NCBI RefSeq assembly: GCF_004331345.1
Contig: NZ_SJJZ01000003.1
Location: forward strand, 1,550,001-1,614,000
DNA: 64,000 nt
Source: Kribbella soli
Lineage (GTDB): Bacteria > Actinomycetota > Actinomycetes > Propionibacteriales > Kribbellaceae
Reading direction: 5' to 3'
In this document: positions 1 through 64,000 of the stretch, piece after piece
How positions within the stretch are numbered: position 1 is the stretch's first letter
Layout: every line of letters begins with the position of its first letter
The notes under the pieces: generated by a model
The model's input: the letters and a program-made list of their open reading frames with translations, nothing else
What the model was told of the DNA's origin: nothing
Database searches by the model: none
Program-made: the position numbers and the translations under genes

Positions 1-1
1 C

Positions 2-595
2 AGCGCCGTCGGCGACCACGGGCTCCATGACGATGCGCGGATTGTCATCGACGTCCTCGACTCGGTTGCGCCGGACGACGACGTCGTACTGGTCGGGCAC
101 AGCTATGCGGGTCTCGTCGTCCGGGAGGCGGCCGACGCGCGACCCGGTTCCGTCGGCCACATCGTCCTGGTGGACGGATGGGCAGGAGCCGACGGCGCCA
201 GCCTGGTGAGCCTGGCCCCTGAGTCGTTCGTCACCGCGGTTCGTGCGGCGGCCAAGACCGCGGGCGACGGATGGCGAATCCCGGCTCCCCCTCCACTGGC
301 GTTCGGCATCCGCGACACCGACACCGCAACGTGGCTGGCTGCGCGGACGCTCCCACAACCACTGCGCACCTTCACCGAGCCCACTGTCCTGACCGGAGCA
401 GTCGACCGAATCCCCGGAACAGCTCTCTACTGTGAGCCGCTGACCTATCCGTTCAACCGGTTCGGCGCGGACGTCGGTTACCGGACGCGTGCCCTGAGCG
501 GTCCACATGACCTCATGCTCACCGATCCCGAAACCATCGCCCGGATCCTGCTGGAAAGTTCACTCACGAACGAGAGCACGAAGACGGATAGATAG
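2..595 (+). CDS. alpha/beta hydrolase, 5' truncated by window
   Basis: The frame is open from base 2 of the window, so the true start lies outside. The visible 197 residues carry the nucleophile elbow GHSYAG near residue 32, with the catalytic Ser about residue 34, followed by a conserved 'VLVDGW' strand. A C-terminal 'GPHDLMLTDPE' segment supplies the expected His. This layout is that of small esterase-like alpha/beta hydrolases of about 230 residues, so roughly 30 to 40 residues are missing. The substrate cannot be told. The next gene (tautomerase) follows after 29 bases on the same strand, so the two may be cotranscribed. No secretion signal can be judged. Confidence 0.8.
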   Translation, partial: SAVGDHGLHDDARIVIDVLDSVAPDDDVVLVGHSYAGLVVREAADARPGSVGHIVLVDGWAGADGASLVSLAPESFVTAVRAAAKTAGDGWRIPAPPPLAFGIRDTDTATWLAARTLPQPLRTFTEPTVLTGAVDRIPGTALYCEPLTYPFNRFGADVGYRTRALSGPHDLMLTDPETIARILLESSLTNESTKTDR

Positions 596-624
596 ATCGC
601 GGAACTTCGGAAGGGAACACCGTC

Positions 625-1035
625 ATGCCTCTCGTTCACATCGACCTGTCTGCCCAGCGGTCGCCGTTCCAGCGGCGCGCCATCGCAGACGGGGTGCACC
701 AGGCTCTGGTCGACGCGATCGGCATCCCGGCCGACGACCGCTTCCAGATCGTCACCCCGCACGATCCGGAGGAGTTGATCTTCGACCCGAACTACCTCGG
801 CGTGGCCCGCCGGGATGTCGTCTACGTCCAGATCACCCTCGTCCAAGGGCGTTCGCGGGAACTCAAGCTGGACCTGTACCGGCGGATCACCGACCTGTTG
901 GCCGAGGCCGGCGTGCGGCCCGAGGACGTGGTCATCACTCTCGTCGAGAACGCCCTGGACAACTGGTCCGTGGGCAACGGCCGGGCGCAACTGGTCGAGC
1001 TCGGTACTGTGCCGGGAGCGCGCGTCGAGCCGTGA
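625..1035 (+). CDS. Tautomerase-family protein (4-oxalocrotonate tautomerase superfamily)
   Basis: 136 residues starting MPLVHIDL. Removal of Met exposes the N-terminal proline that serves as the catalytic base in this superfamily. The length and the 'VTLVENALDNWSVGNG' block near the end resemble the longer tautomerase_2-type proteins rather than the 60-residue 4-oxalocrotonate tautomerase. A purine-rich AAGGGA about 10 bases upstream of the ATG is a fair ribosome site. It probably acts in the cytosol on an enol/keto substrate, which is unknown. Its stop codon touches the stop of the convergent LysR gene with no base between them (TGATCA at 1033-1038), so no room exists for a separate terminator. 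Confidence 0.85.
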   Translation: MPLVHIDLSAQRSPFQRRAIADGVHQALVDAIGIPADDRFQIVTPHDPEELIFDPNYLGVARRDVVYVQITLVQGRSRELKLDLYRRITDLLAEAGVRPEDVVITLVENALDNWSVGNGRAQLVELGTVPGARVEP

Positions 1036-1959
1036 TCAGAGTGGGCGCTGCGCGACGGGACTGCGTGGGCGTCCGGCCGCGTCGTTGAGTGCGTCGAGGA
1101 GGGCGCGTACGGCGGGCTGGGTCAGGGCGATGTCGCGCACCGCGGTGTAGATCGCCCGGATCGGCTCGGGGTTGCGGACTCTTCGGACGGCGAGGCCAGG
1201 ATGCCTGGTCGTGCTCAGGCCCAACTGAGGGATGAGGCTGACTCCGATGCCTGCGGCAACGAAGCCCTGCGCCGTCGTGTGATCCTCGCTCCTGGCAACA
1301 AAGTTGGGGCTGAAACCCGCGGCGGCGCAGGCGTTCAGGACCGGCTCGAGGCAGGGGCCGGGCGGTTCGCTGCCGACCCAGGACTCTTCGGCGAGGTCGG
1401 CGAGGTTCAGCACCCGCTGGCCGGCGAGCCTGTGCCCGGCCGGCAGCACCGCCCGGTAGGGATCGTCGAGCAGACGTTCCACACGGACGCCAGGTCGCCC
1501 CGCGCCCCCCGGGCCGACCAGGAGTGTCAGGTCGGTGCCGTCTTGCTGTACGCCTTTGAACGGGTCGTCGCTGTCGGTCAGCTTGAGGTCGATGGTGAGC
1601 CCGGTGTACTCCTGCCGGAGCCGCGCCAGCGCGGGGGCGAGCAAGGTCGGACCGACCGAACTGAAGTAGCGGATCGAGAGTTTGCCCGTCCGGCCGGCCC
1701 GCAGATCGCGCAAGGCGCTCTCCGCCTCGGCGAGATTCTGGCCGATGACGGCCGCGTGTCCGGTGAGCAGCCGGCCGGCCGCGGTCGGCTGAACTCCCCG
1801 GCCGACCCGTTCGAGCAAGGCGATGCCGGCTTCCTTCTCCAGCGCCGCCATCTGCTGGCTGACCGCGGAGGGCGTGAAACCCAGGTGCGCCGCGGCGGCC
1901 GTCACCGAACCGCTGCTGACCACCGCCCGCAGGACTTGCAGACGCCGAGCATCAAGCAT
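1036..1959 (-). CDS. LysR-family transcriptional regulator
   Basis: 307 residues from the ATG at 1959. The frame is open upstream, but the winged-helix HTH begins right at this start (MLDARRLQVLRAV, then 'TPSAVSQQM' as recognition helix at about residues 28-36), so longer starts are unlikely. Residues 90-295 fit the periplasmic-binding-like effector domain. It is divergent from the exporter-RidA-PhzF operon, whose first ATG is 96 bases away. LysR proteins usually control the divergent neighbour and themselves, so the shared 1960-2055 gap is the likely operator region. The inducer is unknown; an amino-acid or enamine-type metabolite would fit the operon. Confidence 0.9.
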   Translation of the reverse strand: MLDARRLQVLRAVVSSGSVTAAAAHLGFTPSAVSQQMAALEKEAGIALLERVGRGVQPTAAGRLLTGHAAVIGQNLAEAESALRDLRAGRTGKLSIRYFSSVGPTLLAPALARLRQEYTGLTIDLKLTDSDDPFKGVQQDGTDLTLLVGPGGAGRPGVRVERLLDDPYRAVLPAGHRLAGQRVLNLADLAEESWVGSEPPGPCLEPVLNACAAAGFSPNFVARSEDHTTAQGFVAAGIGVSLIPQLGLSTTRHPGLAVRRVRNPEPIRAIYTAVRDIALTQPAVRALLDALNDAAGRPRSPVAQRPL

Positions 1960-2055
1960 GTAGCAGAGCTTAATCCACCTTCGGAACTTTTCGCTTGTCC
2001 TTCCAGGTTGCTCAAGGCACCGTACCTGCGAAGGCCCGAGTGAAGGAGACAGCAC

Positions 2056-2994
2056 ATGAGCGGCGCCACCGGCAGGACGGGAGCCTTGGTGCGGCTCGCC
2101 ACACTGGCTCTGCTCTGGGGAGCGACCTTCCTCTGGATCGAGCTGGCCCTGGACGCGCTGTCCTCGGTCCAAGTGACATTCGCGCGTTGCGTGCTGGGGT
2201 CACTCACGCTGCTCGCGGTCTGCTTCGGCACCCGTCGGCGGCTCCCCCGGGGCTGGGCGATCTGGGGACACGTCATCGTGGCGGCGTTCTTCTGCAACGC
2301 CTTCCCCTTCATGATGTTCAGCATCGGCCAGCAGACCATCGATTCCGGCGTGGCCGGTGTCCTGAACGCGACCACGCCACTGTGGTCTCTGGTGATCGGC
2401 GTCCTGATCGGCACCGAGCGGGGAATCCGCCCGATCCGGCTGCTCGGGCTGGTCCTGGGCTTCGGCGGTGTGGCACTGATCTTCGCGCCGTGGCAGCAGA
2501 CCGGACAGGTGGGAGCCGGCGCGCTCGCCATCGTCGCGGCCGCCGCGAGCTACGCCGTCGGGTTCGCCTACATGGGCCGCAAGCTGGCCGGCCGCGGGAT
2601 CCCGACGATCTCCCTGTCCGCCGCGCAGCTCTGCGCCGCGACGGCGCTGACCGCGCTCTCGCTGCCGGCAGGCGGTCTGCGGCCGCCGGTCGATCTCGAC
2701 CTGAAGGCCGTGCTCGCGGTGATCGTGCTGGGCGTGTTCAGCACCGGCGTCACCTTCCACCTCACCTACCGGATCATCGCGGACGAGGGCGCCACCAACG
2801 CCGCGTCGGTCGGCTACCTGCTGCCGGTGGTGTCAGTGCTACTGGGCACCGTCATCCTCGGCGAGGACTTCAGCGTCCGGATCGCCGCGGGCATGCTCGT
2901 CGTCCTGATCGGCGTCGCGATGACCCGGCGCGCACGCAAGCCTCCGTCGGTCGCCCCGCCGACCTCTCAACCCAAGATCGGAACCAGTGCGTGA
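2056..2994 (+). CDS. EamA/DMT-superfamily membrane exporter
   Basis: 312 residues with about ten hydrophobic helices in two related halves, the layout of EamA (DUF6) drug/metabolite transporters. The first helix has the family-like 'ALLWGATFLWIE' and the second half ends with a basic cytosolic tail. The start is set by GAAGGAGA at 2042-2049 before the ATG. It sits in the cytoplasmic membrane and probably exports a small metabolite. It is the first gene of a tightly coupled operon: its TGA overlaps the GTG of the RidA gene (GTGA at 2991-2994). The divergent LysR gene is the likely regulator. Substrate unproven. Confidence 0.9.
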   Translation: MSGATGRTGALVRLATLALLWGATFLWIELALDALSSVQVTFARCVLGSLTLLAVCFGTRRRLPRGWAIWGHVIVAAFFCNAFPFMMFSIGQQTIDSGVAGVLNATTPLWSLVIGVLIGTERGIRPIRLLGLVLGFGGVALIFAPWQQTGQVGAGALAIVAAAASYAVGFAYMGRKLAGRGIPTISLSAAQLCAATALTALSLPAGGLRPPVDLDLKAVLAVIVLGVFSTGVTFHLTYRIIADEGATNAASVGYLLPVVSVLLGTVILGEDFSVRIAAGMLVVLIGVAMTRRARKPPSVAPPTSQPKIGTSA

Positions 2995-3371
2995 CGCACA
3001 CACCTGGTTCGGGTGCTCCCGAACCGTTCGGCCATTACTCGCCGTCGACCATCTCGCCGGACGGAACGATCTGGGTGTCGGCACAACTGCCGGTCGGCGG
3101 CGGCGTCCGTACCGACTCCCCGGTACCGGACCAGGCGCGTCAAGCGATACTGCAGCTCCTGTCGATCGTCGAAGCCGCCGGCGGCACGGTCGCGTCGATC
3201 GCCAAGGTGACGCTGTACGTGACGGACATCGGCGACTGGGACGCTGTCGATGCGGTCTTCGCCGAGGAGTTCGGCACGCACCGTCCGGCCCGGGCGGTGC
3301 TCCAGGTGGCGGGACTGCACCACGGTTTCAAGGTCGCCGCAGACGCCGTCGCGTGGCGGGTTCACCGCTGA
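2991..3371 (+). CDS. RidA-family (YjgF/UK114) protein
   Basis: 126 residues. The start is the GTG at 2991, which overlaps the stop of the exporter; the frame stays open upstream but that part is antiparallel noise. Family marks are 'GHYSPSTISPDG', the central 'TVASIAKVTLYVTD' helix-strand and 'HRPARAVLQVAGL', which holds the Arg that binds the substrate carboxylate in deaminating RidA proteins. RidA enzymes hydrolyse reactive enamine/imine products of PLP enzymes in the cytosol; some relatives have other roles. It is translationally coupled on both sides (TGATG overlap with the PhzF gene), which suggests the three products handle one metabolite. Confidence 0.9.
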   Translation: MTHTPGSGAPEPFGHYSPSTISPDGTIWVSAQLPVGGGVRTDSPVPDQARQAILQLLSIVEAAGGTVASIAKVTLYVTDIGDWDAVDAVFAEEFGTHRPARAVLQVAGLHHGFKVAADAVAWRVHR

Positions 3372-4261
3372 TGATCCTGCACCAGGTCGACGCGTTCACC
3401 CGTACGCCGTTCACGGGCAACGCGGCGGGCGTCGTACTGTCGGCAGAGGGCCTGTCCGACGCACAGATGCTGGCCGTTGCCCGCGAACTCAACAACTCCG
3501 AAACGGCGTTCGTTCTGCCTGCCGATGGGGCCGACCACGACGTCCGGGTCCGCTTCTTCACCCCGACGGTCGAGGTCCCGACCTGCGGGCACGCCACCGT
3601 CGCGACCCACTTCGCCCGGGCCGTCGAGTACGGGCTCCCGTCGGGGGCGCTGGTCCAGAAGACCGGAACCGGGCTGCTCCAAGGGATCGAGATCCAGCGC
3701 GCGGGAGACCGGGTCAGCATCGGCATGGACCAGGGCATCGCGTCCTTCGGGCCCGAGTTGCGTCCCGACCAGGTCGACCGGCTCCTGTCCGCGCTGGGAT
3801 GTGGGCGCGCTGATCTCGGCGCCGGTCCCGTCCAGGTCGTGTCGACCGGGCACTCGAAGGTCCTGGTGGAACTCCGCGACCGTGACGTCGTCGACGGGCT
3901 CCGCCCCGACGCGGCCGCGTTGACGACTCTCAGCCAGGAGGTGGGCAGCAACGGCTACTTCGCCTTCACCCGGGCCACGGGCGAGGCCCGGCTGCTGACC
4001 TGGTCCCGGATGTTCGCACCCGCGATCGGGATCTCCGAGGATCCGGTGACCGGCAACGGGCACGGACCGCTCGGCGCCTACCTGGTTCGGCACGGCCTCG
4101 TCCCGGCCGCCGACGGCGTACTGACATTCACCGGACGTCAAGGGGAAGCAATGGGCCGCCCCGGCGAGGTCCGGGTGACCGTCCGAACCCGCGGGAGTCA
4201 GGTCCTGGCGTCCATCGCCGGTGACGCGGCGATCGCGTTCCGGGCCGAGCTGCACCTCTGA
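3371..4261 (+). CDS. PhzF-family isomerase/epimerase
   Basis: 296 residues from the ATG at 3371, which shares its A with the preceding TGA. PhzF hallmarks are visible: 'NNSETAF' with the catalytic Glu at residue 44, 'CGHATVATHF' at about 74, and 'EDPVTGNGHGPLGAYL' near residue 222, which forms the second half of the active site. The family has two similar domains and includes phenazine biosynthesis PhzF and many proteins of unknown substrate; the NGHGP variant is common among the latter. No phenazine genes are near, so a phenazine role is unlikely. Third gene of the LysR-linked operon. Confidence 0.9.
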   Translation: MILHQVDAFTRTPFTGNAAGVVLSAEGLSDAQMLAVARELNNSETAFVLPADGADHDVRVRFFTPTVEVPTCGHATVATHFARAVEYGLPSGALVQKTGTGLLQGIEIQRAGDRVSIGMDQGIASFGPELRPDQVDRLLSALGCGRADLGAGPVQVVSTGHSKVLVELRDRDVVDGLRPDAAALTTLSQEVGSNGYFAFTRATGEARLLTWSRMFAPAIGISEDPVTGNGHGPLGAYLVRHGLVPAADGVLTFTGRQGEAMGRPGEVRVTVRTRGSQVLASIAGDAAIAFRAELHL

Positions 4262-4643
4262 CCTGCACCCGCGCCTTCCGGACTGTGTTCACTATCTACA
4301 CATCTTTCATATATATGTGAATATTGCGTATCTTCATCCTATGCCTCCGATCGTTCTGACATCCGTCCCCCTGAAGTACCCGCGCGAAGGTGGATGTGTT
4401 CGGTTACTCAGTCGGCTACCAGTGGGCGCGAGGCTTTGCGGCGACCAGATCGACGACCGCATCCCAGCTCGTCCACACTCACGCCTCGGAGATCACGGCT
4501 CCTTTCGAAGCCACGCCTTGAGCGTCCCGGCGTACGACTCCCACCAGGTGGTCGGGAGGTGTAGGTCACACGCGGTCGGTGTCACGGCTCTGCACGGCTG
4601 TCTCGTCACCTGTGTAGCTGACTATGAGATGAGGAACATCATC
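4262..4643 (+). other. Intergenic region with AT-rich patch and dyad
   Basis: 382 bases without a convincing gene. The first 80 bases are strikingly AT-rich for this genome (4291-4340). They contain a nearly perfect 16-bp dyad at 4306-4321 (TTCATATATATGTGAA, 14 of 16 positions symmetric). This looks like a regulator site or promoter upstream of the secreted lipocalin gene, although it lies about 320 bases from that start. Between 4480 and 4560 the minus strand can be read as a short stop-ended fragment with no start, possibly gene debris. Confidence 0.4.
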
Positions 4644-5702
4644 ATGCGAAATTCGCACCGCCGTTCAATTGTCGCGATCGCCGCTCTGGCGTTCGGTGCA
4701 CTCGTGACCGGCGCAGTGTTGCCGGTGCAGGCGACAGCCGAGCTCGGTCCAGACCCGGCAGCCACCAGCAAGTCGGTGGCCGCATCGACCGCACCCGCGT
4801 TTCCGACATTCGTGCAACTGCCGGCCGACCAGGCGGCGCATCCGACAGCCACCCAGGAATGGTGGTACGTCGTCGGCCACCTCAACGCCGGCGGCCACCG
4901 GTTCGGCTACGAGGTCCAGATCACCAACGGCCAGACACCGCAGGCATTGATCGCGATCACTGACAAGACCACCGGCGAGTACTACACGCACAGCCAGGCC
5001 TACTCGCCTGACCAGACCAGTTTCTCCACCACCGAGCTCGACGCACGCGTACCGTCGGCGACGCTGTCCGGGCCAATGGATGGGATGCGCCTGCACGCAA
5101 CGCTGCCGGCCGGCACGATAGATCTGACCCTCAACGCGCGAGGCCCCGTGATGTACAACAACGGGACCGGGCTGATCCCCTTTCTCGGCGGTACGAGCTA
5201 CTACTACTCGCTGCCCAGCGTGGCGTCACAGGGAACCCTCACCGTGAACAACCACACCTACCAGGTAACCGGCGAGTCGTGGCTGGACCGCCAATGGGGT
5301 ACCTGGGACTGGTCCACCGCACAGAAATGGACGTGGATGGCAGTGCAGCTGTCCAACGGCGACCGGGTGAACCTCTGGGATATATTTGCCCAAGGCAACG
5401 AGCACTCCTACGCGACAGTGCTGCACCCGGACGGCACCCACGAGGTCCTCGCTGTGAACCCACTCGCCGACACCACCTCCGCCTTCTGGACCAGCCCGAC
5501 GACCGGAAAGCGCTACGGCACCCGGTGGACCGTGAAGATCCCCGCACTGGATGCCAGCCTCACCGTCGTCGCCAATCCGCAGGGACAGGAGATCCAGTCG
5601 TTCGGTGGCATCTTCGAAGGTGCGGCGAGCGTCACCGGCTGGTACCGGGACAAGCGGGTCGCCGGGCAGGCCTACGTCGAACAACTCGGCGACTGGCGAT
5701 AG
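4644..5702 (+). CDS. Secreted lipocalin-like protein (CrtC/AttH-type hydrolase domain)
   Basis: 352 residues. An in-frame ATG lies at 4629, but GAGGAA at 4631-4636 places the ribosome on the ATG at 4644, giving MRNSHRRSIVAIAALAFG, a signal peptide with a probable cleavage after AQA-like 'VQATA'. The mature part has the paired lipocalin-like domains of the CrtC/AttH group: 'TQEWWYVVGHL' at about residue 72, 'GYEVQITNG', and 'SWLDRQWGTWDW' at about residue 214. Relatives include carotenoid 1,2-hydratase and predicted secreted hydrolases; the real substrate is unknown, probably a lipid or hydrophobic compound. It stands alone between non-coding stretches. An inverted-repeat terminator was not found right after it. 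Confidence 0.85.
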   Translation: MRNSHRRSIVAIAALAFGALVTGAVLPVQATAELGPDPAATSKSVAASTAPAFPTFVQLPADQAAHPTATQEWWYVVGHLNAGGHRFGYEVQITNGQTPQALIAITDKTTGEYYTHSQAYSPDQTSFSTTELDARVPSATLSGPMDGMRLHATLPAGTIDLTLNARGPVMYNNGTGLIPFLGGTSYYYSLPSVASQGTLTVNNHTYQVTGESWLDRQWGTWDWSTAQKWTWMAVQLSNGDRVNLWDIFAQGNEHSYATVLHPDGTHEVLAVNPLADTTSAFWTSPTTGKRYGTRWTVKIPALDASLTVVANPQGQEIQSFGGIFEGAASVTGWYRDKRVAGQAYVEQLGDWR

Positions 5703-5822
5703 CTCAGCAGCGCGACCTCACGTCGCTCTCGGCCGGCTCGCGAGCGAGCCGGGGACGGGGCCTAGGCGGCGTCGGTGGCTGGGGTCGTTTGGAGCTGATT
5801 CGCCTCGTGGGAGGATGCTCTG

Positions 5823-5930
5823 GTGAAGTTGAGCGGGAGCACGTGGTTCGGGTATGGCGTCGTTGTACTTGTGACGTTTGTGGTGGGGTTCTTGGCGTTC
5901 TCGGTATGGGTTCTTTCGAAGGTTTTCTGA
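5823..5930 (+). CDS. Small hydrophobic membrane peptide, 35 residues
   Basis: A short frame starts with GTG at 5823 and ends with TGA at 5928-5930. A strong GAGGA (5811-5815) sits 7 bases before the start. The product begins MKLSGSTWFGYG and then has about 19 hydrophobic residues (VVVLVTFVVGFLAFSVWVL), ending SKVF. That is a single transmembrane helix with a short N-terminal and a tiny C-terminal tail. It lies 66 bases upstream of the ECF sigma gene on the same strand and may be in the same transcript. No family is recognised. Good ribosome site plus membrane-like composition argue for a real gene, but no comparison could be run. Confidence 0.5.
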   Translation: MKLSGSTWFGYGVVVLVTFVVGFLAFSVWVLSKVF

Positions 5931-5996
5931 TTCGGGTGTGATCTGGCCGCCTCCTCAGTGCGTCTCTTGTGGCAGAGGCAGCTACAGGAGGTGTGG

Positions 5997-6485
5997 ATGG
6001 GTACGACTGAAGACTTCGAGGAGTTTGCGCGGGTGCAGATACCGCGGCTGTACCGGACTGCTTGGTTGCTGGCTGGGGATCGGCATCATGCTGAGGACCT
6101 GGTGCAGGAGACGCTGGCCAATCTGTTGAAGGTTTGGCAGCGGATCGACAGTCCGGCCGCCTATGCGCGGACTGCGTTGGTGCGGACGTACATCTCGCAG
6201 CGGCGGCGGAAGAGTTGGTCTGAGCGGCCTACCGCGGACCTGCCGGAGACTGCGGAGCGGGTTGGGGATCCGGAACTGCGGATGGCTTTGCAGAGCGCTT
6301 TGGCGGAGCTGGCGCCGTTGGATCGGGCCGTGCTGGTGCTGCGGTTCTTCGAAGACCGCAGCGTCGAGCAGGTGGCGCTCGATCTTGGCAAGAAGACCAG
6401 TGCGATCACCACTCGCACCGCCCGCGCCCTGGACCGCCTGCGGGCGGTTCTCGGTGACGGCGCCGACCAGTTGATCGCGCTCTGA
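5997..6485 (+). CDS. SigE-family ECF RNA polymerase sigma factor
   Basis: 162 residues from the ATG at 5997, preceded by AGGAGGTG (5986-5993). Region 2 covers about residues 10-75 ('YRTAWLLAGDRHHAEDLVQETL') and region 4 about 100-155 ('LAPLDRAVLVLRFFEDRSVEQVALDLG', 'TRTARALDRLR'). The short linker and length fit the actinobacterial SigE-type subfamily. It directs RNA polymerase to a small regulon, unknown here. The membrane protein encoded 14 bases downstream is the expected partner that holds it inactive. A frame starting 13 codons earlier is possible but lacks a ribosome site. Confidence 0.92.
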   Translation: MGTTEDFEEFARVQIPRLYRTAWLLAGDRHHAEDLVQETLANLLKVWQRIDSPAAYARTALVRTYISQRRRKSWSERPTADLPETAERVGDPELRMALQSALAELAPLDRAVLVLRFFEDRSVEQVALDLGKKTSAITTRTARALDRLRAVLGDGADQLIAL

Positions 6486-6499
6486 CGCTGAGGAGAACC

Positions 6500-7273
6500 A
6501 TGAACACCCAACTCACCGATTTGATGCACCGGGCCACCGAGAACCTCGAGCCCGTCACACCTGATCTGCTCGAACGCAGCGTTGCGCAGGGGTTGCGGCT
6601 GCGCCGCCGGCGTACGGCGATCGCCGCGGCGTCCGGCGCTGGGGCCGTGCTGGCTACCGCGGGGCTGATCGCCGGCGGGATCCATCTGGCCGGCTCCCCC
6701 ACGAACGCCGCGGTCGCCGGTTCGCCCGTGCCGATCGCCAAACCCTCGGTCAAGCCCTCGGCCAAGGCCACCCCGACGGCCAAGCCTGTTGCGGTGAACC
6801 CGAAGCAGACGCTGGCGACGCTCAAGACCCTGGTCTCGGCGCCCGGCCGGACCTTCTCGAACCCCGAGACGTGGGGCGGCGGCGACTACGCCGGTGCGGC
6901 GTACGTCGTCAATGACGGTCACGGCGCCGCCCGGGTCGACGTACTGCTGTCCGGCGGAGGCGAGCAGAACCCGTGCGTCCCCAACCGCGCGGGGTGCACC
7001 ACCCTGCCTGACGGGTCGGTCCTCTACGCCTCCAAGGAGTCGCCTGAGTACAGCGACAGCCGCCAGGCGGAGTACGGCGTCATCAACAACTACGTGCTGC
7101 TGTACCGCCACGACGGCCGCGTCATCAGCCTGACCAGCTACAACGGCCCAGCGGAGAAGGGCAAGCAGCACACCCGCCCCAAGCCGCTCCTCTCGGTCGA
7201 GGACCTCTCGGCCCTCGCCAAGAGCAAGGCATGGAAACTCCCCCCGGTCTCCCCCTCCAAGGGCATGAAGTAG
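6500..7273 (+). CDS. Membrane protein partner of ECF sigma factor (anti-sigma-like)
   Basis: 257 residues. The ATG at 6500 follows GAGGAG at 6490-6495. Residues 1-35 form a charged cytosolic segment ('MHRATENLEPVTPDLLERSVAQGLRLRR' spread), residues 38-60 are one transmembrane helix, and residues 65-95 are a Lys/Pro/Ala-rich linker. The extracellular part (about 100-250) has paired cysteines in 'NPCVPNRAGC'. This layout is usual for genes next to SigE-type sigma factors in actinomycetes, where the cytosolic part is thought to bind the sigma factor. No HCC zinc motif is present, so it is not a ZAS-type anti-sigma factor. The role is inferred from position and layout. Confidence 0.75.
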   Translation: MNTQLTDLMHRATENLEPVTPDLLERSVAQGLRLRRRRTAIAAASGAGAVLATAGLIAGGIHLAGSPTNAAVAGSPVPIAKPSVKPSAKATPTAKPVAVNPKQTLATLKTLVSAPGRTFSNPETWGGGDYAGAAYVVNDGHGAARVDVLLSGGGEQNPCVPNRAGCTTLPDGSVLYASKESPEYSDSRQAEYGVINNYVLLYRHDGRVISLTSYNGPAEKGKQHTRPKPLLSVEDLSALAKSKAWKLPPVSPSKGMK

Positions 7274-7284
7274 AGGTGGGGTGT

Positions 7285-7324
7285 GAGCCCATCGCGTCGC
7301 CTCGTTGGAGGACGCGATGGGCTC
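7285..7324 (+). terminator. Strong bidirectional hairpin terminator
   Basis: A perfect 14-bp stem (GAGCCCATCGCGTC at 7285-7298 pairing with 7311-7324) with a 12-base loop lies between the stop of the sigma-partner gene (7273) and the stop of the convergent MarC-like gene (7326). It has no T-run, as is usual for high-GC actinomycete terminators. Confidence 0.8.
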
Positions 7325-7325
7325 G

Positions 7326-7613
7326 CTACTTCGCCGCGAGTACGCCGTGGGTTACTAGTTCGACGCCAATTGCCAGCGTGAGGAAGCCGATGACTCGGCT
7401 CAGGGCGCCCAGCCCTTCCAGCACGGACGTGCCGAGCAGGGCGAAGACGGTCAGGATCGCCAGGACGTAGACGCCGGTCATCACCGCCTGGCGTTTCATC
7501 GCGGCGCACTCGACGCCGTCGGTCAGACCTGCGAAGGTGGCCAACGCGCCGATCGGGTTCATGATCGGCAACAATGCAGCCACCGCCGAAACCGCGACGT
7601 GTACGGGCTCCAC
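7326..7613 (-). CDS. Half-length MarC-family-like membrane protein
   Basis: About 95 residues if started at the GTG at 7613; the frame is open a little further upstream. It contains 'ALLPIMNPIGALATFAGLT', which matches the first membrane segment of MarC/NAAT proteins, and ends with 'LSRVIGFLTLAIGVELVTHGVL', which matches their last segment. MarC proteins are normally about 200 residues with six helices, so the middle half is missing, either as a natural minimal form or an internal deletion. No clear ribosome site is seen; the start lies 35 bases from the divergent thioesterase start. Function unknown. Confidence 0.5.
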   Translation of the reverse strand: MEPVHVAVSAVAALLPIMNPIGALATFAGLTDGVECAAMKRQAVMTGVYVLAILTVFALLGTSVLEGLGALSRVIGFLTLAIGVELVTHGVLAAK

Positions 7614-7648
7614 GGTCGGGAGCGTACGCGGCTCAGAGAGGACCTGCC

Positions 7649-7999
7649 GTGCGCCACGAGGTGACCGCCGCCGACACCGCACTCGCCGTGGGCAGCGGCG
7701 ACGTCGAGGTCCTCGCGACTCCCCGCCTGATCACCTGGCTGGAGTACACGACCGCCCAACTCGCCCTGAGCGCGCTCGGTCCCGGTCAAACCTCGGTCGG
7801 TACGTCGGTCCGCATCCGCCACCGGTTGCCGACCCGGGTCGGCGACACCGTCGACGTCGCCGCGGACGGTCCCGAGGTGGACGGCCGCCACCTGCGCTTC
7901 CAGGTCCGCGCCACCAACTCAGCCGGCCAACTGATCGCGGACGGCGAGCTCGAACGCGTCGTGGTCGACCGCGAACGCTTCCTCGCGAACGTGCCCTAG
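7649..7999 (+). CDS. Hotdog-fold thioesterase, FlK-like
   Basis: 116 residues from the GTG at 7649, placed by GAGAGGA at 7635-7641. The sequence 'VLATPRLITWLEYTTAQL' (about residues 23-40) and 'VGTSVRIRHRLPTRVGDTVDV' (about 50-70, in two blocks) matches the hotdog thioesterases related to fluoroacetyl-CoA thioesterase FlK. In these the catalytic Thr/Glu/His are spread over the fold: a Glu and Thr lie in the 'EYTTA' helix and a His is at 'HRLPT'. It probably hydrolyses an acyl-CoA in the cytosol; specificity cannot be read. A longer upstream frame overlaps the MarC-like gene and is not believed. Confidence 0.8.
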   Translation: MRHEVTAADTALAVGSGDVEVLATPRLITWLEYTTAQLALSALGPGQTSVGTSVRIRHRLPTRVGDTVDVAADGPEVDGRHLRFQVRATNSAGQLIADGELERVVVDRERFLANVP

Positions 8000-8029
8000 T
8001 GTCGTCCGTCGAGCTCCCGGCTCAGCACA

Positions 8030-9022
8030 TTAGACGGGCCGCTCGACGTACCAGGCGGGCAGTTCGCCGGGCTGGAGATCGGTCGGGTCGCCGGGACGGG
8101 AGAGTGTGAGGATCGCCTGCTGGATCTCCGGGCGGGCGTTCAGCGCGTCCTCGATCGCGTAGAGGCGGGCGGCGACCTCGGACTCGACGTCGTTGCCGAC
8201 GACGTCGACCGCGGCGACCAGGAAGATCCGGTCCGCTCCGACCCACTCCATGTGCAGGAAGGTGATCCGCTCGATGTCCTGGTGCGCGAGCAGCGCGCGG
8301 AGCACCCGGTTCCGGGCCAGCGGCGTGACCGCCTCACCGGTCAGGAAGTCCATGTTCCGGCCGATCAGGAACAGCGCGACCCCGCCGAGCAGGATCCCGA
8401 CCACGATCGAGCCGATCGCGTCCCAGACCGCGTTGCCGGTCAGCTGATGCATCAGGATCGCCAGCGTCGCGATCAGGATGCCGATCAGCGCGGACAGGTC
8501 CTCGACGAACACCGCCCGGAGCACCGGGTTCGACGTCAGCCGCACGTACCGCCACGGGCGCACCATCCGCTCCAGCGCACCGGCCTTGGTCTGCCGCAAC
8601 GCCTGCGTGAACGAGATCCCCTCGAGCACGAACGAGACCGCGAGCACGGCGTACGCCCAGCCGTACGACGTACCTTCCGCCTCACCGTGCTGCAGCGACT
8701 GGATGCCGTGCCACACCGAGACCGCGGCGCCGACCGTGAACAGCCCGAACGCCGCGAACATCGACCAGATGTACCCGACCCGCCCGTACCCGAGCGGATG
8801 CGACTGGTCGGCCGGCTTCCGCCCCCGCCGCTCGCCCACCAGCAGGAACACCTCGTTGCCGGTGTCAGCCCAGGAGTGCGCCGCCTCCGCGGTCATCGAG
8901 GCGGATCCGGTGATCACCGCGACCACCGTCTTGGCGAGTGCGATCAACAGGTTCGCGGCGAGCGCGACCAGCACTGTCAGGAGGCTCTCGCCGCCGGACG
9001 CGTCGTCCTCCGAGCTGCTCAC
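8030..9022 (-). CDS. Cation diffusion facilitator (CDF) family metal exporter
   Basis: 330 residues. The N-terminal 210 hold about six membrane helices. The metal site signatures of the family are visible: '[13 protein letters not shown]' in helix 2 (His and Asp ligands at about residues 48-52), 'HPLGYGR' after it, and '[14 protein letters not shown]' for helix 5 (Asp ligand just before). The C-terminal 90 residues form the cytosolic dimer domain. It exports divalent metal such as zinc, iron or manganese in exchange for protons; the metal cannot be decided from sequence. It is convergent with the thioesterase and stands upstream of nothing else on its strand. No metal regulator is adjacent. 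Confidence 0.9.
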
Positions 9023-9035
9023 AGTCAGACCTTAC

Positions 9036-9656
9036 TCAGCTGACCGGCCGGATGATGCGCTGCTCGATCGCGCGTGCCACGGCTGCCGCCCGGGTGTCCA
9101 CCTCCAGCTTCGTGTAGATGTGCGCCAAGTGGGACTTGATCGTCGCCTCGCTGACATACAGCTTCTTCGCCAGGTCGCGGTTCGACTTGCCGGTGGCGAG
9201 CAGGCCGAGGATCTCTACCTCACGCTCGGTGAGCGTCGGGCCGGAGCGTCGTACCAGCCGTGCTGCGACGGCCGGAGCGAGCACGGTTTCGCCGCGGGCG
9301 GTGCCGCGGATCGCGCGGAAAAGGTCCTCCGGCGGCGCGTCCTTCAGCAGGTAGCCGGAGGCCCCCGCATCGATCGCGCTCAGGATGTCGGCCTCGGTGT
9401 CGTACGTCGTCAGCACCAGCACGTACGGCGGTTCCGCCAAGGCACGCAGACGCGCGGTCACCTCGGCTCCGCCGGCACCGGCCCCGAGGTTGAGATCCAT
9501 CAGTACGACGTCAGGGTGCAGGGCCGCGACGAGCTGTTCCGCGCTGTGCGCATCCGAGGCCTCGCCGACGACGGTCAGATCTTCCTGGCCTTCGAGCAGC
9601 GCCCGGACTCCCGCGCGCACCACGGGATGATCGTCCACCAGGGCAACCCGGATCAT
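9036..9656 (-). CDS. NarL/FixJ-type response regulator
   Basis: 206 residues. The receiver domain spans 1-120 with acidic pocket 'LVDDH' (residues 7-10) and phospho-acceptor Asp54 in 'VLMDLN'; Lys of 'YLLKDA' is at about 105. The LuxR HTH is at about 138-200 ('LTEREVEILGLLATG', 'VSEATIKSHL'). Its ATG overlaps the stop of the upstream kinase gene by four bases, so the two form a cognate pair and are translated together. It binds DNA when phosphorylated; targets are unknown. The CDF gene starts 14 bases downstream and may be read through. Confidence 0.93.
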   Translation of the reverse strand: MIRVALVDDHPVVRAGVRALLEGQEDLTVVGEASDAHSAEQLVAALHPDVVLMDLNLGAGAGGAEVTARLRALAEPPYVLVLTTYDTEADILSAIDAGASGYLLKDAPPEDLFRAIRGTARGETVLAPAVAARLVRRSGPTLTEREVEILGLLATGKSNRDLAKKLYVSEATIKSHLAHIYTKLEVDTRAAAVARAIEQRIIRPVS

Positions 9657-10855
9657 GGGTGCTCCGGCGTCGTTGGTGGCGCCATCGTTGGTAGTGACAT
9701 CGTAGATAGGGGGATCGATGCGGCCAGCGCCGTACCGTCTCCCGGTTCGCTCTCCAGCACCAGCGTTCCTCCCAGTTGTCTCAGCCGTTCTCGGATCCCG
9801 GCCAGTCCATGGCCACGGTCGGAATCGATCTTGACATGAGATCGCGGAAGGCCTCGGCCGTTATCCACAACGTCGAGAACCACCGCGTCCGGGTGGTATG
9901 TCAGCGTCACCACGGCCGCTTTGGCGTGCGCGTGTTCGAGGACATTGGCGAGTGCTCCACGGGCTGTGCGGAGCAGTGCTGTCTCCACCTCCGAGTCGAG
10001 CGTGACCGGCGTTCCGTGGACCTGCACGCGGACGTCGACGTCGACGTGGGCCGCCAGACGCTCACAGGTCTTGCGGAGTGCTTCCGGTAGACCAGCAGCG
10101 AGCTCAGCCGGTGCCAGGTCGCGGACCACTCTCCTGGCCTCGTCCAGCCCGTCGCGTGCTGTGGCTGCGGCCTGGGCTGCGTGTTCGCGTGCGGCGGCCG
10201 GTCTGTCGTCCCACTCGCGTTCTGCCGCCTGCAGCAGCAGGTTGATGCTCGACAGGCCCTGCGCCACGCTGTCGTGAATCTCGCGCGACAACCGCGCCCG
10301 CTCGGCTATGACGCCGGCCTGGTGCTGCGCGTCGGCCAGATCGCCCTGTGCTGCGTGCAGCTCGTCCAGCAGAGCCTGTCTGGCCAGTGCGTCCCGCTCC
10401 AGCGCCCGATAGGCGCCCACGGCAAGCACTGCGACGCAGACCGGCCCCAGCACGATCGTCGGGTCCAGCCGGTCGGTCATCCGGGTCCACTGCACCACGG
10501 TGACCGCCACCATGCCCGCAACGACCAGACAGGCCGGGCGGAACGGCAGGATGCGCAGGGCAACGAAAGACAGCGGCACTGCGCACCAGGCGAACGACGG
10601 CGCCAGAAGCACCAGCACACACCACTCCACGACCAGCAACGCCAGCCAGACCCGGCTGGGCAGCAGACGGTACGCGGAGTACGTCGCCAGCAGCAGCGCT
10701 GCCCCGATCAGCACCCACGGTCCCCGGTCGTCGAACCCGTGACCGGTGAGGTACCGAATCGCTGACGCCAGCACGAGAACCACCAGTGCCGCGTGCAGTG
10801 CGGTCACCAGGCAGGTCGCGTGACTCAGGATCGACGGGGTGTGTGCAGTAGACAT
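9653..10855 (-). CDS. Membrane sensor histidine kinase (HisKA_3 type)
   Basis: 400 residues. About five membrane helices lie in residues 12-150, followed by the dimerisation helix with phospho-acceptor His194 in 'LSREIHDSVAQG', then an ATPase domain with 'ALANVLEHAHA' (N-box, about 300) and 'VVDNGRG' plus 'GHGLAGIRERL' (G-boxes, about 335-365). Such kinases pair with NarL-type regulators, here the overlapping downstream gene. The sensor part has no recognisable ligand domain, so it may sense a membrane state. Start ATG at 10855; the 143 bases to the divergent secreted-protein gene hold the promoters. Confidence 0.93.
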   Translation of the reverse strand: MSTAHTPSILSHATCLVTALHAALVVLVLASAIRYLTGHGFDDRGPWVLIGAALLLATYSAYRLLPSRVWLALLVVEWCVLVLLAPSFAWCAVPLSFVALRILPFRPACLVVAGMVAVTVVQWTRMTDRLDPTIVLGPVCVAVLAVGAYRALERDALARQALLDELHAAQGDLADAQHQAGVIAERARLSREIHDSVAQGLSSINLLLQAAEREWDDRPAAAREHAAQAAATARDGLDEARRVVRDLAPAELAAGLPEALRKTCERLAAHVDVDVRVQVHGTPVTLDSEVETALLRTARGALANVLEHAHAKAAVVTLTYHPDAVVLDVVDNGRGLPRSHVKIDSDRGHGLAGIRERLRQLGGTLVLESEPGDGTALAASIPLSTMSLPTMAPPTTPEHP

Positions 10856-10998
10856 GTTCAGTTGATCGTAGGCCGCTCAGACCCGGTTCCGAATCATCCG
10901 TTCGGCTATCGATTGGTGGCCGAACACCCGTCGTACGGAGAGCCCGGCGGACGGAGGCTGGAGGCAGCTCGAAGTCCACCGACCGTTTAGGGGTCCAG

Positions 10999-11952
10999 AT
11001 GTCTGTCCGTTCGCTGTCCGCCGCCCTCGCGCTGTCCGCCACGCTGCTCGGCGCCGGAGCCTCGACGGCCTTCGCCACCCGGCCGACCACGTACGAGCTG
11101 CCCGGTGACGCCGGCGGGTCGAAGTTCGAGGGCATCGGGTACGACGCGCGTAGCAAGAACTACTACGTGTCCGAGACCACCGGCGGCGAGATCCACCGCG
11201 GCCAGCTCCGCTCCGGCGACGCCGTCGAGTGGCTGAAGGGCGACGGCACCGACGGCCGCTGGACCGCCCGCGGTGTGAACGTCGACTCCCAGGGCCGGGT
11301 GTACGTCGCCGGCGGGCCGAACGGGATCGACCACCCGGGCGCGCCGGACCTGTGGGTCTACGACCGCGACGGGCAGCTGCTCGCCGCCCTACGGACCGGC
11401 GTTCCGAACGCGTTCCTGAACGACCTGGTGATCGGGCCGGACGGCGCGGCGTACTTCACGAACTCGAACGCTCCGCAGATCTTCCGAGTCTCCGAGCAGC
11501 ACGGCCGGTGGACCGTCTCGACCTGGGCCGACGCGACCGGGACCATCGAGACCGCGACCGGCTTCAACCTCGGCGGGATCGTGCTCTCACCGGACCGCAG
11601 GGCGCTGGTCGTGGCCCAGGGCAACGTCGGCAAGCTGTGGCGGTTCGACTTGCGGACAGCGAAGGCCACCGCGATCGATACCGCCGGCGCGGACCTCGTG
11701 AACGCCGACGGCCTGGTCCAGCAGGGCAACAGCCTCTGGGTCGTACGCAACTTCTCCAAGGTGCTGAGCACGCTTCGGCTGTCGGCCGACGGCCGGACCG
11801 CAAGGCTGGTGTCCGCGACGCCGACCGACCCGGACCGAGTGCTGACGACCGCGAAGCTCGCCCAGGGACGGCTGCTGGTGGTCGACAGCAAGTTCGACGA
11901 GGCAACCGCGGTCCCGCCGTACCAGGTCATCACCCTCAACCCGCGCCGATGA
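10999..11952 (+). CDS. Secreted SMP-30/gluconolactonase-like beta-propeller protein
   Basis: 317 residues. Residues 1-29 are a signal peptide (MSVRSLSAALALSATLLGAG, cut near 'TAFA'). The mature part is a six-bladed propeller of the SMP-30/gluconolactonase/LRE-like type with repeated 'GPDGAAYFTNS', 'SPDRRALVV', 'NADGLVQQGNSLWVV' blades. Metal ligands of true SMP-30 enzymes are a Glu, Asn and Asp: 'KFEGIGYD', 'LNDLVIGPDG' and 'NADGL' are candidates. It may be a secreted lactonase or simply a binding propeller. Its TGA overlaps the ATG of the ankyrin lipoprotein (ATGA at 11949-11952), so the pair is coupled. Confidence 0.8.
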   Translation: MSVRSLSAALALSATLLGAGASTAFATRPTTYELPGDAGGSKFEGIGYDARSKNYYVSETTGGEIHRGQLRSGDAVEWLKGDGTDGRWTARGVNVDSQGRVYVAGGPNGIDHPGAPDLWVYDRDGQLLAALRTGVPNAFLNDLVIGPDGAAYFTNSNAPQIFRVSEQHGRWTVSTWADATGTIETATGFNLGGIVLSPDRRALVVAQGNVGKLWRFDLRTAKATAIDTAGADLVNADGLVQQGNSLWVVRNFSKVLSTLRLSADGRTARLVSATPTDPDRVLTTAKLAQGRLLVVDSKFDEATAVPPYQVITLNPRR

Positions 11953-13667
11953 ACCGCCGTCCGATCGCCGTGGTCGCCGTCCTGCTGATGGCGGTGACCA
12001 CCGCGTGTTCCACTGAGACCAGCAGCACGTCTGCTGCATCACCTACCAGTTCGCCCTCGCCTTCTAGGAGCGCCTCGGTGCCGTCCACCCTCGACAGTCA
12101 GCTGATCGCCGCCGCCTGGAAGAACGACGTGGCCGAGGCCAAGCGCCTGATCACCGCGGGCGCGAACGTCAACGCGGTCGACGACACCGTCCAGAGCGCG
12201 TTCCTGATCGCCGCGAGCGAGGGCTATCTCGAGCTCCTCGACCTGACCCTCGCTCATGGCGCCGACCTCCGCAGCCTCGACAGCTACGACGGTACGGCGC
12301 TGATCCGGGCGGCCGAGCGTGGTCACGCTGCAGTGGTCGGCCGGCTGATCAAGGCCGGCGTGGCGGTCAATCACGTCAACAACCTCGGCTGGACCGCCCT
12401 GCACGAGGCAGTCATCCTGGGCAAGGGCACACCGGCCTACGTCGATACCGTCCGGCTCCTGATCGCCGGCGGAGCCGACCGCACGAAGCCCGCCGTCAAA
12501 GACGGCGCCACACCAGTGCAGGCCGCGAAGGACCGCGGCCAGACAGAGGTCAGCGCCGCACTCGACACTGCGGGCGAGCTCCGAGACACCCGCGCCGCGA
12601 CCGAAGCGCTGCTGGCCGCTGCGGCATCGGGCGACGCCAACAAGGTCGCCGCAGCCTTGGCTGCCGGTGCACCGATCGAGTCGCGCGACGACCACCGCCG
12701 TACGGCGCTGCTGCTCGCCTCGCTCAACGACCGGGTCGAGGTGGCCCGACTGCTCGTCGCGCTCGGTGCCGATCCCGACGCACAGGACGACCGGCAGGAC
12801 TCCGCCTGGCTGGTCACCGGCGTCACCGGAAGCGTCGCGATGCTGGAGACGCTGCTGCCCGCAAACCCGGACCTGACGCTGAGGAACCGCTTCGGCGGCA
12901 TCTCAGTCATCCCGGCGAGCGAACGCGGCCACGTCGACTACGTCCGGCGAGTCGTCAAGACGAAGATCAACGTCAACCACGTCAACAACCTCGGCTGGAC
13001 CGCCTTGCTCGAAGCGATCATCCTCGGCAACGGCACGCAGCAGTGGCAGGACATCGTCAAGACCCTCATCGACGCCGGCGCCAACCCCAACCTGCCCGAC
13101 GCCGAGGGCGGCACCCCACTCCACCACGCCGAGTCCCACGGCTACGACAAGATCGCAAAAACCCTCCGCGCCGCCGGAGCGCGTAGGAGTCGCGCGGAGC
13201 AGGCACCACCTCTCCGTGCAACCGCTTCAGTCGTGGGCGAGGCAGCGGGACGGGAGTTCGAACCAGCGGAGGTGGTCGAAGTCGGTGTTGACGTGGCCCT
13301 CGGGGTCGGTGCTGTCCTGCTGGCAGGACGACAGGAGGTCGCGGGCCTCGGCGAGGTAGTCGTCGAGGGCGGACTCGGGAGCCGTGTGGTCGTGGCGCGG
13401 GTACCTGAGCTTGCCGTCGGCGTCGTACCCGACCTGGGAGAGCCGCATCGGCGGCTCGACGGGGCCGCGGTGGTGCCGCCAGAGGCCGTTGGCCGGGTCG
13501 AAACGGTAGTCGCCGAGCAGCCGCCAGCCCTCGCGGGCGACGAGCTTGACGGCCTCGACGACGTACGTGAAGACGGCGTCGGAGATGAAGTAGTTGAAGT
13601 TGACCCGCACCCAGCCGGGCTTGATCCCCTCGCAGCCGTGCAGGATCTCCTCCTCGAATTCGTGTGA
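11949..13667 (+). CDS. Ankyrin-repeat lipoprotein with run-on C-terminus
   Basis: 572 residues as read. Residues 1-20 are a lipoprotein signal with Cys20 in 'VTTAC', so the product should be anchored outside the membrane. A Ser-rich spacer is followed by ankyrin repeats from about 50 to 412. The repeats fall into two related halves: 'VNHVNNLGWTALHEAVILG' and its close copy about 200 residues later show an internal duplication. Ankyrin homology ends at 'LRAAGA' near 13180; the last about 160 residues are the antisense of the aminotransferase gene and are low-complexity Val/Gly/Glu-rich. A TAG at 13184-13186 lies one frame away, so a one-base loss probably removed the natural stop. The function of such lipoproteins is unknown; binding of proteins is expected. 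Confidence 0.75.
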   Translation: MNRRPIAVVAVLLMAVTTACSTETSSTSAASPTSSPSPSRSASVPSTLDSQLIAAAWKNDVAEAKRLITAGANVNAVDDTVQSAFLIAASEGYLELLDLTLAHGADLRSLDSYDGTALIRAAERGHAAVVGRLIKAGVAVNHVNNLGWTALHEAVILGKGTPAYVDTVRLLIAGGADRTKPAVKDGATPVQAAKDRGQTEVSAALDTAGELRDTRAATEALLAAAASGDANKVAAALAAGAPIESRDDHRRTALLLASLNDRVEVARLLVALGADPDAQDDRQDSAWLVTGVTGSVAMLETLLPANPDLTLRNRFGGISVIPASERGHVDYVRRVVKTKINVNHVNNLGWTALLEAIILGNGTQQWQDIVKTLIDAGANPNLPDAEGGTPLHHAESHGYDKIAKTLRAAGARRSRAEQAPPLRATASVVGEAAGREFEPAEVVEVGVDVALGVGAVLLAGRQEVAGLGEVVVEGGLGSRVVVARVPELAVGVVPDLGEPHRRLDGAAVVPPEAVGRVETVVAEQPPALAGDELDGLDDVREDGVGDEVVEVDPHPAGLDPLAAVQDLLLEFV

Positions 13668-14948
13668 CCGGTCGAGGTCGATCCCGAGCAGAGTGTGACC
13701 GTACGGGCCGGCACACGAACAGCCGCCGCGGGACTGGATGCCGAACAGGTCGTTCAGCAGCGCGACCACGAAGTTGTGATGCAGGTACCGCCCCGAGCGC
13801 GCCTTGACCACGAACGACACGATCGACAGGCGCTCGGCGTCCAGGTTGCCGAGGATCTGCAGGTTCGGCTCCGCCTTCCACGCCTCGACCGCGCGCCGCA
13901 GGTACGCGTCCTCGTGCGCGCGGATCACGTCGATCCCGACCGCCTGCTTCAGCTGGAACGCCAGCCCGGCGCGGATCGACCCGATGATCGCCGGCGTCCC
14001 GCCCTCCTCGCGATGCACCGGGTCGTCCAGGTACCGATGCTCGAGCGGGTTCACATACGCGACGGTGCCCCCACCCGGTACGTCGGGCACCCGGTTGCGG
14101 AGCAGTTCGCGGCGAGCGACCAGGACGCCGGGCGTCCCCGGGCCGCCGATCAGCTTGTGCGGGCTGAGGAAGATTGCGTCCTTGTACGACAACGGGTCCT
14201 GGTCGCGTCCGCCGTACATCTCGATCTCGACGTACGGCGCGGCCGCGGCGCAATCCCAGAACGACAGCGCGCCGTACCGATGCAGGAGGGCGGAGACGCG
14301 CTGCGTGTTGCTGACGATGCCGGTGACGTTGCTCGCGGCCGAGAACGAGCCGATCTTCAGCGGGCGGTCGACGTACTCCTGCAGTCTCGCCTCGAGCTGG
14401 TCGATGTCGATGTGACCGTCCGTGTCCTGGGAGATCACCACCACGTCGGCGATCGACTCACGCCAGGGCAGCTCGTTCGAGTGGTGCTCGTACGGCCCGA
14501 TGAAAACGACCGGTCGCTGATCCGAGGGGATCTGGTCGGTCAGGTGGTACGTGTCGTCGAGTTCGGCCGGGATCCGCAGGCCCATGATCCCGATCAGCTT
14601 GTCGATCGCCCCGGTCGCGCCGGAGCCGCAGAAGATCAGCGCGGTCTCGTCGTCACCGCCGACGCTGTTGTGGATGATGCGCCGGGCGTCCTCACGCAGC
14701 CGGGTCGTCTGCAAGCCGGTGCCGCTCGACTCGGTGTGAGTGTTCGCGTACCGCGGGAGAACCTCCTCGCGGATGAAGTCCTCCAGGAAGGTCAGCGCGC
14801 GCCCGGACGCGGTGTAGTCGGCGTACGTGACGCGGCGCGAACCGTACGGCCCCGGCATCACCTGGTCGTCACCGATCACCGACGCCCGGATCCGCCGCAG
14901 CAACGGCGACTCCGGCGGCATCCCCGCTGGTTCCCCCTGGGTGTTCAT
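13227..14948 (-). CDS. PLP-dependent aminotransferase class V-fold enzyme (cysteine desulfurase-like)
   Basis: 573 residues. The class V core occupies about 30-470: 'CGSGATGAIDKL' binds the phosphate, Asp232 in 'FWDCAA' pairs with the pyridine N, and Lys265 in 'LSPHKLIGG' should form the Schiff base. A 'SRGGCSCAGPYG' block at about 407-417 resembles the loop that carries the active Cys in desulfurases (C410, C412). An extra 100-residue C-terminal part ends 'LRWFELPSRC'; its conserved look shows the gene really extends into the overlap with the run-on end of the ankyrin gene. It is a cytosolic enzyme; substrate unknown. Start ATG at 14948; 92 bases separate it from the divergent TenA gene. Confidence 0.88.
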   Translation of the reverse strand: MNTQGEPAGMPPESPLLRRIRASVIGDDQVMPGPYGSRRVTYADYTASGRALTFLEDFIREEVLPRYANTHTESSGTGLQTTRLREDARRIIHNSVGGDDETALIFCGSGATGAIDKLIGIMGLRIPAELDDTYHLTDQIPSDQRPVVFIGPYEHHSNELPWRESIADVVVISQDTDGHIDIDQLEARLQEYVDRPLKIGSFSAASNVTGIVSNTQRVSALLHRYGALSFWDCAAAAPYVEIEMYGGRDQDPLSYKDAIFLSPHKLIGGPGTPGVLVARRELLRNRVPDVPGGGTVAYVNPLEHRYLDDPVHREEGGTPAIIGSIRAGLAFQLKQAVGIDVIRAHEDAYLRRAVEAWKAEPNLQILGNLDAERLSIVSFVVKARSGRYLHHNFVVALLNDLFGIQSRGGCSCAGPYGHTLLGIDLDRSHEFEEEILHGCEGIKPGWVRVNFNYFISDAVFTYVVEAVKLVAREGWRLLGDYRFDPANGLWRHHRGPVEPPMRLSQVGYDADGKLRYPRHDHTAPESALDDYLAEARDLLSSCQQDSTDPEGHVNTDFDHLRWFELPSRCLAHD

Positions 14949-15040
14949 GTCTCAGAGTATGGCCAGGAAGTGATCTGCGTCTCGTCCTGAGTGCGTGCCC
15001 TCTGGATAGGGTCGGTGCCAGTCGACGGCGAGGAGTGGGG

Positions 15041-15703
15041 ATGACGTTTTCCAGCGAGCTGTGGGACCGCGGGGCCGCGTCCGTGTACGACGAGATCGTC
15101 CGGCACCCGTTCATCACCGGGCTCACCGACGGCACCCTCGACCACGACGCGTTCCGGTACTTCATCGTCCAGGACAGCCACTACCTCCGCGCCTACTCGC
15201 GGGCGCTCAGCCTGGTCGCCGGCCGCGCACTCGACGAGGACGCGGTCAGCATGTTCGCACTGCACGCCGCCAACGCGATCGCGGTCGAGCGGGAGCTGCA
15301 CACCTCGTTGCTGGCGTCACTGGGGCTGACCGGGGAGGACGTGGACGCGGCCGGATCCGGTCCGACCACCACGGCGTACATGTCCTATCTGACGGCTGTG
15401 TGCGCCACAGGTACGTACGCCGAGGCAGTGGCCGCCGTACTGCCCTGCTACTGGATCTACCGGGACGTGGGGCGGGAGCTGCTCAAGCGGTCGTCACCGG
15501 ACCCGGCGTACCGGAAGTGGATCGAGACGTACGGGTCTGAGGAGTTCGACGCGGTTGTCGAGTCAGTGCTCGCTGTCACGGACGGGCTGGACGTGGGAGC
15601 CGCGGAGCGGGAACGTTGTCACCAGCACTTCGCTACGACGTGCCGCTACGAATGGATGTTCTGGGACGCCGCGTACCACAAGCTCGATTGGCCGGTGGGA
15701 TGA
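15041..15703 (+). CDS. TenA-family thiaminase II-like protein
   Basis: 220 residues. AGGAG at 15031-15035 selects the ATG at 15041 over the in-frame GTG at 15035. The all-helical TenA fold is shown by 'FIVQDSHYLRAYSRAL' (Asp45), 'ERELHTSLL', 'LPCYWIYRDVG' with Cys136 matching the TenA catalytic Cys, and 'CRYEWMFWDAAY' with the late Glu. TenA enzymes hydrolyse aminopyrimidines for thiamine salvage. No thi genes or TPP riboswitch are visible here. The TGA overlaps the ATG of an FAD oxidoreductase (15700-15703), so the two products are made together, which is unusual for a salvage-only role. Confidence 0.88.
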   Translation: MTFSSELWDRGAASVYDEIVRHPFITGLTDGTLDHDAFRYFIVQDSHYLRAYSRALSLVAGRALDEDAVSMFALHAANAIAVERELHTSLLASLGLTGEDVDAAGSGPTTTAYMSYLTAVCATGTYAEAVAAVLPCYWIYRDVGRELLKRSSPDPAYRKWIETYGSEEFDAVVESVLAVTDGLDVGAAERERCHQHFATTCRYEWMFWDAAYHKLDWPVG

Positions 15704-17247
15704 AGGACTTCTACGACGTCGTCATAGTCGGCGGTGGGCACAACGGTCTCGTCGCCGCCGCGTACCTGGCCCAGTCCGGGCTCTCCACGCTGATCCTGGA
15801 GCAGCAGTCGCACACCGGCGGCGCAGCGGTCAGCGAGCGCGTGTTCCCGGGTGTGGACGCGCGGCTGTCGCGCTACTCGTACCTGGTCAGTTTGCTGCCC
15901 GACAAGATCGCCGCAGACCTGGGCCTCAACCTGGAGCTCCGGTCCCGCGCGGTCGCGTCGTACACCCCGGTACGCCGCTCTGGACGCGACGTCGGCCTGA
16001 TGGTCGAGCGGCCGGAAGGCGCCGGCACCAGGGACTCGTTCCGCGCGCTCACCGGTAGCGAAGCGGAGTACAAGGCGTGGACTGACTTCTACGGTTCTGT
16101 CAGCTCGCTGGCCGCTGCTGTCGCCCCCACTCTGCTGGAGCCGCTCCAGCCGGCGGCCGACCTCCGCTCCCGTGTCGACGGCGCACTGTGGGACGAGCTG
16201 ATCGAGCGGCCGCTCGGCGAGGCCGTCGAGCGACGCTTCGCCGACGACACCGTCCGTGGGGTGGTCGCGACAGACGGCGTCATCGGGACGTTCGCCGGGC
16301 TGCACGACGAGTCACTGATCCAGAACAAGTGCTTCCTCTACCACCTGATCGGCAACGGCACCGGCGAGTGGCGCGTGCCTGTCGGCGGCATGGGCGCGGT
16401 CACCGACGCCCTGGCCGCTGCTGCCCGGCGCGCTGGCGCCGCAGTGGTCACCAACGCAGCAGTCACCGCGGTCGAAGCAGACGGAACCCGTGGATCGGTC
16501 ACGTGGCTCGGTGGCGACGGTGAGCGATCCGTCGACTGCTCCTGGGTGCTGTCGAACGTCGCGCCGTCGACGCTGGCAGCGCTGCGTGGTCAGACCGGTG
16601 TCGAGAAGCCGGAGGGATCGCAGCTGAAGATCAACCTGCTGCTGCGTCACCTGCCGGCGTTGAAGTCCGGTGACGACCCGGCGCGGGCGTTCGCCGGCAC
16701 GTTCCATATCGACGAGGACTACAGCCAACTCGAGACGGCGTACCGATCCGCCGCGGGCGGCGAACTGCCCGCCGTACCGCCGTCCGAGGTGTACTGCCAC
16801 TCGCTGACCGACCCGTCGATCCTCTCCCCCGACCTCGTTGCCTCCGGCCACCACACCTTGACCGTCTTCGGCGTGCACTTCCCCGCCCGTTTATTTGCCT
16901 CCGACAACGATTCGGCCCGGGCCGAGTCCGCGCGGCGTGTGCTGGCCGGACTGGAGTCGTACCTTGCCGAGCCGCTCGAGGACTGCATCGCCCGGGACGC
17001 CGACGGCAACCTGTGCATCGAGGCCAAGACGCCGTACGACATCGAGGAATCCGTCGGCATGCCCGGCGGCCACATCTTCCACGGCGACCTCCAATGGCCC
17101 TGGGCCACGGACCCCTCCGACGCCGGCCGTTGGGGCACCGAAACCGACGTCGCCAACCTCCTGATCTGCGGCTCCGGAGCCCGCCGCGGCGGCGCCGTCT
17201 CCGGCCTCGGCGGCCACAACGCAGCCATGACCATCCTCACCCGCTAA
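15700..17247 (+). CDS. FAD-dependent phytoene desaturase-like oxidoreductase
   Basis: 515 residues from the ATG at 15700 that overlaps the TenA stop. The N-terminus has the dinucleotide site 'VVIVGGGHNGLVAAAYLA' (residues 7-24) and an early 'RYSYLVSLLP' block. The C-terminal 'GLGGHNAAMTIL' closes the FAD site, as in the CrtI/PYROXD2-like group of NAD(P)/FAD oxidoreductases. No carotenoid synthase is near, so a carotenoid step is not supported; coupling with TenA hints at a pyrimidine or thiamine-related substrate, but that is inference. Cytosolic; no signal or membrane helix. The tRNA-Lys gene follows 60 bases downstream. Confidence 0.87.
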   Translation: MKDFYDVVIVGGGHNGLVAAAYLAQSGLSTLILEQQSHTGGAAVSERVFPGVDARLSRYSYLVSLLPDKIAADLGLNLELRSRAVASYTPVRRSGRDVGLMVERPEGAGTRDSFRALTGSEAEYKAWTDFYGSVSSLAAAVAPTLLEPLQPAADLRSRVDGALWDELIERPLGEAVERRFADDTVRGVVATDGVIGTFAGLHDESLIQNKCFLYHLIGNGTGEWRVPVGGMGAVTDALAAAARRAGAAVVTNAAVTAVEADGTRGSVTWLGGDGERSVDCSWVLSNVAPSTLAALRGQTGVEKPEGSQLKINLLLRHLPALKSGDDPARAFAGTFHIDEDYSQLETAYRSAAGGELPAVPPSEVYCHSLTDPSILSPDLVASGHHTLTVFGVHFPARLFASDNDSARAESARRVLAGLESYLAEPLEDCIARDADGNLCIEAKTPYDIEESVGMPGGHIFHGDLQWPWATDPSDAGRWGTETDVANLLICGSGARRGGAVSGLGGHNAAMTILTR

Positions 17248-17307
17248 CCGATTTCGCATCTCCCCGATCCCCCTGCTACGATCCTCTTCGTTCGAAAGCA
17301 ACACCAA

Positions 17308-17385
<78 letters not shown>

Positions 17386-18207
17386 CTGCAGGTCAGAGGC
17401 CTTCCGCCTCCAGGAACTCATCCTTGGTACACATTATGGGATGGGTTTTCCTCATCACCGATCACCGGCACCGGTTCTGAGCGCACCCGATGGAAGCCGC
17501 GGATGCTTCTGAGTCAGGCGGGCGACCAGACGGCCCTCCTTGAGCACGCGACCACGGTTGCGGCGAAGCTCCGAGCCGATCGGCGAGCGGGCTTCCCGGA
17601 ATGAGCTGAGCCCCGCCGCTGAATCGAGCACCTCATCAATCAACTCGATGAGCGTACGGGCACGCGATGCAGAATGACTCAGCTCGGCCTGAGAGTGCAG
17701 CTGCCCTCGCGCAGCATCAGTCTCAACGTCCAGCTTCTCAGCATCCATGACCCGAAGATTGCCTTCCCAACCCCCGCCGCAGAACCAGGATCACGCAATC
17801 CAGGACAATGGCCGCCGAACGCCTCTTCCGTGCTGGCGGGGGCGCAGGGGTGGGGCTACGCGCACAGCCGATCGTCGTACGCGCCTATCTCAAGTCCGCA
17901 TCCGCACACGGCGGCAGGGCGCGAGTTCGGCGCGTAGCCGGCCAAGCCGCTCGAGACCCGCTCCCGTGCAGTGCCCCGGGTCTGCGACCGGTCCCTGCAG
18001 CTAGCGCAAGCGGGGCAGTACGTCGCGCAGGACCTGAGCATGCTGGTCTGCCGGCCCAAGCCGCACGCGTACGCTCGATGTCACCCTTGAACGAGCTGGT
18101 CAGCCGGCAACGAGCTGATGGTCAAGAAGGAGCGGGTCGCGCCGGCGCGCGAATCCGGCAGGACCGTCCATCGGCCTCGCCCGCGACTTCAGCGCGGGCA
18201 TGGCCGC

Positions 18208-18411
18208 TCACCGACTCGCCGCGACGTACGGCGTCACCGCGCAGGCGACCTGAGCACCAACGACTGTGACCGCGAGCGCGAGGCCGAGGTGTGCATCCGA
18301 GAGAGGCCGGCCCGCGCAGAGGGCACGCTCTGTCCTCATCCACTCTGCCCAGGCGATCAGCGGCAGCAGAGCACCGGTCGCGATCAGGACGAGTGAGGCC
18401 GCGTTCCCTTC
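18208..18411 (-). pseudogene. DUF202-like membrane protein fragment
   Basis: The minus strand from about 18411 to the stop at 18208 encodes 'LVLIATGALLPLIAWAEW', then 'RTERALCAGRPLSD' and 'LALAVTVVGAQVACAV'. This is the pattern of the second half of small DUF202 proteins: a membrane helix, a basic loop with R-x-E-R-A-L, and a last helix. The first half and a credible start are missing (the frame continues upstream as Arg/Pro-rich noise), so it is a remnant rather than a working gene. Confidence 0.45.
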
Positions 18412-18522
18412 GCCGCTTCTACAACCTCGCCTGCGAGTGTGCAGCCCTTGGCAGCCCTGACGATCGCAGTGGGCGGGTGTTCCTCGCTGCTCCACCCATG
18501 TCCGTGGCGATGTCGGCACGGG

Positions 18523-18551
18523 CGGCAACCTTTTCGGTTCCGGTGGCAACT
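18523..18551 (+). promoter_or_regulatory. Candidate ECF promoter of the expansin gene
   Basis: CGGCAACCTTT at 18523-18533 and the bases to 18551 align without gaps with 21102-21130 in front of the GH74 gene (23 of 29 identical). GCAACC is placed like an ECF -35 element, with the conserved ACT at 18549-18551 about 18 bases further. The start codon lies 53 bases downstream. A second GGCAAC is at 18545-18550. Confidence 0.55.
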
Positions 18552-18603
18552 GCGCTGTGGAACGTCGACTGGATCTACCGAACGGATGGACATGAGGACA
18601 ACG

Positions 18604-19608
18604 ATGCACGGCGCGGCGGAGCCGCTGCGCAAGCGCCGGCGGGCCATCGGCATTCCGCTGGTTCTGCTGGCCGTCGGCGTTGTGGTCTGCCTGGCCGCGG
18701 CGCTCCTCATCAAGGGCGGCGCTGATACCCGGCGTACGGCCGACGAGTCCGTTCTTGCTGCCTCGGCGAGCGTCGCGGCCGATTCCGGCTCACCGACCAT
18801 GGCGGCCGACGCCACGACGGCACCGACGATGGCGCCGGTAACGAGCCCGCCGCCATCGCCCCGCGGTACCCCAACCCCGTCGACCGCCAGCAGGCCGCCA
18901 ACCGCGTCTCGCAGCCCGCGCACGCCTGCCAACAGCCCGCGCACGCCTTCCAGCACCCCGCGTCCAGAATCCGCGGTGTCCACGGGGTCTCTGGCCGGAC
19001 GGATCAAGCCCGCCATCCGTTACCGGGGCGTCGCGACCGCCTACGAGGCGGGTGACGGGAATGGTGCCTGCCTCTACGGCCCGTCCGGCGACCTCATGAT
19101 CGCGGCGATGAACCATACCGACTACGAGTCGGCCAAGGCATGCGGAGCGTACGTCCTGGTCCGCGCCGCCAACGGGGCTTCCATCACGGTGCGGATTGTC
19201 AACGAGTGCCCGTTGCCCTGTGCACCCGGGCAACTCGACCTCAGTCAACAAGCGTTCTCCAGACTCGCCAACCTCTCCGTCGGCCGGCTCCCGATCACCT
19301 GGACGCTGGTGAGCCCCGCCGCGTCCGGCACTGTCTCGATCCGGTACAAGTCCGGCTCCAGTCCGTACTGGTGCGGCGTCCAGGTGATCGGCCACCGCAA
19401 CCCGGTGGCCGCGCTCGAGGTCCGGACCGCCAAAGGCTGGCGAAAGCTCCACCGCACCGGCTACAACTACTTCCTCGCCCCCGACGGCGACGGATGCGGC
19501 AGAGCGATCAGGGTCACCGACGTCTACGGTGAGCGGCTGACCATCGACGGGATCGCCCTCAAACCGGACGTCGCGCAGCCGACCCGAGTCCAGTTCGCCC
19601 GGCATTGA
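18604..19608 (+). CDS. Bacterial expansin-like protein (EXLX-type)
   Basis: 334 residues. Three in-frame ATGs exist (18586, 18592, 18604); GAGGA at 18594-18598 favours 18604. Residues 14-37 are a membrane helix or uncleaved signal, 45-130 a Ser/Pro/Thr linker. Residues 139-235 fit the six-stranded double-psi barrel ('GVATAYEAGDGNGACLYG', 'QLDLSQQAF') and 240-334 the CBM63-like domain ('SPYWCGVQVIGHRNPVAALEV' as start). Expansins loosen cellulose/xyloglucan contacts without hydrolysis. By recalled alignment with BsEXLX1, the LDLS Asp (Asp82 there) is kept, while the Asp71 position reads Asn in 'VNECP'. Neighbouring GH74 and the shared promoter motif suggest joint action on plant wall. Confidence 0.85.
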   Translation: MHGAAEPLRKRRRAIGIPLVLLAVGVVVCLAAALLIKGGADTRRTADESVLAASASVAADSGSPTMAADATTAPTMAPVTSPPPSPRGTPTPSTASRPPTASRSPRTPANSPRTPSSTPRPESAVSTGSLAGRIKPAIRYRGVATAYEAGDGNGACLYGPSGDLMIAAMNHTDYESAKACGAYVLVRAANGASITVRIVNECPLPCAPGQLDLSQQAFSRLANLSVGRLPITWTLVSPAASGTVSIRYKSGSSPYWCGVQVIGHRNPVAALEVRTAKGWRKLHRTGYNYFLAPDGDGCGRAIRVTDVYGERLTIDGIALKPDVAQPTRVQFARH

Positions 19609-19738
19609 CCGTGCCGCCCGTCCATCGTCAGGACTGTCTCCTCCACGGGCGATCGCCCTCCGGCAGGCGGTGAGGGGCACTGTTACGCTCGGCCCGATTG
19701 TCAACGCGCACATTGCAAGGAGAGGGCAGCCGCGGGAG

Positions 19739-20269
19739 ATGCTGGTCGACGACGCGGCCGCGGAGTTCCACGATTTCTTCGAACGCCACTACGCCGAACT
19801 GGCGCGTCTCGCCTACCTCCTGACGGGCGAGAAGGACGTGGCCGACGACCTCGCCGCCGATGCGCTGGTCGCTCTGTGGCATCGCTGGGACCGGCTGCGG
19901 GCAGCGCAACACCCGGTCGCTTACGCCCGCGGCGTGGTGGCCAACCTGGCACGGGAATGGATCCGGAGCAGGGTCCGCGAGCGACGGCGAGTAGCGCTGT
20001 TCTGGTCCCGCAGTACGGAGTTGGTGGATGGGCCGGACGTTGCGGGCGTGCTCGACGTCCGGGCCGCGCTCTCCCGGCTGCCGTTCCGCAAGCGGGCGTG
20101 CGTGGTCCTGCGCCACGCCTTCGACCTGTCGGAGAAGGACACCGCTGCTGCGCTGGGCATCTCGGTCGGTACGGTGAAAAGCCAGACCTCGAAGGGGATG
20201 GCCGAGCTGGAATCGGTGCTCGGCGCGGAAGCGGTCGGCGAACTGGCGGCAGGAAGGAGGAACCGGTGA
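19739..20269 (+). CDS. SigE-family ECF RNA polymerase sigma factor
   Basis: 176 residues from the ATG at 19739; AAGGAGAGG ends 13 bases before it, a long spacing, so an earlier start in the open frame (19670) cannot be excluded. Region 2 is at about 15-80 ('LARLAYLLTGEKDVADDLAADALVALW' in two pieces) and region 4 at about 115-165 ('LSRLPFRKRACVVLRHAFDLSEKD', 'ISVGTVKSQTSKGM' nearby). The stop overlaps the GTG of a membrane protein gene (GTGA at 20266-20269), the expected anti-sigma partner. It lies between expansin and GH74 genes that share a promoter-like motif, so it is the best candidate to transcribe both. Confidence 0.92.
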   Translation: MLVDDAAAEFHDFFERHYAELARLAYLLTGEKDVADDLAADALVALWHRWDRLRAAQHPVAYARGVVANLAREWIRSRVRERRRVALFWSRSTELVDGPDVAGVLDVRAALSRLPFRKRACVVLRHAFDLSEKDTAAALGISVGTVKSQTSKGMAELESVLGAEAVGELAAGRRNR

Positions 20270-21054
20270 ACGACGAGATCGGCCGACGACTGCGAGATGC
20301 CGCCGAGGCTCACGAGCCCAACCGCGCAAGGATCCTGGCGCGCGTGGAGCGCGGCGCGGCCGACCCCAACGTCCGGCACCGCACACCTTCGATCGCGAGA
20401 TCATGGCCCCGGGCGGCAATCGTCGGTCTCATCGCCGCCGCCACCCTGGCGACCGGTGGTCTCGCCGCCGCTGTCGCCGCCATCGGCGGAGCTCAGTCGC
20501 CGCCGGCCACCGCCCCCACTCCCACGGTCCCTTCCCGGACAGTCCCCTCCCCAACTGTCACGTCCGCTCCGACGCCATCAACCCGCACCACCACTACCGG
20601 TCCGGCCCCGACCACCACCTCGCGCAGCGTGCGCCCGACTCCGCCGGCTGGCAGCCGGGTCAGTGACGGGCCGTTGTGGTCCGAAGGCTCGCTGGACGTG
20701 CACAGCACCATCTACTGGGCCCAGAACAACCTGACTCTCAAGACCACCGAGCCGCTCACCTCGCTCACCGCGGAGCTGCGCGTTGCCCAGACCGGCGGCG
20801 TGCGGAACACCGGCAACTGGCAGACCCTGCCGAGCGACGACTTCACCGTCACCGTTCAGGAGTCCGGCGGTGCGCTGCTCTACCGCTGGGCCCTCAAGCC
20901 GGGCCGCACCGTGCCGGCCGGACAACACGAGTTCGCCGTCCAGTACAACCACGCCACCGGCGTCCGCAAGGTCAAGCGCGACAGCTACCACGTCCACGCC
21001 CAGAGCTCAGGTCGTTCCGTCGCAGTCTGGGGAGGGTTCGCCTCGCCCCGGTGA
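20266..21054 (+). CDS. Membrane anti-sigma-like protein with extracellular beta-rich domain
   Basis: 262 residues from the GTG at 20266 overlapping the sigma stop. Residues 1-45 are a charged cytosolic part ('EIGRRLRDAAEAHEPNRARIL'-like), 47-74 one membrane helix, 78-130 a Thr/Pro/Ser linker of the kind seen between wall-spanning modules. Residues 135-262 form a beta-rich outer domain with several aromatics ('STIYWAQNN', 'TGNWQTLP', 'LLYRWALKPG', 'HEFAVQYNH'). The layout parallels RsgI-type anti-sigma factors of clostridia, which sense polysaccharide outside with a carbohydrate-binding module. I cannot name the outer domain; carbohydrate sensing is inferred from the flanking expansin and GH74 genes. 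Confidence 0.7.
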   Translation: MNDEIGRRLRDAAEAHEPNRARILARVERGAADPNVRHRTPSIARSWPRAAIVGLIAAATLATGGLAAAVAAIGGAQSPPATAPTPTVPSRTVPSPTVTSAPTPSTRTTTTGPAPTTTSRSVRPTPPAGSRVSDGPLWSEGSLDVHSTIYWAQNNLTLKTTEPLTSLTAELRVAQTGGVRNTGNWQTLPSDDFTVTVQESGGALLYRWALKPGRTVPAGQHEFAVQYNHATGVRKVKRDSYHVHAQSSGRSVAVWGGFASPR

Positions 21055-21101
21055 GGACGGTCCCGCACGTTCATCGCCGGCAGCAAAAAGATCCCGGCCC
21101 G

Positions 21102-21130
21102 CGGCAACCTTTGCCGTGCCTGTGACCACT
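21102..21130 (+). promoter_or_regulatory. Candidate ECF promoter of the GH74 gene
   Basis: CGGCAACCTTT at 21102-21112 and the following bases match the element before the expansin gene (23 of 29 columns identical, same spacing to a shared ACT at 21128-21130). It lies 75 bases upstream of the GH74 ATG and 48 bases after the anti-sigma-like gene, so GH74 need not depend on read-through from the sigma operon. Confidence 0.55.
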
Positions 21131-21205
21131 AGGGGGCGGATCAGGCCGCTCCGTTGCCTGGATCCGTCTTCCTCCGGTGAATGACAGGCAAGGAGTACAT
21201 CCTCC

Positions 21206-23821
21206 ATGGACAACCCCACGCGCCGCGGGCGTTACCGCGGCCGCTGGACCGCCACCGGTCTGCTGGTCGGCGTGCCCGCCATCGTCGTACCGTGCCTCCT
21301 GTTCGCGCAGCAGGACTCGCAGGCCGCGACGATCGACGGCAACGCCTACTATCAGCTGGTCTCCGTGCGCAGCGGCAAGGTGCTCGACGTCAATGGCTTC
21401 TCCACCGCCGACGGCGCCCGTATCCAGCAGTGGACCGACCAGCACACTGCCAACCAGCAGTGGACGCTGAGGGCCACCGGGAACGGCTACTACGAGTTGG
21501 TGAACCGTAACAGCGGCAAAGTGCTGGGCATAGCGGGCGATTCGACCGCCAACGCGGCGACCGCCGAGCAACAGACCGACAGCCCCTCCACCGCCCAGGA
21601 GTGGAAGCTCAATGAGGTGAGCGGATCCGACGCCGTCACCTTCACCTCCCGCAAGAGCGGCCAGCTCCTGGACGTCTCCGGAAACTCCACCGCGCAGGGG
21701 GCTGCAGTCATCCAGTTCCCGGGTACGGGCGGCACCAACCAGCAATGGAAGCTGGTGAAGTTGGACCAGCCCGAGACGCCCGGGTCCGGACCCTATGCGT
21801 GGAAGAACGCGCAGGTGGTGGGCGGCGGATACGTCACCGGTCTGGTGTTCAACCCGCGCGAGAAGGGCCTGCTGTACGCGCGCACAGACATGGGCGGCGC
21901 CTACCGCTGGGACACCGCGGCCGAGCAGTGGATCCCGCTGACCGACTGGCTCGGCGAGAAGGACTGGAACCTGCTGGGCATAGATGCGCTGGCCACCGAC
22001 CCCGTCGACCCCAACCGGCTCTACCTCGCGACGGGCACCTACACCAACGAGTGGGCCGGCAACGGCGCGATCTTGCGCTCCACCGACCGGGGCCGCACCT
22101 TCCAGCGCACCGATCTGCCGTTCAAGCTGGGCAGCAACGAACCCGGCCGCGGGGCGAGCGAGCGGCTCGTGATCGACCCCGCGGACCACGGCACCCTGCT
22201 ACTGGGCACCCGCAAGAACGGCCTGTGGCGCAGCACCGACTACGGCACGACATGGAGTCAGGTCTCCTCGTTCCCCGTCAAGGACGGGGCGAGCAGCGGC
22301 GCGGGCGTCTCCTTCGTGACGTACGGCCCGGCCGGCAGCAACACGGTCTACGTCGGCGTCAACGACAAGGACAAATCCCTGTATCGCTCCACCGACGGCG
22401 GCAACAGCTGGCAGGCCATCTCCGGGCGGCCCACCGGCCAGATGCCGCAGCACGGTGTCGTCTCCCGTGACGGTTCGCTGTACCTGACGTACAGCAACGA
22501 CATCGGCCCCAACGACGCGACTGCGGGCTCGGTGTGGAAGTACACGCCGTCCGGCGGCGCGTGGAAGAACATCTCCCCGTCCCAGGGCAGTTACGGGTTC
22601 TCCGGTCTGGCCGTCGACCCGCAGAAGCCGTCCACGGTGATGGTCACCACCCTCGACCGCTGGTGGCCCCAAGACGAGCTGTACCGGACCACCGACGGCG
22701 GTACGACCTGGAAGGCGCTGGCTGACAAGTCGGTGCGGGACGCCTCCGCCGCTCCTTACGTCGGTACCGGCATCGGGCACTGGATGACCGCGCTGGCCAT
22801 CGATCCTTTCGACTCCGGGCACGTGCTGTACGGCACCGGCAACGGTATCTGGCGCAGCAAGGACGCGAGCGCCTCCGACAGCGGCGGTACCAGCCACTGG
22901 ACCGCCGGGGCCCGGGGGCTGGAGGAGACCTCGCTGGCGGACGCGATCGCCCCTCCCGGCGGCGCCGCCGTCATCACCTCCATGGGCGACCAGGGCGGCT
23001 TCCGCCACGACTCCCTGACCGAGGTGCCCGCCGGACGGCTGAAGAACCCGCTGATGGGCAGCAGCACCGACATCGATTTCGCCCAGTCGGCCCCCGCGGT
23101 GATGGTCCGCGTCGGCACTGGCGGCGCGCAGGACGGCGCCTACTCCACCGACGGCGGCAGCAGCTGGAACGGCTTCATGGCAGAGCCGGTGGGCAGCGCG
23201 AACAGCGGCCATGTCGCGCTCGCGGCGGACGGCTCCACCATCGTCTGGACCGAGGCCGGCCAGGCCCCGTACCGCTCGACCGACAAGGGAGCGAGCTGGT
23301 CGAAGGTCAGCGGCCTGGGCACCGACGCCGTGGTCGTCGCCGACCGCTCCGCGGCCAATACGTTCTACTCACTCACGGGCGGCACGCTCTACGCCGGCAC
23401 CGACGGCGGCGCGACCTTCACCGCCCGCGCGGGCAATCTGCCTGCCGGCCGGCTCACGGCCGTCCCCGGCATCGCAGGAGACCTGTGGATCTCCGGCGGC
23501 GGCAAGGGACTGCTGCACTCCACCGATGGGGGCCGCAACTTCACCGCGCTCACCTCGGTGCAGTCCGCGTCCACCCTCGGCTTCGGCAAGGCCGCGCCGG
23601 GCACCACCTACCAGGCCCTGTACCTGATCGGCACCGTCAAGAACGTCACCGGAGTCTTCCGCTCCACCGACAACGGCGCCACCTGGGTCCGCATCAACGA
23701 CGACGCCCACCAGTGGGGCAGCATCGGCGGAGTTGGCATCATCACCGGTGACCCCGACACCTACGGCCGCGTCTACATCGGCACCAACGGACGCGGCCTG
23801 CAGTACGGCGACCCGTCCTGA
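21206..23821 (+). CDS. Secreted GH74-family xyloglucanase-type enzyme with N-terminal RICIN/CBM13 domain
   Basis: 871 residues. Residues 1-41 are a signal peptide with a basic start (RRGRYRGRW) and cleavage near 'SQAA'. Residues 45-186 are a ricin-type beta-trefoil with QxW repeats ('ANQQWTLR', 'TAQEWKLN', 'TNQQWKLV'). From about 200 to the end come the many-bladed propellers of GH74 with 'STDRGRTF'/'STDGGNSW' Asp-box-like repeats. The catalytic pair fits Asp228 in 'ARTDMGGAYRW' and Asp595 in 'GDQGGFRH'. GH74 enzymes cut xyloglucan or related beta-1,4-glucans; whether it is endo or exo cannot be read. Fusing the sugar-binding domain at the N-terminus is less usual than C-terminal CBMs. Codon use looks more Streptomyces-like than its neighbours, a visual impression only. 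Confidence 0.9.
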   Translation: MDNPTRRGRYRGRWTATGLLVGVPAIVVPCLLFAQQDSQAATIDGNAYYQLVSVRSGKVLDVNGFSTADGARIQQWTDQHTANQQWTLRATGNGYYELVNRNSGKVLGIAGDSTANAATAEQQTDSPSTAQEWKLNEVSGSDAVTFTSRKSGQLLDVSGNSTAQGAAVIQFPGTGGTNQQWKLVKLDQPETPGSGPYAWKNAQVVGGGYVTGLVFNPREKGLLYARTDMGGAYRWDTAAEQWIPLTDWLGEKDWNLLGIDALATDPVDPNRLYLATGTYTNEWAGNGAILRSTDRGRTFQRTDLPFKLGSNEPGRGASERLVIDPADHGTLLLGTRKNGLWRSTDYGTTWSQVSSFPVKDGASSGAGVSFVTYGPAGSNTVYVGVNDKDKSLYRSTDGGNSWQAISGRPTGQMPQHGVVSRDGSLYLTYSNDIGPNDATAGSVWKYTPSGGAWKNISPSQGSYGFSGLAVDPQKPSTVMVTTLDRWWPQDELYRTTDGGTTWKALADKSVRDASAAPYVGTGIGHWMTALAIDPFDSGHVLYGTGNGIWRSKDASASDSGGTSHWTAGARGLEETSLADAIAPPGGAAVITSMGDQGGFRHDSLTEVPAGRLKNPLMGSSTDIDFAQSAPAVMVRVGTGGAQDGAYSTDGGSSWNGFMAEPVGSANSGHVALAADGSTIVWTEAGQAPYRSTDKGASWSKVSGLGTDAVVVADRSAANTFYSLTGGTLYAGTDGGATFTARAGNLPAGRLTAVPGIAGDLWISGGGKGLLHSTDGGRNFTALTSVQSASTLGFGKAAPGTTYQALYLIGTVKNVTGVFRSTDNGATWVRINDDAHQWGSIGGVGIITGDPDTYGRVYIGTNGRGLQYGDPS

Positions 23822-23836
23822 GCCACAACCCATTGA

Positions 23837-23871
23837 GCTCCGGCCAGCCTGCCAGCAGGCTGACCCGGAGC
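23837..23871 (+). terminator. Hairpin terminator after GH74
   Basis: GCTCCGG (23837-23843) pairs with CCGGAGC (23865-23871), with an inner stem AGCCTG/CAGGCT. It starts 16 bases after the GH74 stop and separates it from the next gene. Confidence 0.65.
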
Positions 23872-23987
23872 GCGGCTGCTGCGGTCATGGCCGGACATCA
23901 AGGCTGTCCAAAGGCTTTGCCGAATCCATCGATGCCGCGTCGCATTGCTGACTAGGGTGGGCGCCGGATTCGAGGAGGACGACAGAC

Positions 23988-26129
23988 TTGAGACGCCTGA
24001 TCGGGGCTGTGGTTGTGCTCGCCGCTCTGGGGCTACAGCCCGTGCCGGCTGCCGCGGCTGGGAGCGGTGACATCACGCTCGACATCCTGGCGAACCGTGA
24101 CGTCACCCTGACCGGTGATGCCTTGGTGAACGTGCCCGATGGAACCACGACGTACGACGGGGCGATCCGCGGCGAAGGAACGCTGCGGATCGCGGGCAGC
24201 GGCACGTTGATCCTCACCAAGGACAGCGACTTCTCGTTGCCCAAGGCAAGTCAACGGCAGACGGTCCGGATCCTCGGTGGCAACCACCCGTACGTCGTGG
24301 TCACGCGCCCCGATCCGCCGGCGGTCGTCGTCGACAAGGGCGCGACTCTGCAGTACGGCAACGGCGGCGGCACCGGACTGATCGGCAGATTCCCGTACGG
24401 CACGCCCGGCTACCAGCTCAACCAGGACAACATCGAGGTGAACGGCACCCTGCGGTTGTCGCTCACCCGGTCCTTCAACCTCGGCACGATCAGCGGCTCC
24501 GGGCTGATCAGCCAACCACGGTTCCTCTGGGGCACCCTTGATCTGGCGGGCACCAATCCGTTCTCGGGCGTGATCGACAACGGCACCCAGGCGTCCGCCG
24601 GCAAACCGGAGACCACTGTCGCGCTGCCGAACGCCCGGGCCATCCTCAACCAAGGCACCTGGACGATCGACACCCCGCTGCACCAGACCGTCACCATTCG
24701 GCAGAACTTCTACCAACGTGAGTACGGCAGCGACATCAACGTCCAGTCCCGCCCCGGCAGCAAAGTGATCCTGACCGGCCAGTACAGCTACTCGGACCGT
24801 GGTGGCGACACCGACCCGTCGCTGAGCGACCCGGCGATCAACTGGCGGAAGATCCCGCACGACCTGAACAAGCGCGGCACCAACATCAAGGGCGCCGACG
24901 TCCAGTGGGGCGACGGCAGTACGCACAAGATCTTCATGCCAGGCACCGCGGACACCGTCTACATCAACCTGCTGGCCGCGCGGTTCCGCTCCAAACTCAC
25001 CTTCGCCTACAACGGCCCGGTCACGCTCGGCGCCCCGATCGGTGGCGGTGTTTTTCACGACACCCTGAAGTCGCCTGGCGCCGGTGACGTCGTGATCAAG
25101 GCGGTCCGTGGCAACGACGTGACATTCGCCGCCGACCAGTACTACGACGGCTCGACGACGATCGAGAAGGGTGCGACCCTTCGCCTCGGAAGTGGACGGC
25201 CCGGAGGTGACGGCAGCCTGTTGACGAAGGCCGCGTTGTTCCGCGTCGTCAACGAGGGTTCGCTGGTGGTTCGCAACGCCGGCAAGGCGATCACGCTGTC
25301 GAAGATCAGCGGCACCGGTTCACTGACTCAGGCCGGCGCAGCGACGACTCGCCTCGCCGGGGCGCTGACCTACACCGGCACCACCACGATCTCGCGCGGA
25401 GTCCTAGCGCTCACCGGCGGCAGCCTGACGTCCAGCAGCGCCGTGATACTCACCACGTCCGGCGCCAAGCTCGATCTGACCAAGGCCGGCAACCAGACAC
25501 TCCGAAACCTCAGCCAGGCCTCCGGCACCACAGTCCTGTACGGCGATCGCGCCACGCTCACCTTGAGCCGTCAGTCCAAGCTCTCCGGCACCCTCCAGGG
25601 CGGCCGGCTCGTCAACGCCGGCACCACCGGCGGGACGTTCACCGTCAAGGGCGATTTCGAGCAGACTCCCGACGGTCGATTGTCCACCCGAGCGACCGGT
25701 ACGCCGGTCCGCGTGTCCGGCAGGGTATCGCTGGCCGGAAAGCTCGACCTCACCCCGCCGGCCAAGCTCACCAAGGAAACCCTGCTGATCGCCAACGACG
25801 GCACCGACCCGATCGCCGGCGCGTTCACCAACGTCCCCGAAGGCGCCCGGAGCGCGGGGTACCAGATCACCTACAAGGGCGGCGACGGCAACGACGTCAC
25901 GCTGAAGCCCGTCAAGGCGAAGGCAGCGCTCGACCAGCCCACCGCGCACAACACGCCCCCGGCAACCACCACGACTGCGGCTGACGGCTTCTCCCTGCGC
26001 CTCCCGGCCACCTTCGCGACCGGAGCCCTCGCGCTCCTCGCCTTCATCCTGATCGTCGTCCGCCTCCGACGCGCTCGCCCGCGGCCCGGAGGACGTCGGC
26101 GGTTGACGCAGAGGTCCACGCGGCTCTGA
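23988..26129 (+). CDS. Secreted beta-strand-repeat surface protein with C-terminal membrane anchor
   Basis: 713 residues. A TTG start at 23988 is fixed by GAGGAGGA (23972-23979). Residues 1-24 are a signal peptide ending 'PAAAA'. The body is a long series of short glycine-bounded strands such as 'GEGTLRIAGSGTLILTKDS', 'GALTYTGTTTISRGVLALTGG' split over blades, the pattern of autotransporter-associated beta-strand repeats in proteobacteria. There is no outer-membrane beta-barrel; instead residues about 672-692 form a membrane helix followed by an Arg-rich tail, as suits a Gram-positive. It may display a beta-helix on the wall. No catalytic motif is seen. Its 3' end overlaps the convergent GH43 gene by 86 bases. 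Confidence 0.75.
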   Translation: MRRLIGAVVVLAALGLQPVPAAAAGSGDITLDILANRDVTLTGDALVNVPDGTTTYDGAIRGEGTLRIAGSGTLILTKDSDFSLPKASQRQTVRILGGNHPYVVVTRPDPPAVVVDKGATLQYGNGGGTGLIGRFPYGTPGYQLNQDNIEVNGTLRLSLTRSFNLGTISGSGLISQPRFLWGTLDLAGTNPFSGVIDNGTQASAGKPETTVALPNARAILNQGTWTIDTPLHQTVTIRQNFYQREYGSDINVQSRPGSKVILTGQYSYSDRGGDTDPSLSDPAINWRKIPHDLNKRGTNIKGADVQWGDGSTHKIFMPGTADTVYINLLAARFRSKLTFAYNGPVTLGAPIGGGVFHDTLKSPGAGDVVIKAVRGNDVTFAADQYYDGSTTIEKGATLRLGSGRPGGDGSLLTKAALFRVVNEGSLVVRNAGKAITLSKISGTGSLTQAGAATTRLAGALTYTGTTTISRGVLALTGGSLTSSSAVILTTSGAKLDLTKAGNQTLRNLSQASGTTVLYGDRATLTLSRQSKLSGTLQGGRLVNAGTTGGTFTVKGDFEQTPDGRLSTRATGTPVRVSGRVSLAGKLDLTPPAKLTKETLLIANDGTDPIAGAFTNVPEGARSAGYQITYKGGDGNDVTLKPVKAKAALDQPTAHNTPPATTTTAADGFSLRLPATFATGALALLAFILIVVRLRRARPRPGGRRRLTQRSTRL

Positions 26130-27081
26130 GCCGTTCGTACTCTTCCGCGGTCACTGGCAGTACGACGCCGTGACAAGGATCTTCCGGCAGCCGGTAATCC
26201 CTGCAGGGGGTCCAAATACCGCCGGCGAGATCGGTTGTCTCGAACGGGACGTAGCGACGCTGCGGGGTGAACTCGTCGATCCAGAGGTACCACCGGTTCT
26301 CGGTGTTCGACTTGTACACCAACGGTCCCTCCCCCTGGCTGATCGCGCCGAGGCCGATGCCCTCGGTCAGCGGCGTCCACTCCGCGGCCGTCAGGGACGT
26401 CGCGGTCTCGGAGAAGACCGACTTGCCATGCGGCGCGTCGCCGCTGCGGCCGCGTTCGTCCTTGAGGAACCGGTAGTAGACGCCGTCGTGGTCGATCACG
26501 GTGGCGTCGATCGTCTGCCATCCCCGGTCGATCCACACGTGCGGCTCGGAGAACTCGCGGAAGTCGCGAGTGGTCACGCCCATGATCCGGTTGTAGCTCT
26601 CACCCTGATGTTCGGGGTTGTCGTACAGTGTCGACGACCAGTGGACCAGATAGGCCTCCTGCTCGGGGTCCCAGACCGCCTCCGGAGCCCAGGTGTTGCC
26701 GGCCTCGGGCGGTGCGACCTGGACGAGTCGCCCCTCACCCCAGTCCACCAGGTCCGTCGACTCCCAGACCACGATCGAGCGGCTGCCCCATCGCTGGTGC
26801 CGATCCCAATCGTGGTTGGCGTAGAGGCGTAGATCGGTCGCGACGAGGTAGAACCGGTCACCTTCCGGAGCACGAACGATGTGCGGGTCGCGGACGCCCC
26901 GTTCTCCCACGGACGAGCGCAGTACCGGCTTGCCACCGTTGAGGTCGTCGAAGTGCAGCGGGTCGTTACCTTCGCTCAAGGCGAAGTAGATCTGCTCGCC
27001 GTCGACCGATTCGCGCTTGAAATGCGCGTACAGGTAGCCCACGTAGCGTAGTTGCCGTCGATCCGCGCCGTTGTTCGTCAT
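26044..27081 (-). CDS. GH43-family glycoside hydrolase-like enzyme
   Basis: 345 residues with no signal peptide, so probably intracellular. Five-bladed propeller marks: 'VRDPHIVRAPEGDRFYLVATD' region with base Asp65, 'TWAPEAVWDPE' at about 128, 'QTIDATVIDHDG' with the pKa-modulating Asp near 190, and 'SQGEGPLVYK' with the acid Glu near 248. These match GH43-like arabinosidases/xylosidases; the subfamily cannot be fixed. The last 30 residues overlap the surface-protein gene on the other strand. Upstream (27082-27177) no clear operator is seen. It may process arabinosyl or xylosyl side chains released outside. Confidence 0.82.
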   Translation of the reverse strand: MTNNGADRRQLRYVGYLYAHFKRESVDGEQIYFALSEGNDPLHFDDLNGGKPVLRSSVGERGVRDPHIVRAPEGDRFYLVATDLRLYANHDWDRHQRWGSRSIVVWESTDLVDWGEGRLVQVAPPEAGNTWAPEAVWDPEQEAYLVHWSSTLYDNPEHQGESYNRIMGVTTRDFREFSEPHVWIDRGWQTIDATVIDHDGVYYRFLKDERGRSGDAPHGKSVFSETATSLTAAEWTPLTEGIGLGAISQGEGPLVYKSNTENRWYLWIDEFTPQRRYVPFETTDLAGGIWTPCRDYRLPEDPCHGVVLPVTAEEYERLRAAWTSASTADVLRAAGERVGGGRRSG

Positions 27082-27177
27082 CTGACCTTCTGAGCTTGCT
27101 GAAAGCGCTGATGTGCTGGGCGAGCGCCCACCGTAGCCCGGTAGGCGCTCGCCCTGATGGTCGTCTCGAAGGTCGAC

Positions 27178-28190
27178 CTACCCAGCGGGCTTGATCTCTC
27201 CGTAGAGCTCGACCTCGGACAGATTCCCGAACCAGTTCGCCGGGTTGTAGATGCGCAGGTACCGGTAGTGACTGTTGCCTGATGCCTCGTGATCGCTCCA
27301 GGTGTTCGCTACCGCTCCGGTGACCGGCTTGGTGAGGTCGGTCCAGGTCTGGCCGTCGTTCGACCCTTGCACGACGGTCCCGTTGGCCCGCTGTGGGTGG
27401 CTGGCCCGCGGAAGAAACAGCACTTCCTCGGGTTGGACGGTTGCGTTCACGCCGACGTCGAGGACGTAGTAGGCGCCAGTCCCACTGTTCAGGTCGCTGT
27501 AGGTGTCGGGGTTGCGGTCGAACAGCAGGTAACCGACCTCGTCGGCGCCCAGCCCGGTGCCGGCCATTGCTTGTCGGACGCGGTAACAGTGGCGACCTTG
27601 CCTACGTCGATGAAGTGTGCGGGATCGCCTGCGATGTAGAGCTTCGATCCGTCGGTGGTTCCGTACATGGTCGGTCCCGACTTGCCGGTGGCGTCGAGGT
27701 AGTCGACCGCGAGCCGGATGTTGCCCGGGGGCACGTTGTCGAGCTTGACGGCGGCAGTCCAGTTGACGCCGTCCGCCGAATTCGCCTTCGCTGACAGACC
27801 TTGGACGGTGACGGTGACCTGGTGGAGCGGCTTCTTCGCGGTGACCGAGACGTCGACGGTGTCGCCCGTCATGATCTTGCCGGCGATGGCCTGTGCGGAG
27901 GTGATCGAGGCCGACTTCACCAGGTTGTCGATCTGGTGCCGTTCGCCGTAGATGTGGAACTCGGTCAGCTCGAACACGCCCCGCACGATCCCGTAGAGAA
28001 CGTCCGGCAACTGTTTGATATCTGGACCTTCAGGTACCGGAACTGGTCGTCCTGGAGGTCCTTCGCGACGTCAAGGGTCAAGCACCTGGCTCACGCCAGG
28101 TTCCACGACCACGATGGCGAGGTCCGTGCCGTCACCGCCACCGGCATCTGCGCCTGGTCGGCGACAGGTCACCGATGTGACGGCGAGGGC
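27178..28190 (-). pseudogene. Broken secreted protein with F5/8 type C (discoidin) domains
   Basis: The minus strand holds pieces of one protein in different frames. About 28090-28010 reads 'DLQDDQFRYLKVQI'; 28010-27560 reads 'GVFELTEFHIYGER', a 'TGDTVDVSVTAKKPLHQVTV' Ig-like stretch and 'IDVGKVATVTASDKQ'; 27567-27178 continues with 'GADEVGYLLFDRN', 'RYLRIYNPANWFGNLSEVELYG' split across the end of a discoidin domain. At least two frameshifts (near 28010 and 27560) and a missing 5' end show it is dead. It was probably the C-terminal part of a large sugar-active enzyme. The break at about 28190 coincides with the start of the LysR-box block. Confidence 0.7.
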
Positions 28191-28196
28191 TGATAT

Positions 28197-28265
28197 CGAT
28201 AGACAGATCCTATCGTCCCGGGTCAGGACAGGTCTTGGACGCCCGCCGGACGGCCGTCGTAGCGT
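28197..28265 (+). promoter_or_regulatory. LysR-type box and promoter, copy 1
   Basis: CGATAG-N7-CTATCG at 28197-28215 is a dyad with the T-N11-A pattern bound by LysR-type regulators. Downstream are TTGGAC (28235-28240) and TAGCGT (28260-28265), spacer 19. The same block with the same spacings is at 37613-37681. It probably drives the four-gene operon starting at 28368. Confidence 0.6.
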
Positions 28266-28367
28266 CGTTCCACGCCACGGGAACAGGGCTCCGGCCTGAC
28301 CCGTGGAGTCTGGTCAGATCCGGTCTGGTCGGTCTACGTCGCACATCAGCCTGGCAAGGAGCGCAGC

Positions 28368-28922
28368 ATGAACATCACTGTGATCGGACGAGGCAACATC
28401 GGCGGCGGGCTGGCCGACCTGTGGGAAGGTGCCGGGCACAAGGTGACGCGGCTGGGGCGTGCAGGCGGCGACGCCGACGCCGCCGAAGCGGTGCTGCTCG
28501 CTGTCCCGGGTACCGCCATGGAGGCGGCTCTGTCGTCCGTCAAGGGGCTCGATGGCAAGACGGTGCTCGACGCCACCAACCTCTACGGCGACGCCCGGCC
28601 TCCGGCCGGGTTCACGTCCAACGCCGAGTACGTCAAGTCGGTCACAGGAGGGCCAACGGCGAAGGCGTTCAACACCAACTTCGCTTCTCTGTTCGGGCAG
28701 ATCGCCGAAGCCCGCGTACGGCCGAGCAACCTGTGGTCCGGCGACGACGAAGCCGAAGGCATCGTCAGCCAGCTGAGTTTCGATGCCGGATACGAGGCGG
28801 TGCGTGTGGGCGACCTGAGTATGGCCGCCACTCAAGAAGGTCTGGCAGGACTGCTCATCGCCATCGCCCAGTCCGGGCTCGGCCAATTCGTCTACCGGAT
28901 GGCACCACCAGAACAGCTCTGA
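28368..28922 (+). CDS. NADP/F420-type oxidoreductase-like NAD(P)-binding protein
   Basis: 184 residues. The N-terminus 'MNITVIGRGNIGGGLADL' is a Rossmann dinucleotide site (G-x-G-x-x-G at residues 7-12), followed by 'VLLAVPGTAMEAAL' and 'VLDATNLYG', which match the F420-dependent NADP reductase-like family. These cytosolic proteins are about 200 residues and often act on unknown substrates. AAGGAG (28354-28359) lies before the ATG. It is first in a run of four same-strand genes behind the LysR-box promoter; a GNAT gene, an NAD(P)H-binding protein and an alpha/beta hydrolase follow. A role in handling reactive electrophiles is a guess. Confidence 0.85.
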   Translation: MNITVIGRGNIGGGLADLWEGAGHKVTRLGRAGGDADAAEAVLLAVPGTAMEAALSSVKGLDGKTVLDATNLYGDARPPAGFTSNAEYVKSVTGGPTAKAFNTNFASLFGQIAEARVRPSNLWSGDDEAEGIVSQLSFDAGYEAVRVGDLSMAATQEGLAGLLIAIAQSGLGQFVYRMAPPEQL

Positions 28923-28979
28923 CTCTCGCCAGCGAACGTCGACTCAAGCCGCGACAGCGTCTCACGAAAGGACGGCCAG

Positions 28980-29366
28980 GTGGCTGATGGATTGATCGAC
29001 AACAACGGTGCATCCGTGACCGTCAGCCTCCAGGTGACTCGCCCGATCAGCTCCTACACGGTGAACCTCGCCGACGAATCACCCGTCGGTAGGGCCGACT
29101 TCGTCGATTCTCCCGACGGTGACCGGATCTTCTTCCACACCGAGATAGACCAGGAGTTCGGTGGACAGGGTCTGGCTGGGCTGCTGGTGCGCGAGGCGCT
29201 CGCCGACAGCATTCGCAAGAACCTCACCGTCGTGCCTGTGTGCCCGCTGTTCGCTCGCCACCTGAGGAAGCACGGCGAGGAATTCGTCGCCGATGGCGGG
29301 GTGTTCCACCGGCCGACACCCGCCGACATCGCACTGGTCAAAAGATCAGTAGCAGAGGCGCTGTGA
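28980..29366 (+). CDS. GNAT-like N-acetyltransferase (short Acetyltransf_CG type)
   Basis: 128 residues from the GTG at 28980, with GAAAGGA about 8 bases before. 'GRADFVDSPDGDRIFFHTEI', then 'FGGQGLAGLLVREAL' as the CoA-binding loop (Q-x-x-G-x-G/A type) and 'VVPVCPLFARHLRKH' match the short GNAT family that includes YidJ/Gtn-like proteins. The longer N-terminus (about 25 residues) is not conserved-looking and a later start is possible. Substrate unknown. The stop is directly followed by the ATG of the next gene. Confidence 0.85.
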   Translation: MADGLIDNNGASVTVSLQVTRPISSYTVNLADESPVGRADFVDSPDGDRIFFHTEIDQEFGGQGLAGLLVREALADSIRKNLTVVPVCPLFARHLRKHGEEFVADGGVFHRPTPADIALVKRSVAEAL

Positions 29367-30942
<1,576 letters not shown>

Positions 30943-31004
30943 ATCCTTTCGACAAGGAGGGATCACCCCGTCAAGCCGGCAAGCCTCCACAACCGCCCTC
31001 CGAC

Positions 31005-31166
31005 CTACAGATGGTCCGAGTAGAAGTCGACGAGCCGATCGACCGCGAGGATGATTTGGAGCGGCTGCGTCATGAGCTGGTCGACCAGGTGATACGCGTC
31101 GTAGCCGAGCAGAAGCACGTCGCCGCGGGAGAGGCGGCGGTTCGTCGAGCGTTCGTGCCCACCCAC
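31005..31166 (-). pseudogene. C-terminal gene fragment, unidentified
   Basis: The minus strand reads 'SRGDVLLLGYDAYHLVDQL' then 'LQIILAVDRLVDFYSDHL' before a TAG at 31005-31007. It is amphipathic-helical and looks protein-like but has no start with a ribosome site, only GTG codons near 31166. The family is not recognised. It probably is the tail of a lost gene between the hydrolase and the two-component system. Confidence 0.3.
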
Positions 31167-31233
31167 CACAGACCCGGCCGTGGACCGCGACCCTCCGGGT
31201 GTTCCGCTGACCTGAGTACGGTGCGGTTGCCGC

Positions 31234-31890
31234 TCAGCGGACGATGCCCGATTCCCAAGCCCAGACAGCGATCTCGGTGCGGTTGCGGGCCTGGATCTTG
31301 CGCTGGATCGAGGACAGGTGTGATTTCACCGTCGACAGCGAGATCACCAGTTCGTCGGTGATCTCGGCGTTCGTCCGGCCGCGCGCGACCGCCCGCGTCA
31401 CGTCGAGCTCGCGTTCGGTCAGCGGCGGCTTGGCGCGGCGCGTCTTGCTGCTCGGCGTACTGAAGTGCTTCAGGAGCCGGGTTGTGATCGACGGCGACAC
31501 CAGGGAATCGCCGTTAGCGGCGGCGTACACGGCTTCGACGAGCAGCCGCGGGCCGGCGTCTTTCAGCAGGAAGCCGCGCGCGCCGGCGTGCAGCGCCTCG
31601 TGCACGAGTTCGTCGAGGTCGAAGGTCGTGACCACCAGCACGCGCAGTGGCTCGACCGCCTCCGGTCCGGCGAGCAACCGGGTCGCGCTGAGGCCGTCCA
31701 GGTGCGGCATCCGGATGTCCATCAGCGTGACGTCCGGCCGCAGCTCACGAGCGAGTGTTACCGCCTGATTGCCGTCCTCCGCCTCGCCGACGACCTCGAT
31801 GTCGGCCTCGCGCTCGAGGATGAGCCGGAAGCCGGTACGCACCAGCGCCTGGTCGTCCGCGAGCAGCACCCGCACAGTCCGCGATGTCAC
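31234..31890 (-). CDS. NarL/FixJ-type response regulator
   Basis: 218 residues. Receiver 1-125 with 'LLADDQ' at 9-14, Asp58 in 'TLMDIRMP' and Lys in 'FLLKDA' near 107. A 25-residue Ser/Lys-rich linker leads to the LuxR HTH at 150-212 ('LTERELDVTRAVARG', 'LSTVKSHLSSIQRK'). Its ATG overlaps the kinase stop (31887-31890), making a cognate pair. Together with the downstream-facing kinase it resembles common actinomycete systems that control neighbouring transporters, but none is adjacent here. Confidence 0.93.
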   Translation of the reverse strand: MTSRTVRVLLADDQALVRTGFRLILEREADIEVVGEAEDGNQAVTLARELRPDVTLMDIRMPHLDGLSATRLLAGPEAVEPLRVLVVTTFDLDELVHEALHAGARGFLLKDAGPRLLVEAVYAAANGDSLVSPSITTRLLKHFSTPSSKTRRAKPPLTERELDVTRAVARGRTNAEITDELVISLSTVKSHLSSIQRKIQARNRTEIAVWAWESGIVR

Positions 31891-33089
31891 GGTGCCGTTC
31901 CCCTCTCCGGTCCCGCTCCCACTCCACCAGGCAGTGGGAGCTCAGCGAGGACGCGCCACCCGCGCTCGCCGTGGTCGTCCTCTTCTCCAGCCGTGAGCGT
32001 GCCGTCGAGCGCACCGATCCGCTCCCCCATGCCGATCAGTCCGTAACCACCGGTCGAGCGCCGCGCACGTCCCGGCCGGATCCCGTCGTTCCTGACCTCG
32101 ACGCGCAGCAGAGCCTTGCCCTGCCCGACTGTGGGCTCTACCGCAACCGTGACCGTCCGCGCGTCCGGCGCGTGCTTGCGGACGTTCGTCAACGACTCCA
32201 GGACGACGCGATGCACGGTCGACACCGTCTCCGGTGCAACGGTCAGGTCTTCCAGGCTCGGCGCCAGCCGCAGGTCCACGTTCGCGTGACCTTCAACGGC
32301 CGACTCCACAGCTTCCACCAACCCGTCGGAGGTGAGCGGCACAGTCTGCTCAGGGCTCCGAAGCATCGCCACCAGACGTCGTACGGCGGCCAGCGCCTCG
32401 GCGCCGGCACCCTCGATCTCGCGCAGCAACCCCTGTTCGGGGCCGTCCGCAAGCACCACCTGGGCGGCCTGGGTCCGGACCACCACCCCGGTGATGTGGT
32501 GGGCGACCAGGTCGTGCAGCTCCCGGGCGAGCGCGAGCCGCTCCCGGTTCCGCGCCGCCGCAAAGGCGGCCTCGCGTCGCGCGTCGGCATCCCGCAGCAT
32601 CAGACCGATCGCGACGCCGCAGCCCCACAGGATGGTCCAGAACACCGCCAGGGTGAGCGTCGTCGAATCCCTACCGTAGCGGAGCATCGGCGCCGTCACG
32701 AGCGCCAGGCCACCGACGATCGCGACCGCGACCGCCGCCAGGGATCGCAGCCGATGGCAACCGGCTCCGATCAGCAGTACCAGCGCGAGTGTCTCGGCGT
32801 CACCTCCGAACGGGGCGGCCGGCTTCGCGAAGAAGCCGGCCGCGCTGCAGATCAGCGAGAGCGCGAACGCGGACGCGACGAGCTGCGCGATCGCTCCCGG
32901 GTACCGGCGCCGCAGCAGCGCGAGCGTGCTGATCACCGCCCCGGACCCGAAGAACGCGACACCGCCCGGCGTGACCTGGTCGTCCACGAACAACCGGCGT
33001 ACCGCTTCGTCACCGTTGAAGCCCGCCAGGGCCACCACCTCGAGGACGACCAGGATGCGGCCCAAGGTCCGGTTGGTGCTTCGGATCAC
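31887..33089 (-). CDS. Membrane sensor histidine kinase (HisKA_3 type)
   Basis: 400 residues from the GTG at 33089, chosen because GAGGAAGGA lies 11 bases before it; the frame is open to an ATG at 33140 that lacks a ribosome site and adds 17 Arg-rich residues. Five or six membrane helices fill 10-175, then His192 in 'ARELHDLVAHH' is the phospho-acceptor. 'ESLTNVRKHAPDA' (N-box) and 'GGYGLIGMGERI' (G-box) belong to the ATPase. It is coupled to the NarL-type regulator. Sensed signal unknown. The S33 peptidase gene ends 14 bases from the longer start. Confidence 0.88.
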   Translation of the reverse strand: MIRSTNRTLGRILVVLEVVALAGFNGDEAVRRLFVDDQVTPGGVAFFGSGAVISTLALLRRRYPGAIAQLVASAFALSLICSAAGFFAKPAAPFGGDAETLALVLLIGAGCHRLRSLAAVAVAIVGGLALVTAPMLRYGRDSTTLTLAVFWTILWGCGVAIGLMLRDADARREAAFAAARNRERLALARELHDLVAHHITGVVVRTQAAQVVLADGPEQGLLREIEGAGAEALAAVRRLVAMLRSPEQTVPLTSDGLVEAVESAVEGHANVDLRLAPSLEDLTVAPETVSTVHRVVLESLTNVRKHAPDARTVTVAVEPTVGQGKALLRVEVRNDGIRPGRARRSTGGYGLIGMGERIGALDGTLTAGEEDDHGERGWRVLAELPLPGGVGAGPERGTAP

Positions 33090-33154
33090 CGGGTACGCCG
33101 TCCTTCCTCGTCGTGCGGAACAACCATCATCGCGGCCCACGCGTCACGAACCGA

Positions 33155-34681
33155 TCAGCGGGGTGTTGCGTCCGCGGAACAGTGGTAGTCGCGCTCCGGC
33201 AGCCGGCCGGTCAGCAGGAACGACGTCGCCGCCGTGTTCGCGCACTGGTTCTTGTTCAGCAGGTACACGCCGTGCCCGCCCTGGTCGGCCGTCACCATCC
33301 GGGCCCGGTCGCCCAACGCCTTCCGCAGCTCGTTGGCGCCGGCCAGCGGTGTCGCGGGGTCGCGGAGGTTCTGCACCATCAGCACGTTCGACGGGCCGTT
33401 GTCGCCGACCTTCACAGGTTCCTCGACCGGCTTCGGCCAGTAGGCGCACGGGCTGATGTTCGCTCCGGCCGCACCGAACAGCGGGTGCCGGATCCGGTCG
33501 ATCGCCACGTTCCGCTGGTACGACTGCAGCGACGTCGGCCAGTGCGAGTCGTTGCAGATCATGTAGTACCGCGCGGAGATGAGGTTGTCCACGCCGGCCG
33601 CCGTCGCCTTGGCGGTCTCGCCCGCGGGCAGCGGCGGAGGCGGTTGGTTCGCCTCGAGGGCCTTGAAGACCTCGGCGAGTGTGGCCAGCTGCGTCGCGCC
33701 GTACGTGTAGCCGAACGTGATCAGCCGGAGCAGCGCCCCGTCCCACACGACGTCCGGCCCCTTGACCGGCGTCCTGTCCAGGCGCGCGGCCAGCTGCAAG
33801 TACTTTGCCTTCACCTGTGCCGCCGTCCGGCCGAGCCCGTACTCGCGGTGGTTGGCGGCGACGTACTTCGCGAAGTCGGGGAAGCGGTCGTCCATACCCT
33901 GCGACCACAGCCGTTGACTCTCGTAGTCCCAGCCGGCCGGACCCAGGTTGCTGTCCAGGACGACACGGTCGGTGCGCTTCGGGAACATCGTGGCGTAGAC
34001 GGAACCGAGGTAGGTGCCCCAGGACGCACCGAGGAACGACGCCTTCTCCTCGCCCAGCGCGGTCCGGATGCTGTCCATGTCGCGCGCGGTGTTCTTGGCG
34101 CTGACGTACGGCAGCATCCAGGCGGTGTCCGAGGCCGCGCACTGTTCGGCGATCTGCTGAGACTGCTCGGCCCGCTTCGCGACGTCGGCCGCGTTCCGCG
34201 CGTACGGCGGGATGTTGCCGAAGAACTGCTGTTCCTCGGTCAGGTCACACTTCACCGGCGTACTCCGGCCCATCCCCCGCGGGTCGAAACCGACGAGGTC
34301 GTAGCTGTCCAGCACGGCCTGCGGCAGCTTCGCCGTCACCAGGAAGGCCAGGTAACCGAGCCCCGGGCTCGGACCGCCCGGGTTGGTCAACAAGATGCCC
34401 CGGCGCTTCTCCGGGTTCTTACTGGGCAACCGCGAGACCGCGACGTCGATCATGCGGCCCTCAGGCCTCTGGTAGTCCAGCGGGACCTTCAACGTCCCGC
34501 ACTGCATTCCCTCCGGCAACGGCAGCCCGTCGCCGACGTCCTTGTCGCACTCCCCCCACTTGATGCCCTGCTTGGGCGTCGCAGTGTCCGCAGCGGTCAC
34601 CGTCCTCGCCTGCGAAACCCCCGAGACCGTTGCTGCTGCCACTGCGGCAACAGCCACGGCGATGGTCACAACCTTTCGCAT
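33155..34681 (-). CDS. Secreted S33-family alpha/beta hydrolase (tripeptidyl aminopeptidase-like)
   Basis: 508 residues. The ATG at 34681 follows GGAGGGAAG and starts a signal peptide (MRKVVTIAVAVAAVAAATVSG), cut near 'SQA'. The mature enzyme has 'PLDYQRPEG', 'LLTNPGGPSPG' (oxyanion), Ser220 in 'FLGASWGTYLGS', an Asp in 'RDPATPLAGANEL' near 450 and His in 'DQGGHGVYL' near 478. This is the layout of Streptomyces Tap/SlpD-type secreted tripeptidyl aminopeptidases. It would release short peptides outside the cell. A TAP-like C-terminal domain covers the Asp and His. It stands as a single gene downstream of the AraC gene. Confidence 0.9.
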   Translation of the reverse strand: MRKVVTIAVAVAAVAAATVSGVSQARTVTAADTATPKQGIKWGECDKDVGDGLPLPEGMQCGTLKVPLDYQRPEGRMIDVAVSRLPSKNPEKRRGILLTNPGGPSPGLGYLAFLVTAKLPQAVLDSYDLVGFDPRGMGRSTPVKCDLTEEQQFFGNIPPYARNAADVAKRAEQSQQIAEQCAASDTAWMLPYVSAKNTARDMDSIRTALGEEKASFLGASWGTYLGSVYATMFPKRTDRVVLDSNLGPAGWDYESQRLWSQGMDDRFPDFAKYVAANHREYGLGRTAAQVKAKYLQLAARLDRTPVKGPDVVWDGALLRLITFGYTYGATQLATLAEVFKALEANQPPPPLPAGETAKATAAGVDNLISARYYMICNDSHWPTSLQSYQRNVAIDRIRHPLFGAAGANISPCAYWPKPVEEPVKVGDNGPSNVLMVQNLRDPATPLAGANELRKALGDRARMVTADQGGHGVYLLNKNQCANTAATSFLLTGRLPERDYHCSADATPR

Positions 34682-34786
34682 CCTGACTTCCCTCCAGCCT
34701 GCACACGTTCTGACGGCCTTCACTCTGCCGATCAGAGCCGTCCTCCCACATCAAGCGCGCGACTGGTTCGCACCTGGCCGAAAGTA

Positions 34787-35791
34787 CTAGGCCACTGCTT
34801 CATCACGAGGGTCGTCACCAGGCTGGGCCGATGAACGGACAACCGTCGTACCGGCCGGCGATCGACGGGCCTGCCGTACCTGGTTCCGGAACTGAACGGG
34901 CGATGAGCCGACCACGCGGCGGAACGCGGTGCTGAACGCACTCTCGGACTGGTAGCCCGTGGCCCGTGCGAGCTCGGAGATCGACAGCGTGTCGCGGGCG
35001 AGGGCGTCGCGGGCGAGGCTCATGCGCCATTGGATCAGGTACTCCAGGGGCGGGATCCCGACGTGGCTCTTGAAGGCCTGGGCGAACGCGGAACGCGACA
35101 TGTGGCTGATCTCGGCGAGCTCCTTGAGGCTCCAGGAGTGCGCCACGTCCGCGTGCACGGCGCGCAGCGCGGCGCCGATGCCGTCCTCGTTCAGGGCGCC
35201 CAGCCAGCCGGTGGGCCGGTCTGTCTGGGCGGCGTGAGCGCGCAGCATGTGCACGAGCAGGATCTGTGCAAGGTGGTTCTGCACCAGCGGGCCGCCGGCA
35301 GCGGTGAGGCCGACCTCGGTGGCCAGGAGATCGATCAACTGCGCGAGCCGCCGGCCATGAGGATCGGTCTCGCGGACGATCACCAGCGGCGGCAGGAGAT
35401 CGGTCAGGAGGGCCGCGTTCTGGTCGTCGAACGCGATGTGCCCGACGCAGACGTAGAGGTCCTCCTCGGAGGCCGGGCCGATCCGCACGAACCCGTCTTC
35501 GGCACCCGCCAGCACCGGCGCCGCGGGGCGCGGGCTCGCGTCGAGCGTGCTGGCCAGGACGTACGGCGGAGGGTTGCCCAGCATGAAGGTGTCACCCTCC
35601 TGCAGCAGCACCGGCTCGTGCCCGTCGAGGATCAACCAGCACGTGCCGCGCACGAGGCCGCCGATCCGCACGTGCAGGAACGTGTCGAAGCGCAACGCCC
35701 ATTCTCCCGCGGCCCGGAGGTTGGGCCCGATCACTGTGCGGGGACGGAGCAGGCCGATCGCGTCAGCCACCGGATCCCGAAAGCCGAGCAC
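34787..35791 (-). CDS. AraC-family regulator with cupin-type N-terminal domain
   Basis: 334 residues from the GTG at 35791, which sits 8 bases after AGGAGG; a GTG three codons earlier overlaps that ribosome site and is unlikely. Residues 15-190 look like the AraC_binding/cupin_6 type domain ('GTCWLILDGHEPVLLQEGD'). The two HTH motifs occupy 205-305 ('SLKELAEISHMSRSAFAQAF', 'ISELARATGYQSESAFSTAF' as helix pairs) followed by 'RRVVGSSPVQFR'. It is divergent from an SDR gene 121 bases away, the likely target. Effector unknown. Confidence 0.9.
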   Translation of the reverse strand: MLGFRDPVADAIGLLRPRTVIGPNLRAAGEWALRFDTFLHVRIGGLVRGTCWLILDGHEPVLLQEGDTFMLGNPPPYVLASTLDASPRPAAPVLAGAEDGFVRIGPASEEDLYVCVGHIAFDDQNAALLTDLLPPLVIVRETDPHGRRLAQLIDLLATEVGLTAAGGPLVQNHLAQILLVHMLRAHAAQTDRPTGWLGALNEDGIGAALRAVHADVAHSWSLKELAEISHMSRSAFAQAFKSHVGIPPLEYLIQWRMSLARDALARDTLSISELARATGYQSESAFSTAFRRVVGSSPVQFRNQVRQARRSPAGTTVVRSSAQPGDDPRDEAVA

Positions 35792-35805
35792 CGAGCACAC
35801 CTCCT

Positions 35806-35851
35806 GGACGATACGTAAAGAACTATGGACTCTGCATTATGGATCGTATCC
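35806..35851. promoter_or_regulatory. Inverted GGACGATAC/GTATCC elements between AraC and SDR genes
   Basis: GGACGATACG (35806-35815) and GATCGTATCC (35842-35851) face each other across an AT-rich 26-base stretch. Spaced inverted half-sites between a divergent AraC gene and its target are typical for this family. The exact operator is inferred. Confidence 0.4.
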
Positions 35852-35912
35852 GCCCTCTCCCGCAGTATCGAAGTCGAACGGATCGGCATCGAGAAGTGAT
35901 GGAGACACCCAT

Positions 35913-36665
35913 ATGGGACAGCTGGAAGGCAAGACGTCGGTGGTCACCGGAGGAAGCACCGGCATCGGCCTGGCCACCGCCGTACGGCTGGCAGACGAGG
36001 GCGCGTACGTGTTCGTCACCGGCCGGCGCGAGGCCGAGTTGGAGGCCGCCGTCAAGACCATCGGAACGGACCGGGCGACAGGAGTGGCCGGCGACATCGC
36101 CAACGTGGCCGACCTGGACCGGCTCTACGACGCGGTCCGGGTCCGAGGCAAGGGCCTGGACGTGCTTGTGGCGAACGCGGCGGTCGGTACGTTCGTGACG
36201 TTGGAGCAGACCACCGAGGAGCACTTCGACCAGACCTTCGCGGTCAACGTCCGAGGCACGCTGTTCACCGTGCAGAAGGCGTTGCCGCTGCTCAACGACG
36301 GCGCCTCGATCGTCCTGGTCGGCTCGACAGCCGGCGACCGTGGAGTAGAAGCGTTCGGCGCGTACGCGGCGTCGAAGGCAGCCGTCCGGTCCTTCGCGCG
36401 CACGTGGTCCAACGAACTCAAAGGCCGCGGCATCCGGGTCAACGTGATCTCGCCGGCATGGATCGAGACCCCCGGAGGCACCGCCGCTTTCGGCGACGAG
36501 GAAACCGCCCGGGCCGTCAAGCAGAACGTCGCCGCGACCGTGGCCAAGGGCCGCATGGGTCAACCTGACGAGGCCGCCGCAGTCGTGGCCTTCCTGGCCT
36601 CGGAACAAAGCAGCTACGTCGTCGGCGCGAACATCTACGTCGACGGCGGTACGAACCAGATCTGA
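35913..36665 (+). CDS. Classical short-chain dehydrogenase/reductase
   Basis: 250 residues from the ATG at 35913; the frame is open upstream, but SDR homology begins here. 'VTGGSTGIG' (11-19) binds NADP(H), with 'TGRRE' (37-41) contributing the NADP-specific Arg. Asn88 lies in 'VANAA', Ser138 in 'VGSTAG', Tyr151 and Lys155 in 'YAASK', and 'SPAWIETPG' closes the site. The C-terminus 'GANIYVDGGTNQI' is typical. It reduces or oxidises a carbonyl/alcohol of unknown identity and is probably induced through the divergent AraC regulator. Confidence 0.93.
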   Translation: MGQLEGKTSVVTGGSTGIGLATAVRLADEGAYVFVTGRREAELEAAVKTIGTDRATGVAGDIANVADLDRLYDAVRVRGKGLDVLVANAAVGTFVTLEQTTEEHFDQTFAVNVRGTLFTVQKALPLLNDGASIVLVGSTAGDRGVEAFGAYAASKAAVRSFARTWSNELKGRGIRVNVISPAWIETPGGTAAFGDEETARAVKQNVAATVAKGRMGQPDEAAAVVAFLASEQSSYVVGANIYVDGGTNQI

Positions 36666-36686
36666 GCGCCGCTGAGCCAGGCGCTG

Positions 36687-37622
36687 CTACGCGATGGGGC
36701 TGCGTAGCCATCCATGGCGTTCAGCACATCGGCGGGCGGTGGCCAGAACACCTGCGATGGCAGGGGAAGGATCGTTCGTCGGCCATAGCACCGAGAGCTC
36801 CGCGGGGATCGGCGGATCGACGACGTCGCGAACGGTGACGCTGGTGCTGGCCTTCGCGGCGTGCTCGGCGAACGACGCGGGGGCCAGGCCGACCTCACGT
36901 CCGCTGGAGAGCCGGGCGAGCATCGCGTTCACCGGAGGGTCCTCGAAGGCGCGGATATCGGGCGCGAAGCCCGCTTCGTGGCACGCGGCGACGATGCCGT
37001 CGTAGTACGCCGGGGCGAGGCGGCGGGGAAACAGCAGCAGCGTCTCGTCGCTGAGGTCCGTCAACGGGATCGTCGGCGCGGCAGCGAGGCGGTGGCGAGT
37101 GCTCAGGAGCGCGGACACCGTCTCCTGGCGCAGGATCTCGCCAGCTACCCCGTCGAGGGGCTGCGGTGCCAGGGCGAGACCGATGTCGAGGTCGCCGGCG
37201 CAGACTCGTTCGGGGATCTCGGCGCTGAAGAGTTCTCGGGCCTCGACCGTCAGATCGGGGTGGTCTTCCTGAAGGGCATCCAGGAGCTTCGTGAGCGTGT
37301 CCAGGCTCGAGATCGGGGTGTAGCCCAACCGGATCGTCGCCGCGGCTCCTGACCCGGCCAGTCGAGTGCGCTGCAGGGCTTGCTCCAGTGCGGCCAACGC
37401 GATCGGCGCCTCCTTGAGCAGCGTCCGGCCTGCGGCGGTGAGCTGCACCCAACGGCTCGAACGCACGAAGAGCGGGGTTCCGAGCGCCTCCTCGAGCTTG
37501 CGGATCTGATGACTCAGGGACGGCTGCGAGATGTAGAGACGCATGGCTGCGCGACCGAAGTGGAGTTCCTCGGCCACGGCCAGGAAGTAGCGCAGGAGGC
37601 GGGGGCTGATGTCGATAGACAG
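36687..37622 (-). CDS. LysR-family regulator with non-canonical start
   Basis: 311 residues if started at the CTG at 37622; the first GTG (37577) would give 296 residues but cuts off the first helix of the HTH ('SPRLLRYFLAV'). Between the CTG and the preceding in-frame TAG no ATG or GTG exists; the family-usual 'MDISPRLLRYF' start reads ATC at the Met position. HTH recognition helix 'ISQPSLSHQIRKLEEAL' lies at about 33-49 and the effector domain at 90-300. The 5' end overlaps its own candidate operator (37613-37631). It is divergent from a small-multidrug-export gene. The start is uncertain, the family clear. Confidence 0.8.
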   Translation of the reverse strand: MSIDISPRLLRYFLAVAEELHFGRAAMRLYISQPSLSHQIRKLEEALGTPLFVRSSRWVQLTAAGRTLLKEAPIALAALEQALQRTRLAGSGAAATIRLGYTPISSLDTLTKLLDALQEDHPDLTVEARELFSAEIPERVCAGDLDIGLALAPQPLDGVAGEILRQETVSALLSTRHRLAAAPTIPLTDLSDETLLLFPRRLAPAYYDGIVAACHEAGFAPDIRAFEDPPVNAMLARLSSGREVGLAPASFAEHAAKASTSVTVRDVVDPPIPAELSVLWPTNDPSPAIAGVLATARRCAERHGWLRSPIA

Positions 37623-37681
37623 ATCCTATCGTCCGGTGCCGGGACAAGTCTTGGACGCCCGCAGGGCAACCGCCTTAGCGT
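37613..37681 (+). promoter_or_regulatory. LysR-type box and promoter, copy 2
   Basis: CGATAG-N7-CTATCG (37613-37631, T-N11-A pattern), TTGGAC (37651-37656) and TAGCGT (37676-37681) repeat the block at 28197-28265 with identical spacing. It lies between the divergent LysR gene and the export gene at 37815, overlapping the first LysR codons, so it could serve autorepression and activation. Confidence 0.6.
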
Positions 37682-37814
37682 CGTAACACGCCACGGGACG
37701 GGCCCAGCCCGCCCATCCCATGACACAGAACCCATTACGCAGAAGGAATCACGTCGAGTCCGACCTTTGCGGTACGCGTCACGGGCCCACGCGCCCCAAA
37801 CAGGAAGACATCCA

Positions 37815-38366
37815 ATGTCAGGTTCCAATCCCTACGAGTGGTTCCAGGATCTCGTTGGACAAGTACCCGAGCTCGTCCAGCCCTTTGTCGTCGCGCTCGC
37901 CGGCGCGATCCCGTACATCGAGGGCGAAGGATCGGCGGCACTGGGCGTCTTCGCGGGCATTCACCCGGTGGTCGCCGGCATATCGGGTGCGGTGGGCAAC
38001 ATCATCGCCGTCGTGCTCGTCGTACTGCTCAGCTCCCGGGCCCGCGCCACCGCCCTCGCGCGCCGTAGCCGCCGCCCCGGCGCCGCAGCACTCTCGACGG
38101 ACGAGCAAGCGCACGAGAGTGAGCGCGCCGAGAAGCAATCCAACGGCCACAAGCGACTGCGCCGGTTGCTGGTCCGGTTCGGCGTCCCCGGTGCCAGCCT
38201 CCTGGGTCCCTTGGCGCTGCCGACCCATCTCACCGCCGCGACCCTGGTCGCCACGGGCGTGAGCAAGCGCTGGGTCATCCTCTGGCAGGTGATCGCGATC
38301 GTGCTGTGGGCAGCCCTACTCACCCTGGCCGCAACCGGCCTCGTCACCGTGATCGAGGCCGAATGA
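37815..38366 (+). CDS. Small multi-drug export family membrane protein
   Basis: 183 residues from the ATG at 37815 (AGGAAGA at 37802-37808). Hydrophobic helices at about 20-40, 45-75 and 120-180, with a basic, charged loop of 40 residues between ('RARATALARRSRRPG' region). 'ALAGAIPYIEGEGSAALGV' and 'GVPGASLLGPLALPTHLTAA' match the small multi-drug export (Sm_multidrug_ex) family, whose members have four to five helices and mostly unproven function. It is preceded by the LysR-box promoter and probably regulated by the divergent LysR protein. Confidence 0.85.
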   Translation: MSGSNPYEWFQDLVGQVPELVQPFVVALAGAIPYIEGEGSAALGVFAGIHPVVAGISGAVGNIIAVVLVVLLSSRARATALARRSRRPGAAALSTDEQAHESERAEKQSNGHKRLRRLLVRFGVPGASLLGPLALPTHLTAATLVATGVSKRWVILWQVIAIVLWAALLTLAATGLVTVIEAE

Positions 38367-38381
38367 CCGTCCGCCATCCCT

Positions 38382-41036
38382 TCAGAAGGTTCCAGTTGGA
38401 GCAGGACGGGTCGCGCTGAATTGCCCGGGCGGAAGCGTCGTACTTTCGCCGTCCGGGAAGACGACTTCGGCGGTGGAGCCGGGCGGTATGTCGACAGTGA
38501 TCTGGAAGGTTCCGCCCTCGATGCGCCAGGCGACGTCGATGCGACCCTGAGGACTTTCGTAGGAGCCCCGGGCCCACGTGATCTCCCGATGCTGAACCGG
38601 CGCAACGACAAATGATTCCCAGGCAACGGAATCTTCGGCCTGCCGGAGGCCGAGGACGTGAGTATGCAGGAAGTGGACGACCGCGCCCTTGCTGTAGTGG
38701 TTGAGTGAAGCGTGCGGGTTCCCGTCGTCGTCGATCCCGTCCCACTCTTCCCAGATCGTCGTCGCCCCGCGGTCCAGCATCGTCAACCAGGACGGGGACG
38801 TGCGCTGGAAGAGCAGGTCATAGGCAACATCGGCGTACCCCAGGTCGGCGAGCACCGGGAGCAACTGCGCCGTCGACAGGAATCCGGTCCCCAGATGGTT
38901 GCCCGTGGCCCGGATCAGCTCGACCAGCCGCCGTACGGCGCTCTGTCGCAACTCCCCCGGAATCAGGCCGAACCACAAAGCCCGCACGTAGCCGGCCTGG
39001 GTATCGCCTGCCGTCCGCCCGGACTCGTCGAGGAACTCCGTGCGCCAGGCATCACGCACCTGACTCGCGATCCCGGCGTAACGCGCCGCTTCCGCGGGCC
39101 GGCCAAGGATCTCGGCGATCCGCGCGAGGGTCGCACTCGACCTGTAGAGGTAGGCAGTACCGAGTTCGCCATTGTCGGACTCCACCGGGTCGCTCAGCGG
39201 CTCGATCGGCGTCCCATCGGGCGCCTTGGGCGTCGGCTCAGCCCATTCGCCCCAGTGGTAGGTGCCGTCCCAGATCAACTGCTCGTGAGGCAGCGGGTCG
39301 GCTGAGCGCTCGATCCGGGTCGGGTGCCGATGGGTGCGGGCGGCATCAAGACACCACTCCACCCAGCGAACCATCGCGGCCCAGTTCTCGGACAGAACCT
39401 CGCGATCGCCGTAGGCCTCGTAGAGCTCCATCGGGACCACCACGATCGCGTCGCCCCAGCCGGCCGATCCGGTCGTCCTGGCCAGGCGATCCTCGAGATT
39501 GAGCTTGGTACGCCGGCCGTCCGGGGAGAAGTTCGCGATCCGTCCATCGGGCAGTTGGTCGTCCCGGACCGAGCGAAGCCACTTCCGGGTGAATCCGTGA
39601 ACGTCGTACAGCCGCGTCGCTGCGGGAGCGAAGACCTGGTAGTCACCGGTCCAGCCGATCCGCTCCCGGGTCGGGCAGTCGGTGGGCACATCCACCGCGT
39701 TGCCACGAGAGCTCCAGACCGCGATGTCGTGCAGGCGGTTGAGGTCGGCACTGCTGCATTCGAATGTTCCGGTCCGGGTGAGATCCGAGTGCACCACGTG
39801 CATCGTCACACTCGCTGGGTCGATGACCCGACCGTCGTCGCGCCGCAATCGCGCGTACTGGAACCCATGCACGGTGTGCCGGGGCTCGAACACCGCGCCG
39901 TCGCCCGCGGACACGACCTCGTCGCGCTGCAGGAACCGGACCGGCCCGCCCTCTGGCAGGACGGAGTCCAGATGGGCGGTAGTCAGGTCGCCGTCGGTCC
40001 CGACGAACTCGCCGTAGTCGATGATCGTGCGAGTTCCCGCCGGGCCGAGGTCCGCAAGCGAGATCCAGCCCGAGGCGTTCTGGCCGAAGTCCGCCACCCA
40101 GCCTCCGGTGCCGGTCTGCCGCATCGTGACCGGCGGCCGGGACTCGATCCGCCGCACCGGCGGCGCCGGCGACCAATCGATGTCAGGAGCAACGACCTGG
40201 TCGACCAGAACCGGATGTCGTACGTCGGACGGCGATCCGAGGTCGACCGCTTGCCCGTCCATGAGGTCGGCGCGGGCAATCCTCGATCGTGAGCTCGTCC
40301 ACGTGGCGTCGCTGCGAACGACCTGCCGGGATGCGTCGTGGTGCCAGACGTGGAGTTCCAGCCGCGCGGCCGTCGTCGTACCCCATCCGGACGGCAGGCG
40401 GAAGCCGCCGGTCTTGCCGCGGTACCAGCCGTCCGACAGCAAGACCTCGAGCTCATTGCTGCCCGGCTGCAGGGATTCCGTGACATCCATCGCCTGCGCG
40501 TAGAGCGTGCGATCGTACGACGTCGAGCCCGGCGTCAACTCAGCGGTTCCGGCCCGTCGGCCGTTCACGAACGCCTCGTAGACACCGAGCGCGGTGGCGT
40601 ACAGCCGTGCGGACGCCACGTCGGCCGACAGCTCGAACCGCGTCGACAGCGCGTACGCGGGTCGCTTGCCATAGCCCTCGTCGGCACCTTCGACCGGAGA
40701 GATCCATTGAGCCATCCAGTCGCTGTCGAGGAGGCCGACCTCGAACCTGGCTGGATCGGACCAGTCCGACGAGCCCTGGTCGCCGCGCACCCGTACGCGC
40801 CACGTCACCCGCTGACAGCTTTGGAGCGGCGCCCACGGCCACGGGATGAACAAGTGCTCGCCCGACGCTTGCGTAACGCGAGCGAGCGGGGCGCCGTCGA
40901 CGGCCGCTTCCAGTTCGTACGCCGATTGGCCGGCAAACGCCCGTGGAACCCGCCACGAGAGTCTTGGCGACGGGCCGGACACAGTGAACTGGTCGCCACC
41001 GCTGTCGATCCGTAGTCGGTCCGGAGAACGACTCAT
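38382..41036 (-). CDS. GH78-family alpha-L-rhamnosidase
   Basis: 884 residues from the ATG at 41036, placed by GAGTGAGGAA; the ATG at 41063 lacks a site. No signal peptide, so it works on imported rhamnosides. N-terminal Ig-like and beta domains ('WRVRVRGDQGSSDWSDP', 'GTAELTPGSTSYDRTLYAQ' region), then the (alpha/alpha)6 barrel with 'RIGWTGDYQVF' near 470, which holds the acidic residues that bind rhamnose, and 'GATTIWEEWDG' near 750 with the candidate general base. Last gene of the importer operon (binding protein, two permeases, LacI), which identifies the likely substrate as an alpha-L-rhamnosyl oligosaccharide. Confidence 0.93.
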   Translation of the reverse strand: MSRSPDRLRIDSGGDQFTVSGPSPRLSWRVPRAFAGQSAYELEAAVDGAPLARVTQASGEHLFIPWPWAPLQSCQRVTWRVRVRGDQGSSDWSDPARFEVGLLDSDWMAQWISPVEGADEGYGKRPAYALSTRFELSADVASARLYATALGVYEAFVNGRRAGTAELTPGSTSYDRTLYAQAMDVTESLQPGSNELEVLLSDGWYRGKTGGFRLPSGWGTTTAARLELHVWHHDASRQVVRSDATWTSSRSRIARADLMDGQAVDLGSPSDVRHPVLVDQVVAPDIDWSPAPPVRRIESRPPVTMRQTGTGGWVADFGQNASGWISLADLGPAGTRTIIDYGEFVGTDGDLTTAHLDSVLPEGGPVRFLQRDEVVSAGDGAVFEPRHTVHGFQYARLRRDDGRVIDPASVTMHVVHSDLTRTGTFECSSADLNRLHDIAVWSSRGNAVDVPTDCPTRERIGWTGDYQVFAPAATRLYDVHGFTRKWLRSVRDDQLPDGRIANFSPDGRRTKLNLEDRLARTTGSAGWGDAIVVVPMELYEAYGDREVLSENWAAMVRWVEWCLDAARTHRHPTRIERSADPLPHEQLIWDGTYHWGEWAEPTPKAPDGTPIEPLSDPVESDNGELGTAYLYRSSATLARIAEILGRPAEAARYAGIASQVRDAWRTEFLDESGRTAGDTQAGYVRALWFGLIPGELRQSAVRRLVELIRATGNHLGTGFLSTAQLLPVLADLGYADVAYDLLFQRTSPSWLTMLDRGATTIWEEWDGIDDDGNPHASLNHYSKGAVVHFLHTHVLGLRQAEDSVAWESFVVAPVQHREITWARGSYESPQGRIDVAWRIEGGTFQITVDIPPGSTAEVVFPDGESTTLPPGQFSATRPAPTGTF

Positions 41037-41071
41037 GTGTTCCTCACTCTGCTGAACAGGCATGCTTCGGA

Positions 41072-41095
41072 GACTCGGCCGGAACCGGCCGAGTC
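41072..41095 (-). terminator. Perfect 11-bp hairpin between LacI and GH78 genes
   Basis: GACTCGGCCGG (41072-41082) and CCGGCCGAGTC (41085-41095) form a stem with a 2-base centre. It sits in the 83-base gap between the LacI stop and the GH78 start. It could lower GH78 expression as an attenuating hairpin, or be a protein-binding palindrome. Confidence 0.45.
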
Positions 41096-41119
41096 GCGGG
41101 ATGGGTCGTGATGTGGACG

Positions 41120-42166
41120 TCAGCGCGGAACGCGACGTGCAGCTGCCTTGCGCGGTGCCCGGCGCGGACTGCGTGCGGTACTGGCGCGGATGATCAGTTC
41201 GTGGGGCAGGATGGTCGCAGGGGCCGCGGACTCGCCGTTGACTTGAAGCATCAGTTGCGCGACAGCCTGGCGACCGTACTCGGCGTCGTCGACCCTGACA
41301 GTGGTGAGGGGAGGACGAAAGTAGTCCGACCCAGGAGCGTCGTCGAAGCCTGCGACACTGACATCTTCTGGAACCCGGCGTCCGGCCTCGTTGAGTGCGT
41401 AGACGACCCCCAAGGCCATCTCGTCGTTGGCGGTGAAGATCGCCGTCACCGAGGGATCATCGGCCAACAGTCGGCCGGCCTCGTACCCGGAGTGAGCGGT
41501 CCAGTCGCCGGCCAACGGTTCGGCAATCTCGGCACCGGCGTTCCGTAGCGCGTTCTCCCAGCCGCGTCGACGAAGCCGGCTGGAGGTCCAGTCGAGCGGA
41601 CCGGCGACGTGATGAACGGTTTCATGCCCGAGCGACAGCAGATGATCCACCACGTCCGCGGAAGCCCTGGTTGCGTCAGCGTGAACGGCGGGACCGTCGT
41701 AGTCGGGGACCTCACTGGTCGACACCAACGGCAACGTGGTGTCCAGCGCGCCCAACGTCTTCGCGGCCGACACCCACGGGGCCATGAAGATCACCCCGTC
41801 ACATCCGGCCCGGGCGAGCCGATCGATCCCGTCCTGCACAGTCGCCCGATCGAAGCTCGCGAACGTGGCCACACTGACGCCGAGCCCCAGCTCGGCCGCG
41901 GCCTGCTCGACGCCGATCATGATCGAGATCGCACCGAGCCCCATTTGCCGGTCGGTCAGCTGATGGGTCAGCAGGCCCACGCTGAGTCCTCGCCCGGTGG
42001 ACAACGCCCGCGCGATCGGATCGGGCCGGTAGCCGAGCGCCTTGATCACGCGCCGGACCTTGGCCGCCGTCCGCTTGTTCACGTTCTCGCCGCCACGAGC
42101 GACCCGTGACGCCGTCTGCCTGGATACCCCCGCAGCGAGCGCAACATCGGTGAGAGTAGCCCGCAC
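41120..42166 (-). CDS. LacI-family transcriptional repressor
   Basis: 348 residues from the GTG at 42166; the upstream open frame is Glu/Ser-rich and not part of the family. HTH at 4-25 ('TLTDVALAAGVSRQTASRVA'), hinge near 50-58, then the sugar-binding domain with 'DGVIFMAPWVS', 'VVDHLLSLGHETVHHVAG', 'TAIFTANDEMALGV' and 'DVSVAGFDDAPGSDYFRPPLTTV' (split). The basic tail 'RRAPRKAAARR' is unusual. It lies fourth in the rhamnoside operon and most likely represses it through the 33-bp palindrome upstream of the binding-protein gene. Inducer probably rhamnose or a rhamnoside. Confidence 0.9.
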   Translation of the reverse strand: MRATLTDVALAAGVSRQTASRVARGGENVNKRTAAKVRRVIKALGYRPDPIARALSTGRGLSVGLLTHQLTDRQMGLGAISIMIGVEQAAAELGLGVSVATFASFDRATVQDGIDRLARAGCDGVIFMAPWVSAAKTLGALDTTLPLVSTSEVPDYDGPAVHADATRASADVVDHLLSLGHETVHHVAGPLDWTSSRLRRRGWENALRNAGAEIAEPLAGDWTAHSGYEAGRLLADDPSVTAIFTANDEMALGVVYALNEAGRRVPEDVSVAGFDDAPGSDYFRPPLTTVRVDDAEYGRQAVAQLMLQVNGESAAPATILPHELIIRASTARSPRRAPRKAAARRVPR

Positions 42167-42221
42167 TACAGGCACAGGTTCCTCGGCCAACTCTTCTCCA
42201 CCTCCCTCCGACCCACGAAGC

Positions 42222-43043
42222 CTACTTGACCGCTCCGCTGCTGATGCCTTGCACAACTTGCCGCTGGGCGAAGACATAGAACACCACCACGGGCAGGACG
42301 GAGATCGCCGTGGCGGCCAGCAGAATGTTCTGCACCGGTGTCTCCGCGGACACGAAGTTCATCAACCCGCGCTGCACCGGCATCAACGTGTCGTCGTCGA
42401 ACAGGACCAGCGCCAACAGGTATTCGTTCCACACCGCGAGTCCCTGAATCACGGCGACAGCGATCAGACCCGGTCGCGCCAACGGGAGAATCACCCGCGC
42501 GAACGTGTTCAGCGCCGAACTGCCGTCGATCGCCGCCGCCTCCTCCAGATCCTTCGGCAGATTCGCGAAGAACCCGCGCATGATCAGCGCGGAGATCGGA
42601 ATGCCCGCCGAGATCAGAATCAACACATAGCCGAGCCGGCTGTTGGTCAACCCGAGCATCACCATCAGTTTGTACTGCGCGATGAACGACGCCGGCGCCG
42701 GAATGATCATCACCGCCAGCAACGCGAACGTCACCGCTGCCTTGCCTCGGAACTCGATCCGGGCCAACGCGTACCCTGCCAGACTGGAGACCACCAGGAT
42801 GCCGACGACCGCCGACACCGTGTAGATCATGCTGTTCGGCAGATAGGTGCCGAGGTCACCGTCGGTCCACGCAGTAACGTAATTCGACCACTGCGGCTTC
42901 GCCGGCAGTAGATCTTTGCCGCGGTACAACTCACTGCTCGTCTGCAGCGATCCGATCAGCAACCACACCATGGGGAACAGTGCCCCGACCGCGGCCAGCA
43001 CCAGCAGACCGTACAGACCACCGCGGCTCGCAAGACCCTTCAT
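42222..43043 (-). CDS. Sugar ABC transporter permease (MalG-type)
   Basis: 273 residues from the ATG at 43043, which overlaps the stop of the first permease (ATGA). Six membrane helices. The EAA loop that contacts the ATPase is visible as 'DLEEAAAIDGSSALNTFARVILPLARPG' in two halves near residue 185. It pairs with the upstream MalF-type protein to carry a sugar into the cell. No ATPase gene is in the operon; actinomycetes usually supply the shared MsiK ATPase from elsewhere. Confidence 0.93.
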   Translation of the reverse strand: MKGLASRGGLYGLLVLAAVGALFPMVWLLIGSLQTSSELYRGKDLLPAKPQWSNYVTAWTDGDLGTYLPNSMIYTVSAVVGILVVSSLAGYALARIEFRGKAAVTFALLAVMIIPAPASFIAQYKLMVMLGLTNSRLGYVLILISAGIPISALIMRGFFANLPKDLEEAAAIDGSSALNTFARVILPLARPGLIAVAVIQGLAVWNEYLLALVLFDDDTLMPVQRGLMNFVSAETPVQNILLAATAISVLPVVVFYVFAQRQVVQGISSGAVK

Positions 43044-43978
43044 TTCCGCCTCCGCGACAGCCAGAGATGCAGCATCGCGAGCAGGACCAGCGCGCCGCCG
43101 AAGATCACCGACATCGCCGCCGCGGATCCGAAGCGCTGGTTCGTGAACGCCTCCTGATAGATGCGCAGCGTCGGCACCATCGTGTGGTCGCCCGGACCAC
43201 CATTGGTGAGGACCTGCACGGTGCCGAACACCTGCAACGCTCCGAGCAGCGTCAGCAACGACACGATCGCCGTCACCGGCAGCAGGTCCGGCCAGGTCAC
43301 GTACCGGAACTTCGCCCAGCCGCCCGCGCCGTCCAGGTCGGCCGCTTCGTACAACTCCACGGGCACGTCCTGCAGGCCGGCCAGGTACAGAATGAAGCCG
43401 AATCCCCAGTGATACCAGAGGAAGACCGCCGCCACCGCCGGCAGCGCGGTACCGGGATCCTCGAGCCAGTTGTGCTGCAGGCCGGACAACCCGACGCCAC
43501 CAAGCAGCCGGTTCACGATGCCTGCGTTCGGAGCGAGCAGCCACGAGAACATCATCCCGATGACCACCACGGAGAAGACACCTGGAAGGTAGAACGCTGT
43601 CCGGAAGAACGCCTTGCCGCGACGTACCCGGTTGACCGCGATCGCCATCCCCAACGACAGCGCGTTGCCGAGGACGAATCCGGCCACACCGAAGATCAGC
43701 ACGTTCCGCATCGACGACCAGAAGACGGTGTCGTGCAGGACGAACTTGTAGTTGGACAGACCCACGAACGGGCTGGCCGTGCTGACACCGTCCCATTGCT
43801 GAAAGCTCAGCACGACGGCCTGGACGAACGGTACGAGCGTGAAGACGGCCAGCAGGAGCACCGCCGGCAAGAGGAACGCGTACGCCATCAGTTCCCGGCG
43901 CCGCGCGAGCGGACCGCGACGACGGGTTCTCGAGTGCGCTCGAGCGAGTTCGACTGCTTCGAGTGGACGGGCGGTCAC
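43040..43978 (-). CDS. Sugar ABC transporter permease (MalF-type)
   Basis: 312 residues from the GTG at 43978, which overlaps the TGA of the binding-protein gene; the longer open frame upstream is out of phase with that gene and is Arg-rich noise. Six membrane helices with a 25-residue basic N-tail. The EAA loop reads 'ELYEAADLDGAGGWAKFRYV' near residue 205. 'LTNGGPGDHT' is typical for MalF-type partners. It forms the membrane channel together with the MalG-type permease. Confidence 0.93.
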   Translation of the reverse strand: MTARPLEAVELARAHSRTRRRGPLARRRELMAYAFLLPAVLLLAVFTLVPFVQAVVLSFQQWDGVSTASPFVGLSNYKFVLHDTVFWSSMRNVLIFGVAGFVLGNALSLGMAIAVNRVRRGKAFFRTAFYLPGVFSVVVIGMMFSWLLAPNAGIVNRLLGGVGLSGLQHNWLEDPGTALPAVAAVFLWYHWGFGFILYLAGLQDVPVELYEAADLDGAGGWAKFRYVTWPDLLPVTAIVSLLTLLGALQVFGTVQVLTNGGPGDHTMVPTLRIYQEAFTNQRFGSAAAMSVIFGGALVLLAMLHLWLSRRRK

Positions 43979-45303
43979 TTGGCCCTCTTCTGCGCCGTCT
44001 CCATGTCGTCGAGCACCTGGTCGACGGTCTTCTCCTTCAGCACCAGGCTCTGCACCCCGCTGATCAATGCCGTCCGGGCGTCGGGGCTGAACGGTGACGG
44101 AACAACCTCGATCGCGTCGGCGAGCGACGCGAAACCGGCGACCTGCGGCGGCAGATCGGCGGCGGTGACCTTCGGGTTCGCCGGGATCAGCCCGACCATG
44201 TCGACGAACACCTTCGCCTGCTCGGGCTCGGTCAGCCACTGCACGAACTTCACCGCCGCATCGACGTTCTTCCCCTTCGGGTTGATACACGCCCCCTTGC
44301 CGACACCGCCGTACACCCGCGGCTTCTGCGTGCCGTCGGCCGCCTTCGGAATCCCCATCGAGACGTACTCGGTGAAGTCCGGCGCGGTGGCCCGCGCGAC
44401 CCCGATCGCGACCGACGCGTCGAAGATCGCCGGCGTGTCCTGAACGTTGAAGAAGCCCTTCTCCACCGTCGGGTTGTCGTCGTTGCCGCCTGGCAGGGTC
44501 TTGTTGACGATGACTCCCGCGTCCCTCAACTCAGCCAGCAACTGCAGACCTTTACGCCAGCCGTCCGACTTCCAACTCGCCTTTCCCGCGAGCGTCGCAT
44601 CGATCTCGGCGTCGGTCAGCCAGTTCGAGGCATGACTCAGCAGGAACCGATCCGCCAGGGACGCAGCCATCAGGAACGCACCATTGCCGGACTTGGCCGA
44701 GACCGTCTTCAGCTGCTCGATCCACGCGTCCGTCGTGGCCGGCGGAGCCTTCGGATCGGTCCCGGCCGACTCGAACGTCTTGGTGTTCAGCAGCAGCCCC
44801 ATGGTCTGGATCTCCCAGTGCGCCGAGTAGATACCGGCGTCCAGGCCACTGACCGACCCGGCCCTCACACTGGTCAGATCCAGCGCGATCGGCGAGAAGT
44901 TGCCCTTCCACTCACCGGTCAGCTTCGGCTCCAAATTCATCGCCCAGCCGGCCTTGTAGTACGGAATCATCTCGGGCAGCGTGAGCGTCGAGTAGACGTC
45001 CGGCATATCACCCGACTGCGACTTCGACTGCAATTTCGCCGGAAAATTCGTCGGCCCGGGACTGTCGATCGTCACCCGTACGCCGGTCTGCTTCTGGTAG
45101 GTCTCGACCAACTTGTCCAGCGCCTTCGCCTGGCCGCGGGACTGGTTCATGAACGTCAGCGAGGTCGAACCGCCGCCGCCTTTCGCTGAATCCTTACCGC
45201 AACCGGTCAGCACCGGCCCGGAGAACGCAGCGCCGGCCGAGACCGCGGCCAGCCCGAGCAATCGGCGGCGCGTCAGCCGATTTCGTACGCCTGCTTTTGG
45301 CAT
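43975..45303 (-). CDS. Sugar ABC transporter substrate-binding lipoprotein
   Basis: 442 residues; the ATG at 45303 follows GGAAGGGAAA. The N-terminus has twin arginines ('LTRRRLLGLAAVSAG') and a lipobox ending 'VLTGCG', so it is probably a Tat-exported lipoprotein with Cys35 anchored outside. The rest is the two-lobed family 1 extracellular solute-binding fold ('MPDVYSTLTLPEMIPYY', 'INPKGKNVDAAVKFVQWL'). First gene of the rhamnoside operon; the GH78 enzyme at its end suggests a rhamnosyl oligosaccharide ligand. Confidence 0.92.
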   Translation of the reverse strand: MPKAGVRNRLTRRRLLGLAAVSAGAAFSGPVLTGCGKDSAKGGGGSTSLTFMNQSRGQAKALDKLVETYQKQTGVRVTIDSPGPTNFPAKLQSKSQSGDMPDVYSTLTLPEMIPYYKAGWAMNLEPKLTGEWKGNFSPIALDLTSVRAGSVSGLDAGIYSAHWEIQTMGLLLNTKTFESAGTDPKAPPATTDAWIEQLKTVSAKSGNGAFLMAASLADRFLLSHASNWLTDAEIDATLAGKASWKSDGWRKGLQLLAELRDAGVIVNKTLPGGNDDNPTVEKGFFNVQDTPAIFDASVAIGVARATAPDFTEYVSMGIPKAADGTQKPRVYGGVGKGACINPKGKNVDAAVKFVQWLTEPEQAKVFVDMVGLIPANPKVTAADLPPQVAGFASLADAIEVVPSPFSPDARTALISGVQSLVLKEKTVDQVLDDMETAQKRAK

Positions 45304-45424
45304 TGGTTTCCCTTCCTCGCCGAACGGCATCGACGGAGATTCCGACCGCGATCCTCCGAACCGCCCGGAAACATCCTGCGCAACACTGCCCTCAACGGAC
45401 CCCGAACGGTCGTCGGCAGCAGCG

Positions 45425-45457
45425 CTGATACCGGTAACATCTTGTTACCGGTATCAG
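45425..45457. promoter_or_regulatory. 33-bp palindrome: likely LacI operator
   Basis: CTGATACCGGTAAC (45425-45438) and its exact reverse complement (45444-45457) flank ATCTT. The palindrome lies 122 bases upstream of the binding-protein start, in the divergent gap to the quinone-oxidoreductase gene. An uninterrupted 14-bp dyad with central TTACCGG halves is what the LacI protein of this operon would be expected to bind. Confidence 0.75.
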
Positions 45458-45478
45458 TCGCTGTCAACACCGCAGAAT

Positions 45479-45492
45479 GACCGGATCCGGTC
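45479..45492. promoter_or_regulatory. 14-bp palindrome GACCGGATCCGGTC
   Basis: A perfect palindrome 22 bases beyond the larger one, 90 bases before the oxidoreductase start. It could be a second regulator site for the divergent promoters. Short GC palindromes occur by chance, so this is weak. Confidence 0.3.
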
Positions 45493-45581
45493 GCCCCGAC
45501 TGACACACACAGGGCGTCGCGGTGGTGATCGACTGGCGAGACTGCACGGGTGTCTGCCAGGGCTTGTGAAACCGTGATCGG

Positions 45582-46550
45582 ATGCGTGCATTCGGGTTCA
45601 AGGAGATCAACGGTGAGATCGTGGAGCTGGAGCGGCCGGTGCCGGAGCCGTTGGTCGGTGAGGTGCTGATCCGCGTGTCTCATGCGGGGTTGAACTTCGC
45701 GGAGGTTCAGCATCGGCGCGGCGACTTCGGCGAACCTGAGCCGGACGGCGACGTCCCCGGGCTCGAGGCCGCCGGCGTCATCGCGGCCGTCGGCGCGGAG
45801 GTCGACGGGTTCGATATCGGTGATGAAGTGACGGCGTACCTGCCGAACTTCGGCGGATACGCGGAGTACGCCGTCGCTCCTGCGGCATTCACCTATCCGA
45901 TCGGGGACCTCGATCCCGTGATCGCGGCCGGTGCGCCGACGGTGCTGACGACGGCGTACGGCTTGCTGGCCGGGACCGGTCGCTTGGCCAGCGGGGACAC
46001 GGTGCTGATCCATGCAGCAGCCGGGGGTGTCGGAACGGTCGCCGTTCAGATCGCCAAAGCGCTGGGAGCAGGTCAGATCATCGGCACCGTCAGCACCGCG
46101 GACAAAGCTGAGTATGCGCAGCAGTTCGGCTACGACGAGGTCATACTGCGTACCGGGTTCGCGGAACGGGTCCGTGAACTCACGAGCGGTCGTGGAGTCG
46201 ACCTGGTGCTGGACTCAGTCGGTGGTGAGACCCGTGCGGACAGTCTTGAGGTGCTGGCTGTGTTCGGACGCCTGGCGGCGTTCGGGGACGCGGGCAACTA
46301 TCCGGACCTGACCCTGGCCGTTCGCCCGCTGTGGAAGAGCAACAAGTTTGTCGGCGGGTTCAACATCGGGGACCTGGCGCGGCGCGCTCCGGAACTCGTC
46401 AGCAAGTTCGGCCGGGCCGCGCTCGACCTCGTCGCCGCGAAGCAGGTCCGCATCGACGTCACTGACGTACTGCCGCTGCCCGAGGCCGGCGTCGCGCTCG
46501 ACCGCCTCGCCGCCGGAACCAACCGCGGCAAGCTCGTACTAGCACTGTGA
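45582..46550 (+). CDS. Zinc-less quinone oxidoreductase-like alcohol dehydrogenase
   Basis: 322 residues. N-terminal GroES-like domain ('PEPLVGEVLIRVSHAGLNF', 'DVPGLEAAGVIAAVGAEV'). The Rossmann domain has 'VLIHAAAGGVGTVAVQIAKALG' near residue 142-163 with the A-A-x-G-G-V-G NADPH motif of quinone reductases, and 'DLVLDSVGGE'. The Cys/His ligands of zinc alcohol dehydrogenases are absent. It reduces quinones or enones with NADPH in the cytosol. It is divergent from the rhamnoside operon but probably unrelated to it. Confidence 0.92.
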   Translation: MRAFGFKEINGEIVELERPVPEPLVGEVLIRVSHAGLNFAEVQHRRGDFGEPEPDGDVPGLEAAGVIAAVGAEVDGFDIGDEVTAYLPNFGGYAEYAVAPAAFTYPIGDLDPVIAAGAPTVLTTAYGLLAGTGRLASGDTVLIHAAAGGVGTVAVQIAKALGAGQIIGTVSTADKAEYAQQFGYDEVILRTGFAERVRELTSGRGVDLVLDSVGGETRADSLEVLAVFGRLAAFGDAGNYPDLTLAVRPLWKSNKFVGGFNIGDLARRAPELVSKFGRAALDLVAAKQVRIDVTDVLPLPEAGVALDRLAAGTNRGKLVLAL

Positions 46551-46585
46551 GCTGTTCGTTCTGACCATCATCTGGAACCTTGAAT

Positions 46586-46604
46586 GTCTACTCGATCAGT
46601 AGAC
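46586..46604. promoter_or_regulatory. GTCTACT-N5-AGTAGAC dyad
   Basis: Perfect 7-bp arms with a 5-base centre, 16 bases before the start of the broken FAD oxidoreductase gene. It resembles a TetR/MarR-type operator that remained after the gene decayed. Confidence 0.45.
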
Positions 46605-46619
46605 TTATGGTTGGTGGTT

Positions 46620-47299
46620 GTGACGGATCATCTGCTGCGATACTTCGGGCCGGCTCCCGCCAACTGGGTACGTGCAACGCCGTTCGACCATGACGTTGTG
46701 GTCGTGGGTGGTGGGCAAGCCGGGCTCGGGATCGGGTTCGCGTTGCGGCGGGCCGGGATCGGGCGGGCGTCGGTGATCGACGCCGCGGCTCCGGGCGAGG
46801 CCGGCGTGTGGACGACGACGGCGCGGATGCGGACGTTGCGGACGCCGAAGGTCTGGCCGGAGCCGGAGTTCGGGTTTCCGGAGCTCAGTTCCGGGCGTGG
46901 TACGAGCGGCTGTACGGCGAGGCGGCCTACGACGAGTTGGTGCGGATCCCGCGGACGGTGTGGGCCGATTACGTCACGTGGTTCGAGCGGACGGTGGATG
47001 TTGCCGTCCGCCACCGTACGAGGCTGATCGGTGTTGCGCCGGCCGAGGATCATCTTGTACTGCGCCTCGCGGTGACCCACCGGACGGTGGCGTGGACGAG
47101 GTCGTGGAGACCGCCTGGAAGCTGGTGCTGGCCAACGGTGTTGAGGGCACCGGCGGGCCGGCGCTCCCTCCCCTGTTCGCGAACCTGCCCGAACAATTCG
47201 CTGCGCACACCGGCGATCAGATCGACTTCGCGGCATTGCAGTTCGGCCCCGGCGCCCGACGTACCGCCGCCCCGACCATCGCACGACAGGAGAGGCTCC
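46620..47299 (+). pseudogene. Frameshifted FAD/NAD(P)-binding oxidoreductase
   Basis: Pieces of one flavoprotein lie in three frames: 'DHDVVVVGGGQAGLGIGFAL' to 'LRTPKVWPEPEFGFPELS' (46620-46890, frame A), 'FRAWYERLYGEAAYDELV' to 'IGVAPAEDHLVLRL' (46887-47070, frame B), and 'GVDEVVETAWKLVLANG' to 'HTGDQIDFAALQFG' (about 47090-47250, frame C). The order matches flavin monooxygenase-like proteins of about 450-480 residues, so besides two frameshifts a large middle part is deleted. A remnant, not a gene. Confidence 0.8.
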
Positions 47300-47794
47300 G
47301 TGACGCTGTCCGACACCGAGTGGGAAGACACCACGGGCGGCGACCACGACGGGCTCGACGACGACCAGGCCGAGGAGCTCGAGGCGGAAGCAGCCGCGGC
47401 CGGCGACGCGCTGGACGCCGCCGCCGAGTCCGAGCCGGCGACGTACTTCAAGACCTTGCCCGAGTTCGTCGACCAGTTCCTGATCAAGGCCTACCGGCGC
47501 AACATCAGCGCCCAGACACCGTGGTGCCGCGAGTGGTGGAAGCACTGCGAGGCCGTGTGCGTGCTGTCCGCGCTCTGGCGTGCCTGGGAAGCGCTCCGGC
47601 TCGAACCCGGCACCGGCATGAGCGTGTGGTGGCGCGACCACTGCTACCTCCACATGAACAGCCTGATGAATCCCGCTGGCACCTTCAGCAAATGCACGGT
47701 CGCCGGACACCACTCCGGCGGCGAGGGGCTCGAGCCGCTGTCCTGGGCCACGCCCCCGGCCGAGCTGTACGACCCACTCACGTACGGCGGTTGA
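47300..47794 (+). CDS. DUF4913-family protein
   Basis: 164 residues. The GTG at 47300 is preceded by AGGAGA (47288-47293); the first 45 residues are very acidic ('TEWEDTTGGDHDGLDDDQAEE' region), the rest is the conserved domain: 'TLPEFVDQFLIKAYRR', 'WCREWWKHCEAVCVLSALWRAWE', 'GMSVWWRDHCYLHMNSLMNPAG'. DUF4913 proteins are frequent on actinomycete integrative and conjugative elements and plasmids, next to type IV secretion-like genes; their function is not known to me. No conjugation gene is present here, so it is probably a stranded survivor of such an element. Confidence 0.75.
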   Translation: MTLSDTEWEDTTGGDHDGLDDDQAEELEAEAAAAGDALDAAAESEPATYFKTLPEFVDQFLIKAYRRNISAQTPWCREWWKHCEAVCVLSALWRAWEALRLEPGTGMSVWWRDHCYLHMNSLMNPAGTFSKCTVAGHHSGGEGLEPLSWATPPAELYDPLTYGG

Positions 47795-47862
47795 CCAGGT
47801 CCCCGCAGTCGCGATGCGCGCCGAAATGCGATCGCCCGGGTCAAGTTCTCCACAAACCAGTT

Positions 47863-47878
47863 AACGGACTGGTCCGTT
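47863..47878. promoter_or_regulatory. AACGGACTGGTCCGTT palindrome
   Basis: 7-bp arms around TG, resembling TetR-family operators. No TetR gene is adjacent (the next is a ROK regulator), so the regulator would have to be elsewhere or lost. Confidence 0.35.
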
Positions 47879-48022
47879 GGTACAGAAGTGCATGGTGTGT
47901 CGCAGGCGTGTCTTGATCGATCGGCAAATAGTTGCCGCAGCGCCTTTTGTACCTGAGGTATCTAAGTGCTTATCATTACATGGCTGCTTGTCGTCGACGC
48001 CAAATTGGAGGGTCCCGCTGTC

Positions 48023-49207
48023 GTGACAGGATCGTTTCCGCGCGCGGCCACCGATCAGACCCTGTTACGGCGGGTCAACGAACTGTCGGTGCTAGCGGCG
48101 CTGCGGGGCAACGAACCACGGCCGCTCCGTGAAGTCGCTGATGCCACGGGTCTGTCGTGGCGCAGCGCACAGGTCGTGACTGAGAAGCTTGGCGCGCAAG
48201 GTTGGCTGGCCGAAACCGAGGCCGACGCTGGCGACAAGCGAATGGGGCGCCCGGCCCGCCGGTACCGCTTTCGTGCTGAGGTCGGCTACGCGGTCGGGCT
48301 TGACGTCGGACCGCGCCAGGTCCGGGTGATCATCGCCGATTTGGCTGCGACCGTCGTGTCGAGCCAGCAGGTGGATGTCTCGCCCGAAGACACTGCGGAT
48401 GCCAGGCTCGCGATTGCAGAGCAGGTGCTACGCGCAGCACTTTCGGCCGCCGGTATTCAGCCGGACGACGTGTGGGCAGCGGCGCTGGGAACATCGGGTG
48501 TCGTTGCCCCCGACGGCACCATCACGTCGGTCCTGCTGCCCGGCTGGACAGGGCTCAATCCGGGAACCCGATTGGCGGCGGCGCTGCCCTGCCCGGTGGC
48601 GGTGGTCAACGACGCCAACCTGGCCGCGCTCGCCGAACGATGGCGCGGCTTCAGCGCCGAGACCATGATCTACCTGCTCGTTGGGATGCGGCTTGGGGCG
48701 GGGCTTGTCGTCGGAGGGAGCCTGCATACCGGTTCGGGTGGGGCCGCGGGTGAAATCGGCATGCTGCGAGAGTTGGGCTGGCACGACGCGGCCAGGCGGC
48801 TCGCCGCCACCCCCATCGACGCCCTGACCATGAGCGCCGAGGACTCTGACCTGGCGGCCATGCGGGTGTTTCAGGCCGCCCGTGACGCACATCCAGCGGC
48901 GCTCGCGGCGGTGGACCGGTTTGCCGCCGATGTGGCGCGGGGCGTCGCAGCGATGGTCCTCACCGTCGATCCGGAGCTGGTGGTGCTCGGCGGCAGCTTC
49001 TCCCATGCTGCCGACCTGCTGCTGCCCCGACTGGAAGCACTACTGGCCGAGACCTGCCTGCACACACCGCGGCTAGCGGCCTCCGAACTGGGCGACAATG
49101 CGGTCGCCTATGGTGCGCTGAGGCTCGCCCTGGACACCGTGAATCAGCGGATGACGTCGCTGGACAGTGCGACGCCGTTGATCCCCGCCGCCATCCGGGG
49201 GTATTGA
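48023..49207 (+). CDS. ROK-family transcriptional regulator
   Basis: 394 residues from the GTG at 48023, with GGAGGG (48007-48012) before it; an earlier GTG at 47966 overlaps the promoter. Winged HTH at about 15-75 ('LREVADATGLSWRSAQVV'), then the ROK ATPase-like fold: 'GYAVGLDVGPRQVRVII', 'ALGTSGVVAPDGT', 'VAVVNDANLAALAE', 'LVGMRLGAGLVVGG' and 'TGSGGAAGEIG'. The zinc-binding Cys cluster of classical ROK proteins is missing. It senses a sugar, and probably controls the secreted protein and GH15 genes that follow. Confidence 0.88.
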   Translation: MTGSFPRAATDQTLLRRVNELSVLAALRGNEPRPLREVADATGLSWRSAQVVTEKLGAQGWLAETEADAGDKRMGRPARRYRFRAEVGYAVGLDVGPRQVRVIIADLAATVVSSQQVDVSPEDTADARLAIAEQVLRAALSAAGIQPDDVWAAALGTSGVVAPDGTITSVLLPGWTGLNPGTRLAAALPCPVAVVNDANLAALAERWRGFSAETMIYLLVGMRLGAGLVVGGSLHTGSGGAAGEIGMLRELGWHDAARRLAATPIDALTMSAEDSDLAAMRVFQAARDAHPAALAAVDRFAADVARGVAAMVLTVDPELVVLGGSFSHAADLLLPRLEALLAETCLHTPRLAASELGDNAVAYGALRLALDTVNQRMTSLDSATPLIPAAIRGY

Positions 49208-49709
49208 CAGCCACCCATCCGCTGTCGCACCCGGGTGCTGCCTGCCGGCGGGGGCTGCGACATCTGCCCGGACTCGCCATCGTCGCGGAACCTTCCCGGG
49301 CCACCGACGGTGGCCATGACCTGGTCCGAATGCGCAGGTCCTTCGAAGGCGAGGCCGGTTTGCGCGGTCGCGCAACGACACGCATCGCCCGGGCACGCCG
49401 GCGTGATGCGGGATCGGCCAAGTTCGCGCTGCCACTTGACGAACCTATATGTAAGGCACTTATCTTATCTCAGTTAGTTATCTGACATCAAATAGTCGCT
49501 CATTCGGGGCGCGACGACGGGCACACCCTCCGCCGTGGCGTGGGCGGTTAGTCGGCTGAGCCACGTTGACATGCGCATTACCCACGCCACGTCGACCGGC
49601 GGCGTCATCACGCCGGCTCCCGCCGACGGCCCGTTGGGCGTAGGTAGACCGCTGCGCCAGTCCGCGGGGTCCGTTAGCAGGCGGTACATCGTCACAGGAA
49701 GGACAACCC
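49208..49709 (+). promoter_or_regulatory. 500-base regulatory gap with AT-rich element
   Basis: No gene is seen. At 49447-49497 an AT-rich stretch holds TAAGGCACTTATC (49453-49465), a reversed near-copy of TAAGTGCTTATC found just before the ROK gene (47964-47975). This could be the ROK operator at both promoters. AGGAAGGA (49691-49698) is the ribosome site of the following gene. Confidence 0.4.
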
Positions 49710-51911
49710 ATGGCATGGTCAGGAAGAACGCTAGTAGCGGTGCTAAGCGCGTTGGGGGTGACGGCGGTGGGCGGTGTCGCCCACGCAAGTCAATCGGTTA
49801 CACCCTCGACCGGCGCCACCTATTCGATCGAAGTCGGCCCAGCCAAGTCGCACCAGTTCACGAGTGACACGCCTGCCTATCCAATCATCGACAAGGACGG
49901 CACGTTCTACGCCCAGCAGGCCGCGGCGCTGTACGGTCTCAATGACCCACGGCACTGGCGGTTCTTCTCCGGCACGAACTACGACGACGCGGGACCGAAC
50001 ACCACGCTCAACAACTGGGCGGACCCGGCCAATCCGGTGGACAAGAACAGCAACACCACGTGGCGGTGCAACAACAGCCCAACCGGCGTGGAGTCGACCT
50101 ACGCGCCACCCCCGTCCGGCTACTCGCAGCCGAACTACTGCGACCTGATGGGGATGTGGGTGGATCCAGACACCGGGAACTGGATCGGCCTGGTACACAA
50201 CGAGTTCACGCCGCAGCCGTTCGGCGATGGGATGCACTACGACTCCATCGACTACGCAAAGTCCACCGATCAGGGACGCACGTGGACCATCATCGGCCAC
50301 GTGTTGACCTCGCCGTACAGCACCAAGCGCGGTGACACAGCGGCGTTCCCGAACAAGACTTACAAGTACGGCGACGGCGACCAGCGCCTGTTCGTCGACA
50401 CGGCCTCTGGATACTTCTACGTCTATTACGGCTCGTCGGTCATCGACAAGCCGGGCGGCGGCGGCGCGATCCACCGCTTGGAGCACGTGGCCCGTGCCCC
50501 GATCTCGGGGAAGATGGCCACAGGCACTTGGCGGAAGTGGTACGACGGCACGTGGTCAGAGCCGGGTGTGGGTGGCCGAGAAAGCAACATCGTTCCAGTG
50601 GACGCCGACAACCCCAACGGATACACCGATCCAGCTGACGACTACAAGCCCATGAACCCGGGCTACGTCAGCGAACAGCTCGCCGCCGGGACTCTGCCGG
50701 CCCAATCGCCGCTGCTGTACATGAGCGTCGCCTACAACGCTCATCTCGGCTTGTACATGGCCAGCGCCAACCCGTTCAACCCGAACGACTCCAAGCACGC
50801 CGAGCCGCTCTATGTGACCGACGATTTGTCGACGCAGCAGTGGCGCAAGATCGGCGACACCGGCTCCACCCTGTACGGGGACTACTGGTACCACTGGTAC
50901 GCCGACAGCGTGAATGCCAGCAGTGGCAACATCGTGGGCCAGACGTTCCGCAACTACTGCGAGTACAACTGCCCGTCCGGCGCCGCCGAATACCGCAACA
51001 TCACCATCGAGTCCAGTGATCCTGCCGCGCCACCGGTGGACCCGTTCAAGACCTATCGGATCAGCAGCCGCGGTGGCCTGGCCCTGACCCAGGTGTCAGG
51101 CAGTTCAGTGACTACGTCGGTGGACGCACGGAAGGGTTCTGACCTCGCGGCATGGGCCTTCACCTCCAACGGTGACGGCTCCTACCGGATCACCAACGCC
51201 GCCACCGGCCAGGCGCTCGGCATCGACTCCAACATCAGGACCAGCAGGGCGTGGGGAACCACGCCATACGTCGCCCCCTACCGGGCGACCGTCGGCCAGC
51301 AATGGTTCTTCATCAAGAACACGAACACATCCAACACCTACCGGCTCGTTAACCGATACAGCGGGCTCGTACTGGCCATGTCCGCCGACTCCCGTCGCCG
51401 GGTCGAAACCACCCCACCACGCTATTGGTCCAACACCACAGGCAACTCCATCGGCGGCCACCGCAAGGAGTCCGAGCAAACACTGACCTTCACCGCAGTG
51501 GGAACCAGCCCGGCTGAAGAGGACATCGCGCTCTTCAAACCCACCACCGCACAAAGCGAGCAGGATGCGAACACCGCCGACCTGGCCGTGGATGGCGACC
51601 CGGACACCTACTGGGCCGCGGACCCCTATCCGCAGTGGTGGCAGGTCGACCTGCTACGCGTCTACAGCCTCAACCATGTCTCCATCACCAACTACGCAGA
51701 CGGTTCCCGCTACTACAAGTACAACATCCAAGCCAGCACCGACGGCACCAACTGGACAACCATCGCGACAAAGGACACGACGACGGTGGCCACCGCAGCG
51801 GGCGACAGTTATCCGGTCGACATTCAGGCACGCTATCTGCGGGTCAATCTGACCTACAACTCTGACAACACAGGCGTCCACATCACCAACTTCGCAGCCA
51901 GCGGTACCTGA
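49710..51911 (+). CDS. Secreted propeller-like protein with RICIN and F5/8 type C domains
   Basis: 733 residues. Residues 1-26 are a signal peptide (cut near 'VAHA'). About 30-440 is a catalytic-type region rich in Trp/Tyr with 'LMGMWVDPDTGNWIGLVHNE', 'STDQGRTWTIIG', 'QRLFVDTASGYFYVYYGSS' and 'LYMSVAYNAHLGLYMASANP', resembling five-bladed propeller glycosidases, but no family can be named. About 455-590 is a ricin-type trefoil ('GQQWFFIKN', 'SGLVLAMSAD') and 605-733 a discoidin domain ('DPDTYWAADPYPQWWQVDL', 'RYLRVNLTYNSDN'). Both are sugar-binding modules. It follows the ROK regulator and precedes a GH15-like gene. Confidence 0.72.
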   Translation: MAWSGRTLVAVLSALGVTAVGGVAHASQSVTPSTGATYSIEVGPAKSHQFTSDTPAYPIIDKDGTFYAQQAAALYGLNDPRHWRFFSGTNYDDAGPNTTLNNWADPANPVDKNSNTTWRCNNSPTGVESTYAPPPSGYSQPNYCDLMGMWVDPDTGNWIGLVHNEFTPQPFGDGMHYDSIDYAKSTDQGRTWTIIGHVLTSPYSTKRGDTAAFPNKTYKYGDGDQRLFVDTASGYFYVYYGSSVIDKPGGGGAIHRLEHVARAPISGKMATGTWRKWYDGTWSEPGVGGRESNIVPVDADNPNGYTDPADDYKPMNPGYVSEQLAAGTLPAQSPLLYMSVAYNAHLGLYMASANPFNPNDSKHAEPLYVTDDLSTQQWRKIGDTGSTLYGDYWYHWYADSVNASSGNIVGQTFRNYCEYNCPSGAAEYRNITIESSDPAAPPVDPFKTYRISSRGGLALTQVSGSSVTTSVDARKGSDLAAWAFTSNGDGSYRITNAATGQALGIDSNIRTSRAWGTTPYVAPYRATVGQQWFFIKNTNTSNTYRLVNRYSGLVLAMSADSRRRVETTPPRYWSNTTGNSIGGHRKESEQTLTFTAVGTSPAEEDIALFKPTTAQSEQDANTADLAVDGDPDTYWAADPYPQWWQVDLLRVYSLNHVSITNYADGSRYYKYNIQASTDGTNWTTIATKDTTTVATAAGDSYPVDIQARYLRVNLTYNSDNTGVHITNFAASGT

Positions 51912-52157
51912 CAGCGATGCCGTGCATCGTGTCCGAGGGCTTCGGTCGGATGGTTGGTCGACGGCCGATGACCGGAGACCTCGGACACACTTCCCGCCAG
52001 CAACCCAGGCTGCCGAGATCGGGCCGCTCCTGAGGCGCGCCGGCGACGAACTAGCTGTGGCCGCAAGAACGGCCCCGCGCGGCCGCGAGGCGGTCCCGCA
52101 GATGAGGACAGCGTTACTGATGCACCGCGAGCACCATGACCACTCCAACGAAGGAGA

Positions 52158-53525
52158 GTGAGACCCATCAATCCGAAGAGCGGCGAGGGCGTCGGAGGTC
52201 CCCCCACGTGCGACCACAGCGTCCCTGCGTCGGTGCTCGCCGCGTCCACCGCGGGGCTGTTCGACAACGGCACGACCACCGAGGCAATCACACCCGTTGA
52301 GGCCCATGGCGCGAGCTACATCCCACAGAGCAACGTGCTGCAGCTTCCGAGCGGGCACTGGCGATACATGCCGGCCGGCGGAACGCAGCCGGTCACGGTC
52401 GAGGCGAATGAGCCTGGCGCGTTGCGTCAGATCGCGGAATCGAGGGCGTGGCTCGAGCGCGGCAGCGTACCCGGCGAGCTCGGCCCGCAGCGGGACGCGG
52501 CCGCCCGGGCCCTGCTGTCCATGCGTGCGCTGGTGCAGCCGAACGGCGCCTCGGCAGCGGCCTGGCACTCGATCTGGAAGTACTCGTGGCCACGTGACTC
52601 CAGTTTCGTGTCGGCGGCGTTCGCGCACACCGGACACTCGAGCGAGGCGTACCAGATCCTCACCTACAACGCGGCTACGCAGCGAGCCGACGGAACCTGG
52701 GAGGCCCGGACCGAACTGGACGGGTCAGGGCCGCCGGACGGTCGCGAATGGCAACTCGACGGCAACGGCTGGGTGCCCTGGGCAACCTGGCAGTGGTACC
52801 AGACCGCCCCGGCCGAGAACCGGCAGGCGCGGCTCGCGTTCCTGTACCCGATGATCCAACGTGCCGCAAACTACACCGCGGGCTCACTCGATGCCGAAGG
52901 CCTGCCGCCCGCGTCGCCGGACTACTGGGAACTCGGCACCGAGACCGCGAACATCGGCACCGCAGCGCCCCTGCTCAGCGGGCTGAACTCGGCCGTCGAC
53001 CTCGCCCGCGCGCTCGGCCACACCGCCGACGCCACCTGGTGGGCCGCCGCCGCCGGCCGCCTATCCACCGCAATCAGCAAGCACTTCGCCCCACTCGGAT
53101 ACCAGCGCACCATCGACGGGAAGCACGGCCACGACAGCGCCGCGGCGTTCATGGCGCCCCCATTCAACGACGCGCCGGCCGACCTGGCCGCCGCGCTCGA
53201 TACGACGTATCAGGCACTCGTTCGGCCCAACGGCGGTGTTGTCCCCGGCAACGATCCAGACTTCGACTGGGGCGAGTCCACCTGGACCCCGAGCACATCG
53301 TTGTTCGCATTGGCCTGGGCGGGCCTTGCCGACACCCGCAAGGCGCAGCCGGTGCTCGACTGGGTGCTCTCCAAACGCAACACCCTCGGCGAGCTGCCCG
53401 AACTTGTCGACGGCGATGGCAACCCCGCGTCTACCGTGCCGCTCGGCTGGACCGGCTCCCTGTTGATCATTACGCTCACCCAACTCCAAGAGCACAGCAT
53501 CAAGACACCGCCACATGCCGACTGA
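52158..53525 (+). CDS. GH15-like glucan alpha-glucosidase
   Basis: 455 residues. The GTG at 52158 sits too close to AAGGAGA, so the exact start is doubtful; a later start near residue 10-25 is possible. An (alpha/alpha)6 barrel with 'WKYSWPRDSSFVSAAF' near 142 (substrate-binding Arg-Asp), 'DYWELGTET' near 256 with the candidate general acid Glu, and 'FDWGESTWTPSTSLFALAW' near 373 with the candidate base. This matches GH15 glucoamylase-type enzymes of actinomycetes. No clear signal peptide. It lies 246 bases after the secreted RICIN/discoidin protein and is probably under the same ROK control. Confidence 0.82.
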   Translation: MRPINPKSGEGVGGPPTCDHSVPASVLAASTAGLFDNGTTTEAITPVEAHGASYIPQSNVLQLPSGHWRYMPAGGTQPVTVEANEPGALRQIAESRAWLERGSVPGELGPQRDAAARALLSMRALVQPNGASAAAWHSIWKYSWPRDSSFVSAAFAHTGHSSEAYQILTYNAATQRADGTWEARTELDGSGPPDGREWQLDGNGWVPWATWQWYQTAPAENRQARLAFLYPMIQRAANYTAGSLDAEGLPPASPDYWELGTETANIGTAAPLLSGLNSAVDLARALGHTADATWWAAAAGRLSTAISKHFAPLGYQRTIDGKHGHDSAAAFMAPPFNDAPADLAAALDTTYQALVRPNGGVVPGNDPDFDWGESTWTPSTSLFALAWAGLADTRKAQPVLDWVLSKRNTLGELPELVDGDGNPASTVPLGWTGSLLIITLTQLQEHSIKTPPHAD

Positions 53526-53861
53526 AGCGGCACGGCGGGGCCCAAATCTCCACGGATACCTTGAGGACCTGCGGCCCACACACCCGCCACCGCCGCGGCC
53601 CGATCGCCGGAAAGTGAGCCACCCCGCGCCGAGCGTGGTGTCACAACCCTCCCGGATACATCAGCCGCCAAGTGGAATGGGCGTTCGGTGACTCCGTGCT
53701 CGGTGACCGGCTCACCGAGCACGCACATTGTGTCCACACCTTCTCCAGGCTTCGACTGACGATCGTGCGCTGTGGGTTCGTTCAGCTCGCGCACGAGCCG
53801 CCCTCAGGAGTTGGATTCGATGATCCTGTCCGCGGCGTCGCGCTTGACACGTAGCGCGCGC
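53526..53861. other. Convergent intergenic region
   Basis: 336 bases between the GH15-like and SnoaL-like stops. Apart from the hairpin listed separately I see no gene. Confidence 0.6.
53696..53722. terminator. Perfect 11-bp hairpin between convergent genes
   Basis: GTGCTCGGTGA (53696-53706) pairs with TCACCGAGCAC (53712-53722) around CCGGC. It can stop transcription from the GH15-like side and from the SnoaL-like side. Confidence 0.7.
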
Positions 53862-54323
53862 CTAATCTGCTAGCGTCCCGGTCGCCACGTTGGAAGGTGT
53901 CGGAATGACGCCCAACTGGGTTAGCCAGCTGAGCTGGTCGAGGATGTTCCAGTGCTGGACGATCCGCCCGTCGCGCACACGCATGATGTCGACGTATTCG
54001 AAGGTCACGCGCCTGCCAGTCGCTGGAACGCCAGCGAACTCCCCGGTGTTGGTACCCGACATCGTCTTCTTGGTCACGACCTGGTCGCCCTCGGCGATCA
54101 TGTCGTTGATGGTGAACGTTGCGTCGGGGTACGCCTGGGCGAACGCCTGAAGAAACACCTTGCCACCTTCCCGATCCGACGGGACGCCCGGAGGGCTGCT
54201 GAGGTTGACGAAATCCGGGTCGTTGAGTTCGTCGTAAGCGTCGAAGTCCTTGCCGTTCTGGACTTCCTCGACGAACCGCCTGATCACGGCCTTGTTCCGC
54301 TCGGTCTGATTGCGGTCTTCCAT
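53862..54323 (-). CDS. SnoaL-like ester cyclase-family protein
   Basis: 153 residues from the ATG at 54323 (MEDRNQTERNKAV); an in-frame start at 54374 is possible but less family-like. The alpha+beta barrel of SnoaL/NTF2-like proteins is seen in 'VIRRFVEEVQNGKDFDAYDEL', 'AYPDATFTINDMIAEGDQVV' and 'VDIMRVRDGRIVQHWNILDQ' (each split at loops). SnoaL itself closes anthracycline rings, but most relatives are of unknown use. No polyketide genes are near. It stands alone. Confidence 0.85.
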   Translation of the reverse strand: MEDRNQTERNKAVIRRFVEEVQNGKDFDAYDELNDPDFVNLSSPPGVPSDREGGKVFLQAFAQAYPDATFTINDMIAEGDQVVTKKTMSGTNTGEFAGVPATGRRVTFEYVDIMRVRDGRIVQHWNILDQLSWLTQLGVIPTPSNVATGTLAD

Positions 54324-54628
54324 GTCTGTCACCACCTCGGAGTCCGCGGCGTCGACCACCGACGCCGACAGCACCTAGCGTCACCGGGCACCGTTCCCGA
54401 CCGACAGAGAATCCCTTCCCGACCGTCCGGGAAGCCGCCGCCGACCACGACACGTCCAGATGCCTTGCCTCGTGCATCAGCGGCGACCACACCCGGGCAG
54501 ACACGGTCCACCACGTGGACTGACTTACGGGCCGGGAATCAACGCGTAACGTCTGGAGTCGAACGGTAGCGATGAAGGTCGCGACTTCCTCCAAAACACT
54601 TGTAGCAAAGAGGTTTCGGCAACGAGGC

Positions 54629-54690
54629 GCAACATCAGGTAGAGCCGTCCGATCACCAGCGGGTTCGGGGTCCGAGTCCCTGGCGGCGCA
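54629..54690 (+). pseudogene. tRNA-Lys-like remnant / candidate attR
   Basis: Bases 54657-54690 match the 3' half of tRNA-Lys including acceptor strand GCGGCGC and discriminator A, with T-loop changed to TCCGAGT. Upstream, CATCAGGTAGAGCC looks like a decayed D-arm, but the 5' acceptor strand and the anticodon stem-loop are gone. It cannot work as a tRNA. Confidence 0.65.
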
Positions 54691-54695
54691 CAAAA
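54657..54695 (+). repeat. 39-nt repeat, copy 2: candidate att site
   Basis: Direct repeat of 17347-17385 with one mismatch (T17362 versus C54672). It marks the right end of a 37.3-kb interval whose left end is the intact tRNA-Lys. Confidence 0.7.
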
Positions 54696-54721
54696 GCCCA
54701 GGTCACCAAGGTGCCCTGGGC
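54696..54721 (+). terminator. tRNA-type hairpin terminator
   Basis: GCCCAGG (54696-54702) pairs with CCTGGGC (54715-54721), with an inner ACC/GGT. It follows the tRNA-like remnant by five bases, the usual place for a tRNA terminator. Confidence 0.7.
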
Positions 54722-55101
54722 TTCGATGTGTCTGGAACAAACCACAAACTGACCACTTTGCCCTTCTGACTCACCATCGCGTGCGTCCGGCAGATGGCTC
54801 AGCTGCCCTCTGCGACCTTCACCGGATCGTGACTATGCGTCACATCACATCACATCAGTTCAAGGTTCGGGTTCGGATCCGGGATGCGACGTCGGTCGCG
54901 CAGATGAAGGCAGGCGGAGTGTCGGGGAAGCGCACCCCGTCTGTCTCCGGACAGTCGCGACTCCGGAGACTCTGCACTACCGATCCAGGGTCTTGTCAGC
55001 GTCCGTCCACGAAGAGCAGTCGGATTGCGGACCGCAACGACTGTCCTGACCCGATCAGGACCAATCAGACCTCGACGGCACGCAAACAGCCGATCGATGC
55101 G

Positions 55102-55551
55102 TCAGGCGAAGTCGCTGGTGAAGTCCGCGGTGTTCCACTGTTGCGGCTTCATCACGTACAGGAGATCGCTCTCCGGCCCGCCTGCCTCCTCCCATTCCTT
55201 CGTGTACGTCGTACCGAAGTCCTCACCCAGGTAGCGGATCGCCATCGGAAGCAGATCCTTCGTGACGTCGGGCGGCCGGATCTCGGCGACCGGGCCTTCC
55301 ACCGTGACATAGCGGTACGGAGTCGCCTCCGACTGGACGACGAGGACGAACCGCCGAGCGGCCTCGATGGCGACGCCCTTGCGGGACTTCGCATTCATGA
55401 TCACGGTCACGCCGTTCTCCGGCGAGTAGTCGTACCACACCGGCGCGCTGACCGGCGCACGGTCCGGATCGTCCGACGTGACAGCAAGCACCCCGACACG
55501 TACGTCGATGAGAAAGGCCTCCCGCTCGGCCCGGGTCATACGATCTGGCAT
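55102..55551 (-). CDS. Pyridoxamine 5'-phosphate oxidase-like flavin/F420 protein
   Basis: 149 residues. The split-barrel fold is shown by 'VGVLAVTSDDPDRAPVSAPVWYDY', 'VTVIMNAKSRKGVAIEAARR' and 'YRYVTVEGPVAEI' (each a strand pair). Lys in 'SRKG' and Arg in 'YRYVTVEG' lie where the flavin or F420 phosphate binds. Many actinomycete members use F420H2 for reductions; which cofactor is used here cannot be told. It is divergent from a TetR gene with a large palindrome between them, and is the likely target of that repressor. Confidence 0.88.
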   Translation of the reverse strand: MPDRMTRAEREAFLIDVRVGVLAVTSDDPDRAPVSAPVWYDYSPENGVTVIMNAKSRKGVAIEAARRFVLVVQSEATPYRYVTVEGPVAEIRPPDVTKDLLPMAIRYLGEDFGTTYTKEWEEAGGPESDLLYVMKPQQWNTADFTSDFA

Positions 55552-55566
55552 CCGAATACCTCTCCT

Positions 55567-55602
55567 CTAGGTCGTTGACCTAATTATAGGTCAACGACCT
55601 AG
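55567..55602. promoter_or_regulatory. 36-bp palindrome: TetR operator
   Basis: CTAGGTCGTTGACCTA (55567-55582) and its exact reverse complement (55587-55602) flank ATTA. Each arm itself contains a small dyad (GGTC-GTT-GACC), so two TetR dimers could bind. It ends 20 bases before the TetR start and 16 bases from the PPOX-type start, covering both promoters. Confidence 0.85.
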
Positions 55603-55621
55603 CCGACGGTAAGGTGCGAAG

Positions 55622-56227
55622 GTGACACCCTTGTTCAGCGACCGTGGAGCCGCGCGGCGCGACGCCGTACTGGCCGTGGCGCGAGGACTGCTGGTCGAGG
55701 ACGGGTTCGACCAGTTCGTCCTGCGGCGGGTCGCGGCGAAGGCCGGCATGAAGCTGGGAAACCTGCAGTACTACTTCGCGACCCGCGACGACCTGCTCGA
55801 GGCGCTCATCCGAGCCGAGTTCGAGCACGATCTTGCAGCCGTACGGCGGGCCACGACCCTCGACGGTCTGGCGGAGGCCGCACACGAACTGGTCCGGAAC
55901 TGGACCACGGGGGCAGGCAGCATCTTCGGCACGATGTCACTGCTCGCGTACCACGACGCACGATTCCGCCGACTCAACCATGAGATCTACGAGGCCTTCT
56001 ACCGTGAGCTCGGCGTCCTCATCCGACAGGTGTCCCCAGGACTGACCGATCAGGAGATCAGGATGCGCGCGCGACTGATCACTTCTGTCCTGGACGGAGT
56101 CGCCATGCAGATCCACGCCGGCGCCGCCAACCGCACCGAACTGGTCCGGCGCGCGGCGACCCTGCTCACCACCATCGCGACCGACACAGGCCAACTGCCG
56201 TCACCGCCCGCCGGCAAACATCCCTAG
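55622..56227 (+). CDS. TetR-family transcriptional regulator
   Basis: 201 residues. HTH at about 13-57 ('AARRDAVLAVARGLLVEDGF', 'LRRVAAKAGMKLGNLQYYFATRDDLL' in two parts) with 'GNLQYYF' as recognition helix end. The rest is the all-helical ligand domain. The GTG at 55622 is nearly leaderless next to the operator palindrome. It probably represses itself and the divergent PPOX-type gene. Ligand unknown. Confidence 0.92.
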   Translation: MTPLFSDRGAARRDAVLAVARGLLVEDGFDQFVLRRVAAKAGMKLGNLQYYFATRDDLLEALIRAEFEHDLAAVRRATTLDGLAEAAHELVRNWTTGAGSIFGTMSLLAYHDARFRRLNHEIYEAFYRELGVLIRQVSPGLTDQEIRMRARLITSVLDGVAMQIHAGAANRTELVRRAATLLTTIATDTGQLPSPPAGKHP

Positions 56228-56323
56228 CCGATGCACTCCAAGAACTGCCGAGGCATCGCGGTGAACTGACGTGACGCGCTATGTCTGAACGCACGTCGAA
56301 TCTCGACTCACCGGTCGCAGTCT

Positions 56324-57487
56324 TCAGACGTCCGCGCAACCACCGGAGGGTTCGTCGGGTGAGATGCCGCGCACCAGCAGGCCAGGTGTCGCGCCGGCCG
56401 GGGCCTCCCAGCGGGTCGCGTAGTGGTCGAGGAAGATCTGCCCGACCAGCTCGCCCCGGCTGCGCACACCGGTCTTGTCGAAGATCGACTTGAGGTGGTC
56501 CTGCACGGTGTACGGCGACATGGTCAAGGCGCGGGCGATCTCCTTGGTGACCCGACCCTGAACGCACTGCACGGCCACCTGGCACTCCCGGTCGGTCAGG
56601 CCGTACGAGAGGGCGATGACCGGCGCGACGTCCTGCGGGGTGGCGGGATGGATGATCACCGCGGTCCTGTCGCCGGTGCCTCCGCTGAGCCGGGTGCCGT
56701 ACAGCAGGAGCCAGGCGCCGGAGCGGGTCCGGACCCTGGCTCGGGCGGCCAGCTCGAGGGGGTCGGTGCCGGGCGTGATCGCGCGGGCCCGGGCAGCGAT
56801 CGCCTGCACCGTCTTCGACTCGCTCGGTGAACTCGGTGGAGGGTCTTCGACAAGCTCGCCGATCCACCGCTCCGCGGCGCCGGAGATCGACTCCGGCTCG
56901 CCGTGCTCGTCGAATACGACCACCCCTGGGCCGTGGTCCACCGGCCCTCCGACGTACGGCGAGATCGGCCGCGCCAGCATGGCGCGGCGCAGACCGGTCG
57001 CGATCACGGGAGCCAACGTGGCCAGCGTCCGCACCTCCCCCTCGGTGAACCAGGCTTCGTCGGCGCGACGCAGGAAGGCCGCCGCGCCCCAGTAGATGCC
57101 ATCGGCAACGAGCGACACGCGCAGCTCGTCGCCGAATCCGTGGTTCTCTTGGGACCGGTGCCGAATCGAGCGGGACAGCTCGCCGTGGGTGTCGATGCTG
57201 GTCGCACCGGCGATCCGGCCGCTGCGGGCGAGGAAGGACCACTTGTTGACGTCCTCGATGACGTACTCGTGATGGGCCAGCCACGAGCCGGAGCAGCCGA
57301 CGTTCCGGTTGACGCTGCCGGTGAACAGGATCGTTCCCGGGTCGACCGTGTGGCAGCACCAGGCGTGGAAGGGGATGGCGGTCGCGAGCACATCGGCTAC
57401 AGCGGCGCCGAAGTCCACCCACGTCATTCCGCCGCCACCCAGCCGCTGGATCTCGTCGCGGATCCGCGGTGCCAAAGTCCCGGTCAC
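56324..57487 (-). CDS. LuxR-family regulator with N-terminal sensor-like domain
   Basis: 387 residues from the GTG at 57487; the frame is open further but 'VTGTLAPRIRDEIQRL' looks like the real N-terminus. Residues 20-190 resemble a GAF-like sensor ('WCCHTVDPGTILFTGSV', 'DELRVSLVADGIYWGAAAF'), 195-310 a PAS-like part ('GVVVFDEHGEPESISGAAE'), and 320-375 the LuxR HTH ('LTDRECQVAVQCVQGRVT', 'MSPYTVQDHLKSIF'). No receiver domain, so it is not a two-component regulator. It is divergent from the methyltransferase/monooxygenase pair (89 bases between starts) and is its likely activator. Confidence 0.85.
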   Translation of the reverse strand: MTGTLAPRIRDEIQRLGGGGMTWVDFGAAVADVLATAIPFHAWCCHTVDPGTILFTGSVNRNVGCSGSWLAHHEYVIEDVNKWSFLARSGRIAGATSIDTHGELSRSIRHRSQENHGFGDELRVSLVADGIYWGAAAFLRRADEAWFTEGEVRTLATLAPVIATGLRRAMLARPISPYVGGPVDHGPGVVVFDEHGEPESISGAAERWIGELVEDPPPSSPSESKTVQAIAARARAITPGTDPLELAARARVRTRSGAWLLLYGTRLSGGTGDRTAVIIHPATPQDVAPVIALSYGLTDRECQVAVQCVQGRVTKEIARALTMSPYTVQDHLKSIFDKTGVRSRGELVGQIFLDHYATRWEAPAGATPGLLVRGISPDEPSGGCADV

Positions 57488-57576
57488 CTCTGCAGAGTAC
57501 GGCGCGGCCCCTGTCCGGCGGCACCCCCAGAATCGTGGGATTGCGGCCACCTGAAGCCGCTCCGCACGCTGAGGGC

Positions 57577-58599
57577 ATGACGACCACAGACACAGCCCCC
57601 ACGGGGGATCTCCACGACATGACGCCGAACCGGATCTTCGAGATCGCGCAGGGCTTCATGGCCAGCAAGCACCTGTTCGCGGCGTGCGAGCTCGGCGTGT
57701 TCGAGGCGCTGGGCGAAGGGCCGGTGGATCTCGCCGGTCTCGCCGCCCGCACCGGTCTCACCCGGCGTACGGCACGCATCAGCGCGGACGCCATGGTCGC
57801 GATCGGCCTGCTCGAGCGGCATGGCGACCGCTACGCGAACAGCTCGGTGGCGGCCACCTTCCTGTCCGGCGCGACCCCGGCCGACTTCCGGCCGCTGCTC
57901 AGGTTCTGGGACCGGCTCAGCTACCCCGCCTGGGAGGACCTCGCCGGCGCCCTCGGCCGCGGCCGGCCGGCCCACGAGATCTTCGAGATCGACGACGACC
58001 TGGTACCGATCATGTCGGCCGGCATCGCCGCCGCCACCGCCGCGGCCTGCCATGCCCTTCCCGAGGCGGCCGCGCTGCCTGCAGGAAGCCGGCTGCTGGA
58101 CATCGGCGGCGGCACCGGTTCCTGGTCGATCGCCCTGGCCGCGGCCGACCCGGCCCTCACCGCGACCGTCTTCGAACTCCCCTTCGTTGCGCCCGTCGCA
58201 AGGGAACAGCTGCGCGCCACGGCGTACTCGGACCGCCTCGACGTCCACGTCGGTGACATCCTCGTGGCCGACGACCTGCCGCGGGGGTACGACGCCTTCC
58301 TGCTTGCCAACCTGGTGCACTGCTTCGCTCCGGAGACCAACCAGTCGATCCTGCACCGGATCCGCGCCGCTGCCGAACCCGGGGCCCGCCTGCTGCTCGC
58401 CGACTTCTGGACCGACCCGACCCACACCCAGCCGCTCCCGGCCGCGCTGATGGCTGGCGAGTTCGCGATCCACGTCAACGACGGCGACGTCTACAGCGTC
58501 GAGGAAGGCACCGCATGGCTGCACGACACGGGCTGGCGCTGTCTCGATCACCGGCTGCTGGCCGGACCGATCAGCGTCATCGTCGCCGAGACCGCTTGA
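57577..58599 (+). CDS. SAM-dependent O-methyltransferase (acetylserotonin/caffeate type)
   Basis: 340 residues from the ATG at 57577. An N-terminal winged helix dimer domain ('KHLFAACELGVFEALGEG', 'LTRRTARISADAMVAIGLL') is followed by the SAM fold with 'LLDIGGGTGSW' (173-183), 'TVFELPFV' (acidic end of strand 2), 'GDILVADDLPRGYDAFLLANLVHCF' (split) and a late catalytic-type 'HCFAPE'. This is the family that methylates hydroxyls of phenolics and polyketides. The flavin monooxygenase gene starts 19 bases after its stop. A small tailoring pathway is plausible, but no scaffold synthase is seen here. Confidence 0.92.
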   Translation: MTTTDTAPTGDLHDMTPNRIFEIAQGFMASKHLFAACELGVFEALGEGPVDLAGLAARTGLTRRTARISADAMVAIGLLERHGDRYANSSVAATFLSGATPADFRPLLRFWDRLSYPAWEDLAGALGRGRPAHEIFEIDDDLVPIMSAGIAAATAAACHALPEAAALPAGSRLLDIGGGTGSWSIALAAADPALTATVFELPFVAPVAREQLRATAYSDRLDVHVGDILVADDLPRGYDAFLLANLVHCFAPETNQSILHRIRAAAEPGARLLLADFWTDPTHTQPLPAALMAGEFAIHVNDGDVYSVEEGTAWLHDTGWRCLDHRLLAGPISVIVAETA

Positions 58600-58618
58600 A
58601 CAGGAAGGGCGTTTCGCG

Positions 58619-59803
58619 ATGATCTCGCACCAGGTAGCGATCATCGGCGCAGGCACGTCCGGTGTCTCGGCGGCCGTGGCCCTTGCCGATCGCGGCATCA
58701 AGCCGCTGCTCGTCGACCGGGCCGACCAGGTCGGCTCGTCGTGGCGCAGTCGCTATGACCGGCTGCGTCTGAACACCGGCAGGCAGTTCTCGCATCTGCC
58801 GAACCGTCCCTACCCGAGTGGGACACCGACCTTTCCCACACGGGACCAGGTGATCGACCACATCGAGCGCCATGCGAACGAAGACGGAATCGAACTGTGC
58901 ATGGGCTGCACGGCAGCACGGCTCGACCGAGCCGACGGGCGTTGGCGGCTGGCAACTTCCACCGGCGACGTCGAAGCTTCCCAGGTGGTGGTTGCCACTG
59001 GCTTCGATCACGAGCCCTTCATCCCCGATTGGCCGGGGCGCGACGAGTGGCCAGGCGGTCTGATTCATTCTTCGCAGTACCGGAATCCGTTGCCATACAA
59101 CGGCAAACGGGTCCTGGTGGTAGGACCGGGCAGTTCCGGCATGGAGATCGCCTACGACCTGGCCACGGGCGGTGCGGCCAAGGTGTGGCTCGCCGTTCGC
59201 ACGCCGCCCAACATCATGCTCCGCCAGGGACCCGGGGGTATACCGGGCGACTTCATCGCGACGCCGCTTTACCACGCCCCGGTCCGGATCGCCGATGCGA
59301 TCGCTCGGTTCAGCCGGAGGATGGACATCGGGGACCTGCACGAATTCGGACTCCCGGTGCCCGCCGAAGGCATCTTCGCGCGGAGCTCGCGGCTCGGCGT
59401 GGCCCCGGCGATCCTGGACAAGGACGTCATCGCGGCCATCCGGGACAAGTCCATCGAGATCGTCCGCGGCGTCGAGGCCCTCGACGCCGCAGGCGTGGCG
59501 CTGGCGGACGGAACGCGAATCAACCCGGACGCGATGGTCTGCGCGACCGGCTTCCGGAGAGGCCTCTCGCAGCTGGTTGGGCACCTCGGCGTGCTCGACG
59601 AGCGGGGTTGGCCGAAGACCACTGGCGAAGAGCCCGCCGCGGACGGCCTGCGGTTCATCGGGTTCGTGCCGAGACCGTCACAGATCGGATTCACTGCCAA
59701 ACAAGCCCGACGCGCGGCAAAAGCGATTGCCCAGGAACTGCGGCGGAGCGAGCAAAGCAGCCAGGACCCGATCCGCGGCAACACGGGCCGGGTCGGTGGG
59801 TGA
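58619..59803 (+). CDS. Flavin-containing monooxygenase-like FAD/NADPH enzyme
   Basis: 394 residues. AGGAAGG (58601-58607) precedes the ATG. The FAD site 'VAIIGAGTSGVSAA' (6-19) and 'FSHLPNRPYPSG' lie early; the NADPH site 'VLVVGPGSSGMEIAYDLA' lies at about 162-179; 'VCATGFRRGL' is the ATG-containing motif near 304. The order matches the YUC/FMO-type monooxygenases that oxidise N, S or carbonyl groups. In operon with the O-methyltransferase and downstream of the LuxR promoter. Cytosolic. Confidence 0.9.
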   Translation: MISHQVAIIGAGTSGVSAAVALADRGIKPLLVDRADQVGSSWRSRYDRLRLNTGRQFSHLPNRPYPSGTPTFPTRDQVIDHIERHANEDGIELCMGCTAARLDRADGRWRLATSTGDVEASQVVVATGFDHEPFIPDWPGRDEWPGGLIHSSQYRNPLPYNGKRVLVVGPGSSGMEIAYDLATGGAAKVWLAVRTPPNIMLRQGPGGIPGDFIATPLYHAPVRIADAIARFSRRMDIGDLHEFGLPVPAEGIFARSSRLGVAPAILDKDVIAAIRDKSIEIVRGVEALDAAGVALADGTRINPDAMVCATGFRRGLSQLVGHLGVLDERGWPKTTGEEPAADGLRFIGFVPRPSQIGFTAKQARRAAKAIAQELRRSEQSSQDPIRGNTGRVGG

Positions 59804-59825
59804 GCCGGCCTGGAGACCTTGCTGG

Positions 59826-60800
59826 TCAGCCGCCGTTCAATGGGTCGTACGCCGGGGCGAAGCGGAAGTGGTCGAAGTCGCCCCAGCTGAGGGTGGATCG
59901 GCCGAGGCCCTTGATCACGGTCTTGGTACCGCTCGCGTGGCCGACGGTGTACAGCCAATAGCCGCCGTTGTCGCGGTCGATCGCGAGGACGACCGAGCCC
60001 GTGCCGCACGGGGCCGCGATCATCTTCTCGAAGCTTTGCCAGCTCGACGTGCGGACCGGGGTCGCGACCGGCTTGAGCGGGCTGGTGGTCGGGATCTTCA
60101 GCGTGTACAGCCCGCCGGCCCGGTTGTTCACCAGGAACATGTCGTACGTCGCCGTCGTGGCGATCAGCGCGAACGCCTTCATCGTGCTGAGTCCGCCGAC
60201 GTAGCCGGTGTTGCGGAAACCCGTGCCGAGATCGGTCCAGCGCCCGAACCGGCCGGATGCGTCCTGCGCGTACAGCGTCGTACGCGACGGCTTGCTCGCG
60301 GCCGTCGCCTTGTACCGCGCCTGGACGAGGAAGCGCAGGTTGCCCCAGCCACCGCCGTACCTCTTCAGCACGTTCGATCCCCGCATCAGCGAGCCGTCGG
60401 AGCGGACGATGGCCGAGCTGTCGTACAGGTACCCGCCCATGACGATCTTGCCGACCCGGGCCATCCGCGCACCCGTCATCGGAGTCTCACTGAAGGTCGT
60501 GGGCGTGACACCGACGCCGAACGGCGACTGGTAGATGTTGGAGGTGCGCAGCGCCGGCCCGACCGTCGGTGGTGCGGTGGCAGTGACGATCTGCTTGTTC
60601 TGACCCCACTGCGCGTTGAACGAGCCGACTGCCAGGACACAGGCCGCGGAGGCCCCTGATGCTCCGGAGGCGGTGGTGGGCACCGCGGCCGTAGCCGGCG
60701 CCGCCTGACTCGTCTGGACCGCCTGGGCCGGTTGGATCGCCGTGCCGAGGGTCAGTGCCAGACCGGCGGCGCCGGTGAGGCCGATGGCCTTGCGGAACAT
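59826..60800 (-). CDS. Secreted protein of unknown function, tandem paralogue A
   Basis: 324 residues. Residues 1-27 are a signal peptide (MFRKAIGLTGAAGLALTLG, cut near 'AQA'). After an Ala/Thr-rich spacer come repeated strand-rich segments with 'GYLYDSSAIVRSDG', 'RFLVQARY', 'YDMFLVNNRAGGLYTLKIP' and 'YWLYTVGHASG'. It resembles beta-propeller or tachylectin-like folds in which 'LY-x-I/L' and 'YTVGHA' recur per blade. Two Cys (near 54 and 267) may pair. Its neighbour upstream is a clear paralogue. No enzyme motif is seen. Confidence 0.75.
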   Translation of the reverse strand: MFRKAIGLTGAAGLALTLGTAIQPAQAVQTSQAAPATAAVPTTASGASGASAACVLAVGSFNAQWGQNKQIVTATAPPTVGPALRTSNIYQSPFGVGVTPTTFSETPMTGARMARVGKIVMGGYLYDSSAIVRSDGSLMRGSNVLKRYGGGWGNLRFLVQARYKATAASKPSRTTLYAQDASGRFGRWTDLGTGFRNTGYVGGLSTMKAFALIATTATYDMFLVNNRAGGLYTLKIPTTSPLKPVATPVRTSSWQSFEKMIAAPCGTGSVVLAIDRDNGGYWLYTVGHASGTKTVIKGLGRSTLSWGDFDHFRFAPAYDPLNGG

Positions 60801-60816
60801 CTCGTGGTCCTTTCGA

Positions 60817-61764
60817 TCAGTCGCCGTTGGCGATGTCGTAGACGGGAATCGGAACCCAGCGGAAGTACACCGGGTCGCCGAACGTCCCGGTGACCTTGCC
60901 GAGGGACTGGATCAGCGTCGACAGGCCGTTCGCGTGACCGACGGCGTACAGGTAGCCGGACTTGGTGTCTTTGTCGATGCCGACCAGGAGCGTACTGTTC
61001 CGGCCGCACGCCATAGCCGAAAGCACCTCGAAGCCCTGCCAGGTGCGGGTCCGGACCGGCTTGACGATCGGCTGCATCGGCACCGACGACGGGATCCGGA
61101 TCGTGTAGAGCGCGCCACCACGGGTGTTCGCGAGGAACGTGTCGTACGTCGGGGCCTTGCTGATCAGCGTCATCGACTTGACCGCGGCGAACCCGGCGTA
61201 CGAACCGTTGCTCGCCCACGTCCCGTTGACGATCTTCCACCGGTACAGCACGCCGTTCTCGCGCATCCCGTAGGCGACCGAGCGACTGAAGTCGCCGTCG
61301 ATGGTCTCGTACGTCGAGGTCTCCAGCATCGTGAACGGAGTCCAACCACCGCCGACCCGCCGCAGCAGGTGCTGCTCGTCGGGGTCGATCTGGCCGGTTG
61401 CCGCGTTGATCGCGTAGTTGCTCCAGTAGAGGGCGTCACCGATGACCACGTAGCCGTACCGGTCCGGGCCGGCGACGTTCGGTTCGCTGGTGGTCCGGGC
61501 GCTGAGCCGGATCTGCCCGGGCTGGAACGCCCCTTCGGTGATCCGCTGGTCCAGAACCGACGGCGGGGCGGTCGCGGCCACGTCCGACGACGTGTGCTGC
61601 CCGGACGCAGTGACCGACCCCTGCCAGATCTCACAGACCGCGGCGGCACGCTGCCCGGTCGTGCCCGCCGTCCCTGATGTCTCAGCGCCCTGGGCCGCGG
61701 CCGGCGTGAGGGCGGCGGCCGCGAGCGCGGCGCCCCCAGCCCAAACCACCATTCGTCGCTTCAT
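60817..61764 (-). CDS. Secreted protein of unknown function, tandem paralogue B
   Basis: 315 residues with a signal peptide (MKRRMVVWAGGAALAAAAL, cut near 'AQGA'). It shares with paralogue A the order of motifs: 'TATAPP'-like 'VAATAPPSV', 'YDTFLANTRGGALYTIRIP', 'PVRTRTWQGFEVLSAMACG', 'LYAVGHANGLSTLIQSLGK' (about 40 percent alike by eye in the second half). The pair is 16 bases apart and was formed by duplication; secretion and repeat-like structure suggest a binding protein. Cys at about 45 and 266 match those of the paralogue. Confidence 0.75.
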   Translation of the reverse strand: MKRRMVVWAGGAALAAAALTPAAAQGAETSGTAGTTGQRAAAVCEIWQGSVTASGQHTSSDVAATAPPSVLDQRITEGAFQPGQIRLSARTTSEPNVAGPDRYGYVVIGDALYWSNYAINAATGQIDPDEQHLLRRVGGGWTPFTMLETSTYETIDGDFSRSVAYGMRENGVLYRWKIVNGTWASNGSYAGFAAVKSMTLISKAPTYDTFLANTRGGALYTIRIPSSVPMQPIVKPVRTRTWQGFEVLSAMACGRNSTLLVGIDKDTKSGYLYAVGHANGLSTLIQSLGKVTGTFGDPVYFRWVPIPVYDIANGD

Positions 61765-61975
61765 GTCCGCCAGTCCTCCCCGCGCCCCTCGGCGTCCCCG
61801 GACGCTCTATCCACTAGATACCGGGCAGGCACGAAAAGTTGCTACCCGCTCGGACAGCATCGCAGGGACAGCCGCCCAGGACGCGATCCGGCGCATGTCC
61901 CGCGTTCTTCACCTCTCAAGCGCTACGCATCTCGACGCACAACGGAAGCGACGGGATCGATGCGATGATGCCTCG

Positions 61976-63046
61976 ATGAGCATTCGGACGAGTGAGCTGA
62001 CAAGGCTGCTCGAAGCTGAAGCTGCGCGATTCACCTTGCAGGTTCCGGACGACACGGCACCAGCGGGCGTCGTGGAACTTGAGTCGCTGCGCGAACGCAA
62101 GCCTCTGGGCATAGGGATCTACGTCAAGCGGTTGACGACCGGCGAGGAGGCCGCGGTTCGAGCCGATGTCGTCTTCGAGACCCAAAGCGTCATCAAGCTG
62201 GCTGTCGCGATCAGGTGCTATCAGCTCGCTGATGACGGGCGGCTGGACCTCGACGAGCGGATCCGCGTGACGAGGTCGGACATTGTCGGCGGCTCGGGCG
62301 TTATCCGGTACTTCCAGGAAGGCTTGGAGCCGACGGTGCGGGATCTGCTGACTGCGATGATCGTGGTGAGCGACAACAGCGCGACCGATCTGCTGCTCGC
62401 CAGGGTCGGGGGCGTCGCCGATCTCAACGCCTGGCTGGCCGCGTCCGGGTACACGCAGACGCGCATGGCGCAGAGCCTCCTCGATGCCGATCGACTCCCG
62501 TACGTGCTCGCGGATGCGCGTCACGCCTCCCTCACGCGCGCCCAGGTCTACGCGTTGCGAAACGGCGATCCGCAGTGGGCCGGGACGACGCAGGAGTGGC
62601 TTGATTCCATCGAGCGCGAGGTGGCCTCGCTGGCGGCACGACCACTCGGCGAGGTGCGCGCGTTGGCACAGGAGCGCGGCCTGCCGCTGCACTTCGGTCA
62701 GATGACGCCGCGCGAGGCCGGCCGCATGTTGGAGTCGATCGAGCACGCGACAGCCGTCTCCGGCAAGAGCAGTGCGGAGCTGCGGGGAGCACTTCGACAA
62801 CAGCAGCTAGGTGAGCGCCGCCTGCCGCAATTCGTCGAGCATCCGGTCGGCCACAAGACAGGCGACAACCCGCCGTGGGACGCCAACGACGTCGGCATCA
62901 TCTACTCGCCCTCGGGACCCATCGTTGTCGCCGTGTTCGCGAACGATCTCGGCGGCGTCTACGAGCAGGAAGAAGATCGGATCGGCCGGATCGGGCGCGT
63001 GATCGTCGACCACTTCGAACGGCCGAAAGCCACTGACCAAGGTTGA
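61976..63046 (+). CDS. Class A beta-lactamase-like serine hydrolase
   Basis: 356 residues from the ATG at 61976; the longer open frame contains no signal and is ignored. The active-site set of the penicillin-recognising group is complete: Ser71-Val-Ile-Lys74 (SxxK, in 'FETQSVIKLAV'), Ser132-Asp-Asn134 in 'VVSDNSATDLL', and 'GHKTGDN' near 298 (KTG). An 80-residue insert-like part precedes the KTG. No signal peptide is evident, so it may act inside the cell, unlike true secreted beta-lactamases; a beta-lactam role is not proven. Alone on its strand. Confidence 0.87.
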   Translation: MSIRTSELTRLLEAEAARFTLQVPDDTAPAGVVELESLRERKPLGIGIYVKRLTTGEEAAVRADVVFETQSVIKLAVAIRCYQLADDGRLDLDERIRVTRSDIVGGSGVIRYFQEGLEPTVRDLLTAMIVVSDNSATDLLLARVGGVADLNAWLAASGYTQTRMAQSLLDADRLPYVLADARHASLTRAQVYALRNGDPQWAGTTQEWLDSIEREVASLAARPLGEVRALAQERGLPLHFGQMTPREAGRMLESIEHATAVSGKSSAELRGALRQQQLGERRLPQFVEHPVGHKTGDNPPWDANDVGIIYSPSGPIVVAVFANDLGGVYEQEEDRIGRIGRVIVDHFERPKATDQG

Positions 63047-63184
63047 TCCGACTGCCGTACTCGAAGTCCGGTCGCCTTGGTCATGGGCGTTCCCTCCGCC
63101 AGCTTGGGGCGGCAGGGTAGGGGGTGGTGGGCGAGGGTGTCCTACGCTCGTGCGCAGAGGGACGACCGCAAAGGGGGCGTTGCG

Positions 63185-64000
63185 ATGGCGGGACCTCTCG
63201 TCGAGACCAAGCTGTTCTCCCCTGCGCCACGCACCGGGCTGGTCGCCCGGCCACGGCTCGACGGCCGCCTGTCCCGCGCCGGGCGCCTGGTCCTGATCTC
63301 AGCACCAGCCGGCTTCGGCAAAACCACCCTCCTCGCCGCCTGGCTGACCCGCCTCACCTCCGACCATGCGGTTGCGTGGGTTTCTCTTGATGAGGGGGAC
63401 CAGGAGGCCTCCGCGTTCTGGACCTACGTGGTGACCGCGCTCGACCGTGCCGTTCCCGGCGTGGGTGCCGGCGCACTTCCGTTGCTCGCGGCCGGGCAGA
63501 GCTCGACCGAGGCGGTGCTCGTCGTGGTCCTCAACGAGCTGAGCGTGCTACCGGGTGAGGTCACGCTGGTCTTGGACGACTACCACCTCGCCGACGGTCC
63601 TGGCCTCCGGTCCGGGATGAGCTTCTTCGTCGACCGCCTGCCACCGCAGGTCCGGTTGGTGATCAGCACCCGAGCGGACCCTGGCCTGCCGCTGGCCCGC
63701 CTGCGCGCCCGCGGTGAGCTCATCGAGGTCCGCGCCGCCGATCTTCGCTTCACCCGCGCCGAGGCGGCCACCTACCTCAACGACGTGACCGGCCTGCATC
63801 TCACGGCCGAGGACATCGCGTCGCTCGAGGAACGCACTGAAGGGTGGGTCGCGGCTTTGCAACTGGCCGCGTTGTCGCTCCAGGGCCGTGGCGATGCCGC
63901 CGGCTTCATCGCGGGCTTCGCCGGTGACGACCGGTTCGTCGTCGACTACCTCGTGGAAGAGGTGCTGGATCGGCAGCCCGGTCCGGTACGACGGTTCCTG
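63185..64000 (+). CDS. Large ATP-binding LuxR (MalT/LAL-type) regulator, 3' truncated
   Basis: The first 272 residues are visible, then the window ends. The ATG at 63185 follows AAAGGGGG. 'TKLFSPAPRTGLVARPRL' is the usual N-terminus of this group; Walker A is 'SAPAGFGKTT' (39-48) and Walker B 'TLVLDDYHL' (about 124-132); 'LVISTRADPGLPLARLRARG' and 'EGWVAALQLAALSL' follow as in MalT-like STAND ATPases. The LuxR HTH should lie about 600 residues further on. It activates genes in answer to an unknown inducer. Confidence 0.9.
   Translation, partial: MAGPLVETKLFSPAPRTGLVARPRLDGRLSRAGRLVLISAPAGFGKTTLLAAWLTRLTSDHAVAWVSLDEGDQEASAFWTYVVTALDRAVPGVGAGALPLLAAGQSSTEAVLVVVLNELSVLPGEVTLVLDDYHLADGPGLRSGMSFFVDRLPPQVRLVISTRADPGLPLARLRARGELIEVRAADLRFTRAEAATYLNDVTGLHLTAEDIASLEERTEGWVAALQLAALSLQGRGDAAGFIAGFAGDDRFVVDYLVEEVLDRQPGPVRRFL

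What the first reader, a model, noticed from the sequence alone, without database searches (positions are those of the whole stretch)
18523..21130. Expansin and GH74 genes share an ECF-type promoter element around a sigma/anti-sigma pair
CGGCAACCTTT and the 18 bases after it are conserved without gaps (23 of 29 identical) upstream of the expansin gene (18523) and of the GH74 gene (21102). Between them lies a SigE-family sigma gene coupled to a membrane anti-sigma-like gene. No other copy was noticed in the window. This is the layout of a local plant-wall regulon: one sigma factor, two wall-loosening/cutting products, and a sensor. It resembles clostridial SigI/RsgI in logic but with a different sigma class.
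Basis: partly seen in the sequence, partly recalled or inferred. Interest (0 to 1): 0.75.

Follow-up and report, generated by a model that had tools for sequence, protein, structure and literature searches.

The report
ECF sigma switch for plant-wall enzymes
Two plant-cell-wall genes beside a sigma/anti-sigma gene pair in a soil actinobacterium share a promoter-like DNA element that recurs, almost always with the same spacing, in front of expansin, pectin-, xylan- and xyloglucan-degrading genes in dozens of bacteria that carry the same sigma factor, so it very likely marks a dedicated plant-wall regulon.

Summary
CGGCAACCTTT occurs only at 18523 and 21102 in the window; the 29-mers match at 23 of 29. 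The strict element GGCAACCTTT-N11-GRCNACT occurs twice in the 8.8 Mb genome (0.004 expected). It tracks the sigma/anti-sigma locus: 9 of 38 genus genomes have it, the same 9 with a near-full-length anti-sigma match. In 246 genomes of a second genus (unnamed; inferred Streptomyces) 84 have it (133 sites, reversed control 0); 79 of those 84 have the sigma, against 65 of the other 162. With N7-N15 allowed, 63 of 64 sites have N11. Of 118 examined sites other than those at the Kribbella module, 93 precede recognisable plant-wall genes, 14 a ricin-lectin protein with an unknown half, 2 the sigma gene, 9 neither. So this is a cross-genus regulon, compact in Kribbella, dispersed in the second genus. 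Binding by this sigma, anti-sigma activity and the signal are inferred. It works like SigI/RsgI but fails its membership tests. New variant of a known kind.

The parts
18523..18551 (+). Promoter element of the expansin gene: C + GGCAACCTTT-N11-GGCAACT; -35-like GGCAACC, -10-like CAACT(G)
   Evidence: exact copy before expansin in all 9 genus loci, exact in plasmid L084, one mismatch in plasmid L085, none seen in plasmid L086; exact-match survey
18604..19608 (+). Expansin EXLX1-family protein with an N-terminal hydrophobic segment and Pro/Thr-rich linker (start 18604 preferred because GAGGA stands before it; 18589 also possible)
   Evidence: NF041144 240 bits, scanned from 18589; in L080 the stretch ATGAGGACAA begins 7 bases after the ACT of the element (site line)
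19680..19736 (+). Conserved block before the sigma gene (TACGCT at 19684-19689, then TTGTCAACGCGCACA): candidate basal promoter/operator of the sigma/anti-sigma pair
   Evidence: TACGCT kept in 11 of the 12 loci printed (by eye); function not tested; the sigma-70 consensus scan found no promoter there
19739..20269 (+). ECF sigma factor, SigE family, 176 aa
   Evidence: TIGR02983 164 bits; Sigma70_r2 and r4_2
20266..21054 (+). Anti-sigma-like membrane protein, 262 aa: short conserved N-terminal helical segment, one membrane helix, Pro/Thr linker, conserved C-terminal domain, tentatively all-beta
   Evidence: 4-base overlap with the sigma gene (sequence); alignment of 28 homologues; low-confidence models; no Pfam hit better than E 0.074 in 28 members
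21102..21130 (+). Promoter element of the GH74-type gene: C + GGCAACCTTT-N11-GACCACT
   Evidence: present before this gene in all 5 genus loci that have it here (one, L077, with one extra base) and in plasmids L084 and L085, where the gene is moved or inverted; an imperfect form in L184
21206..23821 (+). Secreted ricin-lectin + BNR/Sortilin-type propeller protein (GH74-type xyloglucanase by resemblance)
   Evidence: PF14200, PF15902, PF02012
23988..26129 (+). Large protein, conserved with the module in four genus relatives; membership in the regulon uncertain (no element of its own seen)
   Evidence: blastn similarity runs on to about 26071 in L072/L076, L073/L075, L074 and L077

Best explanation
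The element is the -35/-10 promoter read by the SigE-family ECF sigma encoded between the two target genes. The membrane protein from the overlapping frame is its anti-sigma factor: a short cytoplasmic N-terminus holds the sigma, and an outer domain on a flexible linker senses plant-wall polysaccharide or its fragments. Release of the sigma turns on expansin (loosening) and the GH74-type xyloglucanase (cutting); read-through from expansin into the sigma and anti-sigma genes would make the loop self-amplifying. In relatives the same element extends the regulon to pectin, rhamnogalacturonan, xylan and arabinan enzymes. Shown by sequence: the element, its geometry, its co-occurrence with the sigma, and the kind of downstream genes. 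Inferred: that this sigma binds it, that the membrane protein inhibits it, the signal, and the feedback.
For: (1) Element in 9 of 38 genus genomes, the same 9 whose anti-sigma match spans at least 261 of 262 residues; a tenth genome (G018) with a 61-residue partial match has no element. (2) Class sample: 11 of 394 genomes have the exact element, in two genera only, and all 11 have a sigma of at least 76% identity; sigma relatives of 68% or more occur only in those two genera. (3) Second genus: 79 of 84 element genomes have the sigma, 65 of 162 others do; Fisher 3.8e-18, relatedness not corrected. (4) One-mismatch sites in genomes without an exact site, 80 of 162 such genomes searched: 51 in 40 sigma-positive, 8 in 40 sigma-negative, reversed controls 28 and 24 (summed by hand); of 30 sites fetched (of 59), 16 of 24 in sigma-positive genomes front a regulon-type gene, 0 of 6 in sigma-negative ones front a wall gene. 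(5) Spacing: 63 of 64 sites N11 when N7-N15 allowed in 121 genomes, reversed control 1. (6) Targets: 93 of 118 plant-wall genes, 14 ricin-lectin proteins, 2 sigma genes (representatives named). (7) From the end of GGCAACC to CNACT is 16 bases; S. coelicolor sigma-E promoters printed in the passages read of PMC6767563 have GGCAACC-type -35 and 16-17 bases to a different -10, CGTCT. (8) Sigma and membrane-protein genes adjacent, mostly overlapping, in relatives.
Against: No transcript, binding or genetic data. 5 of 84 element genomes of the second genus gave no sigma hit at E<=1e-50: G431 is 79% complete, G537 has the anti-sigma beside the element near a contig end, G642 has a disrupted locus, G543 and G644 are unexplained. 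65 sigma genomes have no exact site, and sigma-positive genomes also have many reversed one-mismatch matches (28), so single near-matches cannot be trusted. Of 118 sites, 8 front no recognised gene (one is cut by a contig end; three share one site sequence, which in the one scanned, L233, lies inside a GH3 frame on the other strand) and 1 a LacI-type gene. The membrane protein has no recognised anti-sigma or carbohydrate-binding domain.
Confidence: 0.82

Rival explanations
1. The element is a two-part operator for a transcription factor, not a promoter: in the expansin copy GGCAAC is repeated 21 bases apart, about two helical turns, as expected for a factor binding side by side.
For: The GGCAAC...GGCAAC repeat is seen before expansin in all 9 genus loci; the rigid spacing also suits two helical turns.
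Against: Only 19 of 118 further sites have GGCAACT as second half; GGCCACT, GGCGACT and GACCACT are commoner. The letters common to all sites were set by my pattern and prove nothing by themselves. The element tracks a sigma gene and its distances fit an ECF -35/-10.
Confidence: 0.1
2. It is an ECF promoter but read mainly by another sigma factor, or shared by several (for example sigma-E or another SigE-family paralogue).
For: The own genome holds 37 matches to the sigma at E<=1e-5, itself included; sigma-E promoters share the GGCAACC-type -35, and the passages read of PMC6767563 say most tested targets depend only partly on sigE.
Against: Paralogues in the own genome are at most 43% identical; the -10 half differs from CGTCT; presence follows this sigma and not merely the genus. 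Whether the paralogues occur in the element-free genomes was not searched.
Confidence: 0.07
3. The two copies are a chance or recent-duplication resemblance.
For: Only two copies in the own genome and no excess of near-matches there.
Against: 0.004 sites expected, two found; the bases around the two copies differ; both are kept across species and in plasmid loci where the GH74-type gene is moved or inverted; 133 sites against 0 reversed in 246 genomes.
Confidence: 0.01

Closest known systems
Clostridial SigI/RsgI polysaccharide-sensing systems (domain details recalled; C. thermocellum systems mentioned in passages of PMC10766802)
   Same: Sigma gene coupled to a one-helix membrane protein with an outer domain; targets are secreted plant-wall enzymes.
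   Different: Sigma is an ECF SigE-family (TIGR02983) protein; no RsgI-type or known carbohydrate-binding domain found; different promoter; different phylum.
ECF52/ECF53 of actinobacteria (predicted; passages of PMC10766802)
   Same: Actinobacterial ECF sigma signalling linked with carbohydrate-binding or hydrolase domains.
   Different: There the anti-sigma/membrane part is fused to the sigma; here sigma (176 aa) and membrane protein are separate overlapping genes.
Streptomyces coelicolor sigma-E regulon (PMC6767563, passages)
   Same: -35 of GGCAACC type and 16-17 base spacing.
   Different: -10 is CGTCT-like; the regulon serves the bacterium's own envelope, not the plant wall.

Membership tests
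ECF sigma factors, SigE family (TIGR02983) | Whole-protein score above the curated cutoff | tested here: met
   164 bits against 141.55; regions 2 and 4 matched, no region 3 match listed
SigI/RsgI | Sigma belongs to the SigI family | tested here: not met
   Best family is TIGR02983; no SigI-named model among the 25 of 53 NCBIfam hits shown
SigI/RsgI | Anti-sigma with RsgI N-terminal domain | tested here: not met
   No Pfam hit better than E 0.074, none RsgI-named, in 28 homologues
SigI/RsgI | Outer carbohydrate-binding module that senses polysaccharide | tested here: inconclusive
   No family or PDB sequence match; model too poor to judge (mean pLDDT 47; best Foldseek E 0.034)
ECF52/ECF53 | Sensor/transmembrane part fused to the sigma C-terminus | tested here: not met
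   Sigma ends shortly after region 4 at 176 aa; the membrane protein is a separate frame starting at 20266
Membrane anti-sigma factor | Gene coupled to the sigma gene; one membrane helix; cytoplasmic sigma-binding segment | tested here: inconclusive
   Overlap of 4 bases and helix at residues 49-73 of a low-confidence model; NF052375 antisigma matched weakly in 8 of 28 members at E<=1, best 2e-4; binding not testable here
Sigma-dependent promoter | Transcription start just downstream of the -10 | not testable with these tools
   No transcript data

The most novel reading that the evidence does not exclude
A previously undescribed, mobile regulatory module: an ECF sigma/anti-sigma pair with an outer sensor domain absent from Pfam that commands a coordinated plant-wall attack (loosening by expansin plus pectin, rhamnogalacturonan, xylan and xyloglucan breakdown) through one rigid promoter, and that moved from the Streptomycetaceae into Kribbella together with its promoter-tagged targets.
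Probability: 0.6. Interest if true: 0.75.

Novelty: new variant of a known kind. Interest (0 to 1): 0.64.

Why it matters
Sigma/anti-sigma control of polysaccharide-degrading enzymes is described for Clostridium thermocellum and gut Bacteroides; for the actinobacterial ECF52/53 groups a 2024 review passage says experimental validation is still missing (PMC10766802). This case gives a sigma, a candidate sensor, an exact promoter and a list of targets, expansins included, so how soil actinobacteria sense and open plant cell walls becomes directly testable with deletion strains and an in-vitro transcription assay. The promoter string also works as a genome-mining tag for plant-wall genes, including some of unknown family.

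Tried and rejected
Loose pattern GGCAACC-N12..19-ACTA: no enrichment (21 against 38 reversed). Two-mismatch survey of the genus: own genome 9 against 14 reversed; the other genomes were not summed and the site list was cut. The third GGCAACCTTT site with an ACTA nearby (G000:C2:364853) was looked at: no plant-wall gene recognised by eye among the long frames printed around it; no family search was made. Structure prediction of the outer domain and of the whole membrane protein: poor (mean pLDDT 47.3 and 38.2), so the Foldseek list (best E 0.034) is not used; a carbohydrate-binding fold stays a guess. PDB profile search: best E 0.96, nothing. Promoter/terminator consensus scan of 18400-24100: no promoter, 1 terminator-like site on the other strand, not above shuffles. 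Passages were seen of PMC6767563, PMC10766802 and PMC6295645; a term search in PMC11256431 found none of six terms; all other papers were seen in listings only. A recalled guess that an S. coelicolor relative is SCO1876 was searched (two papers listed) and not followed.

Set aside before counts: 2 of 120 extracted segments were second views of sites already counted (one search uses 118). In one search the label GH74 for L184 came from a second gene in the longer stretch; I count L184 with the ricin-lectin type (14 and 3 instead of 13 and 4). Of 123 further sites, 23 were not fetched. Labels mean a same-strand tblastn match beginning within 900 bases of the site. L072/L076 and L073/L075 are the same loci.
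Full report
Observation. The window lies in an 8.785 Mb genome, of the genus Kribbella as judged from two titled relatives.

Is it more than chance? The orthologous loci show what is conserved: GGCAACCTTT, eleven free bases, then GRCNACT. Before expansin it is exact in all nine genus genomes with the locus, and before the GH74-type gene it is present in all five of those that have that gene there (one, L077, with one extra base). In Streptomyces plasmid L084 the GH74-type gene lies before expansin, in Streptomyces plasmid L085 it is on the other strand, and both still carry the element (in L085 the second half before expansin is GGCAACC, one mismatch). The third plasmid locus, L086 of Streptantibioticus, has an imperfect element on the other strand beyond the anti-sigma gene, and none was seen before its expansin. 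In the own genome the strict string has two sites against 0.004 expected.

Does it follow the sigma factor? In the genus, 9 of 38 genomes have the strict element (15 sites, reversed control 0), the same 9 that have the anti-sigma match across the protein; the sigma lies beside it in all nine; a tenth genome has only a 61-residue partial match and no element. Fisher's test on 9/0/0/29 gives 6e-9. In a class-wide sample, 11 of 394 genomes have it, in two genera only, and all eleven carry a sigma of at least 76% identity. In 246 genomes of the second genus (unnamed, inferred Streptomyces), 84 have it at 133 sites, with no reversed match; 144 have the sigma at E<=1e-50; 79 have both, 5 the element alone, 65 the sigma alone, 97 neither (p = 3.8e-18, not corrected for relatedness). 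Of the five exceptions one assembly is 79% complete, one has the anti-sigma beside the element near a contig end, one has a disrupted locus, and two are unexplained. Of the 162 genomes without an exact site I searched 80 with one mismatch: 51 sites in 40 sigma-positive genomes, 8 in 40 sigma-negative ones, reversed controls 28 and 24 (my sums).

Is the geometry fixed? Allowing seven to fifteen bases between the halves in 121 genomes of the second genus gave 64 sites, 63 with eleven and one with twelve; reversed control 1. From the end of GGCAACC to CNACT is 16 bases; sigma-E promoters in the passages read of PMC6767563 have 16-17 bases between a GGCAACC-type -35 and a CGTCT-like -10.

What lies downstream? 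I fetched all 18 sites and 26 other than those at the Kribbella module itself (2 genus, 16 second genus) and 100 of the 123 further sites. Of 118: expansin 37, pectin lyases and esterases 26 (14+5+4+3), rhamnogalacturonan lyase 11, GH10-GH62 type 7 (one a truncated match), GH51-like arabinofuranosidase relative 8, GH74-type 3, GH43 1, together 93; ricin-lectin protein with an unknown second half 14; the sigma gene itself 2; a LacI-type regulator 1; none 8, one of them an expansin-like start cut by a contig end (L184 relabelled as told under Tried and rejected). Representatives were identified; the other labels come from tblastn against these, not from scanning every protein. Some of the second-genus sites are themselves next to a sigma gene (for example L184, L296), many are not. 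Of 30 fetched one-mismatch loci (of 59), 16 of 24 in sigma-positive genomes front a regulon-type gene (15 wall genes, 1 ricin-lectin type), and 0 of 6 in sigma-negative genomes front a wall gene; one of the six fronts an anti-sigma relative.

The sigma/anti-sigma pair. The sigma is at most 43% identical to its paralogues in the genome, but 68-86% to relatives in the second genus (of the matches listed). In 17 of 20 neighbourhoods fetched around sigma relatives a homologue of the membrane protein is detected; the three without are in family f20. In a tree of 44 rows the nine genus sequences fall inside the group formed with the second genus and the plasmids, next to the plasmid-borne type (midpoint root), and a GH74-type gene 87% identical to the window's lies beside the sigma in genome G298, so transfer of the module into Kribbella is likely. 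Among genus relatives the similarity begins close to the expansin element (18401-18521, or 18588 in L080), with no matching stretch over 120 bases before it in the roughly 2 kb or more held. The membrane protein has a conserved N-terminal segment, a predicted membrane helix, a low-complexity linker and a conserved outer domain. No family model recognises it convincingly, and structure models were too poor to name its fold.

How it most likely works. The sigma, held at the membrane, is released when the outer domain meets a plant-wall signal, and reads GGCAACC...GRCNACT to make expansin and wall-cutting enzymes. Expansin and sigma genes lie on one strand about 60-170 bases apart in the loci printed, with no terminator-like site between them in the window, so read-through could amplify the response; two second-genus loci have the element before the sigma gene with no recognised wall gene between (L268, L288). 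A conserved block with TACGCT before the sigma gene may supply the basal level. Shown: element, geometry, co-occurrence, kinds of targets. Inferred: sigma binding, inhibition, signal, feedback.

Comparison. It works like clostridial SigI/RsgI, but the sigma class and the anti-sigma domain differ, so it is not filed there; it also differs from ECF52/53, where sensor and sigma are fused (passages of PMC10766802). By score it belongs to the SigE-family ECF sigmas. I found no paper on this regulon in ten searches of the held library, which lacks most subscription journals, and I could not consult the ECF classification itself.

Noticed in passing
window 19680-19736: Strongly conserved block between expansin and the sigma gene (TACGCT, then TTGTCAACGCGCACA with TGT/ACA ends), shared with plasmid loci; looks like a second promoter with a possible operator.
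   Followed up: partly
window 23988-26129: Large protein conserved together with the GH74-type gene in four genus relatives; looks secreted and C-terminally anchored by eye.
   Followed up: no
window 17308-17381: A tRNA-Lys gene (anticodon CTT) stands about 1.1 kb before the module; the DNA between it and about 18401 gave no match in the relatives' loci, so the module may sit in a tRNA-side island.
   Followed up: partly
L302 1-1600: In genome G642 the element is followed by an insertion that looks like a transposase gene by eye; the anti-sigma match starts late and no sigma match was found: a decaying copy of the locus.
   Followed up: partly
L219, L239, L240, L258, L290: Orphan or nearly orphan elements whose expected downstream gene is missing or shortened, resembling promoters left behind after gene loss.
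   Followed up: partly
L189 5593-6573; L227 278-1282; L261 1661-2665; L239 1366-2376: A LacI-type regulator gene sits beside the sigma gene or a pectinesterase target in several genomes (L261 by its frame only), suggesting a second layer of control.
   Followed up: no
L338: Genome G454, without a sigma hit at E<=1e-50, has a one-mismatch element before an anti-sigma relative: a possible diverged version of the system.
   Followed up: no
L201-L204, L208: Sigma relatives of 57-63% identity in families f19 and f20 have a membrane-protein neighbour of only about 34% identity (L201, L202) or none detected (L203, L204, L208), and these genomes have no exact element: promoter and sensor may have changed together.
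   Followed up: no
L179 5081-6985; L184 7060-8946; L171 6104-7930: Two secreted-looking families tagged by the element lack a full Pfam assignment: a ricin-lectin protein with an unknown half and a protein with distant similarity to GH51 arabinofuranosidases; candidates for new plant-wall activities.
   Followed up: partly
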